61,014 nt of DNA, taken from the NCBI GenBank assembly GCA_022446825.1, contig JAKVBY010000007.1, forward strand, positions 26,571 through 87,584. Reading direction: 5' to 3'. This DNA comes from Pirellulaceae bacterium. Its GTDB lineage: Bacteria > Planctomycetota > Planctomycetia > Pirellulales > Pirellulaceae. Of this stretch, positions 1 through 61,014 are shown piece by piece. Both the position numbers and the translations under genes were made by a program. The notes under the pieces were generated by a model. It had not been told where the DNA came from. It did not search any database and worked only from the letters and a program-made list of their open reading frames with translations. The first letter of the stretch is position 1. Each line of letters begins with the position of its first letter.

Positions 1-182
1 GCAATCGGAATCGAGAACAAGGCAATCAGATTTCCCACGGTGACAACATAAATCCCTGCGCTCATGCTATAGGCTTTTCCTAGCACACGCCCCGGCGGAT
101 ACGCTGCAATCGACGGCCAGACAACCATCGATGTCACTTCATCCACTTCCGCAGGCGCCACACCTGCAATTGCTTGTTTCAT
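1..182 (-). CDS. N-terminal part of a hypothetical membrane protein (runs off left edge)
   Basis: An open frame on the minus strand starts with ATG at 182-180 and stays open to the window edge, giving about 60 residues. It begins MKQAIAGVAPAEVDEVTSMV and continues with VWPSIAAYPPGRVLGKAYSM, followed by a hydrophobic stretch that looks like a first membrane segment (GIYVVTVGNLIALFSIPI). I do not recognise a named family. The short soluble head followed by a membrane segment suggests a small integral membrane protein. It is divergent from the F-type secretion gene that starts at 384. Only the N-terminus is visible, so function cannot be assigned. Confidence 0.6.
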   Translation of the reverse strand, partial: MKQAIAGVAPAEVDEVTSMVVWPSIAAYPPGRVLGKAYSMSAGIYVVTVGNLIALFSIPI

Positions 183-383
183 CGCCGGACTTCCTGGAAC
201 ACAATCGTGAGAACAATGCTCAATAAACAAAGCTTACCGCAAGGTAAAAATCGTAACAAAGCGGTGTTGAATTCGCTAGTAGCCGCTTCTTGGGTGATCG
301 CCCCCACCACCACCTCCGGATCGAGCCAGCAGCTTCGCTAAGGTTATCGTATATTTCACTTACCAGCCAAGAATTTTTCGGCA

Positions 384-1349
384 ATGCGTTCCATGCTCGA
401 AAACCCCATTCCTCTCGATAAGCTTGCTAGTTTTTCCGAGAACCTGGCGCGCTGCTTAGCGGCCGGCCTGAGCGTGCCCGCAAGCCTCAAATCATCCGGA
501 TTCGCTCTGGGGCCACATTTGTCGAGCCGTCTCGCTGCCATCAGAAAACAGACCGAAGCGGGCCAGGAATTGGGACTCGCACTGAAATCACTGGAAAATC
601 AACTGCCCGTCTTTTTCATTCCCACCATCCAATGTGGAGACGAAACAGGTCGCACTCCCGAACTATTACTCTATCTGGCCGAACATTGTCGCATGATGCA
701 CTGCACATGGAAAACGCTTCGGCATACCTGGCTCTTGCCACTCACAACGATCGTCACCTTTTCCTGTTTGCGTCTGCTAATCTATTTCTTTCTCCATCCT
801 CTACGAGAAACGATCGTCTACTTGGGACAATTGATCACGATGTATGGAGGTCTGTTTGTTGTTGTGCTGATGATTCAAAAGTCCCCGCAAGCCAGGCTTG
901 TCGTTGATCACCTTCGTTTGCGCGTACCTTGGTTTGGAGACATCGACCGGGACTTGGCTCTCAGCCGATTCTTTCACCTGTTTGCCGTCTTTTACACAGC
1001 CGCTGTGATGCGCGTCGACAAGATGGTCGAGACTTCCGCTGTCGTTTCACAAAATGTCGCGGTACGCTCAAATCTCCACCGGGCTGCGGATGAAATTCGA
1101 AATGGCGCAACGATTTTCGACGCCTTGACCAATTCACTGGATCTGCAGGGGGAACAAAAAGCGATGCTCGCAACAGGAGAAGAGACCGGCAAATTCGAAG
1201 AGGCATCTTCTCACATCGCGCGCACTACAGAGGACTCCGTGAAGTCTCGCCTCAACATTTTCAATCAAATTGTGCGCAAAGCGATTTTCATTTTCATTGT
1301 GCTGGCGATCCTTTCGAACATTTTCTCTCTCGCCGTGCTGCTATTTTGA
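384..1349 (+). CDS. Type II secretion system F-domain protein (GspF/PilC-like)
   Basis: A 321-residue inner-membrane protein of the GspF/PilC family, which forms the platform of type II secretion or type IV pilus machines. Two repeated T2SSF domains are visible. The N-terminal one (about residues 10-100) has the family pattern AAGLSVPASL...GDETGRTPELLLYLAEHC. The C-terminal one (about 190-290) has FFHLFAVFYTAAVMRVDKMV...LATGEETGKFEEA. Hydrophobic segments lie near 110-170 and at the C-terminus. The length is shorter than the usual ~400 residues. No GspE ATPase or pseudopilin gene is adjacent, so it is an isolated component here, although a prepilin-peptidase-like gene lies near 18 kb. An alternative start is the second ATG at 393. 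Confidence 0.85.
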   Translation: MRSMLENPIPLDKLASFSENLARCLAAGLSVPASLKSSGFALGPHLSSRLAAIRKQTEAGQELGLALKSLENQLPVFFIPTIQCGDETGRTPELLLYLAEHCRMMHCTWKTLRHTWLLPLTTIVTFSCLRLLIYFFLHPLRETIVYLGQLITMYGGLFVVVLMIQKSPQARLVVDHLRLRVPWFGDIDRDLALSRFFHLFAVFYTAAVMRVDKMVETSAVVSQNVAVRSNLHRAADEIRNGATIFDALTNSLDLQGEQKAMLATGEETGKFEEASSHIARTTEDSVKSRLNIFNQIVRKAIFIFIVLAILSNIFSLAVLLF

Positions 1350-1399
1350 TAATTAGGCAACAGCAACGAGAACCCACCCAAAGGAACGTCGCGCCAGCT

Positions 1400-2356
1400 C
1401 TACTCGGCAACCACAGGTGTCACTAACGAACCGATCGACTCGATCGTGGCCTCGATTTTTTCGCCAGCCTGGAGAAATGTGTCGGTTGTATTTCCCACGC
1501 CCGCCGATGTTCCCGTGGAAATCATGTCACCCGCCTCGAGTGTCACAAAACTGGAAATGAACTCAATCACTGCAGCTACTGGAAAAATCATTTGAGCCGT
1601 CGAGGCATCTTGGTGCAGCACACCATCGACTTTCAAACGCATCGCTAAAGCCTGGGGATCAGGGACGGCGCGCGCGTCGGCAATGCAAGGCCCGCAAGGA
1701 CAGGAACCGTCGTGCCACTTACCATGAAGCCAATCAAAAAATCCATCTTTGTCGCGTTGTTTTCGCTCTGGATTCGGCCGAAATCTGCGATCCGAGATGT
1801 CATTGATGACCGTATAACCGGCGACGTGTCCCAAGGCGTCTGCTTCTTTGATGCCGCGACCACCTCGACCGATCACAACACCTAATTCCAGTTCCCAGTC
1901 GATGGCATTGGGCGAGATTTGAGGAATTCGGAAGGCTTCCCCTGGATTCGTTAGCGTCGTCGTCGGCGGTTTCATGAAGACATAAGGAAATGTCTCCGCG
2001 CGTTCCGCTGCGACACCGCCACCCTCTTCAATATGTTTTGCATAATTCCCCGCTAGCAAAAAAATCTTCTTCGGTGCGGGGATCGGCACGAGCAATTGCA
2101 CCGAGTCGACAGTCAACGAAAGTTCCGCTCGCCGCGATTCATCCAAGGTGGGGAGCCAATCGGCAACCATCTGAGCCGCTTCTCGCTGACTCCCACCCGG
2201 CAATACCGCCAGCAAATCAACACTCTGAGGCAGATCGGCGGAACGACCTACATGCTCCACAAAGGCGGCCGAGGCGGCAGCAAAGGGAATGACATGATCG
2301 TCAAAATAAAAAGCGGCTTGGACACTCTCACCCTGTTGGATTCGGCATAAACGCAT
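1400..2356 (-). CDS. Fumarylacetoacetate hydrolase-family protein
   Basis: A protein of 318 residues if started at the ATG at 2356 (MRLCRIQQ...). An upstream extension to 2440 is open but is not hydrophobic enough to be a signal and does not resemble the family. The C-terminal two thirds is the FAH fold: a substrate and metal-binding region with DWELELGVVIGRGGRGI (acidic metal ligands) and GYTVINDISDR, followed by GDMISTGTSAGVGN near the C-terminus. Family members hydrolyse or isomerise acylpyruvates and 2-hydroxyhepta-2,4-diene-1,7-dioates in aromatic compound catabolism, or decarboxylate oxaloacetate. The exact substrate cannot be read from the sequence. It converges with the secretion F gene and no catabolic neighbours are present. 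Confidence 0.88.
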   Translation of the reverse strand: MRLCRIQQGESVQAAFYFDDHVIPFAAASAAFVEHVGRSADLPQSVDLLAVLPGGSQREAAQMVADWLPTLDESRRAELSLTVDSVQLLVPIPAPKKIFLLAGNYAKHIEEGGGVAAERAETFPYVFMKPPTTTLTNPGEAFRIPQISPNAIDWELELGVVIGRGGRGIKEADALGHVAGYTVINDISDRRFRPNPERKQRDKDGFFDWLHGKWHDGSCPCGPCIADARAVPDPQALAMRLKVDGVLHQDASTAQMIFPVAAVIEFISSFVTLEAGDMISTGTSAGVGNTTDTFLQAGEKIEATIESIGSLVTPVVAE

Positions 2357-2736
2357 CTGAGCACTCCCAGCAATTGAATTCTGACAGCTCGTCGCTAGCA
2401 GACTAACCGTGAAACGGTGGCAACACGAAAAATGCACCACGGACGCAAACGTTTTCCACTGGCGAAGATATCACAAGTTCCACCTGCTGGCGATCTGGTG
2501 TAAAGCGTTTGTCATCGCCCATTGTCGCTAACCGTTGCCAACCCTGTTTTTGTCAAATCCGACATAGTTGTTACCTTTTTGCCTCTACTGAGGACTGGTT
2601 CGTTGGCTGGTCGATCCCATCTATATGTGAAACGCAACTGCCTGAGCGACCGAGGCGTCAGAGTTCACAACCGTGCAACTGCAATTCCCCGTCTCAGTTA
2701 CTTTTCAGCAATCGTCAACAAGCCAACGGAAAACTG
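2357..2736. other. Intergenic region, no gene seen
   Basis: About 380 bp between the divergent FAH-family gene and the small gene starting at 2737. Open frames here are short and have no recognisable domain. It presumably carries the two divergent promoters, but I could not pick convincing -35/-10 boxes. Confidence 0.4.
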
Positions 2737-2973
2737 ATGTCTCTGGAAAGCCCTCATCTAGACGAGCAACTCTTGGCAGAGATTCGTCGTCGCGCACAAA
2801 GCACTCGATCTACTCAAGAAGCCGGGCGTTGCGTGGTGTCAGCCCTCATCGATGCTCAAATCAACGTCACCTTGGTGACACTGGACGAGTTTAAACTTGC
2901 CGTCACCGAAGCGATCACAGCCCACCGAGAATTTTCAGCGACGAGTCCTAGTAATCGGCCGGAAGCGGCCTGA
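2737..2973 (+). CDS. Small hypothetical protein (78 aa)
   Basis: A 78-residue protein starting MSLESPHLDEQLLAEIRRRA. The ATG at 2737 is preferred over the longer frame from 2509, whose N-terminal part has low-complexity, non-protein-like composition. The product is soluble, largely helical by eye and rich in charged residues, with a VTLDEFKLAVTEAI stretch in the middle. No domain was recognised. It could be a small planctomycete-specific protein. Its coding status rests on reasonable amino-acid composition only. Confidence 0.45.
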   Translation: MSLESPHLDEQLLAEIRRRAQSTRSTQEAGRCVVSALIDAQINVTLVTLDEFKLAVTEAITAHREFSATSPSNRPEAA

Positions 2974-3503
2974 TTCACCGCCCAGCCTACAAATATCGTG
3001 GCAACACTGAGCGACAACACTCTAGACACCAGCCTCCTCAACGCACCTCAGCAGGTCGCTACTACATGATTGGACACCGCACGGCGACTCAAGGAAAATG
3101 CCGTTTTTCCTGTCATGACTGGTCTTGAGACGATGACGCTCGATACCGATTACCTACCTCCGCACTAGATTTCTCCACAAGAGGCAATCCGGCCTAAGAG
3201 CTATACAACGGTGCTCCCACGACCAGCGATGGCCGTGTCAGTTTGACAAACTGCTACTCTGCAACTGCTGCTCTGCAACTATTACTCTATCTCTGCTGCT
3301 CTGCGTCGAAGCCGAGTACCTTAACGCAGCGCGAGGTGACTCAAAACAGTGAGGCAGGGGATCGATTCGGGATGCTCTGTCACCCTTTCCCGACCGCAGC
3401 ATAAACCCGCATCACAAAACGATTCCCCTCTGACCCACTCTCGATAAAACCCTGCCAGGCCTCAGCAAGGCGTGCTTTTACCAGTGTGAGGGGAAATAGA
3501 AGG
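2974..3503. other. Intergenic region with short CTGCT/CTGCAACT repeats
   Basis: About 530 bp with no convincing gene. Between about 3251 and 3304 there are imperfect reiterations of ctgct and ctctgcaact, probably replication-slippage sequence. No tRNA or strong terminator was seen. Confidence 0.4.
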
Positions 3504-4238
3504 CTAGGATCGATTAGCTTTGGGCGCAAGCGGTCGGAGCTGGATGATGCGGGTCGGAACGATCGCTTGACCCGTCACCTCCTGCATTTCAATCTGCCAG
3601 GGCTGAGTCTGGATCCATTGCAAAAATTTGTCTCCGGTACGACGTCCCGGTTCCACCAACACGACCGTGCCGCAAGGGGCTAGTTGCTTGCTCCAAAATT
3701 CATGCAGGAAGGGCCAGTCTGCTTGATCGTAAAGTACATCCGACCCCAAAATCCACTGAAAAGATCTGTCTAACTGATCTCGCCGCCAGTCGACTTTTTG
3801 GATCGACACGCGGTGGGACCAGGCCAGCGTGTTGTAGCGAGAGAACAGTAAGGCCGGGGTCGCCGCATCGACCATCGTCACGACTGCCCCCAACGCCGCA
3901 GCAACGGTTCCCACCAATCCCATCCCACAACCAAGATCAAGCACCGCAGCATCTTTGATCAAACGGTTGGTCAGCCATTCCGCCAACACAAATGCACTGT
4001 CCCAGGATTCAGCCCAGTAGGGCTGCTCAAACGCACCGGTACCTGAGCCTGCGTTTTGTTCTGCAGGAACCTCCACCTCGCCTGGATTGGCAACACGTGT
4101 AAATTCTAATTGCAGCTTGCCAATTTGCAGCCGATCGGTAAGCGTGGCATGACGCTGCTCAATACGATGCAAAAGAGCCTTGCGCTGCAAAAAATCCTGC
4201 TGTTTCAATTTCAAAGTACCGTTTTCGCCGTTTTCCAC
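3504..4238 (-). CDS. SAM-dependent methyltransferase (METTL21/Nnt1-like)
   Basis: A 244-residue class I methyltransferase with a GTG start. SAM-binding motif I is VLDLGCGMGLVGTVAAALGA (about residues 97-116), followed by the acidic motif II loop VTMVDA and a motif IV-like ILGSDVLYD (about 165-173). An N-terminal helical extension is followed by the QPYWAESWDSAFVLAEWL motif. This arrangement matches the methyltransferase_16 group, which methylates lysines in proteins, but the substrate of this bacterial member is unknown. The stop of the 64-aa membrane ORF lies 21 bp upstream, so the two may be co-transcribed. Confidence 0.85.
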   Translation of the reverse strand: MENGENGTLKLKQQDFLQRKALLHRIEQRHATLTDRLQIGKLQLEFTRVANPGEVEVPAEQNAGSGTGAFEQPYWAESWDSAFVLAEWLTNRLIKDAAVLDLGCGMGLVGTVAAALGAVVTMVDAATPALLFSRYNTLAWSHRVSIQKVDWRRDQLDRSFQWILGSDVLYDQADWPFLHEFWSKQLAPCGTVVLVEPGRRTGDKFLQWIQTQPWQIEMQEVTGQAIVPTRIIQLRPLAPKANRS

Positions 4239-4259
4239 GTTACCGGTTTTCTCAAAGAA

Positions 4260-4454
4260 TCATGCCAGGTACAAAACGATCAAAAACACCGCCCCCGTGG
4301 TGCCACTTGGAAAGATTTCATAAACACTCAGTGTAGCAACCAGAGTGGAAACCAGGGTGCCAATCGCAACAACAACCGTCACGCCCACCTGTCCAGACGG
4401 GTCTTTATCCAAGTACTCATACGTTTCCGCACTGCCTCCCCTCTGCCGTGACAA
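4260..4454 (-). CDS. Small membrane protein, hypothetical (64 aa)
   Basis: A 64-residue frame with a short polar head (ETYEYLDKDPSGQ) and two hydrophobic segments (VGVTVVVAIGTLVSTLVATL and AVFLIVLYLA). The only starts in frame are TTG at 4454, which lies inside the T-tract of the upstream terminator, or GTG codons further in, so the true start is uncertain. It sits directly upstream of the methyltransferase gene in the same orientation. No family was recognised. Confidence 0.5.
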   Translation of the reverse strand: MSRQRGGSAETYEYLDKDPSGQVGVTVVVAIGTLVSTLVATLSVYEIFPSGTTGAVFLIVLYLA

Positions 4455-4489
4455 AAAAACGGCGAGCTGCGGATTTCGCAGCTCACCGT
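4453..4489 (-). terminator. Intrinsic terminator of the HMA lipoprotein gene
   Basis: On the minus strand an ACGG-x-GAGCTGCG / CGCAGCTC-x-CCGT hairpin (4489-4459; 12 base pairs with one mismatch and a 5-nt loop) is followed directly by seven T residues. This is a textbook Rho-independent terminator about 47 nt after the TAG stop at 4536. A dedicated terminator here supports the upstream two-TGA frame being a functional transcription unit. Confidence 0.85.
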
Positions 4490-4535
4490 CTGTGCTTCGT
4501 TAAAATTGCTCAATTTGTTTATTGAACAAACTTGT

Positions 4536-4874
4536 CTATTCAACAAGGGATGCATCAGGAAATTCAGCAGCAACAAGTGCTTCCACCGCTTTTGCGCTAT
4601 CGAAGTCTTCACCTTCAATCGCACAGGTTGCCGTTTTCTCGTCAGCATTAATCGTAATGTCCGTTACACCCGGTAACGGGGACAAAGCGTCCTTAGCACG
4701 CTTGCCTCACGAATTGCCTCAGACCATGCCAGGGAGTTTAAAACTCACCTGATTCACACTGGGCACTGCCGTATTCGTCGCCGTTGTCTCGTTGGTCGAA
4801 GGCGACGAACCGGAAGGACCAGAACAACCGACGGCAAAGACAGCCGCCAGCAAAACCAGTTCTCGCCGATTCAT
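4536..4874 (-). CDS. Candidate double-selenocysteine HMA-domain lipoprotein (in-frame TGA at codons 52 and 56)
   Basis: Read from ATG at 4874 to TAG at 4536 the frame has 113 codons, interrupted only by TGA at 4721-4719 and 4709-4707. The N-terminus is a lipoprotein signal (MNRRELVLLAAVFAVGCSG, lipobox AVGC), followed by a Ser/Thr-rich linker. The rest is an HMA-like metal-binding domain: VSFKLPGMV-X-GNS-X-GKRAKDALSPLPGVTDITI, then EKTATCAIEG and AKAVEALVAAEFPDASLVE. The two X positions are where HMA domains have their metal-ligand cysteines (GMxC...C, here with three spacer residues). Both are TGA while everything after them stays open and domain-like. Two hairpins follow at SECIS-like distances, and a strong terminator follows the gene. 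The best reading is UGA decoded as selenocysteine. The alternative is a pseudogene with two nonsense mutations, which would have to hit exactly both ligand codons. Confidence 0.72.
4661..4679 (-). promoter_or_regulatory. SECIS-like hairpin 2 for the second TGA
   Basis: In the mRNA sense CCGUUAC-CGGGU-GUAACGG forms a perfect 7-bp stem (4679-4673 with 4667-4661) with a G-rich 5-nt loop that begins 34 nt after the second TGA (4709-4707). It directly follows hairpin 1, so each TGA has its own downstream hairpin within the usual bacterial SECIS range. Since the region also encodes protein, two perfect consecutive hairpins are notable. Confidence 0.55.
4685..4703 (-). promoter_or_regulatory. SECIS-like hairpin 1 for the first TGA
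   Basis: In the mRNA sense the sequence AAGCGU-GCUAAGG-ACGCUU forms a perfect 6-bp stem (4703-4698 with 4690-4685) and a 7-nt loop that starts with G. The loop begins 21 nt after the first TGA (4721-4719). Bacterial SECIS elements lie inside the reading frame just after the UGA and have a G at the start of a small apical loop. The spacing resembles E. coli fdhF, where I count about 18 nt. Function is inferred from structure and position only. Confidence 0.6.
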
Positions 4875-5597
4875 AGGAACATCCTTTGGCTAGAAACAAA
4901 AAATGAAAAAGTTCGCGCAATCCTTTGAAGCTAATTCAAAAGACCGCACGTCACAAACACCCCGAGCAGTCCTTCCACAGAAAGGAAAAGCCTGCCATGA
5001 GGCTGCTTTATATTTTGGCTACAAATCACCCCGACGAAAAGAGCGAATTCCTCCACTTTGCCATAAATTGTAAAGCCGACCCTCGTCCGGGGGGCCAAAA
5101 AATCATTTCACTTGACCTACACACGGTCGGTAAGGCCGTGGAGGCAGAGCCTCAGAATGGCCAGACGGCAGAAGAGGTTTCCAAAACTGCCACCTCTCTG
5201 CTCGCCATCCCACGGCTTGGATTCATGCTGAGGCAGCGGCGGCCACCGCGTTCGAAATCGTCTGCGCGGTGTCGGATTGGGTCGCCTGCAGGCTTCTGAT
5301 TTCGGCTTTCGGAAGCGGGATGATCAAAACATCTCCGGGAAATGGCTGCGCAGAAAATTGCTGCTCTAGAAATTATTACCCCGGGAATCGTCAGTTCACC
5401 CGTCGGAAGGAGACACAAGGATATTCCTGCAAGGTGAACTTCCGCGCTCAGGGGAACGCATGGCGCACACAGGCGGTATGATTTCACAAGGACATGCCGG
5501 TCAGATAAACTACCCAAGTTGCTGGATCGTGCCGCGAGTACCTCAAACGAGACGCCACGCACTGCGACACACCAGACGTCCACCAAGAGCGATACCC
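4875..5597. other. Intergenic region, no convincing gene
   Basis: About 720 bp upstream of both the HMA lipoprotein gene (minus) and the membrane protein gene at 5598 (plus). Frames of up to about 144 codons exist on both strands but have biased, non-protein-like composition and no domain. It should contain the divergent promoters. No structured RNA was recognised. Confidence 0.4.
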
Positions 5598-6044
5598 ATG
5601 ACTAAAGAAGAGCAGACGAAAGAAGAGCAGGGCAGTTCCACCCAAAAAAACTCGGGCTGTTTGGCGGGCTTGTTGTTCGTGGTATTTGTGGGCGGATGGA
5701 TCGTGTTCGGTTTTGGAGCGGTCGGACTTTATGAGGACCGTAAATTCCTCTCACTCAATGCAGTGCTGGCCGCTGCGGGCCTGCTCGCGATCGGAGTTAG
5801 TTTTCCTCTCTTGGTGAAAGCTTCTCGAGCCTACGAAGAAGTTCGTCGATACAGTCTGGGCGGTGGCTTTTGCTTCCTCGTCTGGGGTATCGTCCGACTG
5901 GTATGGAAAACATGGAATGACCAACCCGGGTGGGATCAGGGCATTTCCGTTTTGTTTATCGGTTGCGGTATGTATCAAATGATGATGGCATTCCGGGAAA
6001 GGCATGCAGCGATTCCGGATGACGAAGGAACCTCGGGAGACTAA
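5598..6044 (+). CDS. Hypothetical membrane protein (148 aa)
   Basis: Started at ATG 5598 (MTKEEQTKEEQGSSTQKN), because the longer upstream frame lacks protein character. After a polar head there are about four hydrophobic segments: CLAGLLFVVFVGGWIVFGFG, LNAVLAAAGLLAIGVSFPLL, GGGFCFLVWGIVRLVW and ISVLFIGCGMYQMMMAF. It ends in a short acidic tail. This suggests a small four-pass inner-membrane protein. No family was recognised, and there is no operon partner in the same orientation within 300 bp. Confidence 0.6.
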   Translation: MTKEEQTKEEQGSSTQKNSGCLAGLLFVVFVGGWIVFGFGAVGLYEDRKFLSLNAVLAAAGLLAIGVSFPLLVKASRAYEEVRRYSLGGGFCFLVWGIVRLVWKTWNDQPGWDQGISVLFIGCGMYQMMMAFRERHAAIPDDEGTSGD

Positions 6045-6395
6045 CCCAGCAGGTCGGTTCATACCACGTACCAGGAGAGCTTGCCGGGCGACAGATCACC
6101 TGACCGGATCCGACATCGCTTACAACGTCAAACCGATTTTCCCCAGCGACAGTAGCAAGCCAGCCGGCGCACACAAGTTCAGGGGCGACAACCTTTTAAT
6201 GTTGGTCAAGTCGCCAACCGCCGTCGCAGAGTACCTCCGCTGGCACTCGGACCGGTTGATCTCATCCGCTCAGTACCGCGTCGTCGTCCTTGCCAATGCC
6301 TGCGAAAAAGTTTGCCAGGAACATGCCGGGAGGTACACTCATTGGTCTTGAATCAGTCGAAGAAAGCAACCTGTGCAGGAAATTTTGATGAGTCA
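6045..6395. other. Intergenic region, nothing recognised
   Basis: About 350 bp between two hypothetical membrane-protein genes. A 115-codon frame crosses it but has no domain, no hydrophobic pattern and an unusual composition, so I treat it as non-coding. Confidence 0.35.
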
Positions 6396-6835
6396 ATGCC
6401 CGAGAAAAGAATCCGCTGGCTTCGAGGTCTTGCAGTCATGCTTGCTTGATGGTGGTGCCCGGAATCGCTGCAGTGCTACCGATACTTTTGCTGGATGTTT
6501 GGGACGTCCCCAGAATTCTCGGCGACGGACTGGGAAGAATCGTTAAGGCTGCAGTACTTACCGTCAGTGTCCTCCTATTCCTTATTCTTTTCTATCAGAG
6601 TATCGGCATTTGCGAGAAGGCTTTTGGCCGTAAGCACCCTGACACGGGCAAGCTTGCCCTGCGGGTCGGAGAAGGGAAAGGAATTCTGCAACTATTTGCA
6701 ATCATGGTGTTAACCCACTTCGGAGTGCGGATCATGCTCATCGGCCTGCACACAACTACGAATTGGTCATTTTTCGAGAATTCTAGTGGCTCTCTAGCAA
6801 TTGGATTGACCGTGGGCTTACTTTTTTGCGTGTAG
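6396..6835 (+). pseudogene. Hypothetical membrane protein, apparently frameshifted near 6446
   Basis: The main open part is 6449-6835 (ATG at 6449; about 128 residues). It has three or four hydrophobic segments: MVVPGIAAVLPILLLDV, VKAAVLTVSVLLFLILFYQS, LQLFAIMVLTHFGVRIMLI and GSLAIGLTVGLLF. A second frame starts at ATG 6396 and gives MPEKRIRWLRGLAVMLA, a good positively charged start for a first membrane helix, before a TGA at 6447-6449 in that frame. One missing base around 6441-6448 would join the two into one 146-residue protein. It may instead simply start at 6449 (or TTG 6446). No family was recognised. Confidence 0.45.
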
Positions 6836-7233
6836 AAATTTCCAGAAAACGTGAGTTCTCGTACGTCGCACCGATCTGGAGGGAGATGAGAATAAACAGT
6901 AGCGAAACAAACATTTCTCGGCACGCGTCCAGGGAGGTCGTCCAGAGAGAGACTTTTGCGCGGCGTGGCCGTAGGACAGGGCGTAGCTCCTCTCACAACT
7001 CAGACAGCCGATCCACCGCCTGACCCAAGATCACTCGCGTCCAGACTGCGTTTTGACTTTGGCGTCCGCTTGAAGGGAGCGCAGCGGCTCTCCAAATCAC
7101 CAGATCGGACAATTCGCAGACCGAACGTACCCTCCGGAAACCATCACCCAAACAGGCAGCTTGTTTTACGGCTATAATGAAGCCGCAACACGAGCGGCTA
7201 AAAAGTAAGTGATCCACACGAGTAATCGACACG
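6836..7233. other. Intergenic region, upstream of the PSCyt1/DUF1549 gene
   Basis: About 400 bp with only short, domain-less frames on both strands. It presumably carries the promoter of the 7234-11475 gene pair. No structured RNA or repeat was recognised. Confidence 0.35.
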
Positions 7234-10011
7234 ATGCGCGCCTTCCTGATCCTATTTTTGCTTCTCGCTTCCCAGGCACGCGCAGAGGGGCCAGAGGCAG
7301 ACTTCGAATTTTTTGAGACGCGCATTCGTCCCGTACTCATTGCCCATTGTTACGAGTGCCATTCCGCCAGCGCCAAGGTACTCCAAGGAGGCTTACGACT
7401 CGATACGCGCGCTACCAGCCGTCGCGGTGGCGACAGTGGTGCCGCCGTCATACCGCAAGATACCGAAAACAGTTTGCTTCTCTCGGCACTGCGCTACGAC
7501 GATTTACAGATGCCGCCCAGCGGACGTCTTCCTCAACGTGTTATCGATGATTTCCAACAGTGGATTGAGATGGGAGCACCCGATCCGCGGCAAAAGATTC
7601 ACCCCCCCGAGCTCCCCGCGGCGAACACCGTCAGCCAGCCGCATTGGGCCTACCAACCACTGACGGTTGCCGCGCCAGAAAGCGATCTCGCCTGGCCCGC
7701 CAACTCACCCATTGATTCCTTGATCCTGGCACAACTCAGAAGACAGAAATTGACACAAGTTGCCGTCGCCCAGGGCAGGACATTTGTGCGTCGTCTTTAC
7801 TTCGACCTTACGGGGTTGCCTCCCACGCCACGACAAATCGAGACATTTTTACATGATCAAACACCCGACGCCAAAGCCCGGCTTAGCGATCGCTTGCTCG
7901 CCTCTCTGCAGTTTGGGGAAAAATGGGGACGGCATTGGTTAGATGTTGTACGTTTTGCCGAGTCGATCACGTTACGCGGAACTCTCTTCCCCCATGCGTG
8001 GCGTTACCGTGACTATGTCATCGCCACCTTCAACGCCGACCAACCGTTCAATCATTTTGTCAGACAACAAGTCGCTGGCGATCTTTTGACCGCCGAAACG
8101 CGCGCCGAAAAACAACAGAATCTGATCGCCACAACGTTCCTCACCTTAGGTAACAACAATCTCGAAGATCAAGACAAGCAAAAGCTGCAAATGGATGTCG
8201 TGGACGAGCAATTGACCGTCATAGGGAAAGGTTTTCTTGCCCAAACAATTAGTTGCGCACGCTGCCATGACCACAAATTCGATCCGATTCCGACTCGTGA
8301 TTATTATGCCCTGGCAGGAATTCTACGGAACACAAAAACACTGCAGCATGCCAATGTCTCCAAATGGATCGAGCTTCCGCTGCCACTTTCTGCAGCAGCG
8401 TCTGCAGAATTTGAGAAGTACACAGGCCAAATTGCGGAACGAAAAAAAAAGCTGGACGCGTTAAACGCCCAACTCGAAAAAGTCGGGCCCCTTCCTGTAG
8501 ACCAGTTGCCCGGCATCGTCGTTGACGACCTTCAGGCTCGGTTGATCGGCAGTTGGCAGCCTTCCACCTTCACGGCAACTTATGTCGGCCAGGGCTATCA
8601 ACACGACATGGCCAACGCAAAAGGACAAAAAGAAGCCATTTTTCAGCCCCCCATGGCATTGGACGGAAAATACGAGGTTCGCTTCGCCTATACACCTGGT
8701 AGCAATCGCAGCCCGGCAGTTGCAATCAAAGTTACCAGCGCCGAGGGAGTGGCCACCGTGACCATCAATCAGAAAGTGAAACCGCCGCTCAATGGGCATT
8801 TTATTTCACTCGGTCAATACCATTTCACACCTGCGGCGATCCCCACAGTTTCTGTTTCCAACCTGGGGACGAAGGAGTTCGTGATCATTGATGCCGTCCA
8901 GTTTTTACCGGTTGCCTTGGCAAAATCGACTGCAAAGCCAGCAGAGAAAACCATCGCAATCCAGGATCAAATTAAAGAGTTAACGGCTGAATTAGAAGCC
9001 TTAAAGAAAAAGCTCCCTGCGCGTCCGATGACCATGTCGATAACCGAAGAAGAAACCATCGGGGACACGGAGATCCGAATTCGTGGCAACGTTCACAACC
9101 TGGGTGAGATTGCCTCACGAGGGTTTCTGCAGGTCATACGAACAAAAATTCAACCCCACTTTACAACTCAGGAAAGTGGCCGCAGAGAGCTGGGTAACTG
9201 GATTACGGCCGTCGACAATCCCTTGACATCACGGGTCATTTGCAACCGCTTATGGCATTGGTTATTTGGCCAGGGGATTGTTCGTACCACAGACAACTTT
9301 GGAACTACCGGCGAAATGCCATCCCACCCACAATTACTGGATTATCTTGCCACTCGCTTAGTACAGAAAAAGTGGTCTTTGAAAAGTATTTTGCGCGAAA
9401 TGGTCAACTCGCAAACCTATCAGTTGTCGACGGACTTGCACCAAGCCAACGCCGCCTTGGATCCAGAGAACCGTTGGCTATGGAGAATGAATCGCCGTAG
9501 ACTCAGCGCCGAACAATTACTGGACGCCATGCTCGCGGTCAGTGGCCACCTAGATACGACCTTAGGTGGTAAGACGATACGAGCTGCCACACCGAACGAC
9601 TACAACTACCAACATACAAGCTTCCAGCGGGCAGTCTATTGGCCCGTACTACGGAACTCCTTACCCGACGCATTCGAAGTGTTCGACTTTGCCAATCCCA
9701 GCATGGTCGTGGGCCAGCGCAACATCAGCAGCACCGCACCTCAAGCACTTTTTTTCCTGAACAATCCGTGGCTCATGCAACAGGCAGATTATCTGGCAGA
9801 AAATTTATTGGCCATGCCAGCCTTCGATGACGAGCAACGCCTTGAATGGTTAGCACAGGCAACCCTCGGTCGCTCACTCTTACCGACAGAACGAACCTTG
9901 GTGCTAGACTTCCTTTCCAATTCCACAACCGATCTCGATGCGCAACAATCATTGTGGCGGCAAGTTGCGCATACTTTTTTTGCCTCCTTAGATTTCCGCT
10001 ATATTGATTAG
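7234..10011 (+). CDS. PSCyt1/DUF1549/DUF1553 planctomycete cytochrome-containing protein
   Basis: A 925-residue exported protein. It has a signal peptide (MRAFLILFLLLASQARA), then a planctomycete cytochrome C domain (PSCyt1) with haem motif CYECH near residue 44. DUF1549 follows (about 150-360; LTGLPPTPRQIETFL, GEKWGRHWLDVVRFAES, and a second CxxCH, CARCHDHKFDPIP). A Lys/Glu-rich central insert with a beta domain comes next (about 390-560), then DUF1553 (about 630-900; NPLTSRVICNRLWHWLFGQG, LSAEQLLDAML). This family is highly expanded in Planctomycetes and almost always precedes a DUF1501 gene, as here, 36 bp downstream. Its role is thought to be periplasmic redox or polysaccharide-related, but no reaction is established. 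Confidence 0.93.
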   Translation: MRAFLILFLLLASQARAEGPEADFEFFETRIRPVLIAHCYECHSASAKVLQGGLRLDTRATSRRGGDSGAAVIPQDTENSLLLSALRYDDLQMPPSGRLPQRVIDDFQQWIEMGAPDPRQKIHPPELPAANTVSQPHWAYQPLTVAAPESDLAWPANSPIDSLILAQLRRQKLTQVAVAQGRTFVRRLYFDLTGLPPTPRQIETFLHDQTPDAKARLSDRLLASLQFGEKWGRHWLDVVRFAESITLRGTLFPHAWRYRDYVIATFNADQPFNHFVRQQVAGDLLTAETRAEKQQNLIATTFLTLGNNNLEDQDKQKLQMDVVDEQLTVIGKGFLAQTISCARCHDHKFDPIPTRDYYALAGILRNTKTLQHANVSKWIELPLPLSAAASAEFEKYTGQIAERKKKLDALNAQLEKVGPLPVDQLPGIVVDDLQARLIGSWQPSTFTATYVGQGYQHDMANAKGQKEAIFQPPMALDGKYEVRFAYTPGSNRSPAVAIKVTSAEGVATVTINQKVKPPLNGHFISLGQYHFTPAAIPTVSVSNLGTKEFVIIDAVQFLPVALAKSTAKPAEKTIAIQDQIKELTAELEALKKKLPARPMTMSITEEETIGDTEIRIRGNVHNLGEIASRGFLQVIRTKIQPHFTTQESGRRELGNWITAVDNPLTSRVICNRLWHWLFGQGIVRTTDNFGTTGEMPSHPQLLDYLATRLVQKKWSLKSILREMVNSQTYQLSTDLHQANAALDPENRWLWRMNRRRLSAEQLLDAMLAVSGHLDTTLGGKTIRAATPNDYNYQHTSFQRAVYWPVLRNSLPDAFEVFDFANPSMVVGQRNISSTAPQALFFLNNPWLMQQADYLAENLLAMPAFDDEQRLEWLAQATLGRSLLPTERTLVLDFLSNSTTDLDAQQSLWRQVAHTFFASLDFRYID

Positions 10012-10047
10012 CCTAGCCTCCACTGAGCTACGGACCAACCTATCGTA

Positions 10048-11475
10048 ATGACACCTGCAACACCCGATCGGCGTACGGTGCTCCAGGCTTCGGCCTGTGG
10101 CTTTGGTCAGCTTGCGCTGACGGGTTTACTAGGTGCGGAACAGGCTCGCCAAAACCGCAACCAACCGCAGGGCTGGCAACCTCATTTTACGCCACGGGCC
10201 AAGCGAATCATCTTTCTCTTTATGCAAGGCGGGCCTAGTCAAGTTGATTCATACGACTACAAGCCTCTTTTAAATCGAAAAGATGGCACCGAGTTGTCCT
10301 TCGACGATGCCCGTGTGCTGGCAAACACTGGGAATCGCGGCAGTTCCCAGCAAATCATGAAACCACTGTGGAAATTTCAGCAATACGGTGACTGTGGACA
10401 ATGGGTCTCTGAACTGTTTCCTCAAACTGCACGGCATGTGGATAAACTCTGCATGTTGCATTCGATGCACACCGAAGGGGTCGCCCATGGACCCGCAACC
10501 CTGTTCCTACATTGTGGAGCAACCAATCTGGTACGACCCTCCATGGGAGCCTGGGTCAACTATGGACTAGGAAGTGAAAATAATAATCTGCCTGGCTTTC
10601 TTTCCATTTGCCCATCTCCTGGAAATGGTGGTGCGCGGAATTATGGCAGCGCATTTCTTCCTCCCATTTTTCAAGCCACCACCCTGGGTAGCGCCGGTCG
10701 TCCAGCTCAAGATGCTCAAATCCGCGACTTGGTAAACCCGCGGCTCTCAAAACAACAGCAACAAGCGCAGTTTCAATTGCTGCAATCGCTCAATCAACAA
10801 CAACTTCAGCAGTACGAAGTAGACCATCAACTAGAAGCCGTCATCAGTAACTACGAACTGGCCTGGCGCGTTCAAGGACACGCACCAGAAGTTCTCGACC
10901 TCTCACGGGAATCGGCAGCAACGCTCGAAATGTACGGCTTGCACCGCAAAGCTACTGAAGACTTTGGTCGACAATGTTTGCTGGCACGACGTTTTTGCGA
11001 AGCCGGTGTGCGTTTTATTCAATTAACTTACGGCGACGACTCCCCCAATCCCGCCTGGGATCAGCATTCCGACATGCCGAAACATTTCGAACATGCCCGT
11101 GCCGTCGATCAACCGATCGCTGCCTTGCTCCAAGACCTGCAACAACGCGGACTCTTGGAAGACACGTTAGTCTGGTGGGGAGGCGAATTTGGCCGCACTC
11201 CTTACGCTCAAAACAAGGGGACTGGTCGGGATCACAATCCCAATGGATTCACCGTCTGGCTGGCAGGTGGTGGCGTTAAACCCGGCTTTGCCTACGGCGC
11301 CACGGATGACTTTGGTCATCAAGCCGTCGAAAACAAGATCCACATGCACGACCTGCACGCCACGATCCTTCATTTACTCGGCCTGAATCACGAGCAACTG
11401 ACGTATCAATTTGCCGGCCGTGATTTCCGCTTGACGGACGTGGGAGGCCGGGTGGTGAAAGACCTGCTGCTGTAG
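10048..11475 (+). CDS. DUF1501 family protein (sulfatase-like fold)
   Basis: A 475-residue partner of the preceding gene and probably co-transcribed with it. The N-terminus (TPDRRTVLQASACGFGQLAL) resembles a twin-arginine signal. Family landmarks are ARQNRNQPQ...FLFMQGGPSQVDSYDYKP, HSMHTEGVAHGPATLFLHCG, WWGGEFGRTPYAQNKGTGRDHNPNGF and HDLHATILHLLGLNHEQLTY. These are metal-binding His/Asp positions typical of the alkaline phosphatase/sulfatase-like fold on which DUF1501 proteins are modelled. Function is unproven. The constant pairing with DUF1549/DUF1553 proteins implies a shared extracytoplasmic process. Confidence 0.92.
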   Translation: MTPATPDRRTVLQASACGFGQLALTGLLGAEQARQNRNQPQGWQPHFTPRAKRIIFLFMQGGPSQVDSYDYKPLLNRKDGTELSFDDARVLANTGNRGSSQQIMKPLWKFQQYGDCGQWVSELFPQTARHVDKLCMLHSMHTEGVAHGPATLFLHCGATNLVRPSMGAWVNYGLGSENNNLPGFLSICPSPGNGGARNYGSAFLPPIFQATTLGSAGRPAQDAQIRDLVNPRLSKQQQQAQFQLLQSLNQQQLQQYEVDHQLEAVISNYELAWRVQGHAPEVLDLSRESAATLEMYGLHRKATEDFGRQCLLARRFCEAGVRFIQLTYGDDSPNPAWDQHSDMPKHFEHARAVDQPIAALLQDLQQRGLLEDTLVWWGGEFGRTPYAQNKGTGRDHNPNGFTVWLAGGGVKPGFAYGATDDFGHQAVENKIHMHDLHATILHLLGLNHEQLTYQFAGRDFRLTDVGGRVVKDLLL

Positions 11476-11547
11476 CCAGCTTTGTTGCAGTAACCGAGAC
11501 CTTATTTGCAGTAACCGATGTAGCGCAGACAAGTTCTTCAGCAGACG

Positions 11548-12960
11548 TCAAATGTCATAGTACATGCAAAACTCATAAGGATGAGGACGAAGTCGCACCG
11601 CATCCACTTCATTTTGCATTTTATAGGCGATCCAGCCTTCGATGATGTCAGGCGTAAAGACTTCGCCGCGCAGCAAAAACTCGTGATCCGCCGCTAAGGC
11701 ATCAAGAGCTTGATCCAAGGAGGAAGGTGTCTTCTTGACAGACTGAGCTTCTTCCACGGGCAAATCATAAATATCTTTATCCAAGGGTTCCCCGGGACTG
11801 ATCTTATTCTGCACACCATCCATGGCAGCCATCAGAATCGCCGAGAAGGCTAAATATGGATTGCAACTTGGGTCCGGGCAGCGGAACTCGACCCGTTTCG
11901 CCTTGGGACTGGGACTGTACATCGGAATGCGACAGGCTGCCGAACGGTTGCGCACCGAATAAGCCAAATTCACCGGCGCTTCGTATCCCGGTACAAGCCT
12001 TTTGTAGCTGTTCGTTGTCGGGTTGGTGAACGCAAGTAAAGCCGGTGCGTGTCGCAAGATACCACCAATCGCGTGCAAACCAAGATCACTCAAACCCGCA
12101 TATTGACTTCCAGCAAACAATGGCTTTTCCTCTTTCCAAAAGGAAAAGTGTGTGTGCATACCGGAGCCGTTGTCCGCAAACAACGGCTTGGGCATGAAAG
12201 TCACTGTCTTCCCATGAGAATGTGCCACATTTTTGACAATGTATTTGTACATCATCAGTTGGTCCGACATCCTCAACAACTCGTTGAAATGCACGTCGAT
12301 TTCTGCTTGTCCGGCAGATCCCACTTCATGGTGTTGACATTCCACAGGGATGCCAACATTGATCATGATCTGCATCATCTCATTGCGCAGGTTCATGAGT
12401 TGATCCATCGGTGGCACAGGAAAGTACCCTTCCTTATGCCTCATCTTGTGACCCAAATTGGGGCTCTCTAATCGGCCCCGATTCCATTCGCCTTCGATGC
12501 TGTCAACGTGATAGTAACTTTCGTGCGCATTTTGGTCATAACGTACATCATCAAAGATAAAGAATTCAGGTTCGGGTCCGAAGAAAGCGGCATCGGCAAC
12601 GCCACTGGATTTAAGGTAGTTGACCGCCTTGCCAGCGACATTGCGTGGATCCTTTGTGTAATCTTCACGAGTTACTGGATCCTGAATATTACAGATCAAG
12701 CAAAGGGTAGGCAGTTCGGTAAATGGATCGACAAAGGCTGTCTCGGCTTGAGGGATAAGGAGCATGTCACTTTCATCGATAGGCTGCCAACCGCGCAGGC
12801 TGGAACCATCAAAACCCAAACCATCTTCAAAGACTTCCTCATCTAGACAGCTGACCGGAATGGTCGTGTGATGCCACAACCCCGGAAGATCAACAAAACG
12901 CAAATCGACTGCCTTAATATCTTTTTCACGACAAAGCGTTAGAATTTCGCGAGGAGTCAT
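11548..12960 (-). CDS. glnA: Glutamine synthetase type I
   Basis: A 470-residue GS-I that makes glutamine from glutamate, ammonia and ATP as a dodecamer in the cytoplasm. The N-terminal beta-grasp domain has GLGFDGSSLRGWQPIDESDM. The catalytic domain has FFGPEPEFFIFD, HHEVGSAGQAEIDV, the NGSGMHTHFSFWK flap region, NPTTNSYKRLVPGYEAPVN, and RVEFRCPDPSCNPYLAFSAI. The DIYDLPVEE motif matches the tyrosine adenylylation site of GS-I-beta enzymes, so regulation by GlnE-type adenylylation is plausible. It lies 137 bp downstream of the GSII gene in the same direction, with a terminator between them. Confidence 0.96.
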   Translation of the reverse strand: MTPREILTLCREKDIKAVDLRFVDLPGLWHHTTIPVSCLDEEVFEDGLGFDGSSLRGWQPIDESDMLLIPQAETAFVDPFTELPTLCLICNIQDPVTREDYTKDPRNVAGKAVNYLKSSGVADAAFFGPEPEFFIFDDVRYDQNAHESYYHVDSIEGEWNRGRLESPNLGHKMRHKEGYFPVPPMDQLMNLRNEMMQIMINVGIPVECQHHEVGSAGQAEIDVHFNELLRMSDQLMMYKYIVKNVAHSHGKTVTFMPKPLFADNGSGMHTHFSFWKEEKPLFAGSQYAGLSDLGLHAIGGILRHAPALLAFTNPTTNSYKRLVPGYEAPVNLAYSVRNRSAACRIPMYSPSPKAKRVEFRCPDPSCNPYLAFSAILMAAMDGVQNKISPGEPLDKDIYDLPVEEAQSVKKTPSSLDQALDALAADHEFLLRGEVFTPDIIEGWIAYKMQNEVDAVRLRPHPYEFCMYYDI

Positions 12961-13028
12961 GAGAGGCCTTCTTTAAATTCCACACTGAATACAAACTAGC
13001 AAGAGACAAAAACTTAATTCACAACATT

Positions 13029-13064
13029 AAAAAGCAGACCCTCAAGATAATCCTGAGGGCCTGC
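13029..13064 (-). terminator. Intrinsic terminator after the GSII gene
   Basis: On the minus strand GCAG-x-CCCTCA (13064 downwards) pairs with TGAGGG-x-CTGC, ten base pairs around a 9-nt loop with one internal mismatch. Five T residues follow (13033-13029). It lies between the GSII stop at 13098 and the GS-I start at 12960, so the two glutamine synthetase genes are likely separate transcription units or separated by attenuation. Confidence 0.85.
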
Positions 13065-13097
13065 AAGTGGTCTCAACTAATACAGCAAACAACGCGA

Positions 13098-14108
13098 CTA
13101 CGCTCCAGATTCGTTCACTGTCTTCACGATTGCCGCAGCGACCTTATAAGGATCCGCATTGGATGCTGGTCGACGATCTTCCAAGCGTCCCTTCCAGCCA
13201 TCATCAATCGTTCCTACCGGAATACGAATGGAAGCTCCGCGATCGGACACGCCATAACTGAACTTGTCGATCGATTGGGTTTCGTGTTCACCGGTCAACC
13301 GTTGATCATTGTCAGCGCCATAGACATCGATGTGTCGTGAAATCACCTTGCTGAACGATTCACAAATCTTTGTGAATACCTCCTCATTTCCAGCATCCCG
13401 CATGGCACCGTTAGAAAAATTAGCGTGCATGCCGGAACCATTCCAGTCGGTACGCCCCAGCGGTTTGGGATGCCATTCGATGGCGTATCCGTAGTTTTCA
13501 CCGCAGCGCTCCAGGATGTAACGGGCTACCCAAGTTTCATCACCGGCACGTTTTGCACCTTTGGCAAAGACTTGGAATTCCCATTGTCCAGCCGCCACTT
13601 CGGCATTAATCCCTTCCACATTAACTCCCGCATCGAGACAGGCATCCAAATGCTCATCGACACAATCTCGCCCATAAGCCTTGGCTGCACCGACGGAACA
13701 ATAGTAAGGTCCCTGGGGTCCTGGATAACCACCTGCAGGAAAGCCTGGAGGTAAGTTGGTCGTTGTATCCCAAAGAAAATATTCCTGCTCAAAGCCAAAC
13801 CAAAAATCTTCGTCGTCATCATCGATCGTGGCCCGCGCATTCGATGCGTGCGGCGTTCCATCCGCATTCAGCACCTCCGTCATCACCAAATAGCCATTTT
13901 TTCGGCAAGGATCAGGGAAAATCGCCACAGGTTTCAACAAACAGTCCGAATCATCACCCGTCGCTTGTTCTGTGGAACTCCCATCGAAGGACCACATTGG
14001 GCATTCCTCGAGGGTGCCGCCAAATTCATTGGCAATTCGCGTTTTTGAACGTAGGCTCTGTGTCGGTGTATAACCATCCAGCCATATGTACTCTAACTTG
14101 GCAACCAT
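13098..14108 (-). CDS. glnII: Glutamine synthetase type II (eukaryotic-type)
   Basis: A 336-residue GSII starting at ATG 14108 behind a GGAG ribosome binding site. Recognisable GSII signatures are LEYIWLDGYTPTQSLRSKTR, CPMWSFDGSSTEQATGDDSD, WFGFEQEYFLWD, PQGPYYCSVGAAKAYGRD, INAEVAAGQWEFQVF, NGSGMHANFS and the C-terminal DRRPASNADPYKVAAAI. GSII enzymes are decamers, not controlled by adenylylation, and are known from eukaryotes and from rhizobia, actinobacteria and other bacteria. Here it directly precedes a GS-I gene, giving two non-homologous-regulation ammonia assimilation enzymes side by side. Confidence 0.95.
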   Translation of the reverse strand: MVAKLEYIWLDGYTPTQSLRSKTRIANEFGGTLEECPMWSFDGSSTEQATGDDSDCLLKPVAIFPDPCRKNGYLVMTEVLNADGTPHASNARATIDDDDEDFWFGFEQEYFLWDTTTNLPPGFPAGGYPGPQGPYYCSVGAAKAYGRDCVDEHLDACLDAGVNVEGINAEVAAGQWEFQVFAKGAKRAGDETWVARYILERCGENYGYAIEWHPKPLGRTDWNGSGMHANFSNGAMRDAGNEEVFTKICESFSKVISRHIDVYGADNDQRLTGEHETQSIDKFSYGVSDRGASIRIPVGTIDDGWKGRLEDRRPASNADPYKVAAAIVKTVNESGA

Positions 14109-15007
14109 CTTGCACTTAGCTCCTTAACAAATACAGGACAACATGTTTACTTTCTTCATTCTTCTCCATCTTGAGGGAATCATTCCCGAGAAAGCATCCA
14201 TGCGGGAGAAGCCGCACCACCCGGCGCAGTAGCCTCAGAGCGGCTTCGACATCCCATTGCCGAAGTGGGGAATCCGCCGCCAGACGGGGTAAACGATTAA
14301 CGCATCTGCCTGACTCATCAGACGGAATGCAACAGTCATGCCAATCGTTTAAATCAAGTCGAGTATCTTAGGCGATAACCACATGATTGCAATCAGCTTG
14401 CTGAGATATTCATGGCTTTCTTGCTAGTTCAGCCGCACTAAATTGCCTAGCTTTTAGGCACCTTGTGAGCAATTGTCGTGCAAATCGGTCGCTTATCTCC
14501 TGGCCATTGTGTTCACTGGATTTTGCGCACACTGGTCAAAATTCCCGTCTTGCTTGAATGACGTTGCCATGATGCTCAACTGTTTTTCCAGCATGGTTGC
14601 CGGCACTCATCCAGCACTCACGAAACGACCACAGACTCGACAACTTGGCGGACCGCTCACGAACCTTTATACGTCCAACCTTTTTTCTCATCACTTACCT
14701 TCCTCCTTGGTTCGCTTTCCGGTGGAAGGGTTTCTCCGTCGGTCCGTCCTTTCATTTCAGCCTTAACAGGACAACACCCCGGCATTAAATGCGTGTCCCT
14801 GTATCCATATTATCCATCGGTCTGCGTCCATGATTTCTGAGGTCAGGGTTTCCAGGGTCAGGGTTTCCAGGGTCAGGGATTTAGGAGGTAGTAGGTGAAA
14901 ATAAAGATACTTCAATCTTTTGGCTGGCATGTTTCTGTCACTTGCCGTTCAATTTGAGAACGGTCCCGATCAATCTGCAGTCCTCCTCGTCCGGCGAGGG
15001 CCCTCAA
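14109..15007. other. Long intergenic region (about 900 bp)
   Basis: No convincing gene. Frames of up to about 115 codons have no domain and low-complexity composition. It contains the GSII promoter region at its left end and a short tandem repeat at 14841-14879. No tRNA, riboswitch or terminator was recognised on either strand. Confidence 0.4.
14841..14879. repeat. 15-bp tandem repeat, 2.6 copies
   Basis: The unit GGTCAGGGTTTCCAG occurs twice in perfect tandem (14841-14855, 14856-14870), followed by a partial third copy (GGTCAGGGA). It is outside any gene, and slippage is the simplest origin. Confidence 0.85.
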
Positions 15008-17758
15008 TCAGTTCTCTACTCGGCCAGCCACAATCTCTTCGACACTCCGCCCTCGACGTCTGGTCCACAAAGCGAGAAATGCAGGAACGAGAATTGAACG
15101 TACCACAAACGTGTCTAACAAGACGCCCAGAGTCAGCGCAAATCCGAGTTCAACGATTCCTCGCAATGCACCTCCATTCGTGTCAAAGAAAGCAGACAGC
15201 AGGGGAGTGTCAGGGGGAATCAACGACCCCCAAGCTCCAGACGTCATCGCCAGAAACGTGCCAGCCATAATGACCCCGCAACTGGTAATAATTCCTCCCG
15301 TTTGGATGACAGCAATTCTCAGGCCTTCTAAAGGTCCATGCCGCTTCTGTTCTTCGAAAATACGCGTCGTCAGGTACACATTGTAGTCTTGACCAATGGC
15401 CACCAAGATGACGAAAAGAAAAATAGTAACTTTCCAATTTAGTCCTCGAAACGTTTCGCCGTAGATTGTTTCAAAAAACCACTGAGTCGCCCCGATCGTA
15501 ACAAAGTAACTGAACAAGACGGTGGCCAGCAGATAAAAGCATACAACCGGCCGTCTTAAAATCATCAAAAGTACAATGAAAACTGCCGCAACAACAAAAA
15601 CTTTGATGCGTAGATCATCCGTTTGAGTCACCTTACGAAGATCTCGAATCGAAGCAGTTGTTCCAGCGTAGGCCACCACAGCGCCAAACCAGGGCGAATC
15701 TTCCTGTTGGACAAGAGCCTTTAACATGCCGTCGATTTGATTGAGGAGATGAATTGCCTCAAGAGTAAAAGGATTGTCTCCGGGAATGACTTCAAATCGT
15801 GCGACAAAGTCCTCTGCAGACTCCGTGTCGGAAACAAAAATATCCTGAACACGCTGATGCGCGCGCAAAAACCGCAAGCCCCGCGCGCGCGCGCTTAACA
15901 TCCCGACTTTTTCACCAGGCCTAAAATCACCTAACGGATCCTCACTACAACGAACCGAAGTGACACCTGGCAAATAGAGTTTATCAGCCAGCGCTCGAAT
16001 TGCTTGACGCTCTTGACCCGGTTCACTGCCCACATTCGTGCGTTTCAGTAAGACTTGGATGGGTGCATTGCTCCCAAGGGCAAAATGTTGTTCGACAAGT
16101 TTTGTACCTGATTTGGTCGGCCGGGATGCAGGAATTTCACTCAGCAAATCGTAAGTCACTCGGTCCGCGTGAATCACGCCGAAAAGAGCGAGAGGTAGCA
16201 TCACAGTACTCGTCATAATGAGGATGCGACCAGGATATTCAGTGATCCACAACGCCAACCAATCCCAGAACACGGACATATAAGTACGGTCTGTTCTGGA
16301 GGGCGGCATGCTCGTCCCCTCGCTGGTACTACGTACTGCGCCTAGCCTTGCTCCCCAAGGCCAAAATAGCGATTTTCCCAAGGCGTGTATGACTGCAGGG
16401 ACGAGTGTTAAACAGACGCTAAGTGTGATTGCCAGGCAGAGGCCAATCACGGGGCCGCTATAGCGAAATTTGTCGAATTCGGCAAAAGCCATCATGCCCA
16501 GACCAGCAATGCTTGTCAGTGCGCTGGCGACTAAGGCATCGCCTACCCCGCTTAAGGCTAAAACAATCGCTTCATCCGGTGTGGCACCTGCTGCCAACGA
16601 TTCACGATATCGGGAAATTAAAAACAGGCAGTAATCCGTGCCAGCACCAAACAGAATAACCACCACAAATATCTTGGTTGTTGTGAAAACGGTCATCGAA
16701 AACCAGCTGAAGCCAGGCACAAGGTACAACTGCGTTAAGAGGGCCACCGTAGCCAGGGCAACGAGCAAAGAGATCCCAATGGCCACCAGCGGAACCGCGA
16801 CGAGTAAAGGAGAACGGTACACGACCACCAAAATGACGAAGACGAGCACCACAGTGAACCACTCGGTGTTTTTGATGCTGTCGCGCGTCGATCGGAGCAT
16901 ATCGGATCCGATAGCTGCCGAACCGGTGATACCAATCTGCAACCCCGGTCGCGTGCAACCTGCGGTCCTCGTTCGTAACGCCTCTACTTGTTGTTCCACT
17001 TTCGACACGAAGGCCAGATTCTCAAACGCCATAAACTCGCGAGAAAGTTGCAGCACGACCAAGCGTGCACGTTGGTCGGTGCTCACCAGTTTTTTGCCAA
17101 ATACTTCGTCGTGCCATGTCCAAACGTCAATCAGTGGAGAAAAACTCTCCGACTTAGGAAAATTGCTCGGCGAAGTCGAACGATTCTTGTTCTGCTGAGA
17201 AGGCCTTGAGTCAACAACATCCTGGTTAACCTGACTCAAGCGTCGTTCGACATCCTGTTGCTGTCGTTGCAGCAACAATGATCTTTCCGTTTGTGATACT
17301 TCCGGCACCACAGGTCCGCTGGCACGAGATTCCCAATGTTCGATTAACGTGTGATCTAATCGAACTGCTTCATCGAACGCCGCTTTGGCTTTGGTCAGTT
17401 GTTTGACATTTTCCAACGTATCGAGGTTTGCTCGTGCCAGACATGCCAAGCCGAGAAGTTGCTGCATGTCTCGCGCAATTTCAACTCCCACGTAAACGTC
17501 GTCTTTGTCGAGGACTTCTGCTGGGCGTGCCAAGACGATGACGATCTGACTCTTAGCCCGATCGTGGGGAAATGAGCTGGAAAGAAGCTCCTGACCCACT
17601 ACACTCGGCATGGAATCAGGAAGGTACGCAAAATCTCCGTCGTGGGTAACCTCTTCCCAGCGTGGAGCAGCTATTCTCACTCCAACAACCAGCACCACCC
17701 AAAAAAGAATGACGACAATCCAACGACGTGCAATGAACCGTCCGAGTTTCTCAAACAT
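15008..17758 (-). CDS. MMPL-family RND transporter
   Basis: A 916-residue polytopic inner-membrane exporter started at the ATG at 17758 (MFEKLGRFIARRWIVVILFW); a TTG lies 12 bp upstream. The architecture is the RND one: TM1, a large periplasmic loop (about 35-290) with a charged helical insert (LLLQRQQQDVERRLSQVNQD), five membrane segments, then the same pattern repeated in the second half. Typical MMPL motifs are FGAGTDYCLFLISRYRESLA and, in the second half, VAIGQDYNVYLTTRIFEEQKR, each containing the Asp-Tyr pair used for proton coupling. Family members export lipids, hopanoids or drugs; the substrate here is unknown. Its coding sequence contains a short alternating CG run at 15882-15894. 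Confidence 0.93.
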   Translation of the reverse strand: MFEKLGRFIARRWIVVILFWVVLVVGVRIAAPRWEEVTHDGDFAYLPDSMPSVVGQELLSSSFPHDRAKSQIVIVLARPAEVLDKDDVYVGVEIARDMQQLLGLACLARANLDTLENVKQLTKAKAAFDEAVRLDHTLIEHWESRASGPVVPEVSQTERSLLLQRQQQDVERRLSQVNQDVVDSRPSQQNKNRSTSPSNFPKSESFSPLIDVWTWHDEVFGKKLVSTDQRARLVVLQLSREFMAFENLAFVSKVEQQVEALRTRTAGCTRPGLQIGITGSAAIGSDMLRSTRDSIKNTEWFTVVLVFVILVVVYRSPLLVAVPLVAIGISLLVALATVALLTQLYLVPGFSWFSMTVFTTTKIFVVVILFGAGTDYCLFLISRYRESLAAGATPDEAIVLALSGVGDALVASALTSIAGLGMMAFAEFDKFRYSGPVIGLCLAITLSVCLTLVPAVIHALGKSLFWPWGARLGAVRSTSEGTSMPPSRTDRTYMSVFWDWLALWITEYPGRILIMTSTVMLPLALFGVIHADRVTYDLLSEIPASRPTKSGTKLVEQHFALGSNAPIQVLLKRTNVGSEPGQERQAIRALADKLYLPGVTSVRCSEDPLGDFRPGEKVGMLSARARGLRFLRAHQRVQDIFVSDTESAEDFVARFEVIPGDNPFTLEAIHLLNQIDGMLKALVQQEDSPWFGAVVAYAGTTASIRDLRKVTQTDDLRIKVFVVAAVFIVLLMILRRPVVCFYLLATVLFSYFVTIGATQWFFETIYGETFRGLNWKVTIFLFVILVAIGQDYNVYLTTRIFEEQKRHGPLEGLRIAVIQTGGIITSCGVIMAGTFLAMTSGAWGSLIPPDTPLLSAFFDTNGGALRGIVELGFALTLGVLLDTFVVRSILVPAFLALWTRRRGRSVEEIVAGRVEN

Positions 17759-17867
17759 GAGTTGTTGCAACGTTGGCTTTAGTTTTTAGGAATAAGCTCG
17801 GATGGAAAATCATCTCGATGAGAATTCTACTCGACGGAAAATACCGCTGGAACGACAACGATTTTGC

Positions 17868-18980
17868 TTAAGGGGCATCGTTGGGCGAGGTGATGTCGGC
17901 ACCTTCTATTTGTGGTGGTGATTCATGTTCCGCTTCGTTCGGTGAGAGAGGGTCTTGTTCTGCTGGTGCGAATGTTATGGGTTTGGCGACGAACTTATGA
18001 ATCACCCCAATGACACTCGTACAAACTACGGGAATCAAGAATGTTAAGAGGCTGCTTTGACGTCCGAGGAATTCAAACTGGTTAACGGTTTCTTGCCAGG
18101 ATATTAATGCAAAGAATCCCCCAATTGCCAAACAAGTGTGCCAATTCAAGGCTTTTCTCAGCCATTTCGGGCCTAACAGCGAGACAAGTTGTACAAGACC
18201 GCTGCCTACGGCAACAACACCCACTGCTTGCCAGCCTACATAAAGTCCAAATGTAGCAAAGGCCAGTACTTGGGGAGTGTGTCGGTACCTTGAACCTTCT
18301 GGATTTCTTATCCAGTAGGTCGACATCGACATCACGACACCAGCTAACAGGCCGACAAATCCATCAGACCATGCAGGCCAACCAACATGGTTAGAGACCA
18401 TCGGTATGGTCGACCAAAAAATCGAAAGTAACATTCCGGCGATGAGCGCGGGGACAAAAAGAGCGTCCGGAATCTTATGACTATCGAAGATAATCAAGGC
18501 CGCGCTGATCAGGGTACTCAGCATCAGCATCCAACCCGCATAAGGGCCCCAAAGAAATGCCAGCAGTGAACGTTCGTCAGACCACTCCACAATCGACCAA
18601 AAATCGCGATTTGTCAGTGTCATCACAACCGCCAAAATAAAAAACATGGTGCCGTAAAGAGCTTCCACCAAGGGATATCGTGGTGGAATGTTCACACCAC
18701 AATCACGACACTTCCCACGTAGAATAAGCCAACTGAGAATCGGGATGTTGTCATAACCACGGATACGATGTTTACAGATTGGACAGTGGGACCCGGGAAA
18801 CACGAGGCTTATTCCACTTGGCATGCGGTAAACCACCACATTGATGAAACTTCCGATAAAAGCTCCCACCATGGTCAGCCAACCGACAATCAGACACCGT
18901 AACACCACACCCGCAGGTCCCGCCCAGTCAAATGCCGCCAGCAACGAAGCCGGTTCTAGATTAGACAAGTTGAGTAACAT
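17868..18980 (-). CDS. Prepilin peptidase (A24)-like membrane protein, second catalytic Asp motif not seen
   Basis: A 370-residue polytopic protein, started at the ATG at 18980. The N-terminal domain is clearly prepilin-peptidase-like: GAFIGSFINVVVYRMPSGIS, then the zinc-binding CPICKHRIRGYDNIPILSW...CRDCG and PPRYPLVEALYG. The peptidase domain has the first Asp motif as ALIIFDSHKIPDALFVPA. The second, normally GxGDVK before GAFLGWQA, is replaced here by SRYRHTPQVLAFATFGLYVGWQAV, so the expected aspartate is absent. The N-terminal methyltransferase function may remain while cleavage is doubtful. The C-terminal tail is long and proline/acid-rich. It sits between the MMPL and UbiD genes on the same strand. 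Confidence 0.8.
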   Translation of the reverse strand: MLLNLSNLEPASLLAAFDWAGPAGVVLRCLIVGWLTMVGAFIGSFINVVVYRMPSGISLVFPGSHCPICKHRIRGYDNIPILSWLILRGKCRDCGVNIPPRYPLVEALYGTMFFILAVVMTLTNRDFWSIVEWSDERSLLAFLWGPYAGWMLMLSTLISAALIIFDSHKIPDALFVPALIAGMLLSIFWSTIPMVSNHVGWPAWSDGFVGLLAGVVMSMSTYWIRNPEGSRYRHTPQVLAFATFGLYVGWQAVGVVAVGSGLVQLVSLLGPKWLRKALNWHTCLAIGGFFALISWQETVNQFEFLGRQSSLLTFLIPVVCTSVIGVIHKFVAKPITFAPAEQDPLSPNEAEHESPPQIEGADITSPNDAP

Positions 18981-19061
18981 GTTTGAGGAGCGACTCGATA
19001 AGGGTTTGGTATCAGAATAATTGAAACAAGCGACCAATCTCGTGATTGGCGGATCTCATTT

Positions 19062-20897
19062 TCAAAGGTATTTTGCTAGGAGTCCACCGCGAGCTGCAAG
19101 AGCATCCACTTTTTTTGTTACCTCCGAGTCTTCGATCAAAGGTGGCGCATGGTGTGGCTTGACTCTAGCGTCAATGACTAATGACCCCCGACAGCCCCAA
19201 TGTTTCTGCTCAACAAATTCATCGATACCGGTAATGTCGGCTGCCGGGTTGCTGCGTGTAAAAACGACCCAAAGAAAATTGTTCAGGGAACGCGCAGCGA
19301 AGTCACTGTCGTCTACAATCACAACCAATGGAAACTTGTTTATCCCGTCATGCACAGAAAACTTTTCCGCAAACGAGCGGGCCGTACTGCAAGAGTATTC
19401 TGGTCCCTTAATAGCCAAAACACCGGGTAGGCAGATGCGTGGTTCGGAATAGCCCTGGGGAAGATTGAAGGCCCCCGTGATCTCGCGTGGCAGTAACCGC
19501 TGCGGATCCCCCACAGCTGCCATGACGACCTTCGAGCCACGATTCAGGCTATCGCCTGAATAATCAAGCGTATCGATGGTCGTCCGTGTTTGAAAATGTA
19601 AATCGCGTTGCCAATCGATGCGAGAAAGCAAATGGGAGAAAAACGCCTTGATGTCCTGAATGTCAAGCTCGCGATCATCATCGCGATTAATGATCATCAA
19701 ATACTTGGCGAGCGACATTTGACCTTGTCCAAGAATCGCGTTTGCCTGCGTAAGGATCTCCTGAGGTTCCACCACTTTGTCATAAGGCACATAACGTTCA
19801 CTACCAATCGCCAACATCAACGGATGAACCCCGGCAGCATCCACTGCGTGAACGGAGTCCACGCCATGCACGACAGTCGGAATCACGGGACCCGTCAACT
19901 CATGAATCAGCTCCCCAAAGACGGTGTCTTCTTGCGGTGGGCGCCCCACGACAGTAAATGGCCATACCGCATGCTTTCGATGTCGCACACTTTCCACACG
20001 CAAGACGGGAAAAGCATGAGCCAGGCTGTAATATCCCAGGTGATCGCCAAAAGGCCCTTCGGGTAACTCTTTCTCGGGATCGATAATTCCGGTGATACAA
20101 AAATCTGCATCACCATAAATTGGTAAATCGTTCGCCCCCTTTCGGGAACCATGAACCATGCCGATACGATGTCCCGCTAAGACACCAGCAAAGGTTAACT
20201 CCGACATCCCTTCCGGTAAGGGCATGACCGCTGCCAGAGTCATGGCCGGACTTCCACCAACAAAAATGTTGACGCGAAACGGCTTGCCGTGTCGCAGAGC
20301 CGCCGCATGATGAACTCCAATGCCTCGATGGATCTGGTAGTGAAGTCCGATTTCACGCCCAGGATCGAATTGACCTCCGGACAGTTGGACTCGATACATA
20401 CCCAGGTTCGATCCAAGTAAACCCGGTTGTTCGACATGCTCACTGTAAATTTGTCCAAGGGTGATGTAGGCACCACCATCATTTGGCCAGGACTGCAGTT
20501 GCGGTAGATCGTGAATCGAAGTTTGATTTGCCAGTACGGCACCTCGAGAACGTCGTTTGGGCAACATCCGTAGCGCTGCCAGAGGCAGCTTCCAGTACTG
20601 CAAGGGCTGTCGCATCGCCCGACTGGGATCTGTCTTTAGTTCAATCAACCGCCTCACAGTATCCAGCGTATCACGAAAAAGGTAACGTGCCCGGTCGAGA
20701 GTTCCAAACAGATTCGACACCATTGGAAATTGGCAGTTCTTCACATTGCTGAACAAAATCGCCGGTCCACGTGAGGCAAAAACCCGCCGTTGAATTTCCG
20801 CAGCTTCAAGATATGCGTCGACTTCTTCGTCCAGACGGACGAGATGCCCTGAACGCTCTAAATCATGAACACATTGCCACAGGGAACGATAACCCAT
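19062..20897 (-). CDS. UbiD-family decarboxylase
   Basis: A 611-residue member of the UbiD family of prenylated-FMN-dependent (de)carboxylases. Landmarks include the N-terminal EVDAYLEAAEIQRRVFASRGPAILF, GGSPAMTLAAVMPLPEGMSE, the region around FCITGIIDPEKELPEGPFGDHLGYYS that carries active-site acids, and GHRIGMVHGSRKGANDLP. The length (usual ~480-500) is extended by extra sequence between about residues 75 and 160. In bacteria these enzymes act in ubiquinone or menaquinone synthesis or aromatic acid degradation. No UbiX partner or quinone genes are adjacent, so the pathway is not determined. Confidence 0.9.
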   Translation of the reverse strand: MGYRSLWQCVHDLERSGHLVRLDEEVDAYLEAAEIQRRVFASRGPAILFSNVKNCQFPMVSNLFGTLDRARYLFRDTLDTVRRLIELKTDPSRAMRQPLQYWKLPLAALRMLPKRRSRGAVLANQTSIHDLPQLQSWPNDGGAYITLGQIYSEHVEQPGLLGSNLGMYRVQLSGGQFDPGREIGLHYQIHRGIGVHHAAALRHGKPFRVNIFVGGSPAMTLAAVMPLPEGMSELTFAGVLAGHRIGMVHGSRKGANDLPIYGDADFCITGIIDPEKELPEGPFGDHLGYYSLAHAFPVLRVESVRHRKHAVWPFTVVGRPPQEDTVFGELIHELTGPVIPTVVHGVDSVHAVDAAGVHPLMLAIGSERYVPYDKVVEPQEILTQANAILGQGQMSLAKYLMIINRDDDRELDIQDIKAFFSHLLSRIDWQRDLHFQTRTTIDTLDYSGDSLNRGSKVVMAAVGDPQRLLPREITGAFNLPQGYSEPRICLPGVLAIKGPEYSCSTARSFAEKFSVHDGINKFPLVVIVDDSDFAARSLNNFLWVVFTRSNPAADITGIDEFVEQKHWGCRGSLVIDARVKPHHAPPLIEDSEVTKKVDALAARGGLLAKYL

Positions 20898-21004
20898 TCC
20901 AAACTTTCAGATCTCTTGATTCCGTAGTACTCTTCGGGGAAGCTGCGGTCCCCAATGTATCTACCTTACTGCAAAGCGGGAATTGGCAGCTGCCCAACGA
21001 GGAT

Positions 21005-21877
21005 TCATTTTACTTCACACACAACACGAAAACCCGTATCTTGATCAGCGATTTGTGGCGGATCACTGTTGCGATTTGCGTTTGTACAATTGCCTGCGGG
21101 ACTATCCCAGCCACCACCACGAATCACTCTGCTGAAACCTTGCGAAGGCCCTTGAGGATCTACCAGAGGGCTATGGGAATAATACTCAGCCTCGTAAAAG
21201 TCGCTGCACCATTCCCAAACATTACCGTACATGTCATACAAGCCAAATCGGTTGCTCCTTCGCTCACCAACGATGTGAGTTCTTTGCATTGTTTCACGGC
21301 GCCGGTACCACCCATATTGGCGCAGTGTTTTCACTTCATTTCCATAACACCAAGTCTTCTTACTACCGCCGCGGCAAGCGTATTCCCATTCCGCTTCCGT
21401 TGGTAATCGATAGCTGCGACCTTTTTGCCTTTCTGCCGGCAGTTGCGTAAGACGCAAACAAAACTCTTTTGCGTCGTGCCAACTGACCGAATCAACCGGC
21501 AGTCGATCGGTTTCGACGCCACGCACTCGATCCCGTAAACCACCCGCTTGAGAAAACTGACTTGGGTTGGATCCCAGGACACGGTGGTATTCGCCTTGGG
21601 TTACCTCGTGGGTACCGATCCAAAAAGATGTTGTAATTTGAACCCGATGTGGTGTCAGTGTTTTCTGTTTCGGTAATCTCCGATCTTGCGATCCCATTTC
21701 AAAAGCACCGGCAGGAATCTCTGCGAGCCGCATGCCGACGGAGTTTGTGAGGACTCGCGGTGCAGGTTGCCCAGCAGCATGAGGTTGTCCAGTAACATGC
21801 TGGGCCTTCACAAGCAATGGAAGGCTGCTCAGAACGACAACAGCTGCCAGACAAGGGACAAAGAAAACGTGATTCAT
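21005..21877 (-). CDS. Formylglycine-generating enzyme (SUMF1)-family protein
   Basis: A 290-residue exported protein with signal peptide (MNHVFFVPCLAAVVVLSSLP) and one FGE-sulfatase domain. Conserved blocks are GAFEMGSQD near the start, IGTHEVTQGEYHRVLGSNPS, VSWHDAKEFCLRLTQLPAE, YRLPTEAEWEYACRGG, YDMYGNVWEWCSDFYE and RVIRGGGWDSPAGNCTNANR, ending in DTGFRVVCEVK. True FGEs convert a sulfatase active-site cysteine to formylglycine. Many planctomycete members are general secreted or regulatory relatives whose catalytic cysteines vary, and only one of the classical pair (GNCTNANR) is evident here. No sulfatase gene is in the window. Confidence 0.9.
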   Translation of the reverse strand: MNHVFFVPCLAAVVVLSSLPLLVKAQHVTGQPHAAGQPAPRVLTNSVGMRLAEIPAGAFEMGSQDRRLPKQKTLTPHRVQITTSFWIGTHEVTQGEYHRVLGSNPSQFSQAGGLRDRVRGVETDRLPVDSVSWHDAKEFCLRLTQLPAERQKGRSYRLPTEAEWEYACRGGSKKTWCYGNEVKTLRQYGWYRRRETMQRTHIVGERRSNRFGLYDMYGNVWEWCSDFYEAEYYSHSPLVDPQGPSQGFSRVIRGGGWDSPAGNCTNANRNSDPPQIADQDTGFRVVCEVK

Positions 21878-22060
21878 TTGCGTTACTTGAAGCCGAGAAA
21901 TCTCGTCGCTTCTCTATCCCGATTTGTGGCTCACCCGTACAATGATTTCTGTCACTTAGAAAACCTCTCCGCAAACTATAAACAAATCAACGAGTTCCGA
22001 CGAGTTCGACCGGCTGACTCGGAAAAAGATGCCAGCTCCTCAACAAAGCGACAACGTGGG

Positions 22061-23635
22061 ATGAAATCTTATGACGGAATCATCTTGGGTGGCGGTCACA
22101 ATGGGCTTATTCTGCAGGCCTATCTGAGCCGGGCAGGAGTGACAACGGTTTGTCTTGAGCAACACGACAAGCTTGGGGGTGGCTTAACTACCGTTGAAAA
22201 ACCGCTCGAATCAGGTTTTTTTCATAACACGCATTCATTTTATCACCGCGGAATCACCCATTCTCCTTGGTACCGTGACTTGCAGTTGGAAGAAAACGGC
22301 GCCTGCTACATCGAACCCGAATTGAATGTCGCCATGGTCTGTTCCGACGGACCTTTGTTGGAATGGTGGACCGATTTTTCTAGCACGTACGCATCCTTTG
22401 CTGAGGTCAGCCCCGTCGATGCAGACAAATTGCAATTTTGGCGCAATGAATTTCGGCCAATTGTTGAGAAATTCCTTTCCCCTGAAGCACTGGCTCCACC
22501 ACTTCCGCCCGACGAGCGAAAGCGACAACTTGCAAGTTCTTCTCTCGGTCGTCGTCTTCTGGAAGTAAGCGCACTCTCACCACTCAAGTTTGTGCAGCAG
22601 GAGTTTGTACATCCGCAGGTTCGTGCAGCATTACTTTTCTTTAATGGGCTGAGGGAAGTCGACTTACGATTGCCTGGATTTGGACATCACATCCCCGCGT
22701 TGCTCGCAGCCGACCGCTACGCGCAAATCTGTAAAGGCGGTTCGGGAGCCTTGGCGGAGGCGTTAGAAAAAGTTATTAGGAAACATGGTGGAGAAATTCG
22801 AACAAAAACGAAGCCTCAACGAATCCATATCGAAAACGGTCGCGCAACCGGAGTGGAAACAGATGACGGAGAATTTCTACGTGCAACACGGTTTGTTGCC
22901 TCCAGTTTAAACCCGCAACAAACATTTCTTGGGCTCATTGACCAGCAACATTTGCCGACTGCTTGGCTGTCAGCAGCTCGGAATTTTCAATACAACTTGA
23001 TCGCCCCACTGTTTTCTTTGAATCTCAACCTCAAAGAGGCACCGACTTACGCTGCATCTCAAGAGACACCGCAATTACAACAAGCGCTGATGGTGATTCT
23101 CGGCCTTGATTCCTCTGAGCAATTTTCAGAAATCGTGCAACACCACGAACGCGGCACCATCCCTCCCACGGTTATGTGGGGAAGTTGTCCGAGCCAATTC
23201 GACCCATCACAAGCCCCCCCCGAGTCTCATACCGCATTTATGTGGGAAAAACTTCCCTACCGATTAAATGGAAACCCTCTCGAGTGGGATGAACAAAAAA
23301 AGCAACATGGGAAAAAAATGCTCGAAGCCTGGAAACTTCGGGCGCCAAACCTTGAGCATGCAGTGCTTGATTCCTTTGTTCAGAGCCCCTTAGATACGGA
23401 ACGCCGCTTGCCAAATATGGTCGGCGGAGACCTGCTCGTTGGCTCCTTTGATAACAACCAAATCGGTTATCACCGCCCTTTTATCGGTGCCGGCCACTAT
23501 CGAGGACACCTAGACGCTCTCTATCTTTGCGGGTCGAGTTGTCATCCCGGTGGCAACGTCACGGGATTACCGGCCTATAATTGCGCTCAAGTCTTACTAG
23601 CAGATCTGGGACTAAAGCATCCGTCAGCGCAGTAA
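22061..23635 (+). CDS. FAD-dependent oxidoreductase, phytoene desaturase/PYROXD2-like
   Basis: 524 residues from the ATG at 22061 (MKSYDGIILGGGHNGLILQA). The longer open frame back to 21686 overlaps the opposite-strand SUMF1 gene and lacks domain character. The N-terminal Rossmann motif GGGHNG and CLEQHDKLGGGLTTVE bind FAD. The C-terminus has YLCGSSCHPGGNVTGLPAYN, the second FAD contact typical of phytoene dehydrogenase-type and PYROXD2-type enzymes. An internal KGGSGALAEALEKVIRKHGG motif is also typical. The substrate is unknown. Carotenoid or retinoid-like desaturation is possible, but no other carotenoid genes are present. Confidence 0.9.
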   Translation: MKSYDGIILGGGHNGLILQAYLSRAGVTTVCLEQHDKLGGGLTTVEKPLESGFFHNTHSFYHRGITHSPWYRDLQLEENGACYIEPELNVAMVCSDGPLLEWWTDFSSTYASFAEVSPVDADKLQFWRNEFRPIVEKFLSPEALAPPLPPDERKRQLASSSLGRRLLEVSALSPLKFVQQEFVHPQVRAALLFFNGLREVDLRLPGFGHHIPALLAADRYAQICKGGSGALAEALEKVIRKHGGEIRTKTKPQRIHIENGRATGVETDDGEFLRATRFVASSLNPQQTFLGLIDQQHLPTAWLSAARNFQYNLIAPLFSLNLNLKEAPTYAASQETPQLQQALMVILGLDSSEQFSEIVQHHERGTIPPTVMWGSCPSQFDPSQAPPESHTAFMWEKLPYRLNGNPLEWDEQKKQHGKKMLEAWKLRAPNLEHAVLDSFVQSPLDTERRLPNMVGGDLLVGSFDNNQIGYHRPFIGAGHYRGHLDALYLCGSSCHPGGNVTGLPAYNCAQVLLADLGLKHPSAQ

Positions 23636-23777
23636 GTAAATAATTCCAGCTCTTCCGTTGTGTTTAAGCCATCACTTGGGGGAATCAACCTCCGGGGTCA
23701 TGCATTTGGCTAGTGCCAGCGTTAAACTTGATTTCCTTGATCGAAACATGTTTTGGTGAACCTTGATGGAGTAGTAT

Positions 23778-26700
23778 TTGATGATCCTGCGAATTTCACG
23801 TCGACGGCGATGCTGGCCTGCCATGCTTGTTCTGATCTTGGCATTGCTCACAACACAAAGCTTTGCTAACGAAGGTGTTCTAAGCCTAAAAGCAGGAAGT
23901 CGCCTCTGCATCATCGGAAACACCCTGGCCGAACGGATGCAGTATTTTGGACACTTTGAAACTGCTCTACACGTTCGCTTTCCGCAACATCAATTAATCG
24001 TTCGAAACCTTGGATTTGCGGCCGACGAAGTACGTTTTCGTCCTCGCTCCCTGGACTTCGGTAGCTCTGACCAGCATCTAACTGCCTGGCAGGCCGATGT
24101 GATCTTGGCCTTCTTTGGATTTAATGAGTCCTTTGGAGGCGAGCGCGGACTAGAAACGTTCGAGAAAGAATTGAGAGACTTTATTGACCACACAACCTCC
24201 CAAAAATACAACGGCAAATCCGCGCCGCAGTTAGTGCTGATCTCACCTATTGCACATGAAAATCTTGCCAACCCTCATATTCCAGACGGCGTCGCTTCGA
24301 ATGCGAGACTGGAACGGTACACGGAGATCATGGCGCGCGTCGCAACCAACCGGCAGGTTGGTTTTGTGGATCTTTTCTCGTCGACCCAAACGTTAATGAA
24401 CGACGCGACCCAACCATGGACCTTTAACGGTGTTCACCTGACGGATTATGGCTATTCGCAATTGGCACCGCTATTAGATCGTAAACTATTCGGTCCCTCT
24501 GCGCGCAACAAGCGAGATCTGGAAATAGTACGTGCTGAAGTTAACGAGAAGAACTTCTTCTTTTTCCATCGTTATCGTGCTGTCAACGGCTACTACATTT
24601 ACGGAGGTAGGTCGCGTCGCGACAACGGCAATCCACCTTTCACCGACGCCTATGTGCTAGAAAACGAACGTGGCAAGTTGGACGACATGGTGGCCCTCCG
24701 CGATCAAAGAATTTGGCGAGTCGCGCGTGGCGAGTCGGTATCTTTGGAGATTGACGACAGTGGTACACGGCCACTGTATGACGTGCCAACAAACTTTGAT
24801 CAACCGGTCGCTATTTTACCTCCTCAGGAAGCCAAAAAACATTTCACCATTGCAGACGGTTATGAAATTAATTTATTTGCCAGCGAAATTGATTTTCCCG
24901 ATTTAAAGAATCCCGTTCAGTTGAACTTTGACAATCGCGGCCGCTTATGGGTTGCGGCAATGCCCGACTATCCGATGTTCCAACCGCCCAACAAGCCGCA
25001 CGACAAACTCATTATTCTCGAAGACGTTGATGGCGACGGTCGCGCCGACAAATCAACGGTCTTTGCCGACGATCTGCATGTTCCCACCGGCTTTGAACTT
25101 GGCGATAACGGCGTCTATGTGGCCCAGCAACCAAACTTAATTTTCCTGCGAGACCGTGATGGCGACGATCGAGCCGACGAACGCAAATTATTGCTGCACG
25201 GCTTCGATTCGGGTGACTCCCATCATTCCATCGGCGCCTTTACCTGGGGACCCGGAGGGGGACTTTATTTACACGAAGGAACCTTTCACCATACGGCCGT
25301 GGAAACCTCTCGAGGTCCGGTACGTAATGCGCATGGTGGTGTCTATCGCTACGACCCAACAAAGGACCAATTTGACACCTTTATTCATTACAACTTTGCC
25401 AACCCATGGGGACACATTTTCGACCGCTGGGGGCAAAATTTTGTGGCCGACGCATCGGGAGGAGCCAATTACTGGGGTACTGCTTTTTCTATGAAAACGC
25501 CGTCCTATACCGGCCAAGAAGATTTCGGGCCATTCAAATTCGCCTATCAAGAACAAATGCAGCAATTCATTGTCAAACGAGTTCGGCCAACCGCAGGTTG
25601 TGAAATCGTCGCGAGCCGGCATTTCCCACCACAAGCCCAAGGCAATTTCCTCCTCAACAACTGCATCGGTTTTCAAGGCATCTTACAGCACGTGATGAAA
25701 GCAGAAGAATCTGGCTTTGTGGGAACTGAAATCGAGCCACTGCTATTCTCCACCGATCGCAACTTTCGACCAACCGACCTACAATTTGGCCCGGATGGAG
25801 CACTCTACGTCGTCGATTGGTTCAACCCGCTCGTCGGCCACATGCAGCACAATCTCCGCGACCCAAATCGTGACCACACACACGGACGAATCTGGCGGAT
25901 TACGTACCCTAGCCGTCCACTCCTCACGCCACCTCAGATCGATCGTCAACCAATCGAACACCTGCTGGAACTTTTAAAATCGCACGAAGACCGCACGCGC
26001 TATCGTACTCGCTTGGAACTACGTAATCATTCAGCGAACGCCGTGGTCACAGCGTTAGCTACCTGGACGAAAGGTTTGGACCCACAAGACCCCCTCTACG
26101 AACATCACTTGCTCGAAGCACTTTGGGTGCATCAACATCACAACGCAGTGAACGAAGAGCTCCTCACCCAGCTCTTGAACACCCAAGACTTCCGCGCTCG
26201 AGCGGCAGCGACACGTGTCCTGGCTTTTTGGGGCGATCAGCTCAGCGATCCGTTCGCGATGCTGCGCCAGCGCGCCAACGACCCCCATCCTCGCGTACGC
26301 GTCGAAGCGGCCCGTGCCTGCAGCTTCTTCCCAGATGCGAAAGCTGCTGAAATCGCATTAGAAATACTCAAGTACCCACAAGACTATTATCTGGAATACG
26401 TCCTGCGACACACCATGCGCCGGTTGGAACCATATTGGCAACCGAGGATCGTAGCCGGTAAACCGTTTGCCGACGACAATCCCGCTGGCGTGGAATACAT
26501 TTTGGCCGGAGTCAGCACGCCCGAGTTACTCAACATGGCACGTAGTAAACCAGTCTATGTGGCCTTGTTATCACGACACGGTGTGGTTCACAAATTCCGC
26601 CACGAAGCCTTACGGGGACTTGCAAAATCTAATGGTACAGATTTGATTACCGAGCTCCTCTCCGCAATGACACGACTGGATCAATCAGAAAGTGAGCATG

Positions 26701-28754
26701 CCGGACACGTCTTGTCCGATTTAGCCCACATGCTCACCAAGCAGCCTCCCGAGGACTTTGCCAGCTACCGTTCCCACATCGAAAAGCTGGCGACCTCCGC
26801 CAGACGATCTGTCACTCGCCAAGTCGCTTACGTTTCCTTAATTGCCGCGGACGCCTCAACCGATAAGGTCTGGAATCTGGCCCTCCGCTCCGTACGAGGT
26901 TTACAAGATCTCGTTGACTCCATACCCCTTATCGCCAAGCCCGCATTGCGAACGTCCCTCTATCCGCGCGTCGCACCATTGATACATGGCTTACCAGATT
27001 CTCTCGCGACGGAAGTCACCAACAACCCTGGTACTGCCGGTCGTTTTGTGCGGATCACAATTCCCGGAAAAAATAAGGTTTTAACGCTGGCCGAAGTAGA
27101 GGTTTTCAGCAGTGGAAAAAACATTGCGCAGAGCGGAAAAGCGACCCAATCGAGTACCGACTTCGGTGGTCAAGCTCAGCGGGCAATCGATGGCAATTCC
27201 AGTGGCATCTATAACAATCAAGGCCAAACTCACACAAAGGGAAACAGCCGTGCACCGTGGTGGGAATTAGATCTTGGCCGAGAGGTTGCCCTGGAAGCCA
27301 TTACGATCTGGAATCGCAGCGAAGAAAACGGCAAGTATGCCAAACGTCTGGATGGATTTTCTGTAACGGTTTTCAACGACGAACGCACAACCGTATTTCT
27401 TCAGAAAGACAACCGCGCACCCGCCGAAAGTGTCCGTATCGAATTGGAAAACAGCTCGGTTGCTAAAATTCGACGCTCGGCCATGAACGCGCTGACTTAC
27501 TTCCCTGGTTACGAAGCGGATGCGTTCCAGACTTTGGCAAGTTTTTTCAGGAACAATATTGAGCGACCAGCAGCCATACAAGGCTTAGCACGCATCCACA
27601 AAAACAAGATACCGCGTGAATTTATTAAGCCTCTGGTGGATGAATTAGTGACTCATATTGAAACCATTCCGGTTACCGAACGAACAAATGCATCGACGCT
27701 GGACGCACTGCAGCTGGGCAACAGCCTCGCACTCCATCTGCCTTCCAAACAAGCCAAGGAAATTCGCTCCAAGTTGGGTAGCCTTGGCGTTCCGGTGATT
27801 CTCGTCAGACCCATCCCGCATCGGATGCAATATGATCGCAAAAACATCTTTGTCGAAGCTGGAAAACCTGTCGAAATCATCTTTGAAAACATCGACATCA
27901 TGCCCCACAACCTCATTATCACGGCACCAGGGGCACTCCAAGAGGTTGGTCTAGCGGCGGAAAGGATGGCCACATTACCCGACGCATTTGCGAAACATTT
28001 CATTCCCGATTCCTCACAGGTACTGTTTGCCACTCAAATGTTGCAATCACGGCAAACCCAACGACTTCAGATTTCCGCACCGACAATGCTGGGCGATTAT
28101 CCTTTTGTCTGCACTTTCCCCGGACATTGGCGGACCATGTTCGGGACCATGCATGTTGTCGACAATCTTGAGGACATTCCCTTAGAGTTACTCGAACCGA
28201 CGGAATCACACGAATCCCCGATTCGACAATTCGTCCGACAATGGATGCCTGCCGATCTGGTCGAGTCACTCCCCAAGGCCAGTGCCAACCGTTCGTTCGA
28301 AAATGGTCGGAAACTCTTCACGGAAGTCGCCTGTATAAAATGTCATCGCATGAACCAACAAGGTGGAATCATCGGGCCCGACTTAGCGGGTATCAAAGCT
28401 AAATTCGCGGCACAAAAGATGAATCGGCTGGATCTTTTAGTCGAGATGCTCGAACCTTCAAAACAAATCGCCGATAAATACCGCACCCAGATTTTTGAAA
28501 CCGACGCCGGGTTACTTTTCAGTGGCGTCGTCGTGCAAGAAGATGAAGAAATCGTACGCCTTGTCAGCAACCCTCTCGAAAAGAAAGAGAATGCTCTGGA
28601 GATTCGTAAAAGTGAAATCGAAGACCGCTTTGCGTCTAAGATTTCGCTTATGCCACTGGGACTTTTAAATACCTTGACCGCAGAAGATATTCTTGACTTG
28701 TTGGCATACATTGAGTCTGCCGGAGATGCTCAGCATCCAGCATTCCAGAATTAG
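23778..28754 (+). CDS. Giant PVC-type dehydrogenase/haem protein with SGNH, discoidin and blue-copper domains
   Basis: A 1658-residue exported multidomain protein. Order by eye: signal peptide (1-31); SGNH hydrolase-like domain (about 35-240) with degenerate blocks, GNTL instead of GDSL and NGVH instead of DxxH; PVC-type membrane-bound dehydrogenase beta-propeller (about 350-720; FEDVDGDGRADKSTVFADD-like repeats, GPDGALYVVDWFNPLVGHM); HEAT-like repeats (about 740-1070); F5/8-type discoidin domain (about 1085-1220; AQRAIDGNSSGIYNN); further HEAT helices; an azurin/plastocyanin-like domain (about 1340-1465) whose type-1 copper ligands are visible (MPHN, then CTFPGHWRTM); and a PVC haem domain (about 1500-1650) with CIKCH and GPDLAGI. 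It is presumably a periplasmic electron-transfer or sugar-oxidising protein bound to an unknown carbohydrate. Confidence 0.92.
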   Translation: MMILRISRRRRCWPAMLVLILALLTTQSFANEGVLSLKAGSRLCIIGNTLAERMQYFGHFETALHVRFPQHQLIVRNLGFAADEVRFRPRSLDFGSSDQHLTAWQADVILAFFGFNESFGGERGLETFEKELRDFIDHTTSQKYNGKSAPQLVLISPIAHENLANPHIPDGVASNARLERYTEIMARVATNRQVGFVDLFSSTQTLMNDATQPWTFNGVHLTDYGYSQLAPLLDRKLFGPSARNKRDLEIVRAEVNEKNFFFFHRYRAVNGYYIYGGRSRRDNGNPPFTDAYVLENERGKLDDMVALRDQRIWRVARGESVSLEIDDSGTRPLYDVPTNFDQPVAILPPQEAKKHFTIADGYEINLFASEIDFPDLKNPVQLNFDNRGRLWVAAMPDYPMFQPPNKPHDKLIILEDVDGDGRADKSTVFADDLHVPTGFELGDNGVYVAQQPNLIFLRDRDGDDRADERKLLLHGFDSGDSHHSIGAFTWGPGGGLYLHEGTFHHTAVETSRGPVRNAHGGVYRYDPTKDQFDTFIHYNFANPWGHIFDRWGQNFVADASGGANYWGTAFSMKTPSYTGQEDFGPFKFAYQEQMQQFIVKRVRPTAGCEIVASRHFPPQAQGNFLLNNCIGFQGILQHVMKAEESGFVGTEIEPLLFSTDRNFRPTDLQFGPDGALYVVDWFNPLVGHMQHNLRDPNRDHTHGRIWRITYPSRPLLTPPQIDRQPIEHLLELLKSHEDRTRYRTRLELRNHSANAVVTALATWTKGLDPQDPLYEHHLLEALWVHQHHNAVNEELLTQLLNTQDFRARAAATRVLAFWGDQLSDPFAMLRQRANDPHPRVRVEAARACSFFPDAKAAEIALEILKYPQDYYLEYVLRHTMRRLEPYWQPRIVAGKPFADDNPAGVEYILAGVSTPELLNMARSKPVYVALLSRHGVVHKFRHEALRGLAKSNGTDLITELLSAMTRLDQSESEHAGHVLSDLAHMLTKQPPEDFASYRSHIEKLATSARRSVTRQVAYVSLIAADASTDKVWNLALRSVRGLQDLVDSIPLIAKPALRTSLYPRVAPLIHGLPDSLATEVTNNPGTAGRFVRITIPGKNKVLTLAEVEVFSSGKNIAQSGKATQSSTDFGGQAQRAIDGNSSGIYNNQGQTHTKGNSRAPWWELDLGREVALEAITIWNRSEENGKYAKRLDGFSVTVFNDERTTVFLQKDNRAPAESVRIELENSSVAKIRRSAMNALTYFPGYEADAFQTLASFFRNNIERPAAIQGLARIHKNKIPREFIKPLVDELVTHIETIPVTERTNASTLDALQLGNSLALHLPSKQAKEIRSKLGSLGVPVILVRPIPHRMQYDRKNIFVEAGKPVEIIFENIDIMPHNLIITAPGALQEVGLAAERMATLPDAFAKHFIPDSSQVLFATQMLQSRQTQRLQISAPTMLGDYPFVCTFPGHWRTMFGTMHVVDNLEDIPLELLEPTESHESPIRQFVRQWMPADLVESLPKASANRSFENGRKLFTEVACIKCHRMNQQGGIIGPDLAGIKAKFAAQKMNRLDLLVEMLEPSKQIADKYRTQIFETDAGLLFSGVVVQEDEEIVRLVSNPLEKKENALEIRKSEIEDRFASKISLMPLGLLNTLTAEDILDLLAYIESAGDAQHPAFQN

Positions 28755-28784
28755 TTTTTTCTGCTTTGTGCCAGATTCGTTCAA

Positions 28785-28848
28785 GAGCTCCTCGGGCGGA
28801 CTTCAGTCAGTACGCCCTGCCGTTCGGTAGTCCGGCTAGCGAGGAGAT
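28785..28848 (+). promoter_or_regulatory. Two-step inverted repeat, possible structured RNA or terminator
   Basis: CTCCTCG (28788-28794) pairs with CGAGGAG (28840-28846), and nested inside, CGGACT (28797-28802) pairs with AGTCCG (28829-28834). The outer stem can be extended by two pairs past one mismatch. No T-run follows, so it is not a clear Rho-independent terminator. It lies 30 bp after the stop of the giant dehydrogenase gene and about 100 bp upstream of the CRTAC1-redoxin start, so it could be a 3' end, a 5' leader structure or a protein-binding site. Confidence 0.5.
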
Positions 28849-28948
28849 CGAAAGGCTCTCGCTTCTGGAAGCATTTTGGCTACGATGCTAGAATGCTAAG
28901 AAGGGAATCTCGTTGCACGCATCTCGTTGCACGTTGGGTGAAAAACAC

Positions 28949-31900
28949 ATGAAATGGAGGACTGTTGGGCAAGTTGGCTTATTTGTGTGCTGTACCATAG
29001 CACTGGTTGTCTTTCTTCAATTTCGGCGCCAGTCAGCGCCCGAATTTGGCGAACTAGAAATCCTCGTGGAAGACATAGCGACGATTTCTGAGGATGCGAC
29101 AGACCGCACTAAGTATGTTTTTTCCCAAGATGATCCCAGGCAAGATGGTTGGTTAACCGAAGTCCTGCATGAAGAAGCTAAGCAGGTCCTCAAGTCCTTT
29201 GCAAGCTATTGGACTCAGACTGACGAGCAATTGGTCAGCAAAATCAAGCAGGTTTTAACCGATGATTTTTCGTCGAGCCCTCTACAACCCGCTGCGCTCG
29301 AGACGGTCTTCGACGATCCACTCATACGGATTGAACGCGCCCTCTTTCCTGCACCATCCGAGGGAAATCCCTTACCCCCCAACCGCCTCGACAGGCGTGA
29401 ATTCGTGGCCGACTTTCAGGCTTTATGGGAGAACTCGCCTGAGGTCTCGGACCTCCACATAGGTTTTAAAATCTTCGCTATCGAAGCACCCGATTCCGCA
29501 ACTTTTTTTACGCGGCAATACGTCTCGATCGATGGAAAAATTGCAGACCACCGTTTCGAGATCCACACGACTTGGAAGATTGACTGGACGAAAACACATG
29601 AAAACAAACCGCCCAAGATAAAACGCGTCGACGCAGTGGAACAGTTCGAAAAATCCGTGGCACAAATCCAAGGCAAATCTCTCTTCCGTGACGATTCGGA
29701 GAATCTGTTTGCCAATGACTCTTGCTACTATACCCAACTTGCGCTGGGTAGGAATTATTGGCGAAAGCAGCTGGATGTCCGACTGGAACCTGATATCAGT
29801 GGGCATCACGGAATCGCCGTCGGTGATGTCAATGGAGATCGTCTCGATGATGTCTACGTCTGCCAACCCGGTGGCTTACCCAATCGCTTATTTCTTCGTC
29901 AGTCGGATGGATCCCTAACCGACATTTCGGCGCAAGCTGGCGTCGACTGGATTGATTCCACAGCTGCCGCATTGTTTGTTGACCTCGATAACGATCAGGA
30001 TCAGGATTTGGTTTTGTCGACACTTTCAAAACCCGCAACGCTTTTAATGGAGAACGATGGAACCGGCATTTTCACGCTCCGTTCAGAACCTATTATTGCA
30101 AAAGTCTATTCCCTTTCGGCAGCCGATTTTGACAACGATTCGGACGTCGACCTTTATTTATGCAATTACAGCTCAGACCTTGGGGCATCCGTTTCATTAG
30201 CGGGGGCTGATGTATTTGGAGATGCAAACAATGGAGGGCGCAACGTCCTCCTCTGCAACCAAGGAAATTGGAACTTTGTCGATGTTACCAATGATGTCGG
30301 GCTTGATGTCGACAATCGCAGAAACAGCCTGGCTGCTTCCTGGGACGATTTCGACAACGATGGTGATGTCGATCTTTATGTCGCCAACGACTTTGGTCCA
30401 AACAATTTGTATCGCAATGACCAGGGTACATTCGTTGACGTGGCAAAGATGGTGGGAGCGGAAGATCGTAATTTCGGCATGTCCGTCACCTGGGGCGACT
30501 GCGACCGAGATGGTCGTATGGATCTTTATGTCAGCAACATGTTTTCCGCAGCTGGTAACCGGATTGTGCAACAAGCCAAATTTCGCCCTGATTTGACCGA
30601 CAATCTGAGAGCGCGTTTCTTACAATTTGCCCGTGGAAACACATTGCTCACCAATTCTGCCGACGGAATATTTCATGACATTAGTGCCTCTGCCGGCGTG
30701 CAACTCGGCCGCTGGGCCTGGAGCTCCAATTTCATCGATATCAATAATGATGGCTGGGAGGATCTTCTTGTGGCCAGCGGGAATGTCACCGGCGAATCCG
30801 CGGGTGATTTGTGAAGTTTTTACTGGCGGCGCGTCGTGTCATGCGCACCTATACAGCAAGAAGACCAGGATACGGGCAAATACTCTCATGAAAACCTCAC
30901 GCTGGAAGTGTTAGTGCGATCAGGCAAATCGTGGAGTGGTCATGAAGCAAATTGCTGCTTCTTAAACACCGGTCAAGGACGTTTTTCCGACATTTCGTCA
31001 ACGTCGGGTTTTGATTTTCTTGACGATGGGCGCGCGATCGCCACTAGCGATTGGGACTTTGACGGCGATTTGGACATCTGGCTAACCAATCGCACAGGTC
31101 CCACCGTGCGTTTCTTACGCAATCAGATGCCCAAAACCAATCACTTTGTGTCTTTTCAATTAAATGGGGATGGATCCCACACCAACCGAGATGCCATCGG
31201 AGCGCGCGTGGAGGTAGTCTGTGCCGGTGACGGAGACTACAAACGGATCAAAACATTGCGCGCCGGTTCTGGCTATCTTAGCCAATCGACTAAGTTACTC
31301 AGCTTTGGATTGGGCGAGGCACAACAAATCGAGCAGGTACATGTTTCTTGGCCAGGCGGCGAAACGGAACTTTTTCAAGGTGTGGCCGTAGACGCTTTCT
31401 TTATTTTACGTCAAGGTACTGGGCAAGCCGAGCGCTGGACGCCACCTCAGTCCAAACGACTCGTGAAGCAACTGGAAAAAGTTGACAACCAATCTCACGA
31501 TTCTTCGCGGACCTTCCTCGCAGTCCCGCATCCCGTCCCCACCATCGCGTACCGCGACTTAACCGGAAAATTAAAAACCGACATCGCTGCAACGCGCCCC
31601 GTGCTCTTGACTCTGTGGGCCACTTGGTGTGGTGCCTGCGTAAAAGAATTACGAGAAATCGCTCAGCAGGAAGAGAGGCTGCGTGCCGCGGGAATCGAAG
31701 TCATCGCTCTGAACGTTGATTCCGTGAGCCAGCACAAAGGTGCTACCGATCAACAAGTCAAAGACTTGTTAAAGAAGATCGATTTCCCCTTTACCAGTGG
31801 CTTTGCAGACCAAGCTGTCTTGGAACGGCTCGACCACGTCTACACGGGCATTTTTGATACCAGCGAACAACTCACTTTGCCGGGAAGTTTTCTTATTGGG

Positions 31901-32263
31901 CCCGGACCCATGGGTATCGCCTGCGCGTTCTACCGCGGCCCAGTCGATTTAGAGCAATTGCTTGCCGACGTCCGCAACGTTTCGGCAGATCCACAAATCC
32001 GGCGCGAGGTTGCCGTGCCTTTCCCGGGCAAGTGGTTTTCCGATCCAACCACAGGTGACTTAACCGAGTTTGCTGCGGGATTTCGAAACAAAGGATTTCT
32101 TAGCGATACTGAAACACTGTACCGCCTCATCCTTTCGATGAATCCAAATCATGCGCAAACGCACCAACTGCTAGGAGAGGTCTTGACCGAACTAGGTCGT
32201 GACGACGAAGGCAATCATCATCTTCAGCAAGCAAAAGAAATCACACTCCAACGTGGTGGCTGA
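28949..32263 (+). CDS. CRTAC1 (FG-GAP/ASPIC-UnbV)-redoxin fusion with an in-frame TGA at codon 622
   Basis: One frame of 1105 codons from ATG 28949 to TGA 32261-32263, interrupted only by TGA at 30812-30814. The N-terminus has one membrane or signal segment (GLFVCCTIALVVFLQF). Calcium-binding FG-GAP/VCBS repeats follow (about 290-660; GDVNGDRLDDVYV, DDFDNDGDVDLYVAND, GDCDRDGRMDLYVSNM, IDINNDGWEDLLVAS). The frame reads GESAGDL-X-SFYWRRVV across the TGA and continues with SDWDFDGDLDIWLTNR, an ASPIC/UnbV domain (AIGARVEVV...LRAGSGYLSQS) and a TlpA/redoxin domain with WCGAC, ending in one TPR-like unit. The downstream half has no signal sequence and begins inside the repeat array, so the halves belong together. 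The TGA is either selenocysteine (hairpin follows) or a nonsense mutation. Confidence 0.7.
30828..30849 (+). promoter_or_regulatory. SECIS-like hairpin after the TGA at 30812
   Basis: GGCGCG (30828-30833) pairs with TGCGC-A-CC (30842-30849) with one bulged A, closing an 8-10 nt loop. The loop begins 18-19 nt after the TGA depending on whether the terminal G-U pair forms, and in the open form it starts with G. Position and size fit a bacterial SECIS. The stem is imperfect, so this is weaker than the two hairpins at 4661-4703. Confidence 0.35.
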
Positions 32264-32393
32264 ATTTAGGTCGAAACCATCTGCTGGGAAAGCTCCAACA
32301 CCTGATCAATGACACTAAGATCGTCGTTGATAAGTCCGCTGAACTAGACTCTGGAAATCTACCTTCAACGACACGACGATCAGGAGTGTGCTT

Positions 32394-32828
32394 TTAATCC
32401 AGAAAACGCTCTTGCAGGTCGGGGGTGGAAATTCGGCACTGCTCCCGTTTTCCAAACCAGCGGTAGCGGTTTTTGGCTACAAAGCGATAAACCCCATCAC
32501 GAATTACCCTGGGAACAATCAGCAGGATCGCGACTAAAGGCCAAATTCCTTTCAGCTGGCGGACGATGCGGAGCACGGCTGTTGAGCGCTGATATACCAC
32601 GTCACCCTCCACAAGAATGATCGAGCTCAGTGAATCGTCGAGTTGATGGACTTCGCGCAAGCGAGCCCCATAGCCTGATTGCAGGGCCGCAAATTTCAGT
32701 TTTTTATGAGGATCGCGGTCAATGAGAAAATTAACCATGCCGTTGCAGAGATTACAGACCCCGTCAAAAAGCACCACATGCGAACATGGGGGCTCGGCCG
32801 CTTCCGGACTTGGTGTTGGGGTCTGCAC
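32394..32828 (-). CDS. DCC-family thiol-disulfide oxidoreductase (DUF393)
   Basis: A 144-residue protein with the DCC-family hallmark VLFDGVCNLCNGMVNFLIDRDP (DxxCxxC), then KLKFAALQSGYGARL, SIILVEGDVVYQRSTAVLRI and the C-terminal YRFVAKNRYRWFGKREQC. It has one hydrophobic segment near 100-115. DCC proteins have a thioredoxin-like fold and are predicted to act as thiol-disulfide oxidoreductases, but substrates are not known. It is convergent with the CRTAC1-redoxin gene and separated from the next gene (minus) by 150 bp. Confidence 0.9.
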   Translation of the reverse strand: MQTPTPSPEAAEPPCSHVVLFDGVCNLCNGMVNFLIDRDPHKKLKFAALQSGYGARLREVHQLDDSLSSIILVEGDVVYQRSTAVLRIVRQLKGIWPLVAILLIVPRVIRDGVYRFVAKNRYRWFGKREQCRISTPDLQERFLD

Positions 32829-32978
32829 TAGTTCAATCTAAGCCGTGCGGGATGGATTGCCAAGGACAAAGGCGTTTGAGAAGTACGGCACTTCCTATCT
32901 CAACTTCAGAGCCTCATCCTGTAGCCATTCTACTGCTATATCATCACGACCAGCTCCGCCACTTTTTGGCTGCTGTGA

Positions 32979-35900
32979 TTACTGTTTAGGAGGTGCGGCT
33001 TCGCGCACCACAGCACCAAAATCTTCACTCAAAACCAAAATGGAAAACTTGTCGACAAAATCGATTTCGTTCGTACTCAAGGAAACATAATCAAACCGCC
33101 CACGAAAGTCTGTGTAACCATCCTTGTAGAAACGTACCGTCCCATCTTTCATCCGAGCGTAGACCTTGACGTAGACCTTGGAGAGCGGTTGACGGTCATC
33201 TTTTAAGGACACCTTCAAATGTCCGTAATTCTCTACCAGTTGCAATGCCAAGGAATTCGCATAGTAAGCTTGCGACTTCTTTTGTCCATGACCTGCAACC
33301 TCAATCAGGACGTTGCTATTGTGCAGATTGCCGGGTAACTCGAATTCATGCGTTTGCGCGTTTTCAGGCAGCGCAATCACTTCCGATCCATTCGGTTGGA
33401 TGTAAGAGAACTGATCGCCATACTCCTGCACGAAGGGGTTCGTGCTGAATAGCAGTTCGATGTCCATCAGATAGTAATTAATACGCACCGTTTCCATATT
33501 TTGGTAGTCGATTGAGACTTTTTTGGATTCCACCACAAACTCAAATGTCGGTTCGGTGTTGGCCAACTTGGTTTGGTTCTGAGTTCGATCCTCCGCATCT
33601 ACCAAACCAACTTCTCCGTCTTCCCATTCGTCAAGCTGGCTGCGAATGTTCGCAAATGCCGTCCGCCAACGATCGATAGGATAGTCTGCGTATTGCTCTG
33701 AAAGATCACGCGCAAGTTGAAGGTCATCGGTGTAGAAACTCAAATAGGCGGCAAAGTAATCGTATTGCAGCCTCGATTCGAGCTGCACCACATTCACACG
33801 ACCAAAGTATTGAAATGCCTCTTCGATGCGATCTTGCAGCAACATGTAGTAGGTCGTTGCTAAAAGATCTTCGTCGCTCAGCGCTGGTCGGTAACTCAAC
33901 ACGCGCATCAAATCATGATATTGCTCAAAGAAACGATCGTTGGGAATCTGTCGCCGCTTACCAAGCTGATGCGCTCGAGAATTGACAAGAGGCTTGTAGT
34001 CGCGATGCTCATAGGTCTTTCGCACAACCGGATCAATCTCCAACAACGGACTACGAATGGCATCGCCGCATTGCGAGACCAAGCTATCTTCGTGTTGTAA
34101 GTACTGCTGAATCACAGCCACGCTATTATGCTGAATCCCATAAGACCAAAGTGTATGGTTGTAGGCATGACGTGCTGACAAGAGCGGGATGACGCGGTCA
34201 AAGACGTCTTTGTCGCGCATCCGCCAGGCAATTTTCCCCAAATCGATGCGATGCAAGTTGTTTTCGGTTAAAAATTCAATGACTTCCTCTACCGTCCCAA
34301 ACTGTGAAACATAAGCCCACGATTCGGTATCAACCTGGCTCAATTCATTGACCACGTTGAAACCAAAGGGAGCGGCGTGCGCCAGCAATTGTTCGTTCTT
34401 CGCCACGTGCACTGGGTAATGAGGAAAACGTCCGGACGTGGGAAAATAGAAATAGTATTCCACTGTCTCGGTACTGAACGGCTCTAAACCAATCAACATG
34501 CTGCGTGTCGATTTATGCCCCAGCACGGCCAAAGCACCAACGGGAATTTGCAGCAAGACATCGAGCTTCTGCGGCGAACTGGTGGGATTCGTGACGGCCA
34601 CCTGACACCCGTAAACCTCACCCACTAAGAATTCATCCGTGACAAATTTGTCTAACCGCTGATTCCCTTCATGATGATATCGATCATCATGACGAAAAAA
34701 GTTCTGGCTAACAAGAATCGGCGTTTGCTCTACAATCTCACCGGCAGGTTTGATTTCCTCATGAACGACGATCAACGGCGACCTAGCGGTCAGTCGCATG
34801 GTCGCCTGATCAAAATCAGTTTCATGTTCTTCAGACTTGAAAGGAAAATCGAGCACTGACAGCGCGAACATCATTTCTGTAAAGTTCGCTGTCGCTTCGG
34901 CGTAATGCGGTGAGAAAAACGGTTCGTCCCCGGCAGCTTCCTGAACATACTTTGCATAGTCCGACCAAAAAGCATTGGCCGCCACTAACGAAGCATTCTG
35001 CTCAGCCAGAGGTCGCTGGTAATAATTGTTCTCCACCCATTCCTGCGTCTTGTCGAGTTCTTGATAGAGCTGCCGCTGGTCTTTTCTAGTACCGTCCGCG
35101 CCACCGCCAAAGAAACCTCCCCCGCCACCCGCGAAGCCGCCGTCTCGCTGCCGTCCTCTAAATTCGAGCGACCCATCCGTTTCTTTGTCCGCGAGTTTCT
35201 TCATTTGGTTTCTCAATCGAGCAACAGCGCTAGCGGCATTGGCACGATTGCTCTGCTTGCGTTTCCCATTGGCCTGCGCGGGTGGGGCAGCGGGACCGCC
35301 CGGGGCCAAGGTACCACTTTCGATCTCTGATTCTTCTGCTTCCCCTAAGAGACGATCCATCGCTGCCAACTGCTTTTCTCCCAAAGCAAGATCCACGGCG
35401 GCATGAAAATTGAGCGCGTCTTCCGTGTCGAGAGCACTACTTTTCACCGCTGTCTCAAACAGCACATTGAACCGATCCAGATCTGGCGGAAGTAAATTAG
35501 CCAGGTCGTTGATGTGCCGAGAGGTAAATTGGCGTTCGGCAGCGATTCTCTGTGAGAGGAGAATTCGCTCCACGGCATTCAACTGACCATAGCTCCAGGG
35601 CGCAAGCTGAGAAGCAAGATCTGCTTCGACGAGCCACTGATCCAGAAAGGTCTTGTCCTGCTTATTTCCGAGAAAGGGCTGCACGACCTCTGCAAAAAAT
35701 TCAGGATCTTTCTTGAAAAGAAAGAAACTCAGTTCATGACAGGCGTGCTGGGAGAAATTCGCTCGCTTTTGTTCAGGTGTCAGTTGTGGCCAATCCAAAA
35801 TAAACGAGAATTTCGTCAGATGAGGATCGTTGCTCAACGTCACGAACAATGAATAAACGCTGCTGAGAGAGTCATACGCTTCAAATCGTGAACTCGTAAT

Positions 35901-38900
35901 ATCCGGTAACTCAAAAACCTCGTTCGTGGCTACAACGCTGATGCTTTTTTGCTGTGAAAAATGTGCTTCCGGATCCAACCCGCTAAGCAGACGCAAATCC
36001 CGAAACTCCGATTTTTGTTCTGGCAGGGAGATACTACGATATGCCGTTTGCAGTGGACTAACTGCGACCACATGCAAATGCTGATTCGGCCCCACTTCAT
36101 CTCGAGAAATCGAGATGACTCCTTGTTCGTCCGGAACAATGTTCAGGACCACGGTGGATGCTTGGCCGAGAAAATCAAGGTTCGAGAATTCACCCGCCTG
36201 TCCCATCGATTCTCGCGCGGATTCGGCGCGCGCTTCGGCGTCGGCTGCATCTTCTGCCATGGCACCAAAAGCGGCACCTTCACCACCCACGATCTCACCC
36301 GTTTCGGTATCCCGAATGGCCCACGGATTCAACAAGACGCTCGGACGGTCAAGCATGTTTCCTGGATATTTTTTTGCATAGCGACGATCGAGAATATAGC
36401 GATATTCGTCGCCAATATTGCGACCTTCGGCGTAGAGAGACTCCAGTTGCCGGACTCCCTGGCGACGTGGTTCATGATCGCGAATTACGGCCATGTTTCC
36501 ATACGCCGAGTAGACGGGCAGATAGCGTGTCGCAAAGACGTGTACGCGGGTAAATTGGTCTGCGTTTCGCAATTGGATCGAAATGTCGTCTTCCTGAGAG
36601 CTCACCGAGGTAATGTGCATGGGCTGTTGGCCGCGCACTTCCAAATACCGCTTGCTCCCAAGTGTGTAATTAGCTTCGACCTCGCCCTTGGTAATGCGCA
36701 AGGCGATCTGCTGGCGATCCCGTTTGAGAATGAACCGATAGTCACCATGTGGTAAGCCAGTAATCTCGATCATTCCTGCATCAACACGGAGCGCGCCAAA
36801 GCGATCGGCGACAAACGTGTTGCCGCGCAATTCCAATAAAGCAAATTCATTGCGTCGTACACCATTCATTAATCCCGTGTACGGTAACTGAATCGTCTCC
36901 CCTTCCGCCGCATGGAGTGAACGCGAGTACGTATGAACATCGCGTGGAGGTTGCCATGATCGGTTCACCCCTTCGGACGTGACGCCAGAAATGGCTGTGA
37001 TATCACGCAACCGTCCTAAATAAATTCGTCCTTCCGCATCGGTTTTTAACGTCACGTCGATCGATTGACGGAAATCGCGATGCTTGAAGGTCAGCGGCAC
37101 GGCACGGTTGTCTCGTGGCTCACCGGTTTTCCCCAGCAATTCAACAATGTATTCCCCATTGATCTTCGAGAAATGCAAGTCCTCAATCTTTTCCGTGCGG
37201 TCGATTTGGTTGGTCGTAAAAGATTTGGTCGCGGAAAGGGGCACATCTTTGTTTTGACTTAGATGTTTGACCTTCGCTTGGATGGTAAAGCTAATTTGCG
37301 CTAGTCGCTGCGGTACTTGAAACTCATAGAGATATTCTCGGTCCTCAAACAATTCAACATCCGTCACTTTTTTCGATGTAGAGACACCATCGTGATCAGT
37401 TGAATGAATCACCAATTCGACATCATCAAGTAAGGAAAGACTGATGGGAATCCCATTCAAACGCAGTAAGCTACGTATCAGCACTTGGGCTTTGTTTTGC
37501 TTCAAAAGGGCTTCGCGGTCGATATGAATTCCTGCCTGCAGGCTGTAATTCTCCGAGGCATGTTGAAAATAAGCCAGGGAAGAAAATTCTCCCTGGGACA
37601 GAATGATGGCCTGACGGCCGGGTTGGTTGGAATAGGGCACGATAATCCTGCCAGCATCATTCGCCGTATACTCGCGCCCGGCCATCCAAAGTTTTGCACC
37701 CTGTAACTTTTGGTTCTCTTCATTCAGGACGGTGAACTCGTGGCCGGCAGAGGTCGTGTGGACGAGATAACGCAACTTCCCTTTGCGCACGACGAGACGA
37801 CTGCTCTTGCCGTTCCCAATAAAGTCAACCACATAAACTCCCGGACGATCCAAGTCGGGAAAATCAAAATGGCGTTTAACTCGGCGGAGCGCCGGCTCAT
37901 CATATTCATAGGTCGCTTCCCAATTCGCCACGAGCCCGTCGAGATTAATGTCGGTGTTCACCTCACGTTGCTGTTTGCGGTAATAGTTGTCGGCATTGAT
38001 GTTGTAGACCTTAACAATCAAAGTCGACACATTTTTGACGTGCAGGTCTAAACTAACCTCGTCGTTCGTACGGAACACTTTGTTGTTGGTAGCGGCAAAA
38101 TCGAGATCCACACGCTCTTTGAGTGCTTTGTAGACTTCTGGAGACAACATCGAGAACCAACGTTCGGGATCCCCGATTCCATTGACAATCTTGGTTTCGG
38201 CAAATTGCCGTTTGAGATAACCATCCCGTATATAAGGTTCGAAATTGTCATAAGATTTTGCCTCGACGAAATAATGGTGGAGAAAATCTCGCACGAGCGG
38301 TTCGTCGTCACCAATTGCTGGTAACAACGTTGCTCCACTGTAGTTTTGGTTGAGGTTGGCAACATGGCGACGATTCTCATCAAGTCTCATGTACTTCACA
38401 TTCATATAGCCGGTGTTGCGCGGCAAGCGAATGTAAGTCATCAAGCGATCGAGATCGTACGTACCTTGCGACCTTTCAAAATCAAGGTAGTGATACAGTA
38501 CGTGAGCCTTCAGAGAATTATGCACCGGGGCTAAGCGCCGCGCAAAACTCCACAGTCGATCAAGAAACGCCGCGTGTTCTTTCTCATCGTGAATCCAATC
38601 GACATCTGGATTGGGATGCAACTTGGAAAGCGAGATGTTAACAAAGTTCGTCTGATTTAAAAGGTTCGGCTTTAACTGTAAGCATTTCGCCAATTGGGCT
38701 GGTAACAATTGGTGATGAATGGCAAATGATCCAAATCCTTTGCTGTTTTTGTAATTGAGATCATCAATCACAAGCTCCGCTAAGTTTTCATAATCGGGAT
38801 GCTGAAGTCGTTCAAGCAGATGTCGACGTCGATCTGGATTTAAATCAGCGTCAACCAGCCAATCCAAGGCCGTGTCCTCAAATCCCTGGAGGTTCTGATG

Positions 38901-39347
38901 CGTCGCCTGGGCTTGCTTCAGATAGGCCTCATGACTGATGCGATCCGGATCGAGCTGGCTGGGCAAATTGGGTTGCGCGCCGAGTTGCTGTCGCTGATGA
39001 GCAAAGCGGAGATTCAATTCTTTCCGTAGAAACGCCAAAGATTTGGTCGGGCTCTGTGCGTAGGTGAGGAGCGCCTGGCGAAGACGAATCTGATTCACAA
39101 GGGGCGTGTATTTGTGGCGTTTGATCCATGCCACGAGCATTTCGTCAACCTCGGCAAATTGGCCCGAATTCTGGAGATGGAGGCAATGAAAGAAATAATA
39201 CTCCTCAGTACCTGGAATCAGCTGTTTCAAGGCAAGGGTACGATCTGCGGCCAGCGCAAAATCTTCAATAAAGCCAATTTCTCCTGCACGACCAAGCCGT
39301 GCCAGACCGACCACCAGAATCACGAGAATGAGTGTTAGTCGTTTCAT
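32979..39347 (-). CDS. Very large secreted macroglobulin-like protein (2122 aa)
   Basis: Started at ATG 39347 (MKRLTLILVILVVGLARLGR), which has a signal peptide and a GAGG ribosome binding site. The N-terminal third is helical, repeat-like and Leu/Arg-rich. The middle (about 420-1000) is a series of beta-sandwich domains with the macroglobulin (MG) feel: NNKVFRTNDEVSLDLHVKNV, RPGVYVVDFIGNGKSSRLVV, then MG-like blocks. A low-complexity linker (about 1345-1420; APGGPAAPPAQANGKRKQS, GGFAGGGGGFFGGGADG) separates a C-terminal part with ARMADILLO/TPR-like helices and more beta domains. No thioester motif (CGEQ) is present. It may be an alpha-2-macroglobulin-related cell-surface or periplasmic protein that does not use covalent trapping. 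Function unknown. Confidence 0.8.
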   Translation of the reverse strand: MKRLTLILVILVVGLARLGRAGEIGFIEDFALAADRTLALKQLIPGTEEYYFFHCLHLQNSGQFAEVDEMLVAWIKRHKYTPLVNQIRLRQALLTYAQSPTKSLAFLRKELNLRFAHQRQQLGAQPNLPSQLDPDRISHEAYLKQAQATHQNLQGFEDTALDWLVDADLNPDRRRHLLERLQHPDYENLAELVIDDLNYKNSKGFGSFAIHHQLLPAQLAKCLQLKPNLLNQTNFVNISLSKLHPNPDVDWIHDEKEHAAFLDRLWSFARRLAPVHNSLKAHVLYHYLDFERSQGTYDLDRLMTYIRLPRNTGYMNVKYMRLDENRRHVANLNQNYSGATLLPAIGDDEPLVRDFLHHYFVEAKSYDNFEPYIRDGYLKRQFAETKIVNGIGDPERWFSMLSPEVYKALKERVDLDFAATNNKVFRTNDEVSLDLHVKNVSTLIVKVYNINADNYYRKQQREVNTDINLDGLVANWEATYEYDEPALRRVKRHFDFPDLDRPGVYVVDFIGNGKSSRLVVRKGKLRYLVHTTSAGHEFTVLNEENQKLQGAKLWMAGREYTANDAGRIIVPYSNQPGRQAIILSQGEFSSLAYFQHASENYSLQAGIHIDREALLKQNKAQVLIRSLLRLNGIPISLSLLDDVELVIHSTDHDGVSTSKKVTDVELFEDREYLYEFQVPQRLAQISFTIQAKVKHLSQNKDVPLSATKSFTTNQIDRTEKIEDLHFSKINGEYIVELLGKTGEPRDNRAVPLTFKHRDFRQSIDVTLKTDAEGRIYLGRLRDITAISGVTSEGVNRSWQPPRDVHTYSRSLHAAEGETIQLPYTGLMNGVRRNEFALLELRGNTFVADRFGALRVDAGMIEITGLPHGDYRFILKRDRQQIALRITKGEVEANYTLGSKRYLEVRGQQPMHITSVSSQEDDISIQLRNADQFTRVHVFATRYLPVYSAYGNMAVIRDHEPRRQGVRQLESLYAEGRNIGDEYRYILDRRYAKKYPGNMLDRPSVLLNPWAIRDTETGEIVGGEGAAFGAMAEDAADAEARAESARESMGQAGEFSNLDFLGQASTVVLNIVPDEQGVISISRDEVGPNQHLHVVAVSPLQTAYRSISLPEQKSEFRDLRLLSGLDPEAHFSQQKSISVVATNEVFELPDITSSRFEAYDSLSSVYSLFVTLSNDPHLTKFSFILDWPQLTPEQKRANFSQHACHELSFFLFKKDPEFFAEVVQPFLGNKQDKTFLDQWLVEADLASQLAPWSYGQLNAVERILLSQRIAAERQFTSRHINDLANLLPPDLDRFNVLFETAVKSSALDTEDALNFHAAVDLALGEKQLAAMDRLLGEAEESEIESGTLAPGGPAAPPAQANGKRKQSNRANAASAVARLRNQMKKLADKETDGSLEFRGRQRDGGFAGGGGGFFGGGADGTRKDQRQLYQELDKTQEWVENNYYQRPLAEQNASLVAANAFWSDYAKYVQEAAGDEPFFSPHYAEATANFTEMMFALSVLDFPFKSEEHETDFDQATMRLTARSPLIVVHEEIKPAGEIVEQTPILVSQNFFRHDDRYHHEGNQRLDKFVTDEFLVGEVYGCQVAVTNPTSSPQKLDVLLQIPVGALAVLGHKSTRSMLIGLEPFSTETVEYYFYFPTSGRFPHYPVHVAKNEQLLAHAAPFGFNVVNELSQVDTESWAYVSQFGTVEEVIEFLTENNLHRIDLGKIAWRMRDKDVFDRVIPLLSARHAYNHTLWSYGIQHNSVAVIQQYLQHEDSLVSQCGDAIRSPLLEIDPVVRKTYEHRDYKPLVNSRAHQLGKRRQIPNDRFFEQYHDLMRVLSYRPALSDEDLLATTYYMLLQDRIEEAFQYFGRVNVVQLESRLQYDYFAAYLSFYTDDLQLARDLSEQYADYPIDRWRTAFANIRSQLDEWEDGEVGLVDAEDRTQNQTKLANTEPTFEFVVESKKVSIDYQNMETVRINYYLMDIELLFSTNPFVQEYGDQFSYIQPNGSEVIALPENAQTHEFELPGNLHNSNVLIEVAGHGQKKSQAYYANSLALQLVENYGHLKVSLKDDRQPLSKVYVKVYARMKDGTVRFYKDGYTDFRGRFDYVSLSTNEIDFVDKFSILVLSEDFGAVVREAAPPKQ

Positions 39348-39772
39348 TGATCGATTCCTCCCCAAGACAAATGGCTAAATGCCGAAATGCTGTCTCTGTC
39401 TCTACTTAGTGTAGCTGCGCCAGATCAGGCTGGGGGATTAGACGACACGACTGGGGGTCAAGTTCCCAAATTTTTTTTCGAGCCGAAAAAAGTCCGCTCA
39501 GGGGGCGGCCAAAAATGAGCAAAATGCCAGGAAACTCAGCTCTCATTTCCGAAAAACAGCTTGAATCGTTAAATTCGGCTCAGGCATTATTTTGGTCCAC
39601 TGTCGGACCGGATGATGGGATTTTCCGCGCAGAGACCGTCTTCCTCGAGACCCGAGAAATGTCCCCGCAAATTCCATCCCCGGTAGATCAAGGCGCGTGC
39701 CGGGCCCCCTGCATCCGCGCCTGGCAGATCGCTACCGTTTTAGTTTGAGTACAGACCTCACACAAAAGGGGC
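39348..39772. other. Intergenic region, no gene seen
   Basis: About 425 bp upstream of the large macroglobulin-like gene and downstream of the esterase-like gene stop. A 77-codon frame at 39515-39748 has no domain and I do not call it. There is an eight-T run at 39469-39476 but no hairpin before it that I can see. Confidence 0.35.
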
Positions 39773-40519
39773 TTAAGCAACCCTCAACCGCTCCTGGTCA
39801 AGCCGCCTGATGAGAAACTCGATGGTGACTTCCGCCATATGTTCGTAGTATTCAATGCCATGTCCCCCACGAGACGTGGCCAAATCACATTCAAATGGCA
39901 CTCCCAACGATCCCAGCTTCATCCGCAAACGATCGGCGCTCTCGAACCAACGCTCGTCCCGAGGGTCGCAACAAAAGAATTGATGGCGGGGCCAATTCAA
40001 AGGATGGATGTGTAGTGTCGCAGTGTCTTGTCGTGCGGATTCGGGGTCACCATACATTTGCAAAAGATTTTCATCACCCTCTTTGACTCGTTGCTGAAAA
40101 TCGATTGCTGGTGAAATACCTGCCACTACTGGAAAAATATCCGGATGCTTGTAGGACAATCGCAAAGCACCTTGTCCCCCCATACTGGTTCCCCACAGAG
40201 CAATTTGCGGAGGTTGACTACCCCAGCGTTCGGCAATCATTGGTAACACGTTGTCAAGGACGTGAGCTTCCGCGGTAATTTCGGTGTCAAACTGGTCGCA
40301 AATCCGATCGACCCACCAACTCTGCCGCGTCAGCGGTGCTACAACCGGCAAACCGTTGCGTTGAAACAACGTTTGAAAAACAGCATTGTCCACCATTCGC
40401 TGCTCATGCACGCCATGCAAATAAAGCAGCACATAACCATGCGGATTTGGTTCCTCAGGTATAAAAATATCGCATGGGTGACCACCTACGGTTTCGTTGG
40501 TCCACGTTTCACTTGGCAT
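39773..40519 (-). CDS. Alpha/beta hydrolase (esterase/prolyl-oligopeptidase-like)
   Basis: A 248-residue cytoplasmic hydrolase with the nucleophile elbow GTSMGGQGALRL (GxSxG, Ser near residue 115), an oxyanion-region motif LLYLHGVHEQR near 30, the acid region DERWFESADRLR and the catalytic His in SRGGHGIEYYEH (near 219). These make it an alpha/beta hydrolase of the esterase/dienelactone hydrolase type. No signal peptide was seen. It is divergent from hpt with a 129-bp gap. The substrate is unknown. Confidence 0.85.
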   Translation of the reverse strand: MPSETWTNETVGGHPCDIFIPEEPNPHGYVLLYLHGVHEQRMVDNAVFQTLFQRNGLPVVAPLTRQSWWVDRICDQFDTEITAEAHVLDNVLPMIAERWGSQPPQIALWGTSMGGQGALRLSYKHPDIFPVVAGISPAIDFQQRVKEGDENLLQMYGDPESARQDTATLHIHPLNWPRHQFFCCDPRDERWFESADRLRMKLGSLGVPFECDLATSRGGHGIEYYEHMAEVTIEFLIRRLDQERLRVA

Positions 40520-40648
40520 TCAAAAAGCTTCCTACTTCGGCTTCGAAAGTCCCCTCCGGTAAGAAATTTTATCTCCAATGAGCCACTGCAGATAGGTCCG
40601 GTGTCTACCCGTCGCAGGGCCGCCCACCTAAGATAGACTTCCAGTCGC

Positions 40649-41242
40649 ATGACCAAACAAGTGGATCCTGCGTTGTTACTAATCCCGTCCAACACAAACT
40701 CCCCGAAATCGACTGTGAAAACACTTCTCACCACGGAGCAACTCCACCACGGCGTAGTGCAACTGGGACGCGAGATCAACGAGACCTATGGTGATCGCCC
40801 CTTGACTATTATTGGAGTCTTGACCGGGAGTGTCGTGGTGCTGGCAGATTTAATTCGCTTACTGGAGATGCCACTCCGCGTAGGAGTCGTCCAAGCCAGC
40901 AGTTATCGGGGAACCATCCGAGGTGATTTGGTCATCAATTCGGAACTGATGCCAGATATTCGGGGACGTGATGTCCTGTTGGTGGATGACATCTTTGACA
41001 CGGGGCGCACGCTCGTCGAGGTAATCGCCCAAATGCAAGCGTTGGGGCCAACCTCCCTGCGATCTGCAGTTTTATTACGTAAGAAAGAACGTCAGGAAGT
41101 CACCATGGATCCTGATTTTGTCGTTTTTGACATTCCAGATGAATTCGTGGTCGGCTACGGACTCGACTACAACGACGCCTACCGAAACCTGACTTACCTC
41201 GCCACGCTAGAACCGGACGACCTCACAGACGATTTCGCATGA
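40649..41242 (+). CDS. hpt: Hypoxanthine phosphoribosyltransferase
   Basis: A 197-residue type I PRTase that salvages hypoxanthine (and possibly guanine) with PRPP to the nucleotide. It has the PRPP-binding loop VLLVDDIFDTGRTLVEV, the upstream ITIIGVLTGSVVVLADLIRLL-like flap (seen as LTIIGVLTGSVVVLADL), and the C-terminal VVFDIPDEFVVGYGLDYNDAYRNL motif diagnostic of HPRT. The first ~20 residues are an extra N-terminal extension, so the true start may be later. Its TGA stop overlaps the ATG of the next gene (ATGA at 41239-41242), indicating translational coupling with a glycosyltransferase. Confidence 0.95.
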   Translation: MTKQVDPALLLIPSNTNSPKSTVKTLLTTEQLHHGVVQLGREINETYGDRPLTIIGVLTGSVVVLADLIRLLEMPLRVGVVQASSYRGTIRGDLVINSELMPDIRGRDVLLVDDIFDTGRTLVEVIAQMQALGPTSLRSAVLLRKKERQEVTMDPDFVVFDIPDEFVVGYGLDYNDAYRNLTYLATLEPDDLTDDFA

Positions 41243-42432
41243 GTGAACTGCATCTGGTATTGATTTCACGACGCTTCTGGCCGCTGGTCGGTGGTGCGGA
41301 AAAGGTGATGGCGAATTTGGCCGTGGAATTGCAAAACCAAGGCATACGCGTCACCTTCTTAACCGCACAATGGGAAAAGGATTGGTCGACTCAAATTCAA
41401 CATCGCGGCATTTCCATCATGCGGCTGCCGCAACCCTCTCTCGCACAATGGGGCACACTCCGTTATATGCTTGCCGTCTCGCGCTGGTTGAAACAGCACC
41501 GTCGGACGGTGGACGGTGTTTGCGTTTCAATGCTCAAGCACGATGCATTCGTGGCAGTGCGAGCACTCCAAAACACACCGATCCCGGTCGTGTTGCGTGC
41601 CGAAGGAACGGGTACAACCGGCGACTGTGCCTGGCACCACCAAGGTCGTTTCGGGAGCAGAATCCGCCAAGGTTGCCAGCGCGCCGATGCCGTCATTGGC
41701 GCCAGCGATGCGATGCTCAGCGAATTGCAGGAGGCTGGATTCCAGCAATCGCAAATCCATCACATTTTCAATGGCGTTGCTGTCGGAGATCTAGCGACCG
41801 CAGCAACCAAAAAACAAGCACGCGACGAACTAGCCAATGAATTCGCACCTATGGCAGTCGAGCGGGACGCACCGATTGTTGTTTTCACTGGACGGCTACA
41901 TCCTTGTAAAGGCTTGTCTGATTTAGTAGCCAGTTGGGAGACCGTTAACGATCGGTACCCAAATGCCCGACTTTGGCTGATCGGAACAGGCCCGCTCCAG
42001 AGCGAGTTGCTCCAGCAAGCCACTCTCTTGGGGCTGGCGGGTAAAATCCTTAATCCAACACCATGGCATAAGTCGCGAGCCTGCGAAGCGGTCTTGCGGG
42101 CTGCGGATTTGTTCGTCTTACCTTCCTATGAAGAAGGGATGTCGATTTCCCTGCTTGAAGCGATGGCGGTTGGGACCCCTGTGATTGCCACAAACATCGA
42201 AGGAAACCGCAAACTCATCAAGAACAAAGTAACCGGGCAATTAGTTCCCACGCACAGTCCGGATGCCTTGGGTGCCGCAATTATCGAGTTGATCGAACGT
42301 CGCGAGCAAGCGAGTCAAATGGCATCTCGGGCGCACCAACAAGTTCGACAGGACTTCTCACTCGAACGAATGGCAAAAGAACATCGAGAATTATTTGAGC
42401 GTTTAATCACCGCAAAACAAAAGCAACAATGA
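41239..42432 (+). CDS. GT4-family glycosyltransferase
   Basis: A 397-residue GT-B fold glycosyltransferase. The N-terminal acceptor domain begins LHLVLISRRFWPLVGGAEKV, a typical GT4 start with the Gly-rich loop. The C-terminal donor domain has VVFTGRLHPCKGLSDLVASW, LWLIGTGPLQSELLQQA and LFVLPSYEEGMSISLLEAMA (the E-x7-E motif), then GTPVIATNIEGNRKLI. Donor and acceptor sugars are unknown. It overlaps hpt by 4 bp and is clearly paralogous to the gene at 45290, from which it is separated by three minus-strand sugar genes. Confidence 0.93.
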   Translation: MSELHLVLISRRFWPLVGGAEKVMANLAVELQNQGIRVTFLTAQWEKDWSTQIQHRGISIMRLPQPSLAQWGTLRYMLAVSRWLKQHRRTVDGVCVSMLKHDAFVAVRALQNTPIPVVLRAEGTGTTGDCAWHHQGRFGSRIRQGCQRADAVIGASDAMLSELQEAGFQQSQIHHIFNGVAVGDLATAATKKQARDELANEFAPMAVERDAPIVVFTGRLHPCKGLSDLVASWETVNDRYPNARLWLIGTGPLQSELLQQATLLGLAGKILNPTPWHKSRACEAVLRAADLFVLPSYEEGMSISLLEAMAVGTPVIATNIEGNRKLIKNKVTGQLVPTHSPDALGAAIIELIERREQASQMASRAHQQVRQDFSLERMAKEHRELFERLITAKQKQQ

Positions 42433-42545
42433 GTTACTTAAAAAGTTCGTAAGTGGCTCGAACACAAATCTTCCAGAGCGTTCTCTTGCGCCAGGCACGT
42501 TGTCCGGAACGTGATGCCGTCGAGGGCAATACCACGGCGGGGCCA

Positions 42546-43394
42546 TTACCGACCTAGCGACTTCAGCACTTCTCGCAAACCATCGCGGAGGGAATAACGC
42601 GGACTCCACCCAAATGCTTTCTTGACCCGTGAAATATCCGCAACACATTTGGCAAAGTCCGTAGCTTTGGGTCTATTTCGCACTTGAACAGCTTGAGTGC
42701 CTCCAAGGATGTCCACGATTGTCTCTGCAACTTTTGCATTGGAATAGCAAACACCAGAACCGGCGTTGACAATTTGCTGATCCTGACAAGGATGCTCAAG
42801 AATGCGAGTTAAGAGCTCGCAAAAATCCTGCACGTAGAGGTGGTCACGTTGAGGGTCTGCGTTGTTGATCGTAACCGGTTTATTTTCAAGCACGCAGTCC
42901 AGGATGTCCGAGACCAATCGCCCCGGCGTCGTTTTCACTCCATAAATCAGAAACGGTCGCACGATCACCAGCGCCTGCCCGGTGGCAACACTCCAGGAGA
43001 GACAGCATCTTTCACCTGCAATTTTACTTGCCGTATAGGAATTAGTAGCTAAGAGTGGATGTGTTTCCGAAACTGGGTTGACTTGCGGCGGGCCGTAAAC
43101 GTAGGAGCTGACAAACAGGAATTTTGCCTTCGTCGCGCGTGCCATATCCAACGCTGCCAGGGTAGCGTCCACATTTTCCCGAAAAACGCACGCAGCACCT
43201 CCCGGATATCTTGGAATGGCGGTGCGGGCCGCCAGATGAACAATCCAATCGAGCATCATGGGACGCGGCATCTTTGGAGTCGCACCTGGCCGTGTGAAGT
43301 TATCCAGAACTACAACCTGCTGGGCCGCGTTTCGCAATAAGGGTACGAGTTCCGAGCCGACCAAACCGGAACAACCCGTGATGCCAATTCTCAT
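42546..43394 (-). CDS. NAD-dependent sugar epimerase/dehydratase (short form)
   Basis: A 282-residue extended SDR protein. It has the NAD-binding GITGCSGLVGSELV at the N-terminus, VSSYVYGPP, the catalytic YTASKIAGE (YxxxK) and the C-terminal KAFGWSPRYSLRDGLREVL. It is about 25 residues shorter than usual: the segment between VVVLDNFTRPG and WIVHLAART, which normally holds two strands of the Rossmann fold, is contracted. The last gene of a three-gene minus-strand unit (44382-45098, 43421-44392, this gene; gaps -11 and 26 bp), so it likely modifies the same nucleotide sugar. Confidence 0.88.
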   Translation of the reverse strand: MRIGITGCSGLVGSELVPLLRNAAQQVVVLDNFTRPGATPKMPRPMMLDWIVHLAARTAIPRYPGGAACVFRENVDATLAALDMARATKAKFLFVSSYVYGPPQVNPVSETHPLLATNSYTASKIAGERCCLSWSVATGQALVIVRPFLIYGVKTTPGRLVSDILDCVLENKPVTINNADPQRDHLYVQDFCELLTRILEHPCQDQQIVNAGSGVCYSNAKVAETIVDILGGTQAVQVRNRPKATDFAKCVADISRVKKAFGWSPRYSLRDGLREVLKSLGR

Positions 43395-43420
43395 AGGCGC
43401 GTTGTCACCACATTCGTTGG

Positions 43421-44392
43421 TTAGAGTCGATTCAGCGGCGAATCAGATTGATAATAAAGATGGCAATAATGCCGAAACCACTCCACAGTTCGGCGCAATC
43501 CTTGCTCCAAACTCACTTGCGGTTTCCAAGCGAGCAAATCCCGGGCACGGGAGGGATCACAACACATGTTCCAAATTTCATTGGGACGCGTCGGCAGTGC
43601 CCCAATCTTGAGTTGCGAAGAGGATTCACAAAGTGAATGAATTTTCGTCACCAAATCACAAATCGCCACTTCCTCACCACAGCCAATATTGATCACCTCG
43701 GTGGGAATGGATTCACAAGTAGCCACGGCGAGCAAACCATCGACCTGATTTTCAACAAAATTGAACTCGCGAGTTTGCTTCCCCTCGGTCGTTTCAATAT
43801 CTACGCCCCGTAAGCATTTGACAATCAACTCCGGAATGATCGCGCGTTCGCTTTGGTACGGTCCGAACGTATTGAACGGCCGCACACATGCAATGGGCTG
43901 TCCCCCTTGGTGTCGTTTGAGTTGACTGTAGAGTTCACCAGCATATTTTCCGATCGAATAGGGAGAAAGTGGAAATGGCTGGGCGCTTTCCACAAAGGGT
44001 ACGGACTCTTGCAAACCGTACACTTCAGAACTAGAAACATAGACAAACCGCTCAAATTCCACACCTGATTCAAACAAATTCGCCGTTGCCATGGCGTTGC
44101 TACTGAGCGCTTCACTGATGTGCAAAAAACTGTCACCTACATGGTTATACGCCGCCAGATGAAAAATTGTGTCGAATCCTCTGCCACGTAGTTGCCTTAA
44201 AGAGTCGATATTTCGCAAGTCGGCTTCGACAATGTCCAACTGATTCCAAAGCGAAGACAGCCGTACATTGTCAATAATACTGTTGTACTTCACCGTGACT
44301 GTCACGTCGGCCCCCAGCGACACCAGACGCTTCACTAAGTGAGATCCAATGAAACCAGCTCCACCGGTTACCAACACCGTATTACTCTTCAT
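43421..44392 (-). CDS. NAD-dependent nucleotide-sugar epimerase/dehydratase
   Basis: A 323-residue extended SDR. It has TVLVTGGAGFIGSHLVKRL (GxxGxxG), VEADLRNIDSLRQLRGRGFD, the HLAAYNHVGDSF signature, VSSSEVYGLQES, the catalytic YSIGKYAGE and RPFNTFGPYQSERAIIPEL. It resembles the GDP-mannose 4,6-dehydratase/UDP-glucose epimerase-like group used in surface polysaccharide synthesis. The exact reaction is not assignable from sequence. Its start overlaps the stop of the nucleotidyltransferase gene by 11 bp, indicating translational coupling. Confidence 0.92.
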   Translation of the reverse strand: MKSNTVLVTGGAGFIGSHLVKRLVSLGADVTVTVKYNSIIDNVRLSSLWNQLDIVEADLRNIDSLRQLRGRGFDTIFHLAAYNHVGDSFLHISEALSSNAMATANLFESGVEFERFVYVSSSEVYGLQESVPFVESAQPFPLSPYSIGKYAGELYSQLKRHQGGQPIACVRPFNTFGPYQSERAIIPELIVKCLRGVDIETTEGKQTREFNFVENQVDGLLAVATCESIPTEVINIGCGEEVAICDLVTKIHSLCESSSQLKIGALPTRPNEIWNMCCDPSRARDLLAWKPQVSLEQGLRRTVEWFRHYCHLYYQSDSPLNRL

Positions 44393-45098
44393 GGTGTTCC
44401 TCAGCTGCCGTGTAAAATCGTAGTAACTTTTGTTCGGCTGCGGTTAATTCTTCTTGTGTGTTGAACGTGATATCTAGACCTGCATGGTGGTAAACACCAA
44501 GTTGTTCTTGCTCGATCAAAGTTTTGAAGTAGGTCACGAGCCCTTGCCCATCCGGCATTTGAAGAACTTCTGGTGATACGCAAGCAAAGGAAGATTTGTT
44601 TACAACGGCTTGGCCGATGTAGTAATTCAGTGTTGGTTTTTCTTCAAACAACAGGGCTTTTTTTGTCTGATCGAATTCGACAAGTCCAAAAGGACTTTCG
44701 ACGGGGGCGGTGACAATCGTCGCTTCGTGTGCAGTCTGCTGATGTTGCTCGATTAGATCCGTTAGATCTAAATCGGTGTATGTGTCTCCGTAGGTCAGCA
44801 TTACCTGTTCTTCGTAGAGATCCTGCGCCGCGTGCAAACGCGCCAGAATCCCCACATCACTACCTTGGCTGGAAAATTGCAGATCGGCCTTTGAATGAAA
44901 TCGGTGAACCGCCTTTTCGATCAGGTCGCCTTTGTAACCCGTACAAAAAATAAACTCGCAAAATCCCTGTTGGACAAACGCTTCGATTTTGCGTTCCAAG
45001 ATTGTTTGGCCGTTCAATTCTACTAATGGCTTAGGGACCATCTCCGTAAGACGGCCCAGACGCTTTCCACGACCTCCACACATAATGGCAATTTTCAT
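44382..45098 (-). CDS. Sugar nucleotidyltransferase (glucose-1-phosphate cytidylyltransferase-like)
   Basis: A 238-residue nucleotidyltransferase that activates a sugar phosphate. Motifs are MKIAIMCGGRGKRLGRLTEM at the N-terminus (nucleotide-binding G-x-G-x-R), PKPLVELNGQTILERKIEAF, VMLTYGDTYTDLDL (metal-binding Asp) and a C-terminal LLFEEKPTLNYYIGQAVV. The overall pattern is closest to RfbF/HddC-type cytidylyl- or guanylyltransferases, but the nucleotide specificity cannot be read. First gene of the minus-strand unit; the 191-bp gap to the divergent GT4 gene at 45290 must hold both promoters. Confidence 0.9.
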   Translation of the reverse strand: MKIAIMCGGRGKRLGRLTEMVPKPLVELNGQTILERKIEAFVQQGFCEFIFCTGYKGDLIEKAVHRFHSKADLQFSSQGSDVGILARLHAAQDLYEEQVMLTYGDTYTDLDLTDLIEQHQQTAHEATIVTAPVESPFGLVEFDQTKKALLFEEKPTLNYYIGQAVVNKSSFACVSPEVLQMPDGQGLVTYFKTLIEQEQLGVYHHAGLDITFNTQEELTAAEQKLLRFYTAAEEHHEE

Positions 45099-45289
45099 AG
45101 GCCTGGTTCAGTCTGCTACAAATCCAATCTTGTCGCCAATTCTCATCATAACTCGAATTCGCCACTCTCAAAATGCAAACCGTCTCTTCGTGCGCTCTGG
45201 GCAGCATTTCCGGAAGTTGATAGAAAAGGTGCAATTGTTAAAGACAACCCAGTTTTACGCCTCACATAAAAAAAAGCGCCTCAAAAAAA

Positions 45290-46450
45290 GTGCGGATTGT
45301 CCTAGTAACTCAGCGGTTTTGGCCACTTGTCGGTGGTATGGAGGGCTTAATCGCCAACTTGGCTGCTGAATTGAAGCAGCGCGGTGAACTCGTCACCATT
45401 CTGACTGCCCGCTGGGAACCAACCTGGCCCAAAGAAGTGCTGCACAGGGAAATTCGCGTAGAACGTCTTCCCCGTCCCACCACGCGCGGCTGGGATACCT
45501 TCCGATTCATGCGGGCATTGTCCCGGTGGCTCCGCAAGCGACGCAGTGATTTTGATATGGTTTGCGTCTCGGGGTTGGGTCACTCGGCCTATGCCACCAT
45601 CGGAGCTCTGACAAACCATGGTTGTCCGGTGGTACTGCGCGCCGAAACGCCCGACGACTGTCATTGGCATAACTCGCGGCCGTTTGGGAATAAGCTCAAG
45701 CAGCGCTGTTGCCGCGCCGACGCCATCATCGCTCCGACCCCCGAGTTAAAAGAAACCCTCTGTCGCCATGAGTTCCCACGAGATCGCATCCATCTCGTGC
45801 CTCCGGGTATCACTGTTGCAGAAAAATCGCAGCCAGCCTTCCGGACAGAAATTCGCGATTCCTTAGCTCAAGTAAATTACGACTTCACCAGCAGCAACGA
45901 ATCACCAGTAATCGTTTACAACGGCAGGCTGGAAGCATCTCAAGGTTTACCTGATTTAATTCGAGCCTTTCAAAAAGTCTTACACAAATCACCACAAGCA
46001 AAATTATGGTTGATTGGAGAAGGCACAGCGCGCGACTCATTATTTGAATTGATCTTGGATCTTGAGCTGCGAGGTAAAGTCCTCCTACCCGGAGGGTTTG
46101 ACGATGTACAGGAAGTACTCCAGGCAGCCGATCTGTTTGTGCTACCCGCACATGAGGACGGCATGTCGCTTTCTTTGCTCGAGGCACTAGCAGCCGGTGT
46201 GCCGGTCGTGGCGACAGACATTCCACCGAACCATCGCTTGATGAATCACGAAGAACATGGTTTGCTGGTCCCACCTCACAACGTTGAGAGATTGGCCACA
46301 GCTATCGAACAGCAACTTGAAAAAAAGCTCTTGGCCAAGCATTATGCGACTCAGGCCCGGCAACATGTCAAGCAAAAGTTTTCACTCCAGCAAATGGTCG
46401 ACCGACATCTAGATTTATTTCGGACGGTAATCGAACAGAAGCGGCATTGA
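45290..46450 (+). CDS. GT4-family glycosyltransferase (paralogue of the gene at 41239)
   Basis: A 386-residue GT-B glycosyltransferase starting at GTG 45290 (MRIVLVTQRFWPLVGGMEGL). The N-terminal domain matches the 41239 gene closely: RFWPLVGG, RLPRP(T/S), WDTFRFMRALSRWLRKRR against WGTLRYMLAVSRWLKQHR. The donor domain has VIVYNGRLEASQGLPDLI, LWLIGEGTARDSLF and LFVLPAHEDGMSLSLLEALA (E-x7-E). It is the first of three overlapping plus-strand genes. The next gene starts inside its last codons. Confidence 0.93.
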   Translation: MRIVLVTQRFWPLVGGMEGLIANLAAELKQRGELVTILTARWEPTWPKEVLHREIRVERLPRPTTRGWDTFRFMRALSRWLRKRRSDFDMVCVSGLGHSAYATIGALTNHGCPVVLRAETPDDCHWHNSRPFGNKLKQRCCRADAIIAPTPELKETLCRHEFPRDRIHLVPPGITVAEKSQPAFRTEIRDSLAQVNYDFTSSNESPVIVYNGRLEASQGLPDLIRAFQKVLHKSPQAKLWLIGEGTARDSLFELILDLELRGKVLLPGGFDDVQEVLQAADLFVLPAHEDGMSLSLLEALAAGVPVVATDIPPNHRLMNHEEHGLLVPPHNVERLATAIEQQLEKKLLAKHYATQARQHVKQKFSLQQMVDRHLDLFRTVIEQKRH

Positions 46451-47589
46451 AACAAATGACCACACGCATCCTTCACGTCATCCCGACACTGGTTCAAGGC
46501 GGAGCCGAAAAACAACTTACGCTGTTGGCAAGGCAGCTTTTACAGGAGCGGTTTGACGTGCATGTTTGTGTTTTGACACACTCAGGTCCACTCCAATCAC
46601 AGCTGACCACGGCTGGCATCCCCATTCACGAAATCAACAAGTCTTGGAAAGTCGATCCCGGCGCTTATTTACGATTAAAACACTGCATACAAAAAGTTAG
46701 ACCCGAAATAGTCCACACCTGGCTTTTTGCCGCCAACAGTTACGGTCGAGCTGCCGCTTGCGGAGCGAATGTTAATCGCATTGTCGCCGCTGAACGATGT
46801 GTTGATTGGTGGAAGTCCTGGTACGAATTGGCCATCGATCGCAAGTTGGCCCAGCGCACCGATCGTATTGTTACAAACAGCAACGGAGTGCGTGATTTTT
46901 ATGCGCAGCATGGCATCGATCAAAATAAGTTCACCGTTATTCCCAATGGCATCTCGCCACTGGCTAGCCATTCCGGCGAGAACGCTAGGGAAAGTGCTTC
47001 AAACACCCGCGAGAAGTTACTTCAAAAGTTCGACATCCCTACGGACGCCCGTATCGTCGGAGCGGTGGGTCGGCTCTGGGCACAAAAAAACTACAAGGAT
47101 CTCATCTGGTCACATCATTTACTCGATGAGCTACGGGGTGACGTGCATCTGGTAATTCTCGGCGAAGGTCCCGAACGCTGGCGTCTCGAACGATATGCTC
47201 GTCAAGTCGATCTAAAAGGCTCCGTCCATTTCCTCGGACATCGGGAAGACGTCGGTAGTTGGATTCCACACTTTGACTGTTTTTGGCTTGCCTCATCGTA
47301 TGAAGGTCAATCCAATGCACTGATGGAAGCGATGCAAGCAGGTATTCCAGTGGTCGTTTCTGACATCCCGGGAAATCGGGACCTCGTCGTTCACGAGGAA
47401 TCAGGCGTCATCGTTCCCGTACGTGACCGATTTAAATTTGCGCAGCAGACCAACCTCCTTTTCGAAGATGCGGCCCTCGCAGAACGCCTAGGCGCCGCAG
47501 CTCGAGAACGGATGAGAAGCGAGTTTTCTGTCACCAAAATGGTGCAGCGTCATGTAACGCTCTACAATGAGTTAACTTCTACAAGTTAG
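46447..47589 (+). CDS. GT4-family glycosyltransferase
   Basis: A 380-residue GT-B glycosyltransferase. It starts with TTG at 46447, which overlaps the previous stop, or with ATG at 46456 (MTTRILHVIPTLVQGGAEKQ). The donor domain has RIVGAVGRLWAQKNYKDLIW, LVILGEGPERWRLERYA and FWLASSYEGQSNALMEAMQAG, then IPVVVSDIPGNRDLV. This pattern resembles exopolysaccharide transferases of the PEP-CTERM/exosortase-associated type. It is followed after 6 bp by asnB, so the group 45290-49509 behaves as one operon. Confidence 0.92.
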   Translation: MKQMTTRILHVIPTLVQGGAEKQLTLLARQLLQERFDVHVCVLTHSGPLQSQLTTAGIPIHEINKSWKVDPGAYLRLKHCIQKVRPEIVHTWLFAANSYGRAAACGANVNRIVAAERCVDWWKSWYELAIDRKLAQRTDRIVTNSNGVRDFYAQHGIDQNKFTVIPNGISPLASHSGENARESASNTREKLLQKFDIPTDARIVGAVGRLWAQKNYKDLIWSHHLLDELRGDVHLVILGEGPERWRLERYARQVDLKGSVHFLGHREDVGSWIPHFDCFWLASSYEGQSNALMEAMQAGIPVVVSDIPGNRDLVVHEESGVIVPVRDRFKFAQQTNLLFEDAALAERLGAAARERMRSEFSVTKMVQRHVTLYNELTSTS

Positions 47590-47595
47590 GTTGGC

Positions 47596-49509
47596 ATGTG
47601 CGGCATCACGGGAGCAGTCTGGTCGGATTCGCAATTAGCAGTGAATACCGATCTATTGGGACGCATGACCGACGTGCTCCAGCACCGCGGTCCGGACGAT
47701 CGCGGGCGTTACGAGCGCGAGCTACAAATCCAACCACCCTACGAAACGATACCGGGAGTTGCCCTTGGATTTCGCCGACTGTCAATTATCGATTTGCAGC
47801 GCGGGCAGCAACCTATGGCAAACGAAGACGGCTCGGTTTGGGTTGTTTTCAATGGGGAAATATACAATTACGAGGCCTTACGTTGTCGACTCGAAGGCGC
47901 GGGTCACCATTTCCAAACCGAATGCGACACAGAAGTCATTGTTCATTTGTATGAAGATGAAGGGGTTGACTGCTTTTCGCATTTGAACGGCATGTTCTCC
48001 TTGGCAATTTGGGACAAAAACCAACGCCGGCTTGTGCTAGGACGCGATCGCTTAGGTCAAAAACCGTTGGTTTACCGTCAAGAACCAGGCCGCCTCTTAT
48101 TTGCCAGCGAGTTGAAGAGCTTGTTACAGGTTCCTGGGGTTCCGCGCGAGATTGACCCCAGTGCCGTCGACGAGTATTTGACGTTCCAATACATACCACA
48201 CCCCAACAGCATCTTTCGCGGCATTCACAAACTTCCTCCTGGCCACTGTGCGGTCTTCGAACAGGATCAGCTGACGGTTCGTCCCTATTGGCAGCCCGAT
48301 TTTAACCACCAGCAATCGCTGTCTGAAGCGCAGGCCGTCGAGCAACTACGAGACACGTTTGAATCGGCAATTCAATTGCGCATGCGCAGCGATGTGCCGC
48401 TCGGCGCTTTTCTGTCCGGTGGCGTCGATTCGTCGCTGGTCGCAGCAATCATGCAAAAGAACTCGTCACGTCCGATCCAAACTTTTTCCATCGGATTTTC
48501 GATCCCCGAGTATGACGAAACCAGCTATGCCCGCCAGGTAGCCGAGCATCTCGGGACAGAACATCACGAATTTCAAGTCACGCCCGATGCCATGGAAGTG
48601 TTGCCAAAACTGGTCTGGAACTACGATGAGCCCTTTGCAGACAGTTCGGCGATTCCCACCTGGTACGTTTCCCGTTTAACACGTGAACATGTCACCGTCG
48701 CATTATCTGGAGATGGAGGTGACGAATTGTTCGTTGGTTATCCAAGGTATCGAGCCGTAGCCCTCGGATCACAGCTAGATCGGATCAAACCCCTGCGGGC
48801 ACTTTTCGGTGCGAAGTGCTGGCAAGCATTACCGACCTCAGCTCGTCAGAAATCGCGTTTGCGACAACTTCAACGATTTTCGGAATCCGTCTCAAAACCG
48901 TTTCTGCGCCGCTACCTCGATTGGGTATGTATTTTTAATGAAGCACGTCGCGGGGCACTGTACACAGATGATTTTCTCTCCAGTTTGCCCGGTTCCGACC
49001 CAATTGAATTCCTTTCCCAAGCACATGCTCGAGCCTCCCAACGCGACGCCGTGACGGCGATTTCCTTAACCGATTTAGTGACTTATCTGCCTTGCGATCT
49101 CATGACCAAAACAGATACAGCCTCGATGGCACATGCCTTAGAATGCCGCCAGCCGTTTCTCGACTATCGGGTCGTGGAACTCGCCGCAGCACTGCCGTCG
49201 GCCTTTAAATTTCGCCGAGGTAAAGGCAAACGCATTCTCCATAAAGCCTTCGGACACTTGTTGCCTCAGGCAATTTGGAAACGTCGAAAAATGGGATTTG
49301 GCGTACCTCTCGATCATTGGTTTCGTAACGAACTGCGAGAGATCACACACGACGTTTTACTAGGAGAAACAGCTACCAATCGTGGATTCTTCCGAAAAGA
49401 AACCATCGCAACGCTGATTCGTCAACACGAAGCCAAAGAATTTGATCACGCCTATCGACTCTGGGCGCTGTTAATTTTTGAGCTTTGGCTGCGCGAGTGG
49501 GTCGATTAG
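47596..49509 (+). CDS. asnB: Asparagine synthetase (glutamine-hydrolysing)
   Basis: A 637-residue class II amidotransferase. Cys2 is the glutaminase nucleophile (MCGITGAVW), the N-terminal Ntn domain includes RRLSIIDLQRGQQPMANEDG, and the synthetase domain has the ATP pyrophosphatase loop FLSGGVDSSLVAAIM and VALSGDGGDELFVGYPRY. The end is RKMGFGVPLDHWFRNELRE. The length (~630) and neighbourhood match the amidotransferases found in exopolysaccharide loci, where they may amidate a sugar or peptide rather than make free asparagine. The sequence does not decide between these. Confidence 0.93.
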   Translation: MCGITGAVWSDSQLAVNTDLLGRMTDVLQHRGPDDRGRYERELQIQPPYETIPGVALGFRRLSIIDLQRGQQPMANEDGSVWVVFNGEIYNYEALRCRLEGAGHHFQTECDTEVIVHLYEDEGVDCFSHLNGMFSLAIWDKNQRRLVLGRDRLGQKPLVYRQEPGRLLFASELKSLLQVPGVPREIDPSAVDEYLTFQYIPHPNSIFRGIHKLPPGHCAVFEQDQLTVRPYWQPDFNHQQSLSEAQAVEQLRDTFESAIQLRMRSDVPLGAFLSGGVDSSLVAAIMQKNSSRPIQTFSIGFSIPEYDETSYARQVAEHLGTEHHEFQVTPDAMEVLPKLVWNYDEPFADSSAIPTWYVSRLTREHVTVALSGDGGDELFVGYPRYRAVALGSQLDRIKPLRALFGAKCWQALPTSARQKSRLRQLQRFSESVSKPFLRRYLDWVCIFNEARRGALYTDDFLSSLPGSDPIEFLSQAHARASQRDAVTAISLTDLVTYLPCDLMTKTDTASMAHALECRQPFLDYRVVELAAALPSAFKFRRGKGKRILHKAFGHLLPQAIWKRRKMGFGVPLDHWFRNELREITHDVLLGETATNRGFFRKETIATLIRQHEAKEFDHAYRLWALLIFELWLREWVD

Positions 49510-49635
49510 ACGTGCCAGACGATCGGGCAGATCTCGTGCGTGCGGTTCTTTTACGGCACTCGAACCGTTAGTATTAAAAGGAATCAGTTGCTGCTGATTT
49601 GCTGACAGCTGATTTGCTAACAATGGAGTGTTTCT

Positions 49636-50889
49636 ATGAAAAATGCGTTAGCCGTCGTCCTGGCGGGCGGCAAGGGCTCCCGACTGGAACCTTTAACTCG
49701 CGATCGGGCAAAACCGGCGGTCCCTTTCGGGGGTGGATATCGAATCGTCGATTTTGCGCTTTCGAACTGTCTCAATAGTGGCATCCGTCGGATGCTCGTG
49801 TTGACCCAATACAAAGCGTTGAGTCTCGACCGTCACATCAATATTGGTTGGCGTCCATTTTTCTGTCGAGAGCTGGGTGAATTCATCGACATTGTGCCGC
49901 CCCAGCAGCGAATTGACGAGCATTGGTATCAGGGAACCGCCGACGCGGTTTACCAAAACATCTATGAAATTGAGAAAGAACGGCCAAAATACGTCGTCAT
50001 CCTGGCTGGCGACCACATCTACAAAATGAATTACGCCAAAATGCTCGACTTCCACGAACAAATGGGAGCCGATCTAACCGTGGGTGCCCAGCGCGTTGAC
50101 CCGATCGCTGCCCAACAGTTCGGCGTGATGCAAGTTTTGGAAAATGACCGCATCGTTGGTTTCGAAGAAAAACCGACAGAGCCCAAGAGCATTCCCGGGG
50201 ACGAGGAACACTGCTTGGCCTCGATGGGAATTTATGTTTTCACCGCAAGATTTTTGTTCGAACAACTTTGTCAGGACGCCACCAACGATCGTAGCGATCA
50301 TGATTTCGGCCGCAACATCATTCCGTCGATCATCGACACCCACCGTGTCTTCGCATTTCCCTTCATGGATGAAAATGGCAAACAGGACGCGTATTGGCGC
50401 GACGTCGGTACCCTGGATGCCTATTACGAAGCCAACATGGATCTCATTTCCATCGATCCGCTCTTGAACATGTATGACTCCGAGTGGCCCGTGCGCACCC
50501 ATCAACCCAATCTACCGCCTCCGAAATTTGTCTTCGGTAGCCGTGAGGACGGAGACCGCAAAGGATTTGCCATGGATAGCATTATTTGCTCGGGAAGTGT
50601 CATTTCTGGTGGTCAGGTGGTCCGCAGTATTGTGAGTTCCAACGTCCGCGTGAATAGCTTTGCCACCGTCGAAGATTCGATTCTGTTTGAGGGTGTAGAC
50701 ATCGGCCGTCACGCCAAGATTCGCCGAGCGATTATCGATAAGGGTGTAAAAATTCCAGCGCATGCCGAAATCGGTATCGATACCGCCAAAGATCGCAGAC
50801 GCGGTCTACACGTTAGCGACGAACATGTCGTCGTGATCGCCAAGGGAGATCGTCTTGAACGCATCTTCGATTCCGAACAAGTTGCCTGA
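49636..50889 (+). CDS. glgC: Glucose-1-phosphate adenylyltransferase
   Basis: A 417-residue ADP-glucose pyrophosphorylase, the committed step of glycogen synthesis. It has the nucleotide-binding [76 protein letters not shown], and a C-terminal left-handed beta-helix ([40 protein letters not shown]-like repeats). The length is normal. No other glg genes lie in the window. Its TGA stop at 50887-50889 overlaps the next gene's possible TTG starts. Confidence 0.95.
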
Positions 50890-52279
50890 CCATGGCAGGT
50901 TTCTTGCCAAGCCGCCATGGCGGACACAAATCAAACACCTGTTGGCAGGCGTCGGGATTATCTTGGTGTGCCTAGGATGTGGAGAAATGCCTCCAGGCGG
51001 GAATCCTCCCGCGACGACTGTCATCAATCCTCCAGGCCCCAGGCCCACAACATCAGTAGAGTCCGCCAGACCGATTCCTCCACGGCACGCAGGCACAGCA
51101 AAAATTCTTTGGGCTACACCACCAATCGACTCTGAGAAACTCCGTCAGGCGATCGATAGAGCAACGGGTTATCTTGTGAAACATTGTCGCCCTAACGGAA
51201 AATTTGAATACGTGGTGCATCCCGATCCATCGGTAAACCTCGCTCCTAGTTACAATATTCTCCGCCATGCGGGGGCTATTTTTTCACTGGGGATGGCGCA
51301 CAAACGGTCCGCATCAGGCGACGTCCGTGAGACCATGTTGCGGGCGACTGAGTTTCTCCAAAAACACGCCTTGGCCGAGGTTAGCGGTACGCCGGATATG
51401 GCAGCCATCTGGTCAAAACCTACGCTGAATCACGGTGAGCATGGCAACGAAGCAAAACTAGGGGGAACGGCGCTGGGAATCCTGGCACTGCGGGCAACGG
51501 CAGCTGCCACAACGACCACCCCACCATCTGAACAATTACGTCGGCTCGGAAACTTTCTCTTATACATGCAAAATGAGGATGGCAGCTTTCGCAGTATTCA
51601 CGTCGATGACCCGGCTGAAAAGCGCGAATTTCAGTCACTCTACTATCCGGGCCAAGCCGCTTTAGCGCTGGCAGAACTTTACCAGCTGGATCAGGATACC
51701 AAGTGGTTAGAAGCGGGCCTGCGGGGAATTGCCTTTCTGGAACATTCTCAGCGAAGCCGTCACCAACCGCGGCCCGATCACTGGATGCTCTTGGCAGCGG
51801 CACGTCTGCTGCAGGTCTATGACGAATGTCCGACACCCGCCATCAGCCGATCTGCCATGTTTCGTCACGTCACTCGGACGTGCAACAAAATGATCCAGGA
51901 TCAACAACCGTATCTCCACGATACGAAAATTGCTGGCTGCTTTGTCGATGATGGTCGTACGACCCCTTCGGCCATTCGGTTGGAAGGATTGCTGGCTGCT
52001 TTGTCGATCATGGGAGATGATCACCAGGCTTTGAAACAAGAAATGCAAGAGGCGATCATCCATGGCATACGTTTCTTGTTGCGCTGCCAAGTTCTGGAAG
52101 GTCCCTATGCGGGGGGCATTCCCTGTGCCAGCGAGTTTATTGCCAGCGGCGATCCCACCCGGGACGAAGAGGCAAAGCGACATGTCGCTGAAATCCGTAT
52201 CGACTATGTCCAGCATGCGCTCAGCGCGATGATCCAGTATGAAACATGGGTAGCTGGTCAGTCCATAAAAGCGCCGTAA
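50882..52279 (+). CDS. Lipoprotein with terpenoid-cyclase-like (alpha/alpha toroid) fold
   Basis: About 465 residues. The start is unclear: TTG at 50882 overlaps the glgC stop, and TTG at 50855 gives nine more residues. The N-terminus has a signal segment with a lipobox (GIILVCLGCGEM), then a Pro/Thr-rich linker. The body is a helical toroid similar to squalene cyclase/prenyltransferase repeats: RATEFLQKHALAE, GNFLLYMQNEDGSFRSIH, WLEAGLRGIAFLEHSQ, GIRFLLRCQVLEGPYAGGIP. No catalytic DxDD motif was seen, so it is probably not a cyclase. Function unknown. Possibly co-transcribed with glgC. Confidence 0.75.
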   Translation: MPDHGRFLAKPPWRTQIKHLLAGVGIILVCLGCGEMPPGGNPPATTVINPPGPRPTTSVESARPIPPRHAGTAKILWATPPIDSEKLRQAIDRATGYLVKHCRPNGKFEYVVHPDPSVNLAPSYNILRHAGAIFSLGMAHKRSASGDVRETMLRATEFLQKHALAEVSGTPDMAAIWSKPTLNHGEHGNEAKLGGTALGILALRATAAATTTTPPSEQLRRLGNFLLYMQNEDGSFRSIHVDDPAEKREFQSLYYPGQAALALAELYQLDQDTKWLEAGLRGIAFLEHSQRSRHQPRPDHWMLLAAARLLQVYDECPTPAISRSAMFRHVTRTCNKMIQDQQPYLHDTKIAGCFVDDGRTTPSAIRLEGLLAALSIMGDDHQALKQEMQEAIIHGIRFLLRCQVLEGPYAGGIPCASEFIASGDPTRDEEAKRHVAEIRIDYVQHALSAMIQYETWVAGQSIKAP

Positions 52280-52390
52280 TTCAGGCTCACGATACCTATT
52301 TTTCTCGATCTGCGAACCGAGCCCGCGCCACAAGCAAAGAGCGCTACCATCCCAATTCACGATCCGGCCTCACCACCCCCGCGTACGACT

Positions 52391-54337
52391 TCATTCTTGG
52401 ATCATCACGGGAGGGTCTTCACGTTCTGACAAAAGTTGCTTGATTCGCGGCAGGTCCAGTTCCCCTGCTGCGTTCAAAAGTAAGGCCGCTCTGCTTTCCG
52501 CTGGAACCGCTTCGACCTGCAAGTCGCGAGCGCGCCGGCGGACTTCCTGAATCGCTTGCAGACGCCTCGCCGGAGGCCCAATGTAGTTGAATTCAAAGTT
52601 TGCCAAGCCCGGCATTTTTTGGATCGCGCGATGCGCCACATAACGTACCGCAGAATATGAATCGTCGAGTAGCTCCGCGAGCAGCGCCGGCTGCCAATTG
52701 GAGCCAGACGTCCGCCGCGCAGATTCCCACCCCATATTCCAGGCCGTGATCACTCGTTGCATGGCATCCCCTTGAAGAATCCAGCGCAGCGATGCGGCAA
52801 TTTCTTGGTCCGCTGGATCAAGCTCGACAGGTTCTTTGTCGTACCACAATGTGAGCTTGTCGGCCGTCCAAGCCAAGGTTTTGTCGAGGTGGCAGAGATT
52901 GCAGGCATTCGGACGGCTGGACTGAATTGTCGAGGTAACCTCTGGACTATCGATGCGATGACTACGGATCCCTTTGAAAAGTGCGTAGGCCGTGTGCGGC
53001 ATATGGCAGTTGTAACAAAGACTTCCCGATGAAGTGCTGGGGTGATGTGTGTGCGCGGAAACATCGGCTCGCATCTCTTGGTGGCACTGAAAACATGCCT
53101 CATTCGTTTCCATGGTAGCTGCCAATTGATCATCCGGATCACTGGCATGCATCGAATGACACGAGAGACACGTCATCTTTCCCTGCGTAAAGCAAGCGGT
53201 CTCTAGCATTCCGTTGTACTCGTCTCCTCCGATCCGACAAGCGCCATCGTTCCAATAGAGATTTTTCCGAAAGAATTCGGCCATCGGATCGCGGACAGGC
53301 TTGTCAAAGCGGTAGATCTGATGCGTCTTCTCATAATCCCCAGCCGCACGATAGGAAAAACCTGCGCTGAGTTCTTGAATCATCGTGGGCGTCTCATAGT
53401 TTCCATGGCACTGACCACAAATCTGAACGGAAATTTCGTGCGGTACCTTCCCCGGATGAATCATGGCAGAGCGGGCTGGTTCGTCGAGCTTGGTTTGGCC
53501 TTGATTCTGAGGATCCTGATGAAAGGCAACGTGCTCCTCGCCCGGACCGTGACAGGCCTCACAGCTAATTCCCAATTCGGCGATTTCAGAATTGAATTCG
53601 CCCATCATCGGGGACTCGCCGGGTTCAAAATTCAAACCTGGCTTTCCCCCGACAGCGTGGCATTTGATGCAGGTACGATTCCAGATCGGGGTAAAGGATT
53701 CTGGCATCTCTGCAGGTTGCAAAAAAGCATCGTCGTTCGGCACCCAGGTCGCATCCTCCGTGACGTACATCCAAGGGAATTTATAGAGATGATTGCCGCG
53801 CGTCCCCCGCACCCAGTAGGCTTGCATGTTGTGGGATCCGGTCGTCATCACAATCTGTTTGTCGACGATCTTCGGGTCAGGATGCTCCCGGGGCGATTTT
53901 TTTTGCCGCAACATTTCATCATGCCACTCGGGATCAATCATGGTTGCCCAGAATTCATCACCCCGCTGCTCGAGCTTGGTCGTCTCTCCACGGACTTCGA
54001 GCACCACATGCTCGAACGAGGGAATGACTGTCTCGGGACCGGCGACTTGGGTCATCGTACGATGAAACGTGCGCTGCCATGTGGCATGATAGTCGGGATG
54101 ACAACTCTGGCAGGAAGCAGCGGCCACATACCCTGCCCGCCGCACTTGCGGAGGCGTTTGGGCACGGGCCGTATCAATTTTTTCTCGTGGCCAACGCACA
54201 AAGGCAAAAACGCATACCCCAACGACCCCCACTCCCAGCAGGCAAGGCCAGAGAACATTCGCACGCCGGCGAAAAGCAAACGCAGCCGAGGCGAGTGCCA
54301 AAATCAAAACCGCGATTGGAATCTCCCAAAAATTCAT
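52391..54337 (-). CDS. Octahaem c-type cytochrome with C-terminal HEAT-like repeats
   Basis: A 648-residue membrane-anchored multihaem protein. Two N-terminal membrane segments (IPIAVLILALASAAFAF, CLLGVGVVGVCVFAFV) are followed by eight CxxCH motifs: CQSCH, CIKCH, CEACH, CGQCH, CLSCH, CFQCH, CYNCH and CNLCH, spread from about residue 75 to 480. The order and spacing resemble cytochrome c554/octahaem nitrite-reductase-like folds. The C-terminal region (about 500-640) has helical repeats, including DDSYSAVRYVAHRAIQKMPG, which looks HEAT-like. Such proteins act in periplasmic electron transfer. The electron partner and substrate are unknown. Multihaem plus HEAT fusion is characteristic of planctomycete cytochromes. 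Confidence 0.92.
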   Translation of the reverse strand: MNFWEIPIAVLILALASAAFAFRRRANVLWPCLLGVGVVGVCVFAFVRWPREKIDTARAQTPPQVRRAGYVAAASCQSCHPDYHATWQRTFHRTMTQVAGPETVIPSFEHVVLEVRGETTKLEQRGDEFWATMIDPEWHDEMLRQKKSPREHPDPKIVDKQIVMTTGSHNMQAYWVRGTRGNHLYKFPWMYVTEDATWVPNDDAFLQPAEMPESFTPIWNRTCIKCHAVGGKPGLNFEPGESPMMGEFNSEIAELGISCEACHGPGEEHVAFHQDPQNQGQTKLDEPARSAMIHPGKVPHEISVQICGQCHGNYETPTMIQELSAGFSYRAAGDYEKTHQIYRFDKPVRDPMAEFFRKNLYWNDGACRIGGDEYNGMLETACFTQGKMTCLSCHSMHASDPDDQLAATMETNEACFQCHQEMRADVSAHTHHPSTSSGSLCYNCHMPHTAYALFKGIRSHRIDSPEVTSTIQSSRPNACNLCHLDKTLAWTADKLTLWYDKEPVELDPADQEIAASLRWILQGDAMQRVITAWNMGWESARRTSGSNWQPALLAELLDDSYSAVRYVAHRAIQKMPGLANFEFNYIGPPARRLQAIQEVRRRARDLQVEAVPAESRAALLLNAAGELDLPRIKQLLSEREDPPVMIQE

Positions 54338-54464
54338 AACACTGTTAATATAGTTGAGACGGCTTTATGCCAGCAACAAGATCGGCATCTGGCAAGAACA
54401 CCATGACCGGGAAATGAGGAAGTATAAGAATCTACGCATCTCAACCTAATTGAGGTCTGAAAAT

Positions 54465-55394
54465 ATGAGTGAATTCGCAATTCGGCCGATGCGCCACGAG
54501 GATCGGTCGGAAGTGGCAGAGTTGATCTACATCTCCATTAATCATTGGTATCAAACCCATGGGCAGGCGGCCATCTTTCAGGGCGGCCCCAAAGTAACGG
54601 AGGTCTTTTACGATGTCTACGAAGCTTTGGATCCCGGATGTGGCCTGGTTGCCGAAAACAAACTCACCGGCCGCTTGATGGGATCGTGCTTTTACCACCC
54701 GCGACCCCATCACATCTCGTTGGGCATCATGAATGTCCACCCAAATCATTTCGGAACCGGCGCGGGACGAGCCTTACTCCAGTTTATCATCGATTTTTCC
54801 CACCGCAGTGACAAACCGCTGCGGTTAACCCAAAGTGCACTCAATCTCGATTCTTTTTCGCTCTACAACAAAGCCGGCTTTGTGCCACGCTGCGCTTACC
54901 AAGACATGTTTATCCAAGTCCCGAGCGACGGCTTGGCCGTGAGTGTGGCAGGCGCCGATCGCGTGCGCGAGGCGACCCACGACGATGTCGCGGCGATGGC
55001 GGCACTCGAAATGAACGTCAGCCAGATCACCCGGGAACAAGATTATCGCTACTGCATCGAAAATCAGCATGGGTTTTGGCATACCACCGTGTATGAAAAT
55101 GAGACCGGTGGCATCGATGGTTTTATGATTTCCTGCGGCCATGCGGCGATGAACATGTTGGGGCCCTGTGTCGCCTTGACCCAAGAGCATGCCGCCGCCT
55201 TAATCCTCGACGGGCTCAATCGCTTTACTGGCCGCAGTCCGGTGTTTCTGGTACCGGTGGAATGCGACCGCTTGGTCCAGCAAATGTATCTCTGGGGCGC
55301 CCGCAATTGTGAGTTGCATTTCTGTCAGGTGCTGGGCTCTTTTCAACCCTTCCAGGGAGTCAGCATGCCCTCTTTTTTTCCGGAAACGGGCTAG
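54465..55394 (+). CDS. GNAT-family acetyltransferase, apparently two GNAT domains
   Basis: 309 residues from ATG 54465 (MSEFAIRPMRHEDRSEVAEL). The first GNAT domain has the acetyl-CoA pyrophosphate-binding pattern HPNHFGTGAGRALLQFIIDF (Q/RxxGxG/A variant), followed by LRLTQSALNLDSFSLYNKAGF. A second copy begins VREATHDDVAAMAALEMNVS and is more degenerate, without a clear binding loop. The substrate is unknown. An in-frame TTG start at 54450 is possible but the ATG is preferred. From here to the right edge the sequence looks more GC-rich. Confidence 0.85.
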   Translation: MSEFAIRPMRHEDRSEVAELIYISINHWYQTHGQAAIFQGGPKVTEVFYDVYEALDPGCGLVAENKLTGRLMGSCFYHPRPHHISLGIMNVHPNHFGTGAGRALLQFIIDFSHRSDKPLRLTQSALNLDSFSLYNKAGFVPRCAYQDMFIQVPSDGLAVSVAGADRVREATHDDVAAMAALEMNVSQITREQDYRYCIENQHGFWHTTVYENETGGIDGFMISCGHAAMNMLGPCVALTQEHAAALILDGLNRFTGRSPVFLVPVECDRLVQQMYLWGARNCELHFCQVLGSFQPFQGVSMPSFFPETG

Positions 55395-55420
55395 CGGTGC
55401 TGGCCTGCCGCTGGCCCACC

Positions 55421-55834
55421 TTAAGAGCCCTTCTCCAGATCGCGAAGAAAGTCCTCAGGAGAGTCGAGATTTTGCTTTTCCAGTTCGTGCAAATGCCCCT
55501 CGACCGAGGGCGGGCGGTCCGAGGCACGTTCTTGAGGGGGCCGAGCAAGCTGCGGGTTCAGCTTGCCATCCTGCACGCCGTCCTTAAGATCGAGTTCTGT
55601 AGCGACAGCCGTGATGTCTTCGCGCGTGAGTAACCCTTTGCGGAGGCAGGCCTGGACCAATGCATGGAGCAACAGCACCGTCCGCGCCAAATCATCGTTG
55701 ACCTCATCGATTTCGTCATGCAGTGTCGCCCGTTGGCGGGAAGACTTCCTGCGGAGGTCTCGCATTTCTTGCTCACAGCGCTCGATCTCTTGGGTTTGCC
55801 ACCAATCGTGATTGAGATAGCGGAGGACGCTCAT
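55421..55834 (-). CDS. Small hypothetical protein (137 aa)
   Basis: Started at ATG 55834 (MSVLRYLNHDWWQTQEIERC). The upstream part of the open frame overlaps the next gene. The middle is a long charged, probably coiled-coil segment (EQEMRDLRRKSSRQRATLHDEIDEVNDDLARTVLLLHALV). The stop of the upstream 89-aa gene overlaps this start by one base (TAATG), and a GGAGAG ribosome-binding sequence precedes it, so the two are translationally coupled. No family recognised. Adjacent to an orphan parA. Confidence 0.65.
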   Translation of the reverse strand: MSVLRYLNHDWWQTQEIERCEQEMRDLRRKSSRQRATLHDEIDEVNDDLARTVLLLHALVQACLRKGLLTREDITAVATELDLKDGVQDGKLNPQLARPPQERASDRPPSVEGHLHELEKQNLDSPEDFLRDLEKGS

Positions 55835-56103
55835 TAGTTCTCTCCTTCTAGGTCGGCGGGATGCCAACTGGGCTGAAGGCGCCATTGTATCCCATTCCTC
55901 GCAGCAAGCCAAAATGCACGGTTTTCGACCAGAGCCATATCCCAGCCGCCAAACCGGCAGCGCCGAGTGATGCGGAACCAGGGCAGGGCGGAAAAGAGGG
56001 ACACAAAAGATAGGGCCACGACCACCAGCGCGTCTGTTATTGCCAATTGCTTATCGTCAGGCAGGAATGCTTCCCTCACGGACCACCTGAAAATCTTCGA
56101 CAA
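55834..56103 (-). CDS. Small hypothetical membrane protein (89 aa)
   Basis: A short frame with one hydrophobic segment (DALVVVALSFVSLFSALPW) and a basic C-terminal half. The start is TTG at 56103 or GTG at 56079 (V9). It lies between parA and the 137-aa gene and is translationally coupled to the latter. Probably an inner-membrane protein. No family recognised. Confidence 0.6.
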   Translation of the reverse strand: MSKIFRWSVREAFLPDDKQLAITDALVVVALSFVSLFSALPWFRITRRCRFGGWDMALVENRAFWLAARNGIQWRLQPSWHPADLEGEN

Positions 56104-56222
56104 GATTATCCCAGCTGTCCGCCAGCAACGCCTCGTCTCAATTATCCAGATCTGTCCGCTCTTGCCGCTGTCGTTGATTTGGCATCATGGAACATCCATG
56201 AAATCGAACGCCAGGGCTGCAC

Positions 56223-57095
56223 TTAGACCTTGAGATCCGACAGAGTAAGCTCCGCAACAGCCACGTCGGCTGCGGACACCGCCGAGGCGTGACGAGCAGG
56301 CTCGGGAATAGCGCTGCCGAGCACCTCCTGCGCCAGGCTGCGATAATCTTCAGCACCGTGGGAACGGGCGGCATAGTCGAAAATCGACTGCCCAAAACTG
56401 GGGGCTTCCGCCAAGCGAATGTTGCGGCGAATGCGTGTGGCAAAGGTACGACTGTTGGTCCAACAGTGCGCCTCGGTCGCATGGGTGGCAAAAAAGGTTT
56501 CCACATCCTTGCTGACTTCGGCAGCCAACCGCGTGCCGGAATCGTACATGCACAAGACAACACCCTGAAGGTGCAGGGCGGCGTTTAGCCGTTGCTGGAC
56601 TACCTCGATCGTGTGCAACAACTTGCTCAAGCCATGCAAAGCCAGAAAATGAGGCTGCAGTGGGAGGAGGATTTCACTGACAGCCGTCAGTGCGTTGATG
56701 GTTAAAACCCCCAAAGATGGGGGACAATCAAGAATAAGATAGTCAAACGAGCGCCCATCGGCGGCAATCCGGTCACGTAAAATCACTTCGCGGCCCACCT
56801 CGGCGGCCAATTCCATTTCGCTGGCCGCCAGGTCCAGGTGCGAAGGGACGATCCAGAGGTTCTCCCCAATCCGCCGGCGGACATCCTCCAGGGAAAGCTT
56901 TCCCATCAAGACCTCATAGACCGAAGGATCGTCGTCAGAGAGCGCCAACCCCAAGTGCAGCGAAGCGTGCGCCTGGGGATCGAGATCGATCAAACAGACC
57001 GTTTTGCCGAGATCCGCCAAAGCGGCGGCCAGATTTACGGCGGTGGTCGTCTTTCCCACACCGCCTTTTTGGTTCATGATGGCGATGGATCGCAT
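56223..57095 (-). CDS. parA: ParA-family ATPase
   Basis: A 290-residue ParA/Soj-type partition ATPase. The deviant Walker A MNQKGGVGKTTTAVNLAAAL and VCLIDLDPQAHASLHLGL (Walker A' region) are at the N-terminus. FDYLILDCPPSLGVLTINAL (Walker B) and RIRRNIRLAEAPSFGQSIFDY match the conserved C-terminal region of the chromosomal group. No parB gene or parS-like site is adjacent. It is followed on the same strand by two small genes (a membrane and a coiled-coil protein), so it may be an orphan ParA that positions something other than the chromosome. The gene symbol refers to the family. Confidence 0.92.
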   Translation of the reverse strand: MRSIAIMNQKGGVGKTTTAVNLAAALADLGKTVCLIDLDPQAHASLHLGLALSDDDPSVYEVLMGKLSLEDVRRRIGENLWIVPSHLDLAASEMELAAEVGREVILRDRIAADGRSFDYLILDCPPSLGVLTINALTAVSEILLPLQPHFLALHGLSKLLHTIEVVQQRLNAALHLQGVVLCMYDSGTRLAAEVSKDVETFFATHATEAHCWTNSRTFATRIRRNIRLAEAPSFGQSIFDYAARSHGAEDYRSLAQEVLGSAIPEPARHASAVSAADVAVAELTLSDLKV

Positions 57096-57404
57096 TGGCT
57101 ATGCTCCTTGTAGGCCACAAAGGGAAGAATCGAAGAATCCTCGGGGCGGAAAATCCGCGAGAGTATAACGAGATCTCTTTCTAAGAACCTATAGAGGAAT
57201 CGGCGCCGCGCCCCCTTTCGGGTGGCTGGCTGCAGGTTCCCTCGGTTCAGCTTGCTTCGGTGCCGCTTGACAGGGTGCCAATTGCTGGCGATGACCACCG
57301 GGATTGGTGCTAGCCCATGACCGGGCTAGCTCACTACCGGGCTGGCTCGCTAGCGGGCACAAAATTCGACTCGACAGCTGTAAGGGAAGGAAAAATTCGG
57401 CAAT
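57096..57404. other. Divergent intergenic region between parA and the rhomboid gene
   Basis: About 309 bp. Two near-copies of an accgggct sequence occur around 57317-57355. Otherwise no gene or structured RNA was recognised. Confidence 0.35.
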
Positions 57405-58346
57405 ATGCGTCAAATTGGAACATTAGCAACGGAATCAGAGGCGCGCCAATTCACCGCCTACCTGGTCACCCAAAAAATCGAAGCCAAGTTCGAAGCCGAA
57501 GCGGACGGCTGGGCCATTTGGGTGCACGATGAAAATTTTCTGGACGAGGCCCGCGCTTCGTTTGAGGAATTTCGTCGCGATCCGATGCACCAGCGCTATG
57601 CCGGCGTGGAAGCCAAAGCGCTCAGCCTGGAACAGGAGCAGCACGCCGCGCGGCTGGCACGACAAAAGAATCTCGTCGACGTCCGTCTGGACTCGCGCGG
57701 GGCCACCGGCGGACCACGACCGGTCCTGAAGACCCTGATCGGCCTGGCCATCGTCGTGACCCTGCTCACTAATTTTGGCAACCCAAAGTCAGACCTCGGC
57801 AAGCAGGTCATGGGGCAACTTAGCTTCTGTTCAAGAGACGTCGATGGGCCCGGCCTGGCCGCCCTCGACCTCATCAGCCAAGGCCAACTCTGGCGGCTGG
57901 TCACCCCCATATTTCTCCATGGGGGTGTGGGTGCACCTCTTGATCGGGGTGTGATTCATATCCTGTTCAATGCAATGATGTGTTATCAATTGGGAGGCGT
58001 CATCGAGGCGCGGAAGGGGGCGGTTTACTTCCTGCTGTTGGTCTTGGGCCTGGCCCTCTGCTCCAATTTGTGCCAGGCCTTGTTGCCAGCAGCCCTCGGC
58101 GGAAACCCCGTTTTTGGCGGGCTTTCGGGCGTCGTTTATGGCTTTTTCGGCTATCTCTTGGCCAAGATGCGACTCGACCCGGCCGACGGCTTTTATCTTC
58201 CTACCTCCACGGTCTACATCCTGTTCGTCTGGTTGGTCATTTGCATCGTGGGAATCATCTCGAACATTGCCAACGTGGCCCACGTGGTAGGTCTGGTCGC
58301 CGGCCTGCTGGCAGGGGCCCTCTCAGCCGCCTGGCGGCACAAATAA
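57405..58346 (+). CDS. Rhomboid-family intramembrane serine protease
   Basis: A 313-residue membrane protease that cleaves substrates within the membrane. The N-terminal cytosolic domain (about 1-75; LATESEARQFTAYLVTQKIE, LDEARASFEEFRRDP) is followed by about six membrane segments. Catalytic elements are present: HILFNAMMCYQLGGVIE (HxxxN motif), GGLSGVVYGFFGYLL (nucleophile Ser in GxSG) and NIANVAHVVGLVAGLLAG (catalytic His). Start at ATG 57405. No partner genes adjacent. Substrate unknown. Confidence 0.92.
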   Translation: MRQIGTLATESEARQFTAYLVTQKIEAKFEAEADGWAIWVHDENFLDEARASFEEFRRDPMHQRYAGVEAKALSLEQEQHAARLARQKNLVDVRLDSRGATGGPRPVLKTLIGLAIVVTLLTNFGNPKSDLGKQVMGQLSFCSRDVDGPGLAALDLISQGQLWRLVTPIFLHGGVGAPLDRGVIHILFNAMMCYQLGGVIEARKGAVYFLLLVLGLALCSNLCQALLPAALGGNPVFGGLSGVVYGFFGYLLAKMRLDPADGFYLPTSTVYILFVWLVICIVGIISNIANVAHVVGLVAGLLAGALSAAWRHK

Positions 58347-58400
58347 ACCGGTATAAGGAAAGGGCCGTGCACCGCGTGGTCCCGGGCAGCCGCCAGCTCA

Positions 58401-58624
58401 TGTCCGATCATGTCCGATCATGGCCGCCGTTGGCTCACAGCGGTTGTCCGTCAGAGCGCCGCTCGCTGTGCACAGTGACCGGCTCCGGAGTACGGTCGGC
58501 TGCTTGGATAGGTCGCGCGCGATCTGATGACTCGTTTTCATGCGCCACTTTCATAAACCGTTTTCATGCGCCGCTTGGGAACGCCGCGTGGGAACTCCGC
58601 TTGGAAACCCTGCTTGGAAACCCT
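58401..58624. repeat. Short direct repeats in the intergenic region after the rhomboid gene
   Basis: The 10-bp unit TGTCCGATCA is repeated twice at 58401-58420. GTTTTCATGCGCC occurs at 58534-58546 and again at 58560-58572. GCTTGGAAACCCT is repeated in tandem at 58599-58624. The whole 58347-58635 stretch holds no gene. Slippage is the simplest explanation. Confidence 0.7.
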
Positions 58625-58635
58625 GCTACCGCACT

Positions 58636-59214
58636 TTAGTCCCCTGCTACAGGCTCCTCCGGCGCCAGGTGGGGCGCAAAGAAGGCCGTTAGGCTGGCCG
58701 CCGCGGCCACCGTCAAGCGTGCCGGTCGCCCACCGTCACAGGTAATCGTCCGGGCCTGGGGATCGATCTCCAAAGTGGTGGCGGCGGCCCCAGCGACACC
58801 AGCAACTGCTCCGGTGGCTGACCCAGTGGCTACTTCAGTGGCTGCGGAAAAACGTAGCCCGAAGGTCGGGGTACCTGACACGTGATCCGTTTCTTCCCAT
58901 TCAAAACTGGCATCCCGTATGAGTACGACCCGGGCATGGATCAGGCCGGGAATCTCGGAGATGTCCCTGACGCGCACTTCTGCTGGCGACCGGGCGGCCC
59001 GGTCCCCACCCTCCGCAGCCAGCCTCTCGAGTGACAATGCGGGCAGAAATTCGATTAATTCGACCTGCGGTGCGTGCTGAATCCGCTCTGCCACGGTCGC
59101 TCCCCAGTGCGTCAGCACGCGACGCCCCAGACGGTGATGATGCCAGACGGCATAACCGCTGAGTGCCACACCGACCAGAATCATTGCCAGAATTGCCAAC
59201 GTGCCGCGTCGCAT
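58636..59214 (-). CDS. Hypothetical membrane-anchored protein (192 aa)
   Basis: Started at ATG 59214 (MRRGTLAILAMILVGVALSG), a better signal-anchor start than the earlier in-frame position at 59292. After the N-terminal membrane anchor the protein is soluble and Ala/Thr-rich in the C-terminal half (ATEVATGSATGAVAGVAGAA), suggesting a periplasmic domain with a linker. No family recognised. Confidence 0.6.
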   Translation of the reverse strand: MRRGTLAILAMILVGVALSGYAVWHHHRLGRRVLTHWGATVAERIQHAPQVELIEFLPALSLERLAAEGGDRAARSPAEVRVRDISEIPGLIHARVVLIRDASFEWEETDHVSGTPTFGLRFSAATEVATGSATGAVAGVAGAAATTLEIDPQARTITCDGGRPARLTVAAAASLTAFFAPHLAPEEPVAGD

Positions 59215-59373
59215 GGAGAGGGTCGCTTTACCACAGAAGAGGGCGTATTTTCGCTCGAGGGTATGGTCAGTATAATGGGCCCCTGGCCTCACGACAGGAG
59301 GCGAGACAGAAAACAGACGACGATTGCCCTAACAGACTCCCCTTCCTTCCGCAAACGACCAGGAGATGCGACG

Positions 59374-59598
59374 GTGGCCGACAAATTCGACCCGTATCGC
59401 GAAGCGCTCATTGTTGAAACCAGCACGTGCTGGCCCGAGGAATATGACGAGCTCGAACCGACCGAAAAGGCACGTCTCGAAGCCTTGCTGCATGCCGATC
59501 CCGAGCACTGCACGGCGTTAGAGTATGTCCGCATGCACACGGGATTTTGTCGCCAGGTGACGGTCACGTCCGACGACTACGAACGTGTGGCGAGCTAG
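59374..59598 (+). CDS. Small hypothetical protein (74 aa)
   Basis: GTG start at 59374 behind an AGGAG ribosome binding site at 59361-59365. The product (MADKFDPYREALIVETSTCW...) is acidic, soluble and contains three cysteines (positions near 19, 46 and 58). The upstream part of the open frame is discarded because it overlaps the promoter side of the opposite gene. No family recognised. It precedes aroB by 119 bp. Confidence 0.65.
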   Translation: MADKFDPYREALIVETSTCWPEEYDELEPTEKARLEALLHADPEHCTALEYVRMHTGFCRQVTVTSDDYERVAS

Positions 59599-59717
59599 GC
59601 CACAATCCAAAAGACCGCGCGTCCCCCGTTCCCGTTAGGATCGTGAGATGCCCCACTGAATCCGTCCGTTCTTTGTATTGAGTCACCTCCTCAGTAGGAA
59701 CCCGTGAGAGTCCTCCC

Positions 59718-60815
59718 TTGGCCCACCAGATCACCACCGTTGACGTCCCTCTCCGCGAGCGGGCCTATGGCATCGAGATCGGCAGCGGCTGTTTGGACCA
59801 GGTTGCCGAGTACATCCGCCGACTGACCAAGCTGACCCACGCAGTCGTGATCAGCGACTCGAACGTCTCAGACCTCTATGCAACCAAGGTGGTGGAGCAA
59901 CTACAAGCTGCCGGGGCCCGCGTCGACCTCGCCGTGGTCGCCGCCGGCGAACCGAGTAAATCGATCGAGCAAGCGCACGCCCTCTGGCAACAGATGTTGG
60001 ATTTTCGAGCCGATCGAAAGTCGGTCGTGGTGCCGGTCGGCGGCGGTGTGATTGGAGATCTGGGCGGATTTATCGCGGCCACGTTTGCCCGGGGTCTGTC
60101 CATGATCCAGATTCCCACCACCTTGCTGGCCCAAGTCGATAGCAGCGTGGGGGGCAAAGTGGGCGTGAATTTACCCGCTGCCAAGAATATGGTGGGAGCC
60201 TTCTGGCAACCCCGTGGGGTACTGATCGACATTGATGTGCTCCAGTCGCTTCCCGAGCGAGAATATCGCGCGGGGCTGGCCGAAGTGGTCAAATATGGTG
60301 TGATTCTGGACGCCGATTTTTTTGCCTTTTTGGAAGCGAACCTGGCTGGTTTGAATGGACGCGATGGCCAGGTATTGACCGAGGTGGTCGCCACTTGCTG
60401 TCGACTCAAGGCAATTGTTGTGGCCAACGACGAACGGGAAGAAACGGGTCTCCGGGCCGTGTTGAATTATGGGCACACCTTTTGTCACGCCATCGAATCC
60501 CTGAGCGGCTATGGCGAGTTCTTGCACGGAGAGGCCGTGGCCATTGGCATGCTCTGTGCTTCGCGGCTGGCCGCCAAAATGGGACGCATCGACCCGGCCC
60601 TCACCCGCCGGCAACATGATTTACTGACGGCCCTAGCACTCCCGGTAGCAGTTCCCGATCTGAATCACGACGAACTCATTTCCTGCATGCGGCGGGACAA
60701 AAAAGTCGAGCATGGCGAGTTGCGTTTCGTGTTACCAAGTCGCCTGGGCCATGTCGAATTGGTGGGCCAAGTCGACGAAGCGGACGTCCGCTGGGCCCTG
60801 GCCGACCAAGCATAA
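59718..60815 (+). CDS. aroB: 3-dehydroquinate synthase
   Basis: A 365-residue enzyme of the shikimate pathway that converts DAHP to 3-dehydroquinate. TTG start at 59718 (MAHQITTVDVPLRERAYGIE). The NAD-binding GGGVIGDLGGFIAATFARG and SMIQIPTTLLAQVDSSVGGK, and the metal-binding GLAEVVKYGVILD, NYGHTFCHAIES and LHGEAVAIGM are all present. Length is normal. No other aro genes are adjacent. Confidence 0.96.
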   Translation: MAHQITTVDVPLRERAYGIEIGSGCLDQVAEYIRRLTKLTHAVVISDSNVSDLYATKVVEQLQAAGARVDLAVVAAGEPSKSIEQAHALWQQMLDFRADRKSVVVPVGGGVIGDLGGFIAATFARGLSMIQIPTTLLAQVDSSVGGKVGVNLPAAKNMVGAFWQPRGVLIDIDVLQSLPEREYRAGLAEVVKYGVILDADFFAFLEANLAGLNGRDGQVLTEVVATCCRLKAIVVANDEREETGLRAVLNYGHTFCHAIESLSGYGEFLHGEAVAIGMLCASRLAAKMGRIDPALTRRQHDLLTALALPVAVPDLNHDELISCMRRDKKVEHGELRFVLPSRLGHVELVGQVDEADVRWALADQA

Positions 60816-61014
60816 ACCGAGCCTCTCGGGCTTCACTCTGATGCTTTCAGACCTGCGCGACGTAACCGCTGCAAGGCGTATGGATAGGCGGCGCGCGGAC
60901 CAATCACTGCGAACCTTGCAATTCCCCAGGTCCACCGCAGGAGGCAGCAGGCGGTACGCAGGACGCGCCCCCAAAAACGGCAGTGAACCTGCTGGATATT
61001 TCTTGATGCCATTC
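60816..61014. other. Right edge, no gene seen
   Basis: About 200 bp after aroB. A weak hairpin (AGCC-loop-GGCT near 60820-60832) follows the stop but has no T-run, so I do not call a terminator. The rest carries no frame I would defend. Confidence 0.35.

Follow-up and report, generated by a model that had tools for sequence, protein, structure and literature searches.

The locus described here raises the question of whether a short gene with two in-frame TGA codons encodes a protein with selenocysteine (Sec, U) at both positions or has simply been broken. The gene lies on the minus strand of a 61,014-nucleotide stretch of a Pirellulaceae draft genome (153 contigs), the whole of which we call the window. 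A preliminary description, made from the letters alone, had proposed a double-Sec protein in which a lipobox signal and an HMA-like domain form one frame with TGA as codons 52 and 56, and translation together with a Pfam search bears out this layout. Read with TGA as U, the single frame gives MNRRELVLLAAVFAVGC, which holds the lipobox, then VSFKLPGMV-U52-GNS-U56-GKRAKDALSPLPGV, and finally LVE before a TAG stop, so that the product consists of a signal peptide, a linker and a domain carrying GMV-U-GNS-U-GKR. The frame is also open up to its TAG and followed by a terminator-like stem, as had been stated; a consensus scan of the window finds four such terminator sites against 1.0 expected. The features are collected in Table 1.

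Table 1. Features of the candidate gene and its transcript, in window coordinates.
Feature	Coordinates	Strand	Basis or remark
Candidate double-Sec HMA lipoprotein gene	4536..4874	minus	112 codons plus TAG stop; translation with TGA = U
Signal peptide with lipobox, last residue Cys17	4824..4874	minus	sequence
HMA (ferredoxin-like) domain, residues 41-112	4539..4754	minus	Pfam, AlphaFold2, Foldseek
UGA1, codon 52, first metal-ligand site (putative Sec)	4719..4721	minus	sequence, homologues
UGA2, codon 56, second metal-ligand site (putative Sec)	4707..4709	minus	sequence, homologues
Hairpin A region	4680..4706	minus	core stem AAGCGU/ACGCUU within 4703-4685; sequence variable in the family
Hairpin B, CCGUUAC-CGGGU-GUAACGG (proposed SelB-binding SECIS)	4661..4679	minus	covariation; synonymous-recoding test
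Terminator-like stem with T run	4457..4491	minus	15 pairs; consensus scan

With Cys placed at both TGA positions, the window protein scores 32.1 bits against the Pfam HMA model PF00403, above the gathering score of 24.8, and with both sites blanked to X it reaches 22.1 bits (E 2e-4), just below that cut-off. An AlphaFold2 model built from 38 family members, again with Cys at both sites, has a mean pLDDT of 76.9; from residue 41 onward its ten-residue blocks average 85-95, and the block 51-60, in which both sites fall, averages 85. The order of secondary structure elements is E-H-E-E-H-E, and the best solved match found by Foldseek is MerP (1osd, E 1.2e-5). All 38 members scanned, their two sites set to Cys, are assigned to the HMA family at E up to 0.1. 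The canonical metal ligands of HMA domains form a CxxC motif, and the preliminary description had placed the two TGA codons exactly at these ligands. This holds insofar as homologues carry Cys there, whereas the spacing in the window protein is UxxxU, with three residues between the ligands in place of the canonical two; the same CxxxC spacing occurs in 23 homologues with Cys.

Of 241 genomes of the same family, 73 contain homologues, at 82 places in all, by a protein search that reads through every stop codon. The stops inside the matches are exclusively TGA (43 of the 82 places), with no TAA or TAG. We analysed 70 loci, namely the first 69 in the order of the search results and one (G053) taken out of order for its two TGA codons; among the 12 places left out, ten have no TGA and two have one. 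The ligand codons of the 70 loci read UxxxU in 20, UxxxC in 8, UxxC in 13, CxxxC in 23 and CxxC in 6, and TGA aligns with the Cys codons TGC or TGT at exactly the two sites. TGA stands at site 1 in 41 loci and at site 2 in 20, always together with TGA at site 1, while Cys occupies both sites in 29 and the combination of Cys first and Sec second occurs in 0 of 70. Elsewhere in the frames a single TGA is found among 7873 codons; it lies 44 codons upstream of site 1 in a frame resembling a P-type ATPase. The counted spans open at the likely start, or 45 codons ahead of site 1, and close 50 codons past site 2. As the loci are related, their counts are not independent events, but because TGA recurs at both sites among them, chance is excluded, and the earlier argument that two random nonsense mutations would hardly fall on both ligand codons is upheld. 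Of the 70 loci, 63 fit a loose lipobox pattern, and 40 of the 41 TGA-bearing ones are among them. The single-Sec UxxC genes form a sister group (L033, L044, L046, L050, L059, L061, L063, L066, L072, L074, L079, L080, L082).

The region beyond site 2 evolves as protein-coding sequence under constraint, with dN/dS of 0.02-0.30 in 35 of 36 pairs of close relatives and saturated dS in the remaining one. Purifying selection after site 2 is also seen among eight UxxxU genomes of one genus, where dS reaches up to 0.92. In a tree of the 70 domains, which rests on 69 columns and is poorly resolved, the best topology requires six changes at site 1 and seven at site 2, and its well-supported branches force fewer.

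The components of Sec insertion are encoded in the same genome: selA (560 bits), selB directly upstream of it (371 bits), and selC, the tRNA-Sec (69 bits, anticodon TCA), with selD present as a domain of a fusion protein (272 bits, the sole selD match in the genome). The selD match, at L013:316-2544, is fused to a pyridine nucleotide-disulfide oxidoreductase; this fusion scores 440.6 bits against the NCBIfam model fusion_not_SelD, short of its cut-off of 700. TGA remains a stop codon in this genome, as the preliminary description had maintained, since the frames called hpt (40649-41242) and glgC (49636-50889) end in it. In one homologue, L094, a TGA-TAA pair terminates the frame right after the HMA domain, so that in this gene TGA seems to serve as a stop as well as for Sec. 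Across the family, selA (E below 1e-95) was found in 34 of 38 genomes with a TGA-bearing homologue versus 7 of 35 without one (p 1e-9); at E below 1e-70 the figures are 34 of 38 versus 9 of 35. The four TGA-bearing genomes in which no selA was found are all drafts, 80-92% complete. The findings named beforehand as counting against a double-Sec protein, a genome devoid of sel genes or homologues with unrelated residues at the two sites and further disabling mutations, were looked for and did not appear.

A bacterial SECIS prediction over 4721-4650 had been suggested as a check. A conserved, covarying hairpin (hairpin B) does follow the two codons, its loop starting 46 nt after UGA1, farther away than the published model allows. 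We aligned 47 distinct gapless UxxxU and UxxxC sequences, 27 from the protein search and 20 from a pattern scan described below, leaving out L062 (a 3-nt insertion, although the hairpin folds there too), the chance matches L088 and L117, and 21 duplicates. Hairpin B is present in all 47 and lacking in the Cys homologues. In the alignment 96.9% of its cells are paired, 74 cells in four pairs are changed on both sides, and the covariation score is 0.653, values that were each reached by 0 of 500 shuffles; the counts of changed pairs and pair types do not stand out, since 357 and 159 of the 500 shuffles, respectively, were as high. When the partner strand is slid, pairing falls to 20-55% and the score, 0.65 in register, to no more than 0.13. 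The pattern scan fixed the inner pairs and the loop of hairpin B, not the pairs that covary. The loop reads CGGGU in 43 of the 47 sequences, CGGGC in two and CGUGU in two.

Hairpin B contains the codons of an LPGV box, which are nearly frozen in UxxxU and UxxxC genes. The Val codon of the box is GTA in 28 of 28 such genes versus 1 of 23 CxxxC genes, and GTA makes up 50 of the 275 Val codons elsewhere in the same U genes. On supported branches of the tree three independent pairs bear on the association of TGA with GTA, typically two in the same direction, none in the opposite direction and one without difference, too few for significance. Comparison with synonymous recodings gives a mean z of -3.0 for hairpin B (43-61 nt from UGA1; p 0.05 or less in 44 of 47) and of -2.73 for hairpin A (16-42 nt; 37 of 47), versus 0.1 and -0.4 respectively in the 23 CxxxC genes. 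For the window gene alone the values are z -3.28, p 0.01 (hairpin B) and z -2.26, p 0.029 (hairpin A). For hairpin A the 27-nt test is the apt one, as sliding 22-nt windows under-rate it in UxxxC genes, whose stems are longer; the entire stretch 4-63 beats recoding in only 20 of the 47 sequences. Among the seven single-Sec UxxxC genes of the protein search, hairpin B reaches p 0.05 in all seven and hairpin A in four, and because these genes keep hairpin B, it does not serve UGA2 alone. Taken alone, the window region is not significantly more stable than dinucleotide shuffles (z -0.83, -0.97 and, for 64 nt, -0.55; the first segment clips hairpin B), and an Rfam scan of 4300-5100 returned two sub-threshold matches, to a microRNA and a U1 model, and no SECIS.

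The placement of hairpin B is fixed. Its loop starts 46 nt after UGA1 in 47 of 47 sequences and 34 nt after UGA2 in all 39 that have UGA2, the two codons in the window lying 12 nt apart. The bacterial SECIS consensus model in PMC13188914 places the loop 16-37 nt after the UGA. Under our own version of that model (perfect stems of -7.5 kcal/mol or less), UGA1 passes in 13 of 47 sequences and UGA2 in 16 of 39; in the window neither passes, at -6.0 and -7.4 kcal/mol. Hairpin B of the window has an energy of -7.4 kcal/mol over 19 nt or -8.9 kcal/mol over 21 nt, and hairpin A, 21 nt after UGA1, has -6.0 kcal/mol as a perfect stem and -10.1 as a region. In 11 of the 13 UxxC sisters, the hairpin that fits the rules best opens its loop 17-18 nt downstream of the lone UGA; eight of these reach -7.5 kcal/mol or less. 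In 6 of 14 distant members of the phylum that were folded (L156, L158, L159, L161, L164, L168), the loop lies 35 nt from UGA1 and 23 nt from UGA2, distances that the published model accepts for both codons. Two further groups were noticed. Genes of another planctomycete family (L148, L150, L151, L152, L154) have LPWV in place of LPGV, and all five, when folded, keep a hairpin at the place of hairpin B (CUCUACC/GGGUAGAG) with a different loop; L157 resembles them. Lipoprotein-like frames with MTUPGU (UxxU) keep the LPGV box (L133, L140, L141, L142, L143), and in L133 the loop again follows UGA2 by 34 nt, though UGA1 is 3 nt nearer.

We consider, with a probability of roughly 0.85 and judging from sequence comparison, that the gene encodes a membrane-anchored lipoprotein of HMA fold in which both metal-ligand residues would be Sec (UxxxU) and which would bind a soft metal; the earlier candidate double-Sec protein is thus strongly supported by the comparison. 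Sec is very probably inserted at both UGAs, which SelB and Sec-tRNA(Sec) would recode. Hairpin B is likely the SECIS of the UxxxU/UxxxC family, its CGGGU loop acting as the main recoding signal, and we think it fairly probable that this one hairpin serves both codons. Hairpin A may, more tentatively, act as a spacer: while folded it would shorten the path from UGA1 to hairpin B, and a ribosome advancing to UGA2 would melt it. The HMA fold, export, the lipid anchor and two selenolates together point to a soft-metal binder at the membrane, where the two selenolates of the exported protein would most likely hold a soft metal ion (Hg, Cu(I), Ag or Cd), in the manner of a membrane-tethered MerP or CopZ domain.

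The use of the two selenols is where a competing account comes closest. We lean towards soft-metal binding, yet the protein might instead be a redox enzyme whose UxxxU motif cycles between diselenide and diselenol, for example to reduce a substrate such as a thiol or a metal complex; according to PMC13188914, redox activity is presumed for most uncharacterised selenoproteins. In its favour, a Pfam scan of ten window frames, which left two unassigned, recognised no metal-related gene. Inspection by eye of the largest clusters among 1070 frames neighbouring the loci gave no pointer to metal either, what is shared there reflecting synteny within genera, antisense frames or common families. The HMA family assignment of every scanned member and a top structural match to MerP, a mercury binder, speak against it, and we hold the redox enzyme to be the less likely of the two. 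Elsewhere in the window, two adjacent glutamine synthetase genes of unequal length lie at 11548-14108 on the minus strand.

Other accounts question the decoding itself. Double recoding should be inefficient, and TGA at site 2 is confined to genes with TGA at site 1 (20 of 41 versus 0 of 29 without), so one might suppose that only UGA1 is recoded efficiently and that UGA2 mostly terminates, yielding a short lipopeptide and the full-length product only at high selenium, as a regulatory switch. Strong purifying selection continues after site 2, however, also within the genus with eight UxxxU genomes, and the distance from UGA2 to hairpin B falls within the accepted range, which leaves this switch a small chance. 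That a near-cognate or reassigned tRNA reads UGA as another residue (Cys, Trp), with no selenium involved, would agree with the alignment of TGA to Cys codons but not with TGA as the stop of other window genes, the full sel gene set, the association of TGA homologues with selA or a downstream hairpin that accompanies TGA and is missing from the Cys homologues; we regard it as highly improbable. Two in-frame TGA codons in so short a gene of a fragmented draft could suggest a pseudogene or sequencing error, a reading refuted by recurrence, since many genomes have TGA at the same positions and their matches contain neither TAA nor TAG; dN/dS far below 1 and the covarying hairpin likewise oppose it, and what remains of its probability is negligible.

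Recognised relatives differ from the window protein in ligands, spacing or architecture. MerP and CopZ, both soft-metal carriers, share the HMA fold, and MerP is the top fold match, but their ligands are Cys in a CxxC motif, and the window protein scores 23.5 of 92.55 bits against the MerP model TIGR02052 and 24.9 of 85 bits against the CopZ model NF047957, below both cut-offs. The family NF041115 (UxxU_metal_bind), listed in Table 1 of PMC13188914 and traced to a 2007 study of an Olavius symbiont, is similar in having an HMA-like domain with Sec at both metal-ligand positions; it is a 74-position model with UxxU spacing, in contrast to the UxxxU, lipobox and linker found here, and its cut-off of 95 bits is reached neither by the window protein (24.7) nor by the best of 38 family members (L105, 75.2). 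NF045683, a MerT/CopZ fusion-like heavy metal transport selenoprotein, has an HMA-like part too, but its model spans 235 positions, and the window protein matches only the C-terminal part, with 25.6 of 375 bits. As for the RNA, hairpin B resembles the bacterial SECIS described in PMC13188914 in being a hairpin in the coding region after the UGA with a short loop and a G at position 2 followed by G; it differs in the distances of 46 and 34 nt and in the second hairpin between. One further group with UxxU, bearing MTUHTU after a hydrophobic N-terminal stretch (L138, L139, L144, L145; near 1357-1709), has a CGGGC/CGGGU-type box and a frame that differs from the one suggested by the RNA match; L138 also falls below the NF041115 cut-off.

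HMA-related selenoproteins as such are already known (UxxU, the MerT/CopZ fusion, a cation-transporting ATPase with UxxC, and a MerP entry; PMC13188914, PMC9312934, PMC2398784), including ones with two Sec. The UxxxU lipoprotein family itself appears to be new: it is absent from the 119-family catalogue in Table 1 of PMC13188914, and searches of open-licence papers showed no title or opening of an abstract that names a UxxxU HMA family, although the supplementary selenoprotein table for two planctomycetes in PMC4807772 may hold an earlier sighting. With selenium as the putative ligand at both positions of a metal site, this double-Sec family would allow selenolate metal chemistry to be tested against the natural UxxxC, UxxC and CxxxC relatives. 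The loop placements at 17-18 nt, at about 35/23 nt and at 46/34 nt from the UGAs form a natural series, material for learning how one hairpin can serve two UGAs. It is conceivable, at somewhat less than even odds, that a single SECIS, set beyond the accepted distance with a meltable spacer hairpin in between, programs two Sec codons and yields all-selenolate metal sites in exported lipoproteins of Planctomycetota and Myxococcota, neither this class of SECIS nor this class of metal carrier having been described before. Because ordinary gene finders end a frame at TGA, such genes would be expected to come out truncated or be missed.

The family extends beyond the Pirellulaceae. An RNA model matched, at E 0.001, 48 of 241 genomes of the same family and 29 of 392 of the phylum, its weaker matches including chance ones and UxxU relatives. 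The pattern scan, for both UGAs (or UGA then Cys) together with the box, covered 84,980 species and returned 43 loci, of which two, in Cohnella and Acidovorax, are chance matches. The other 41 are genuine by eye (36 UxxxU, 5 UxxxC), some of them on the same contigs as loci of the protein-search set, with 35 in Planctomycetota and six in two Kofleriaceae MAGs (Myxococcota). selA was present in four of four genomes with pattern-scan loci that were tested, two of them Kofleriaceae. Among these MAGs, NORP324 has four HMA selenoprotein loci (L084, L098, L105, L107) and bin10064 two (L087, L113), and such multiple loci per genome suggest expansion or transfer between phyla.
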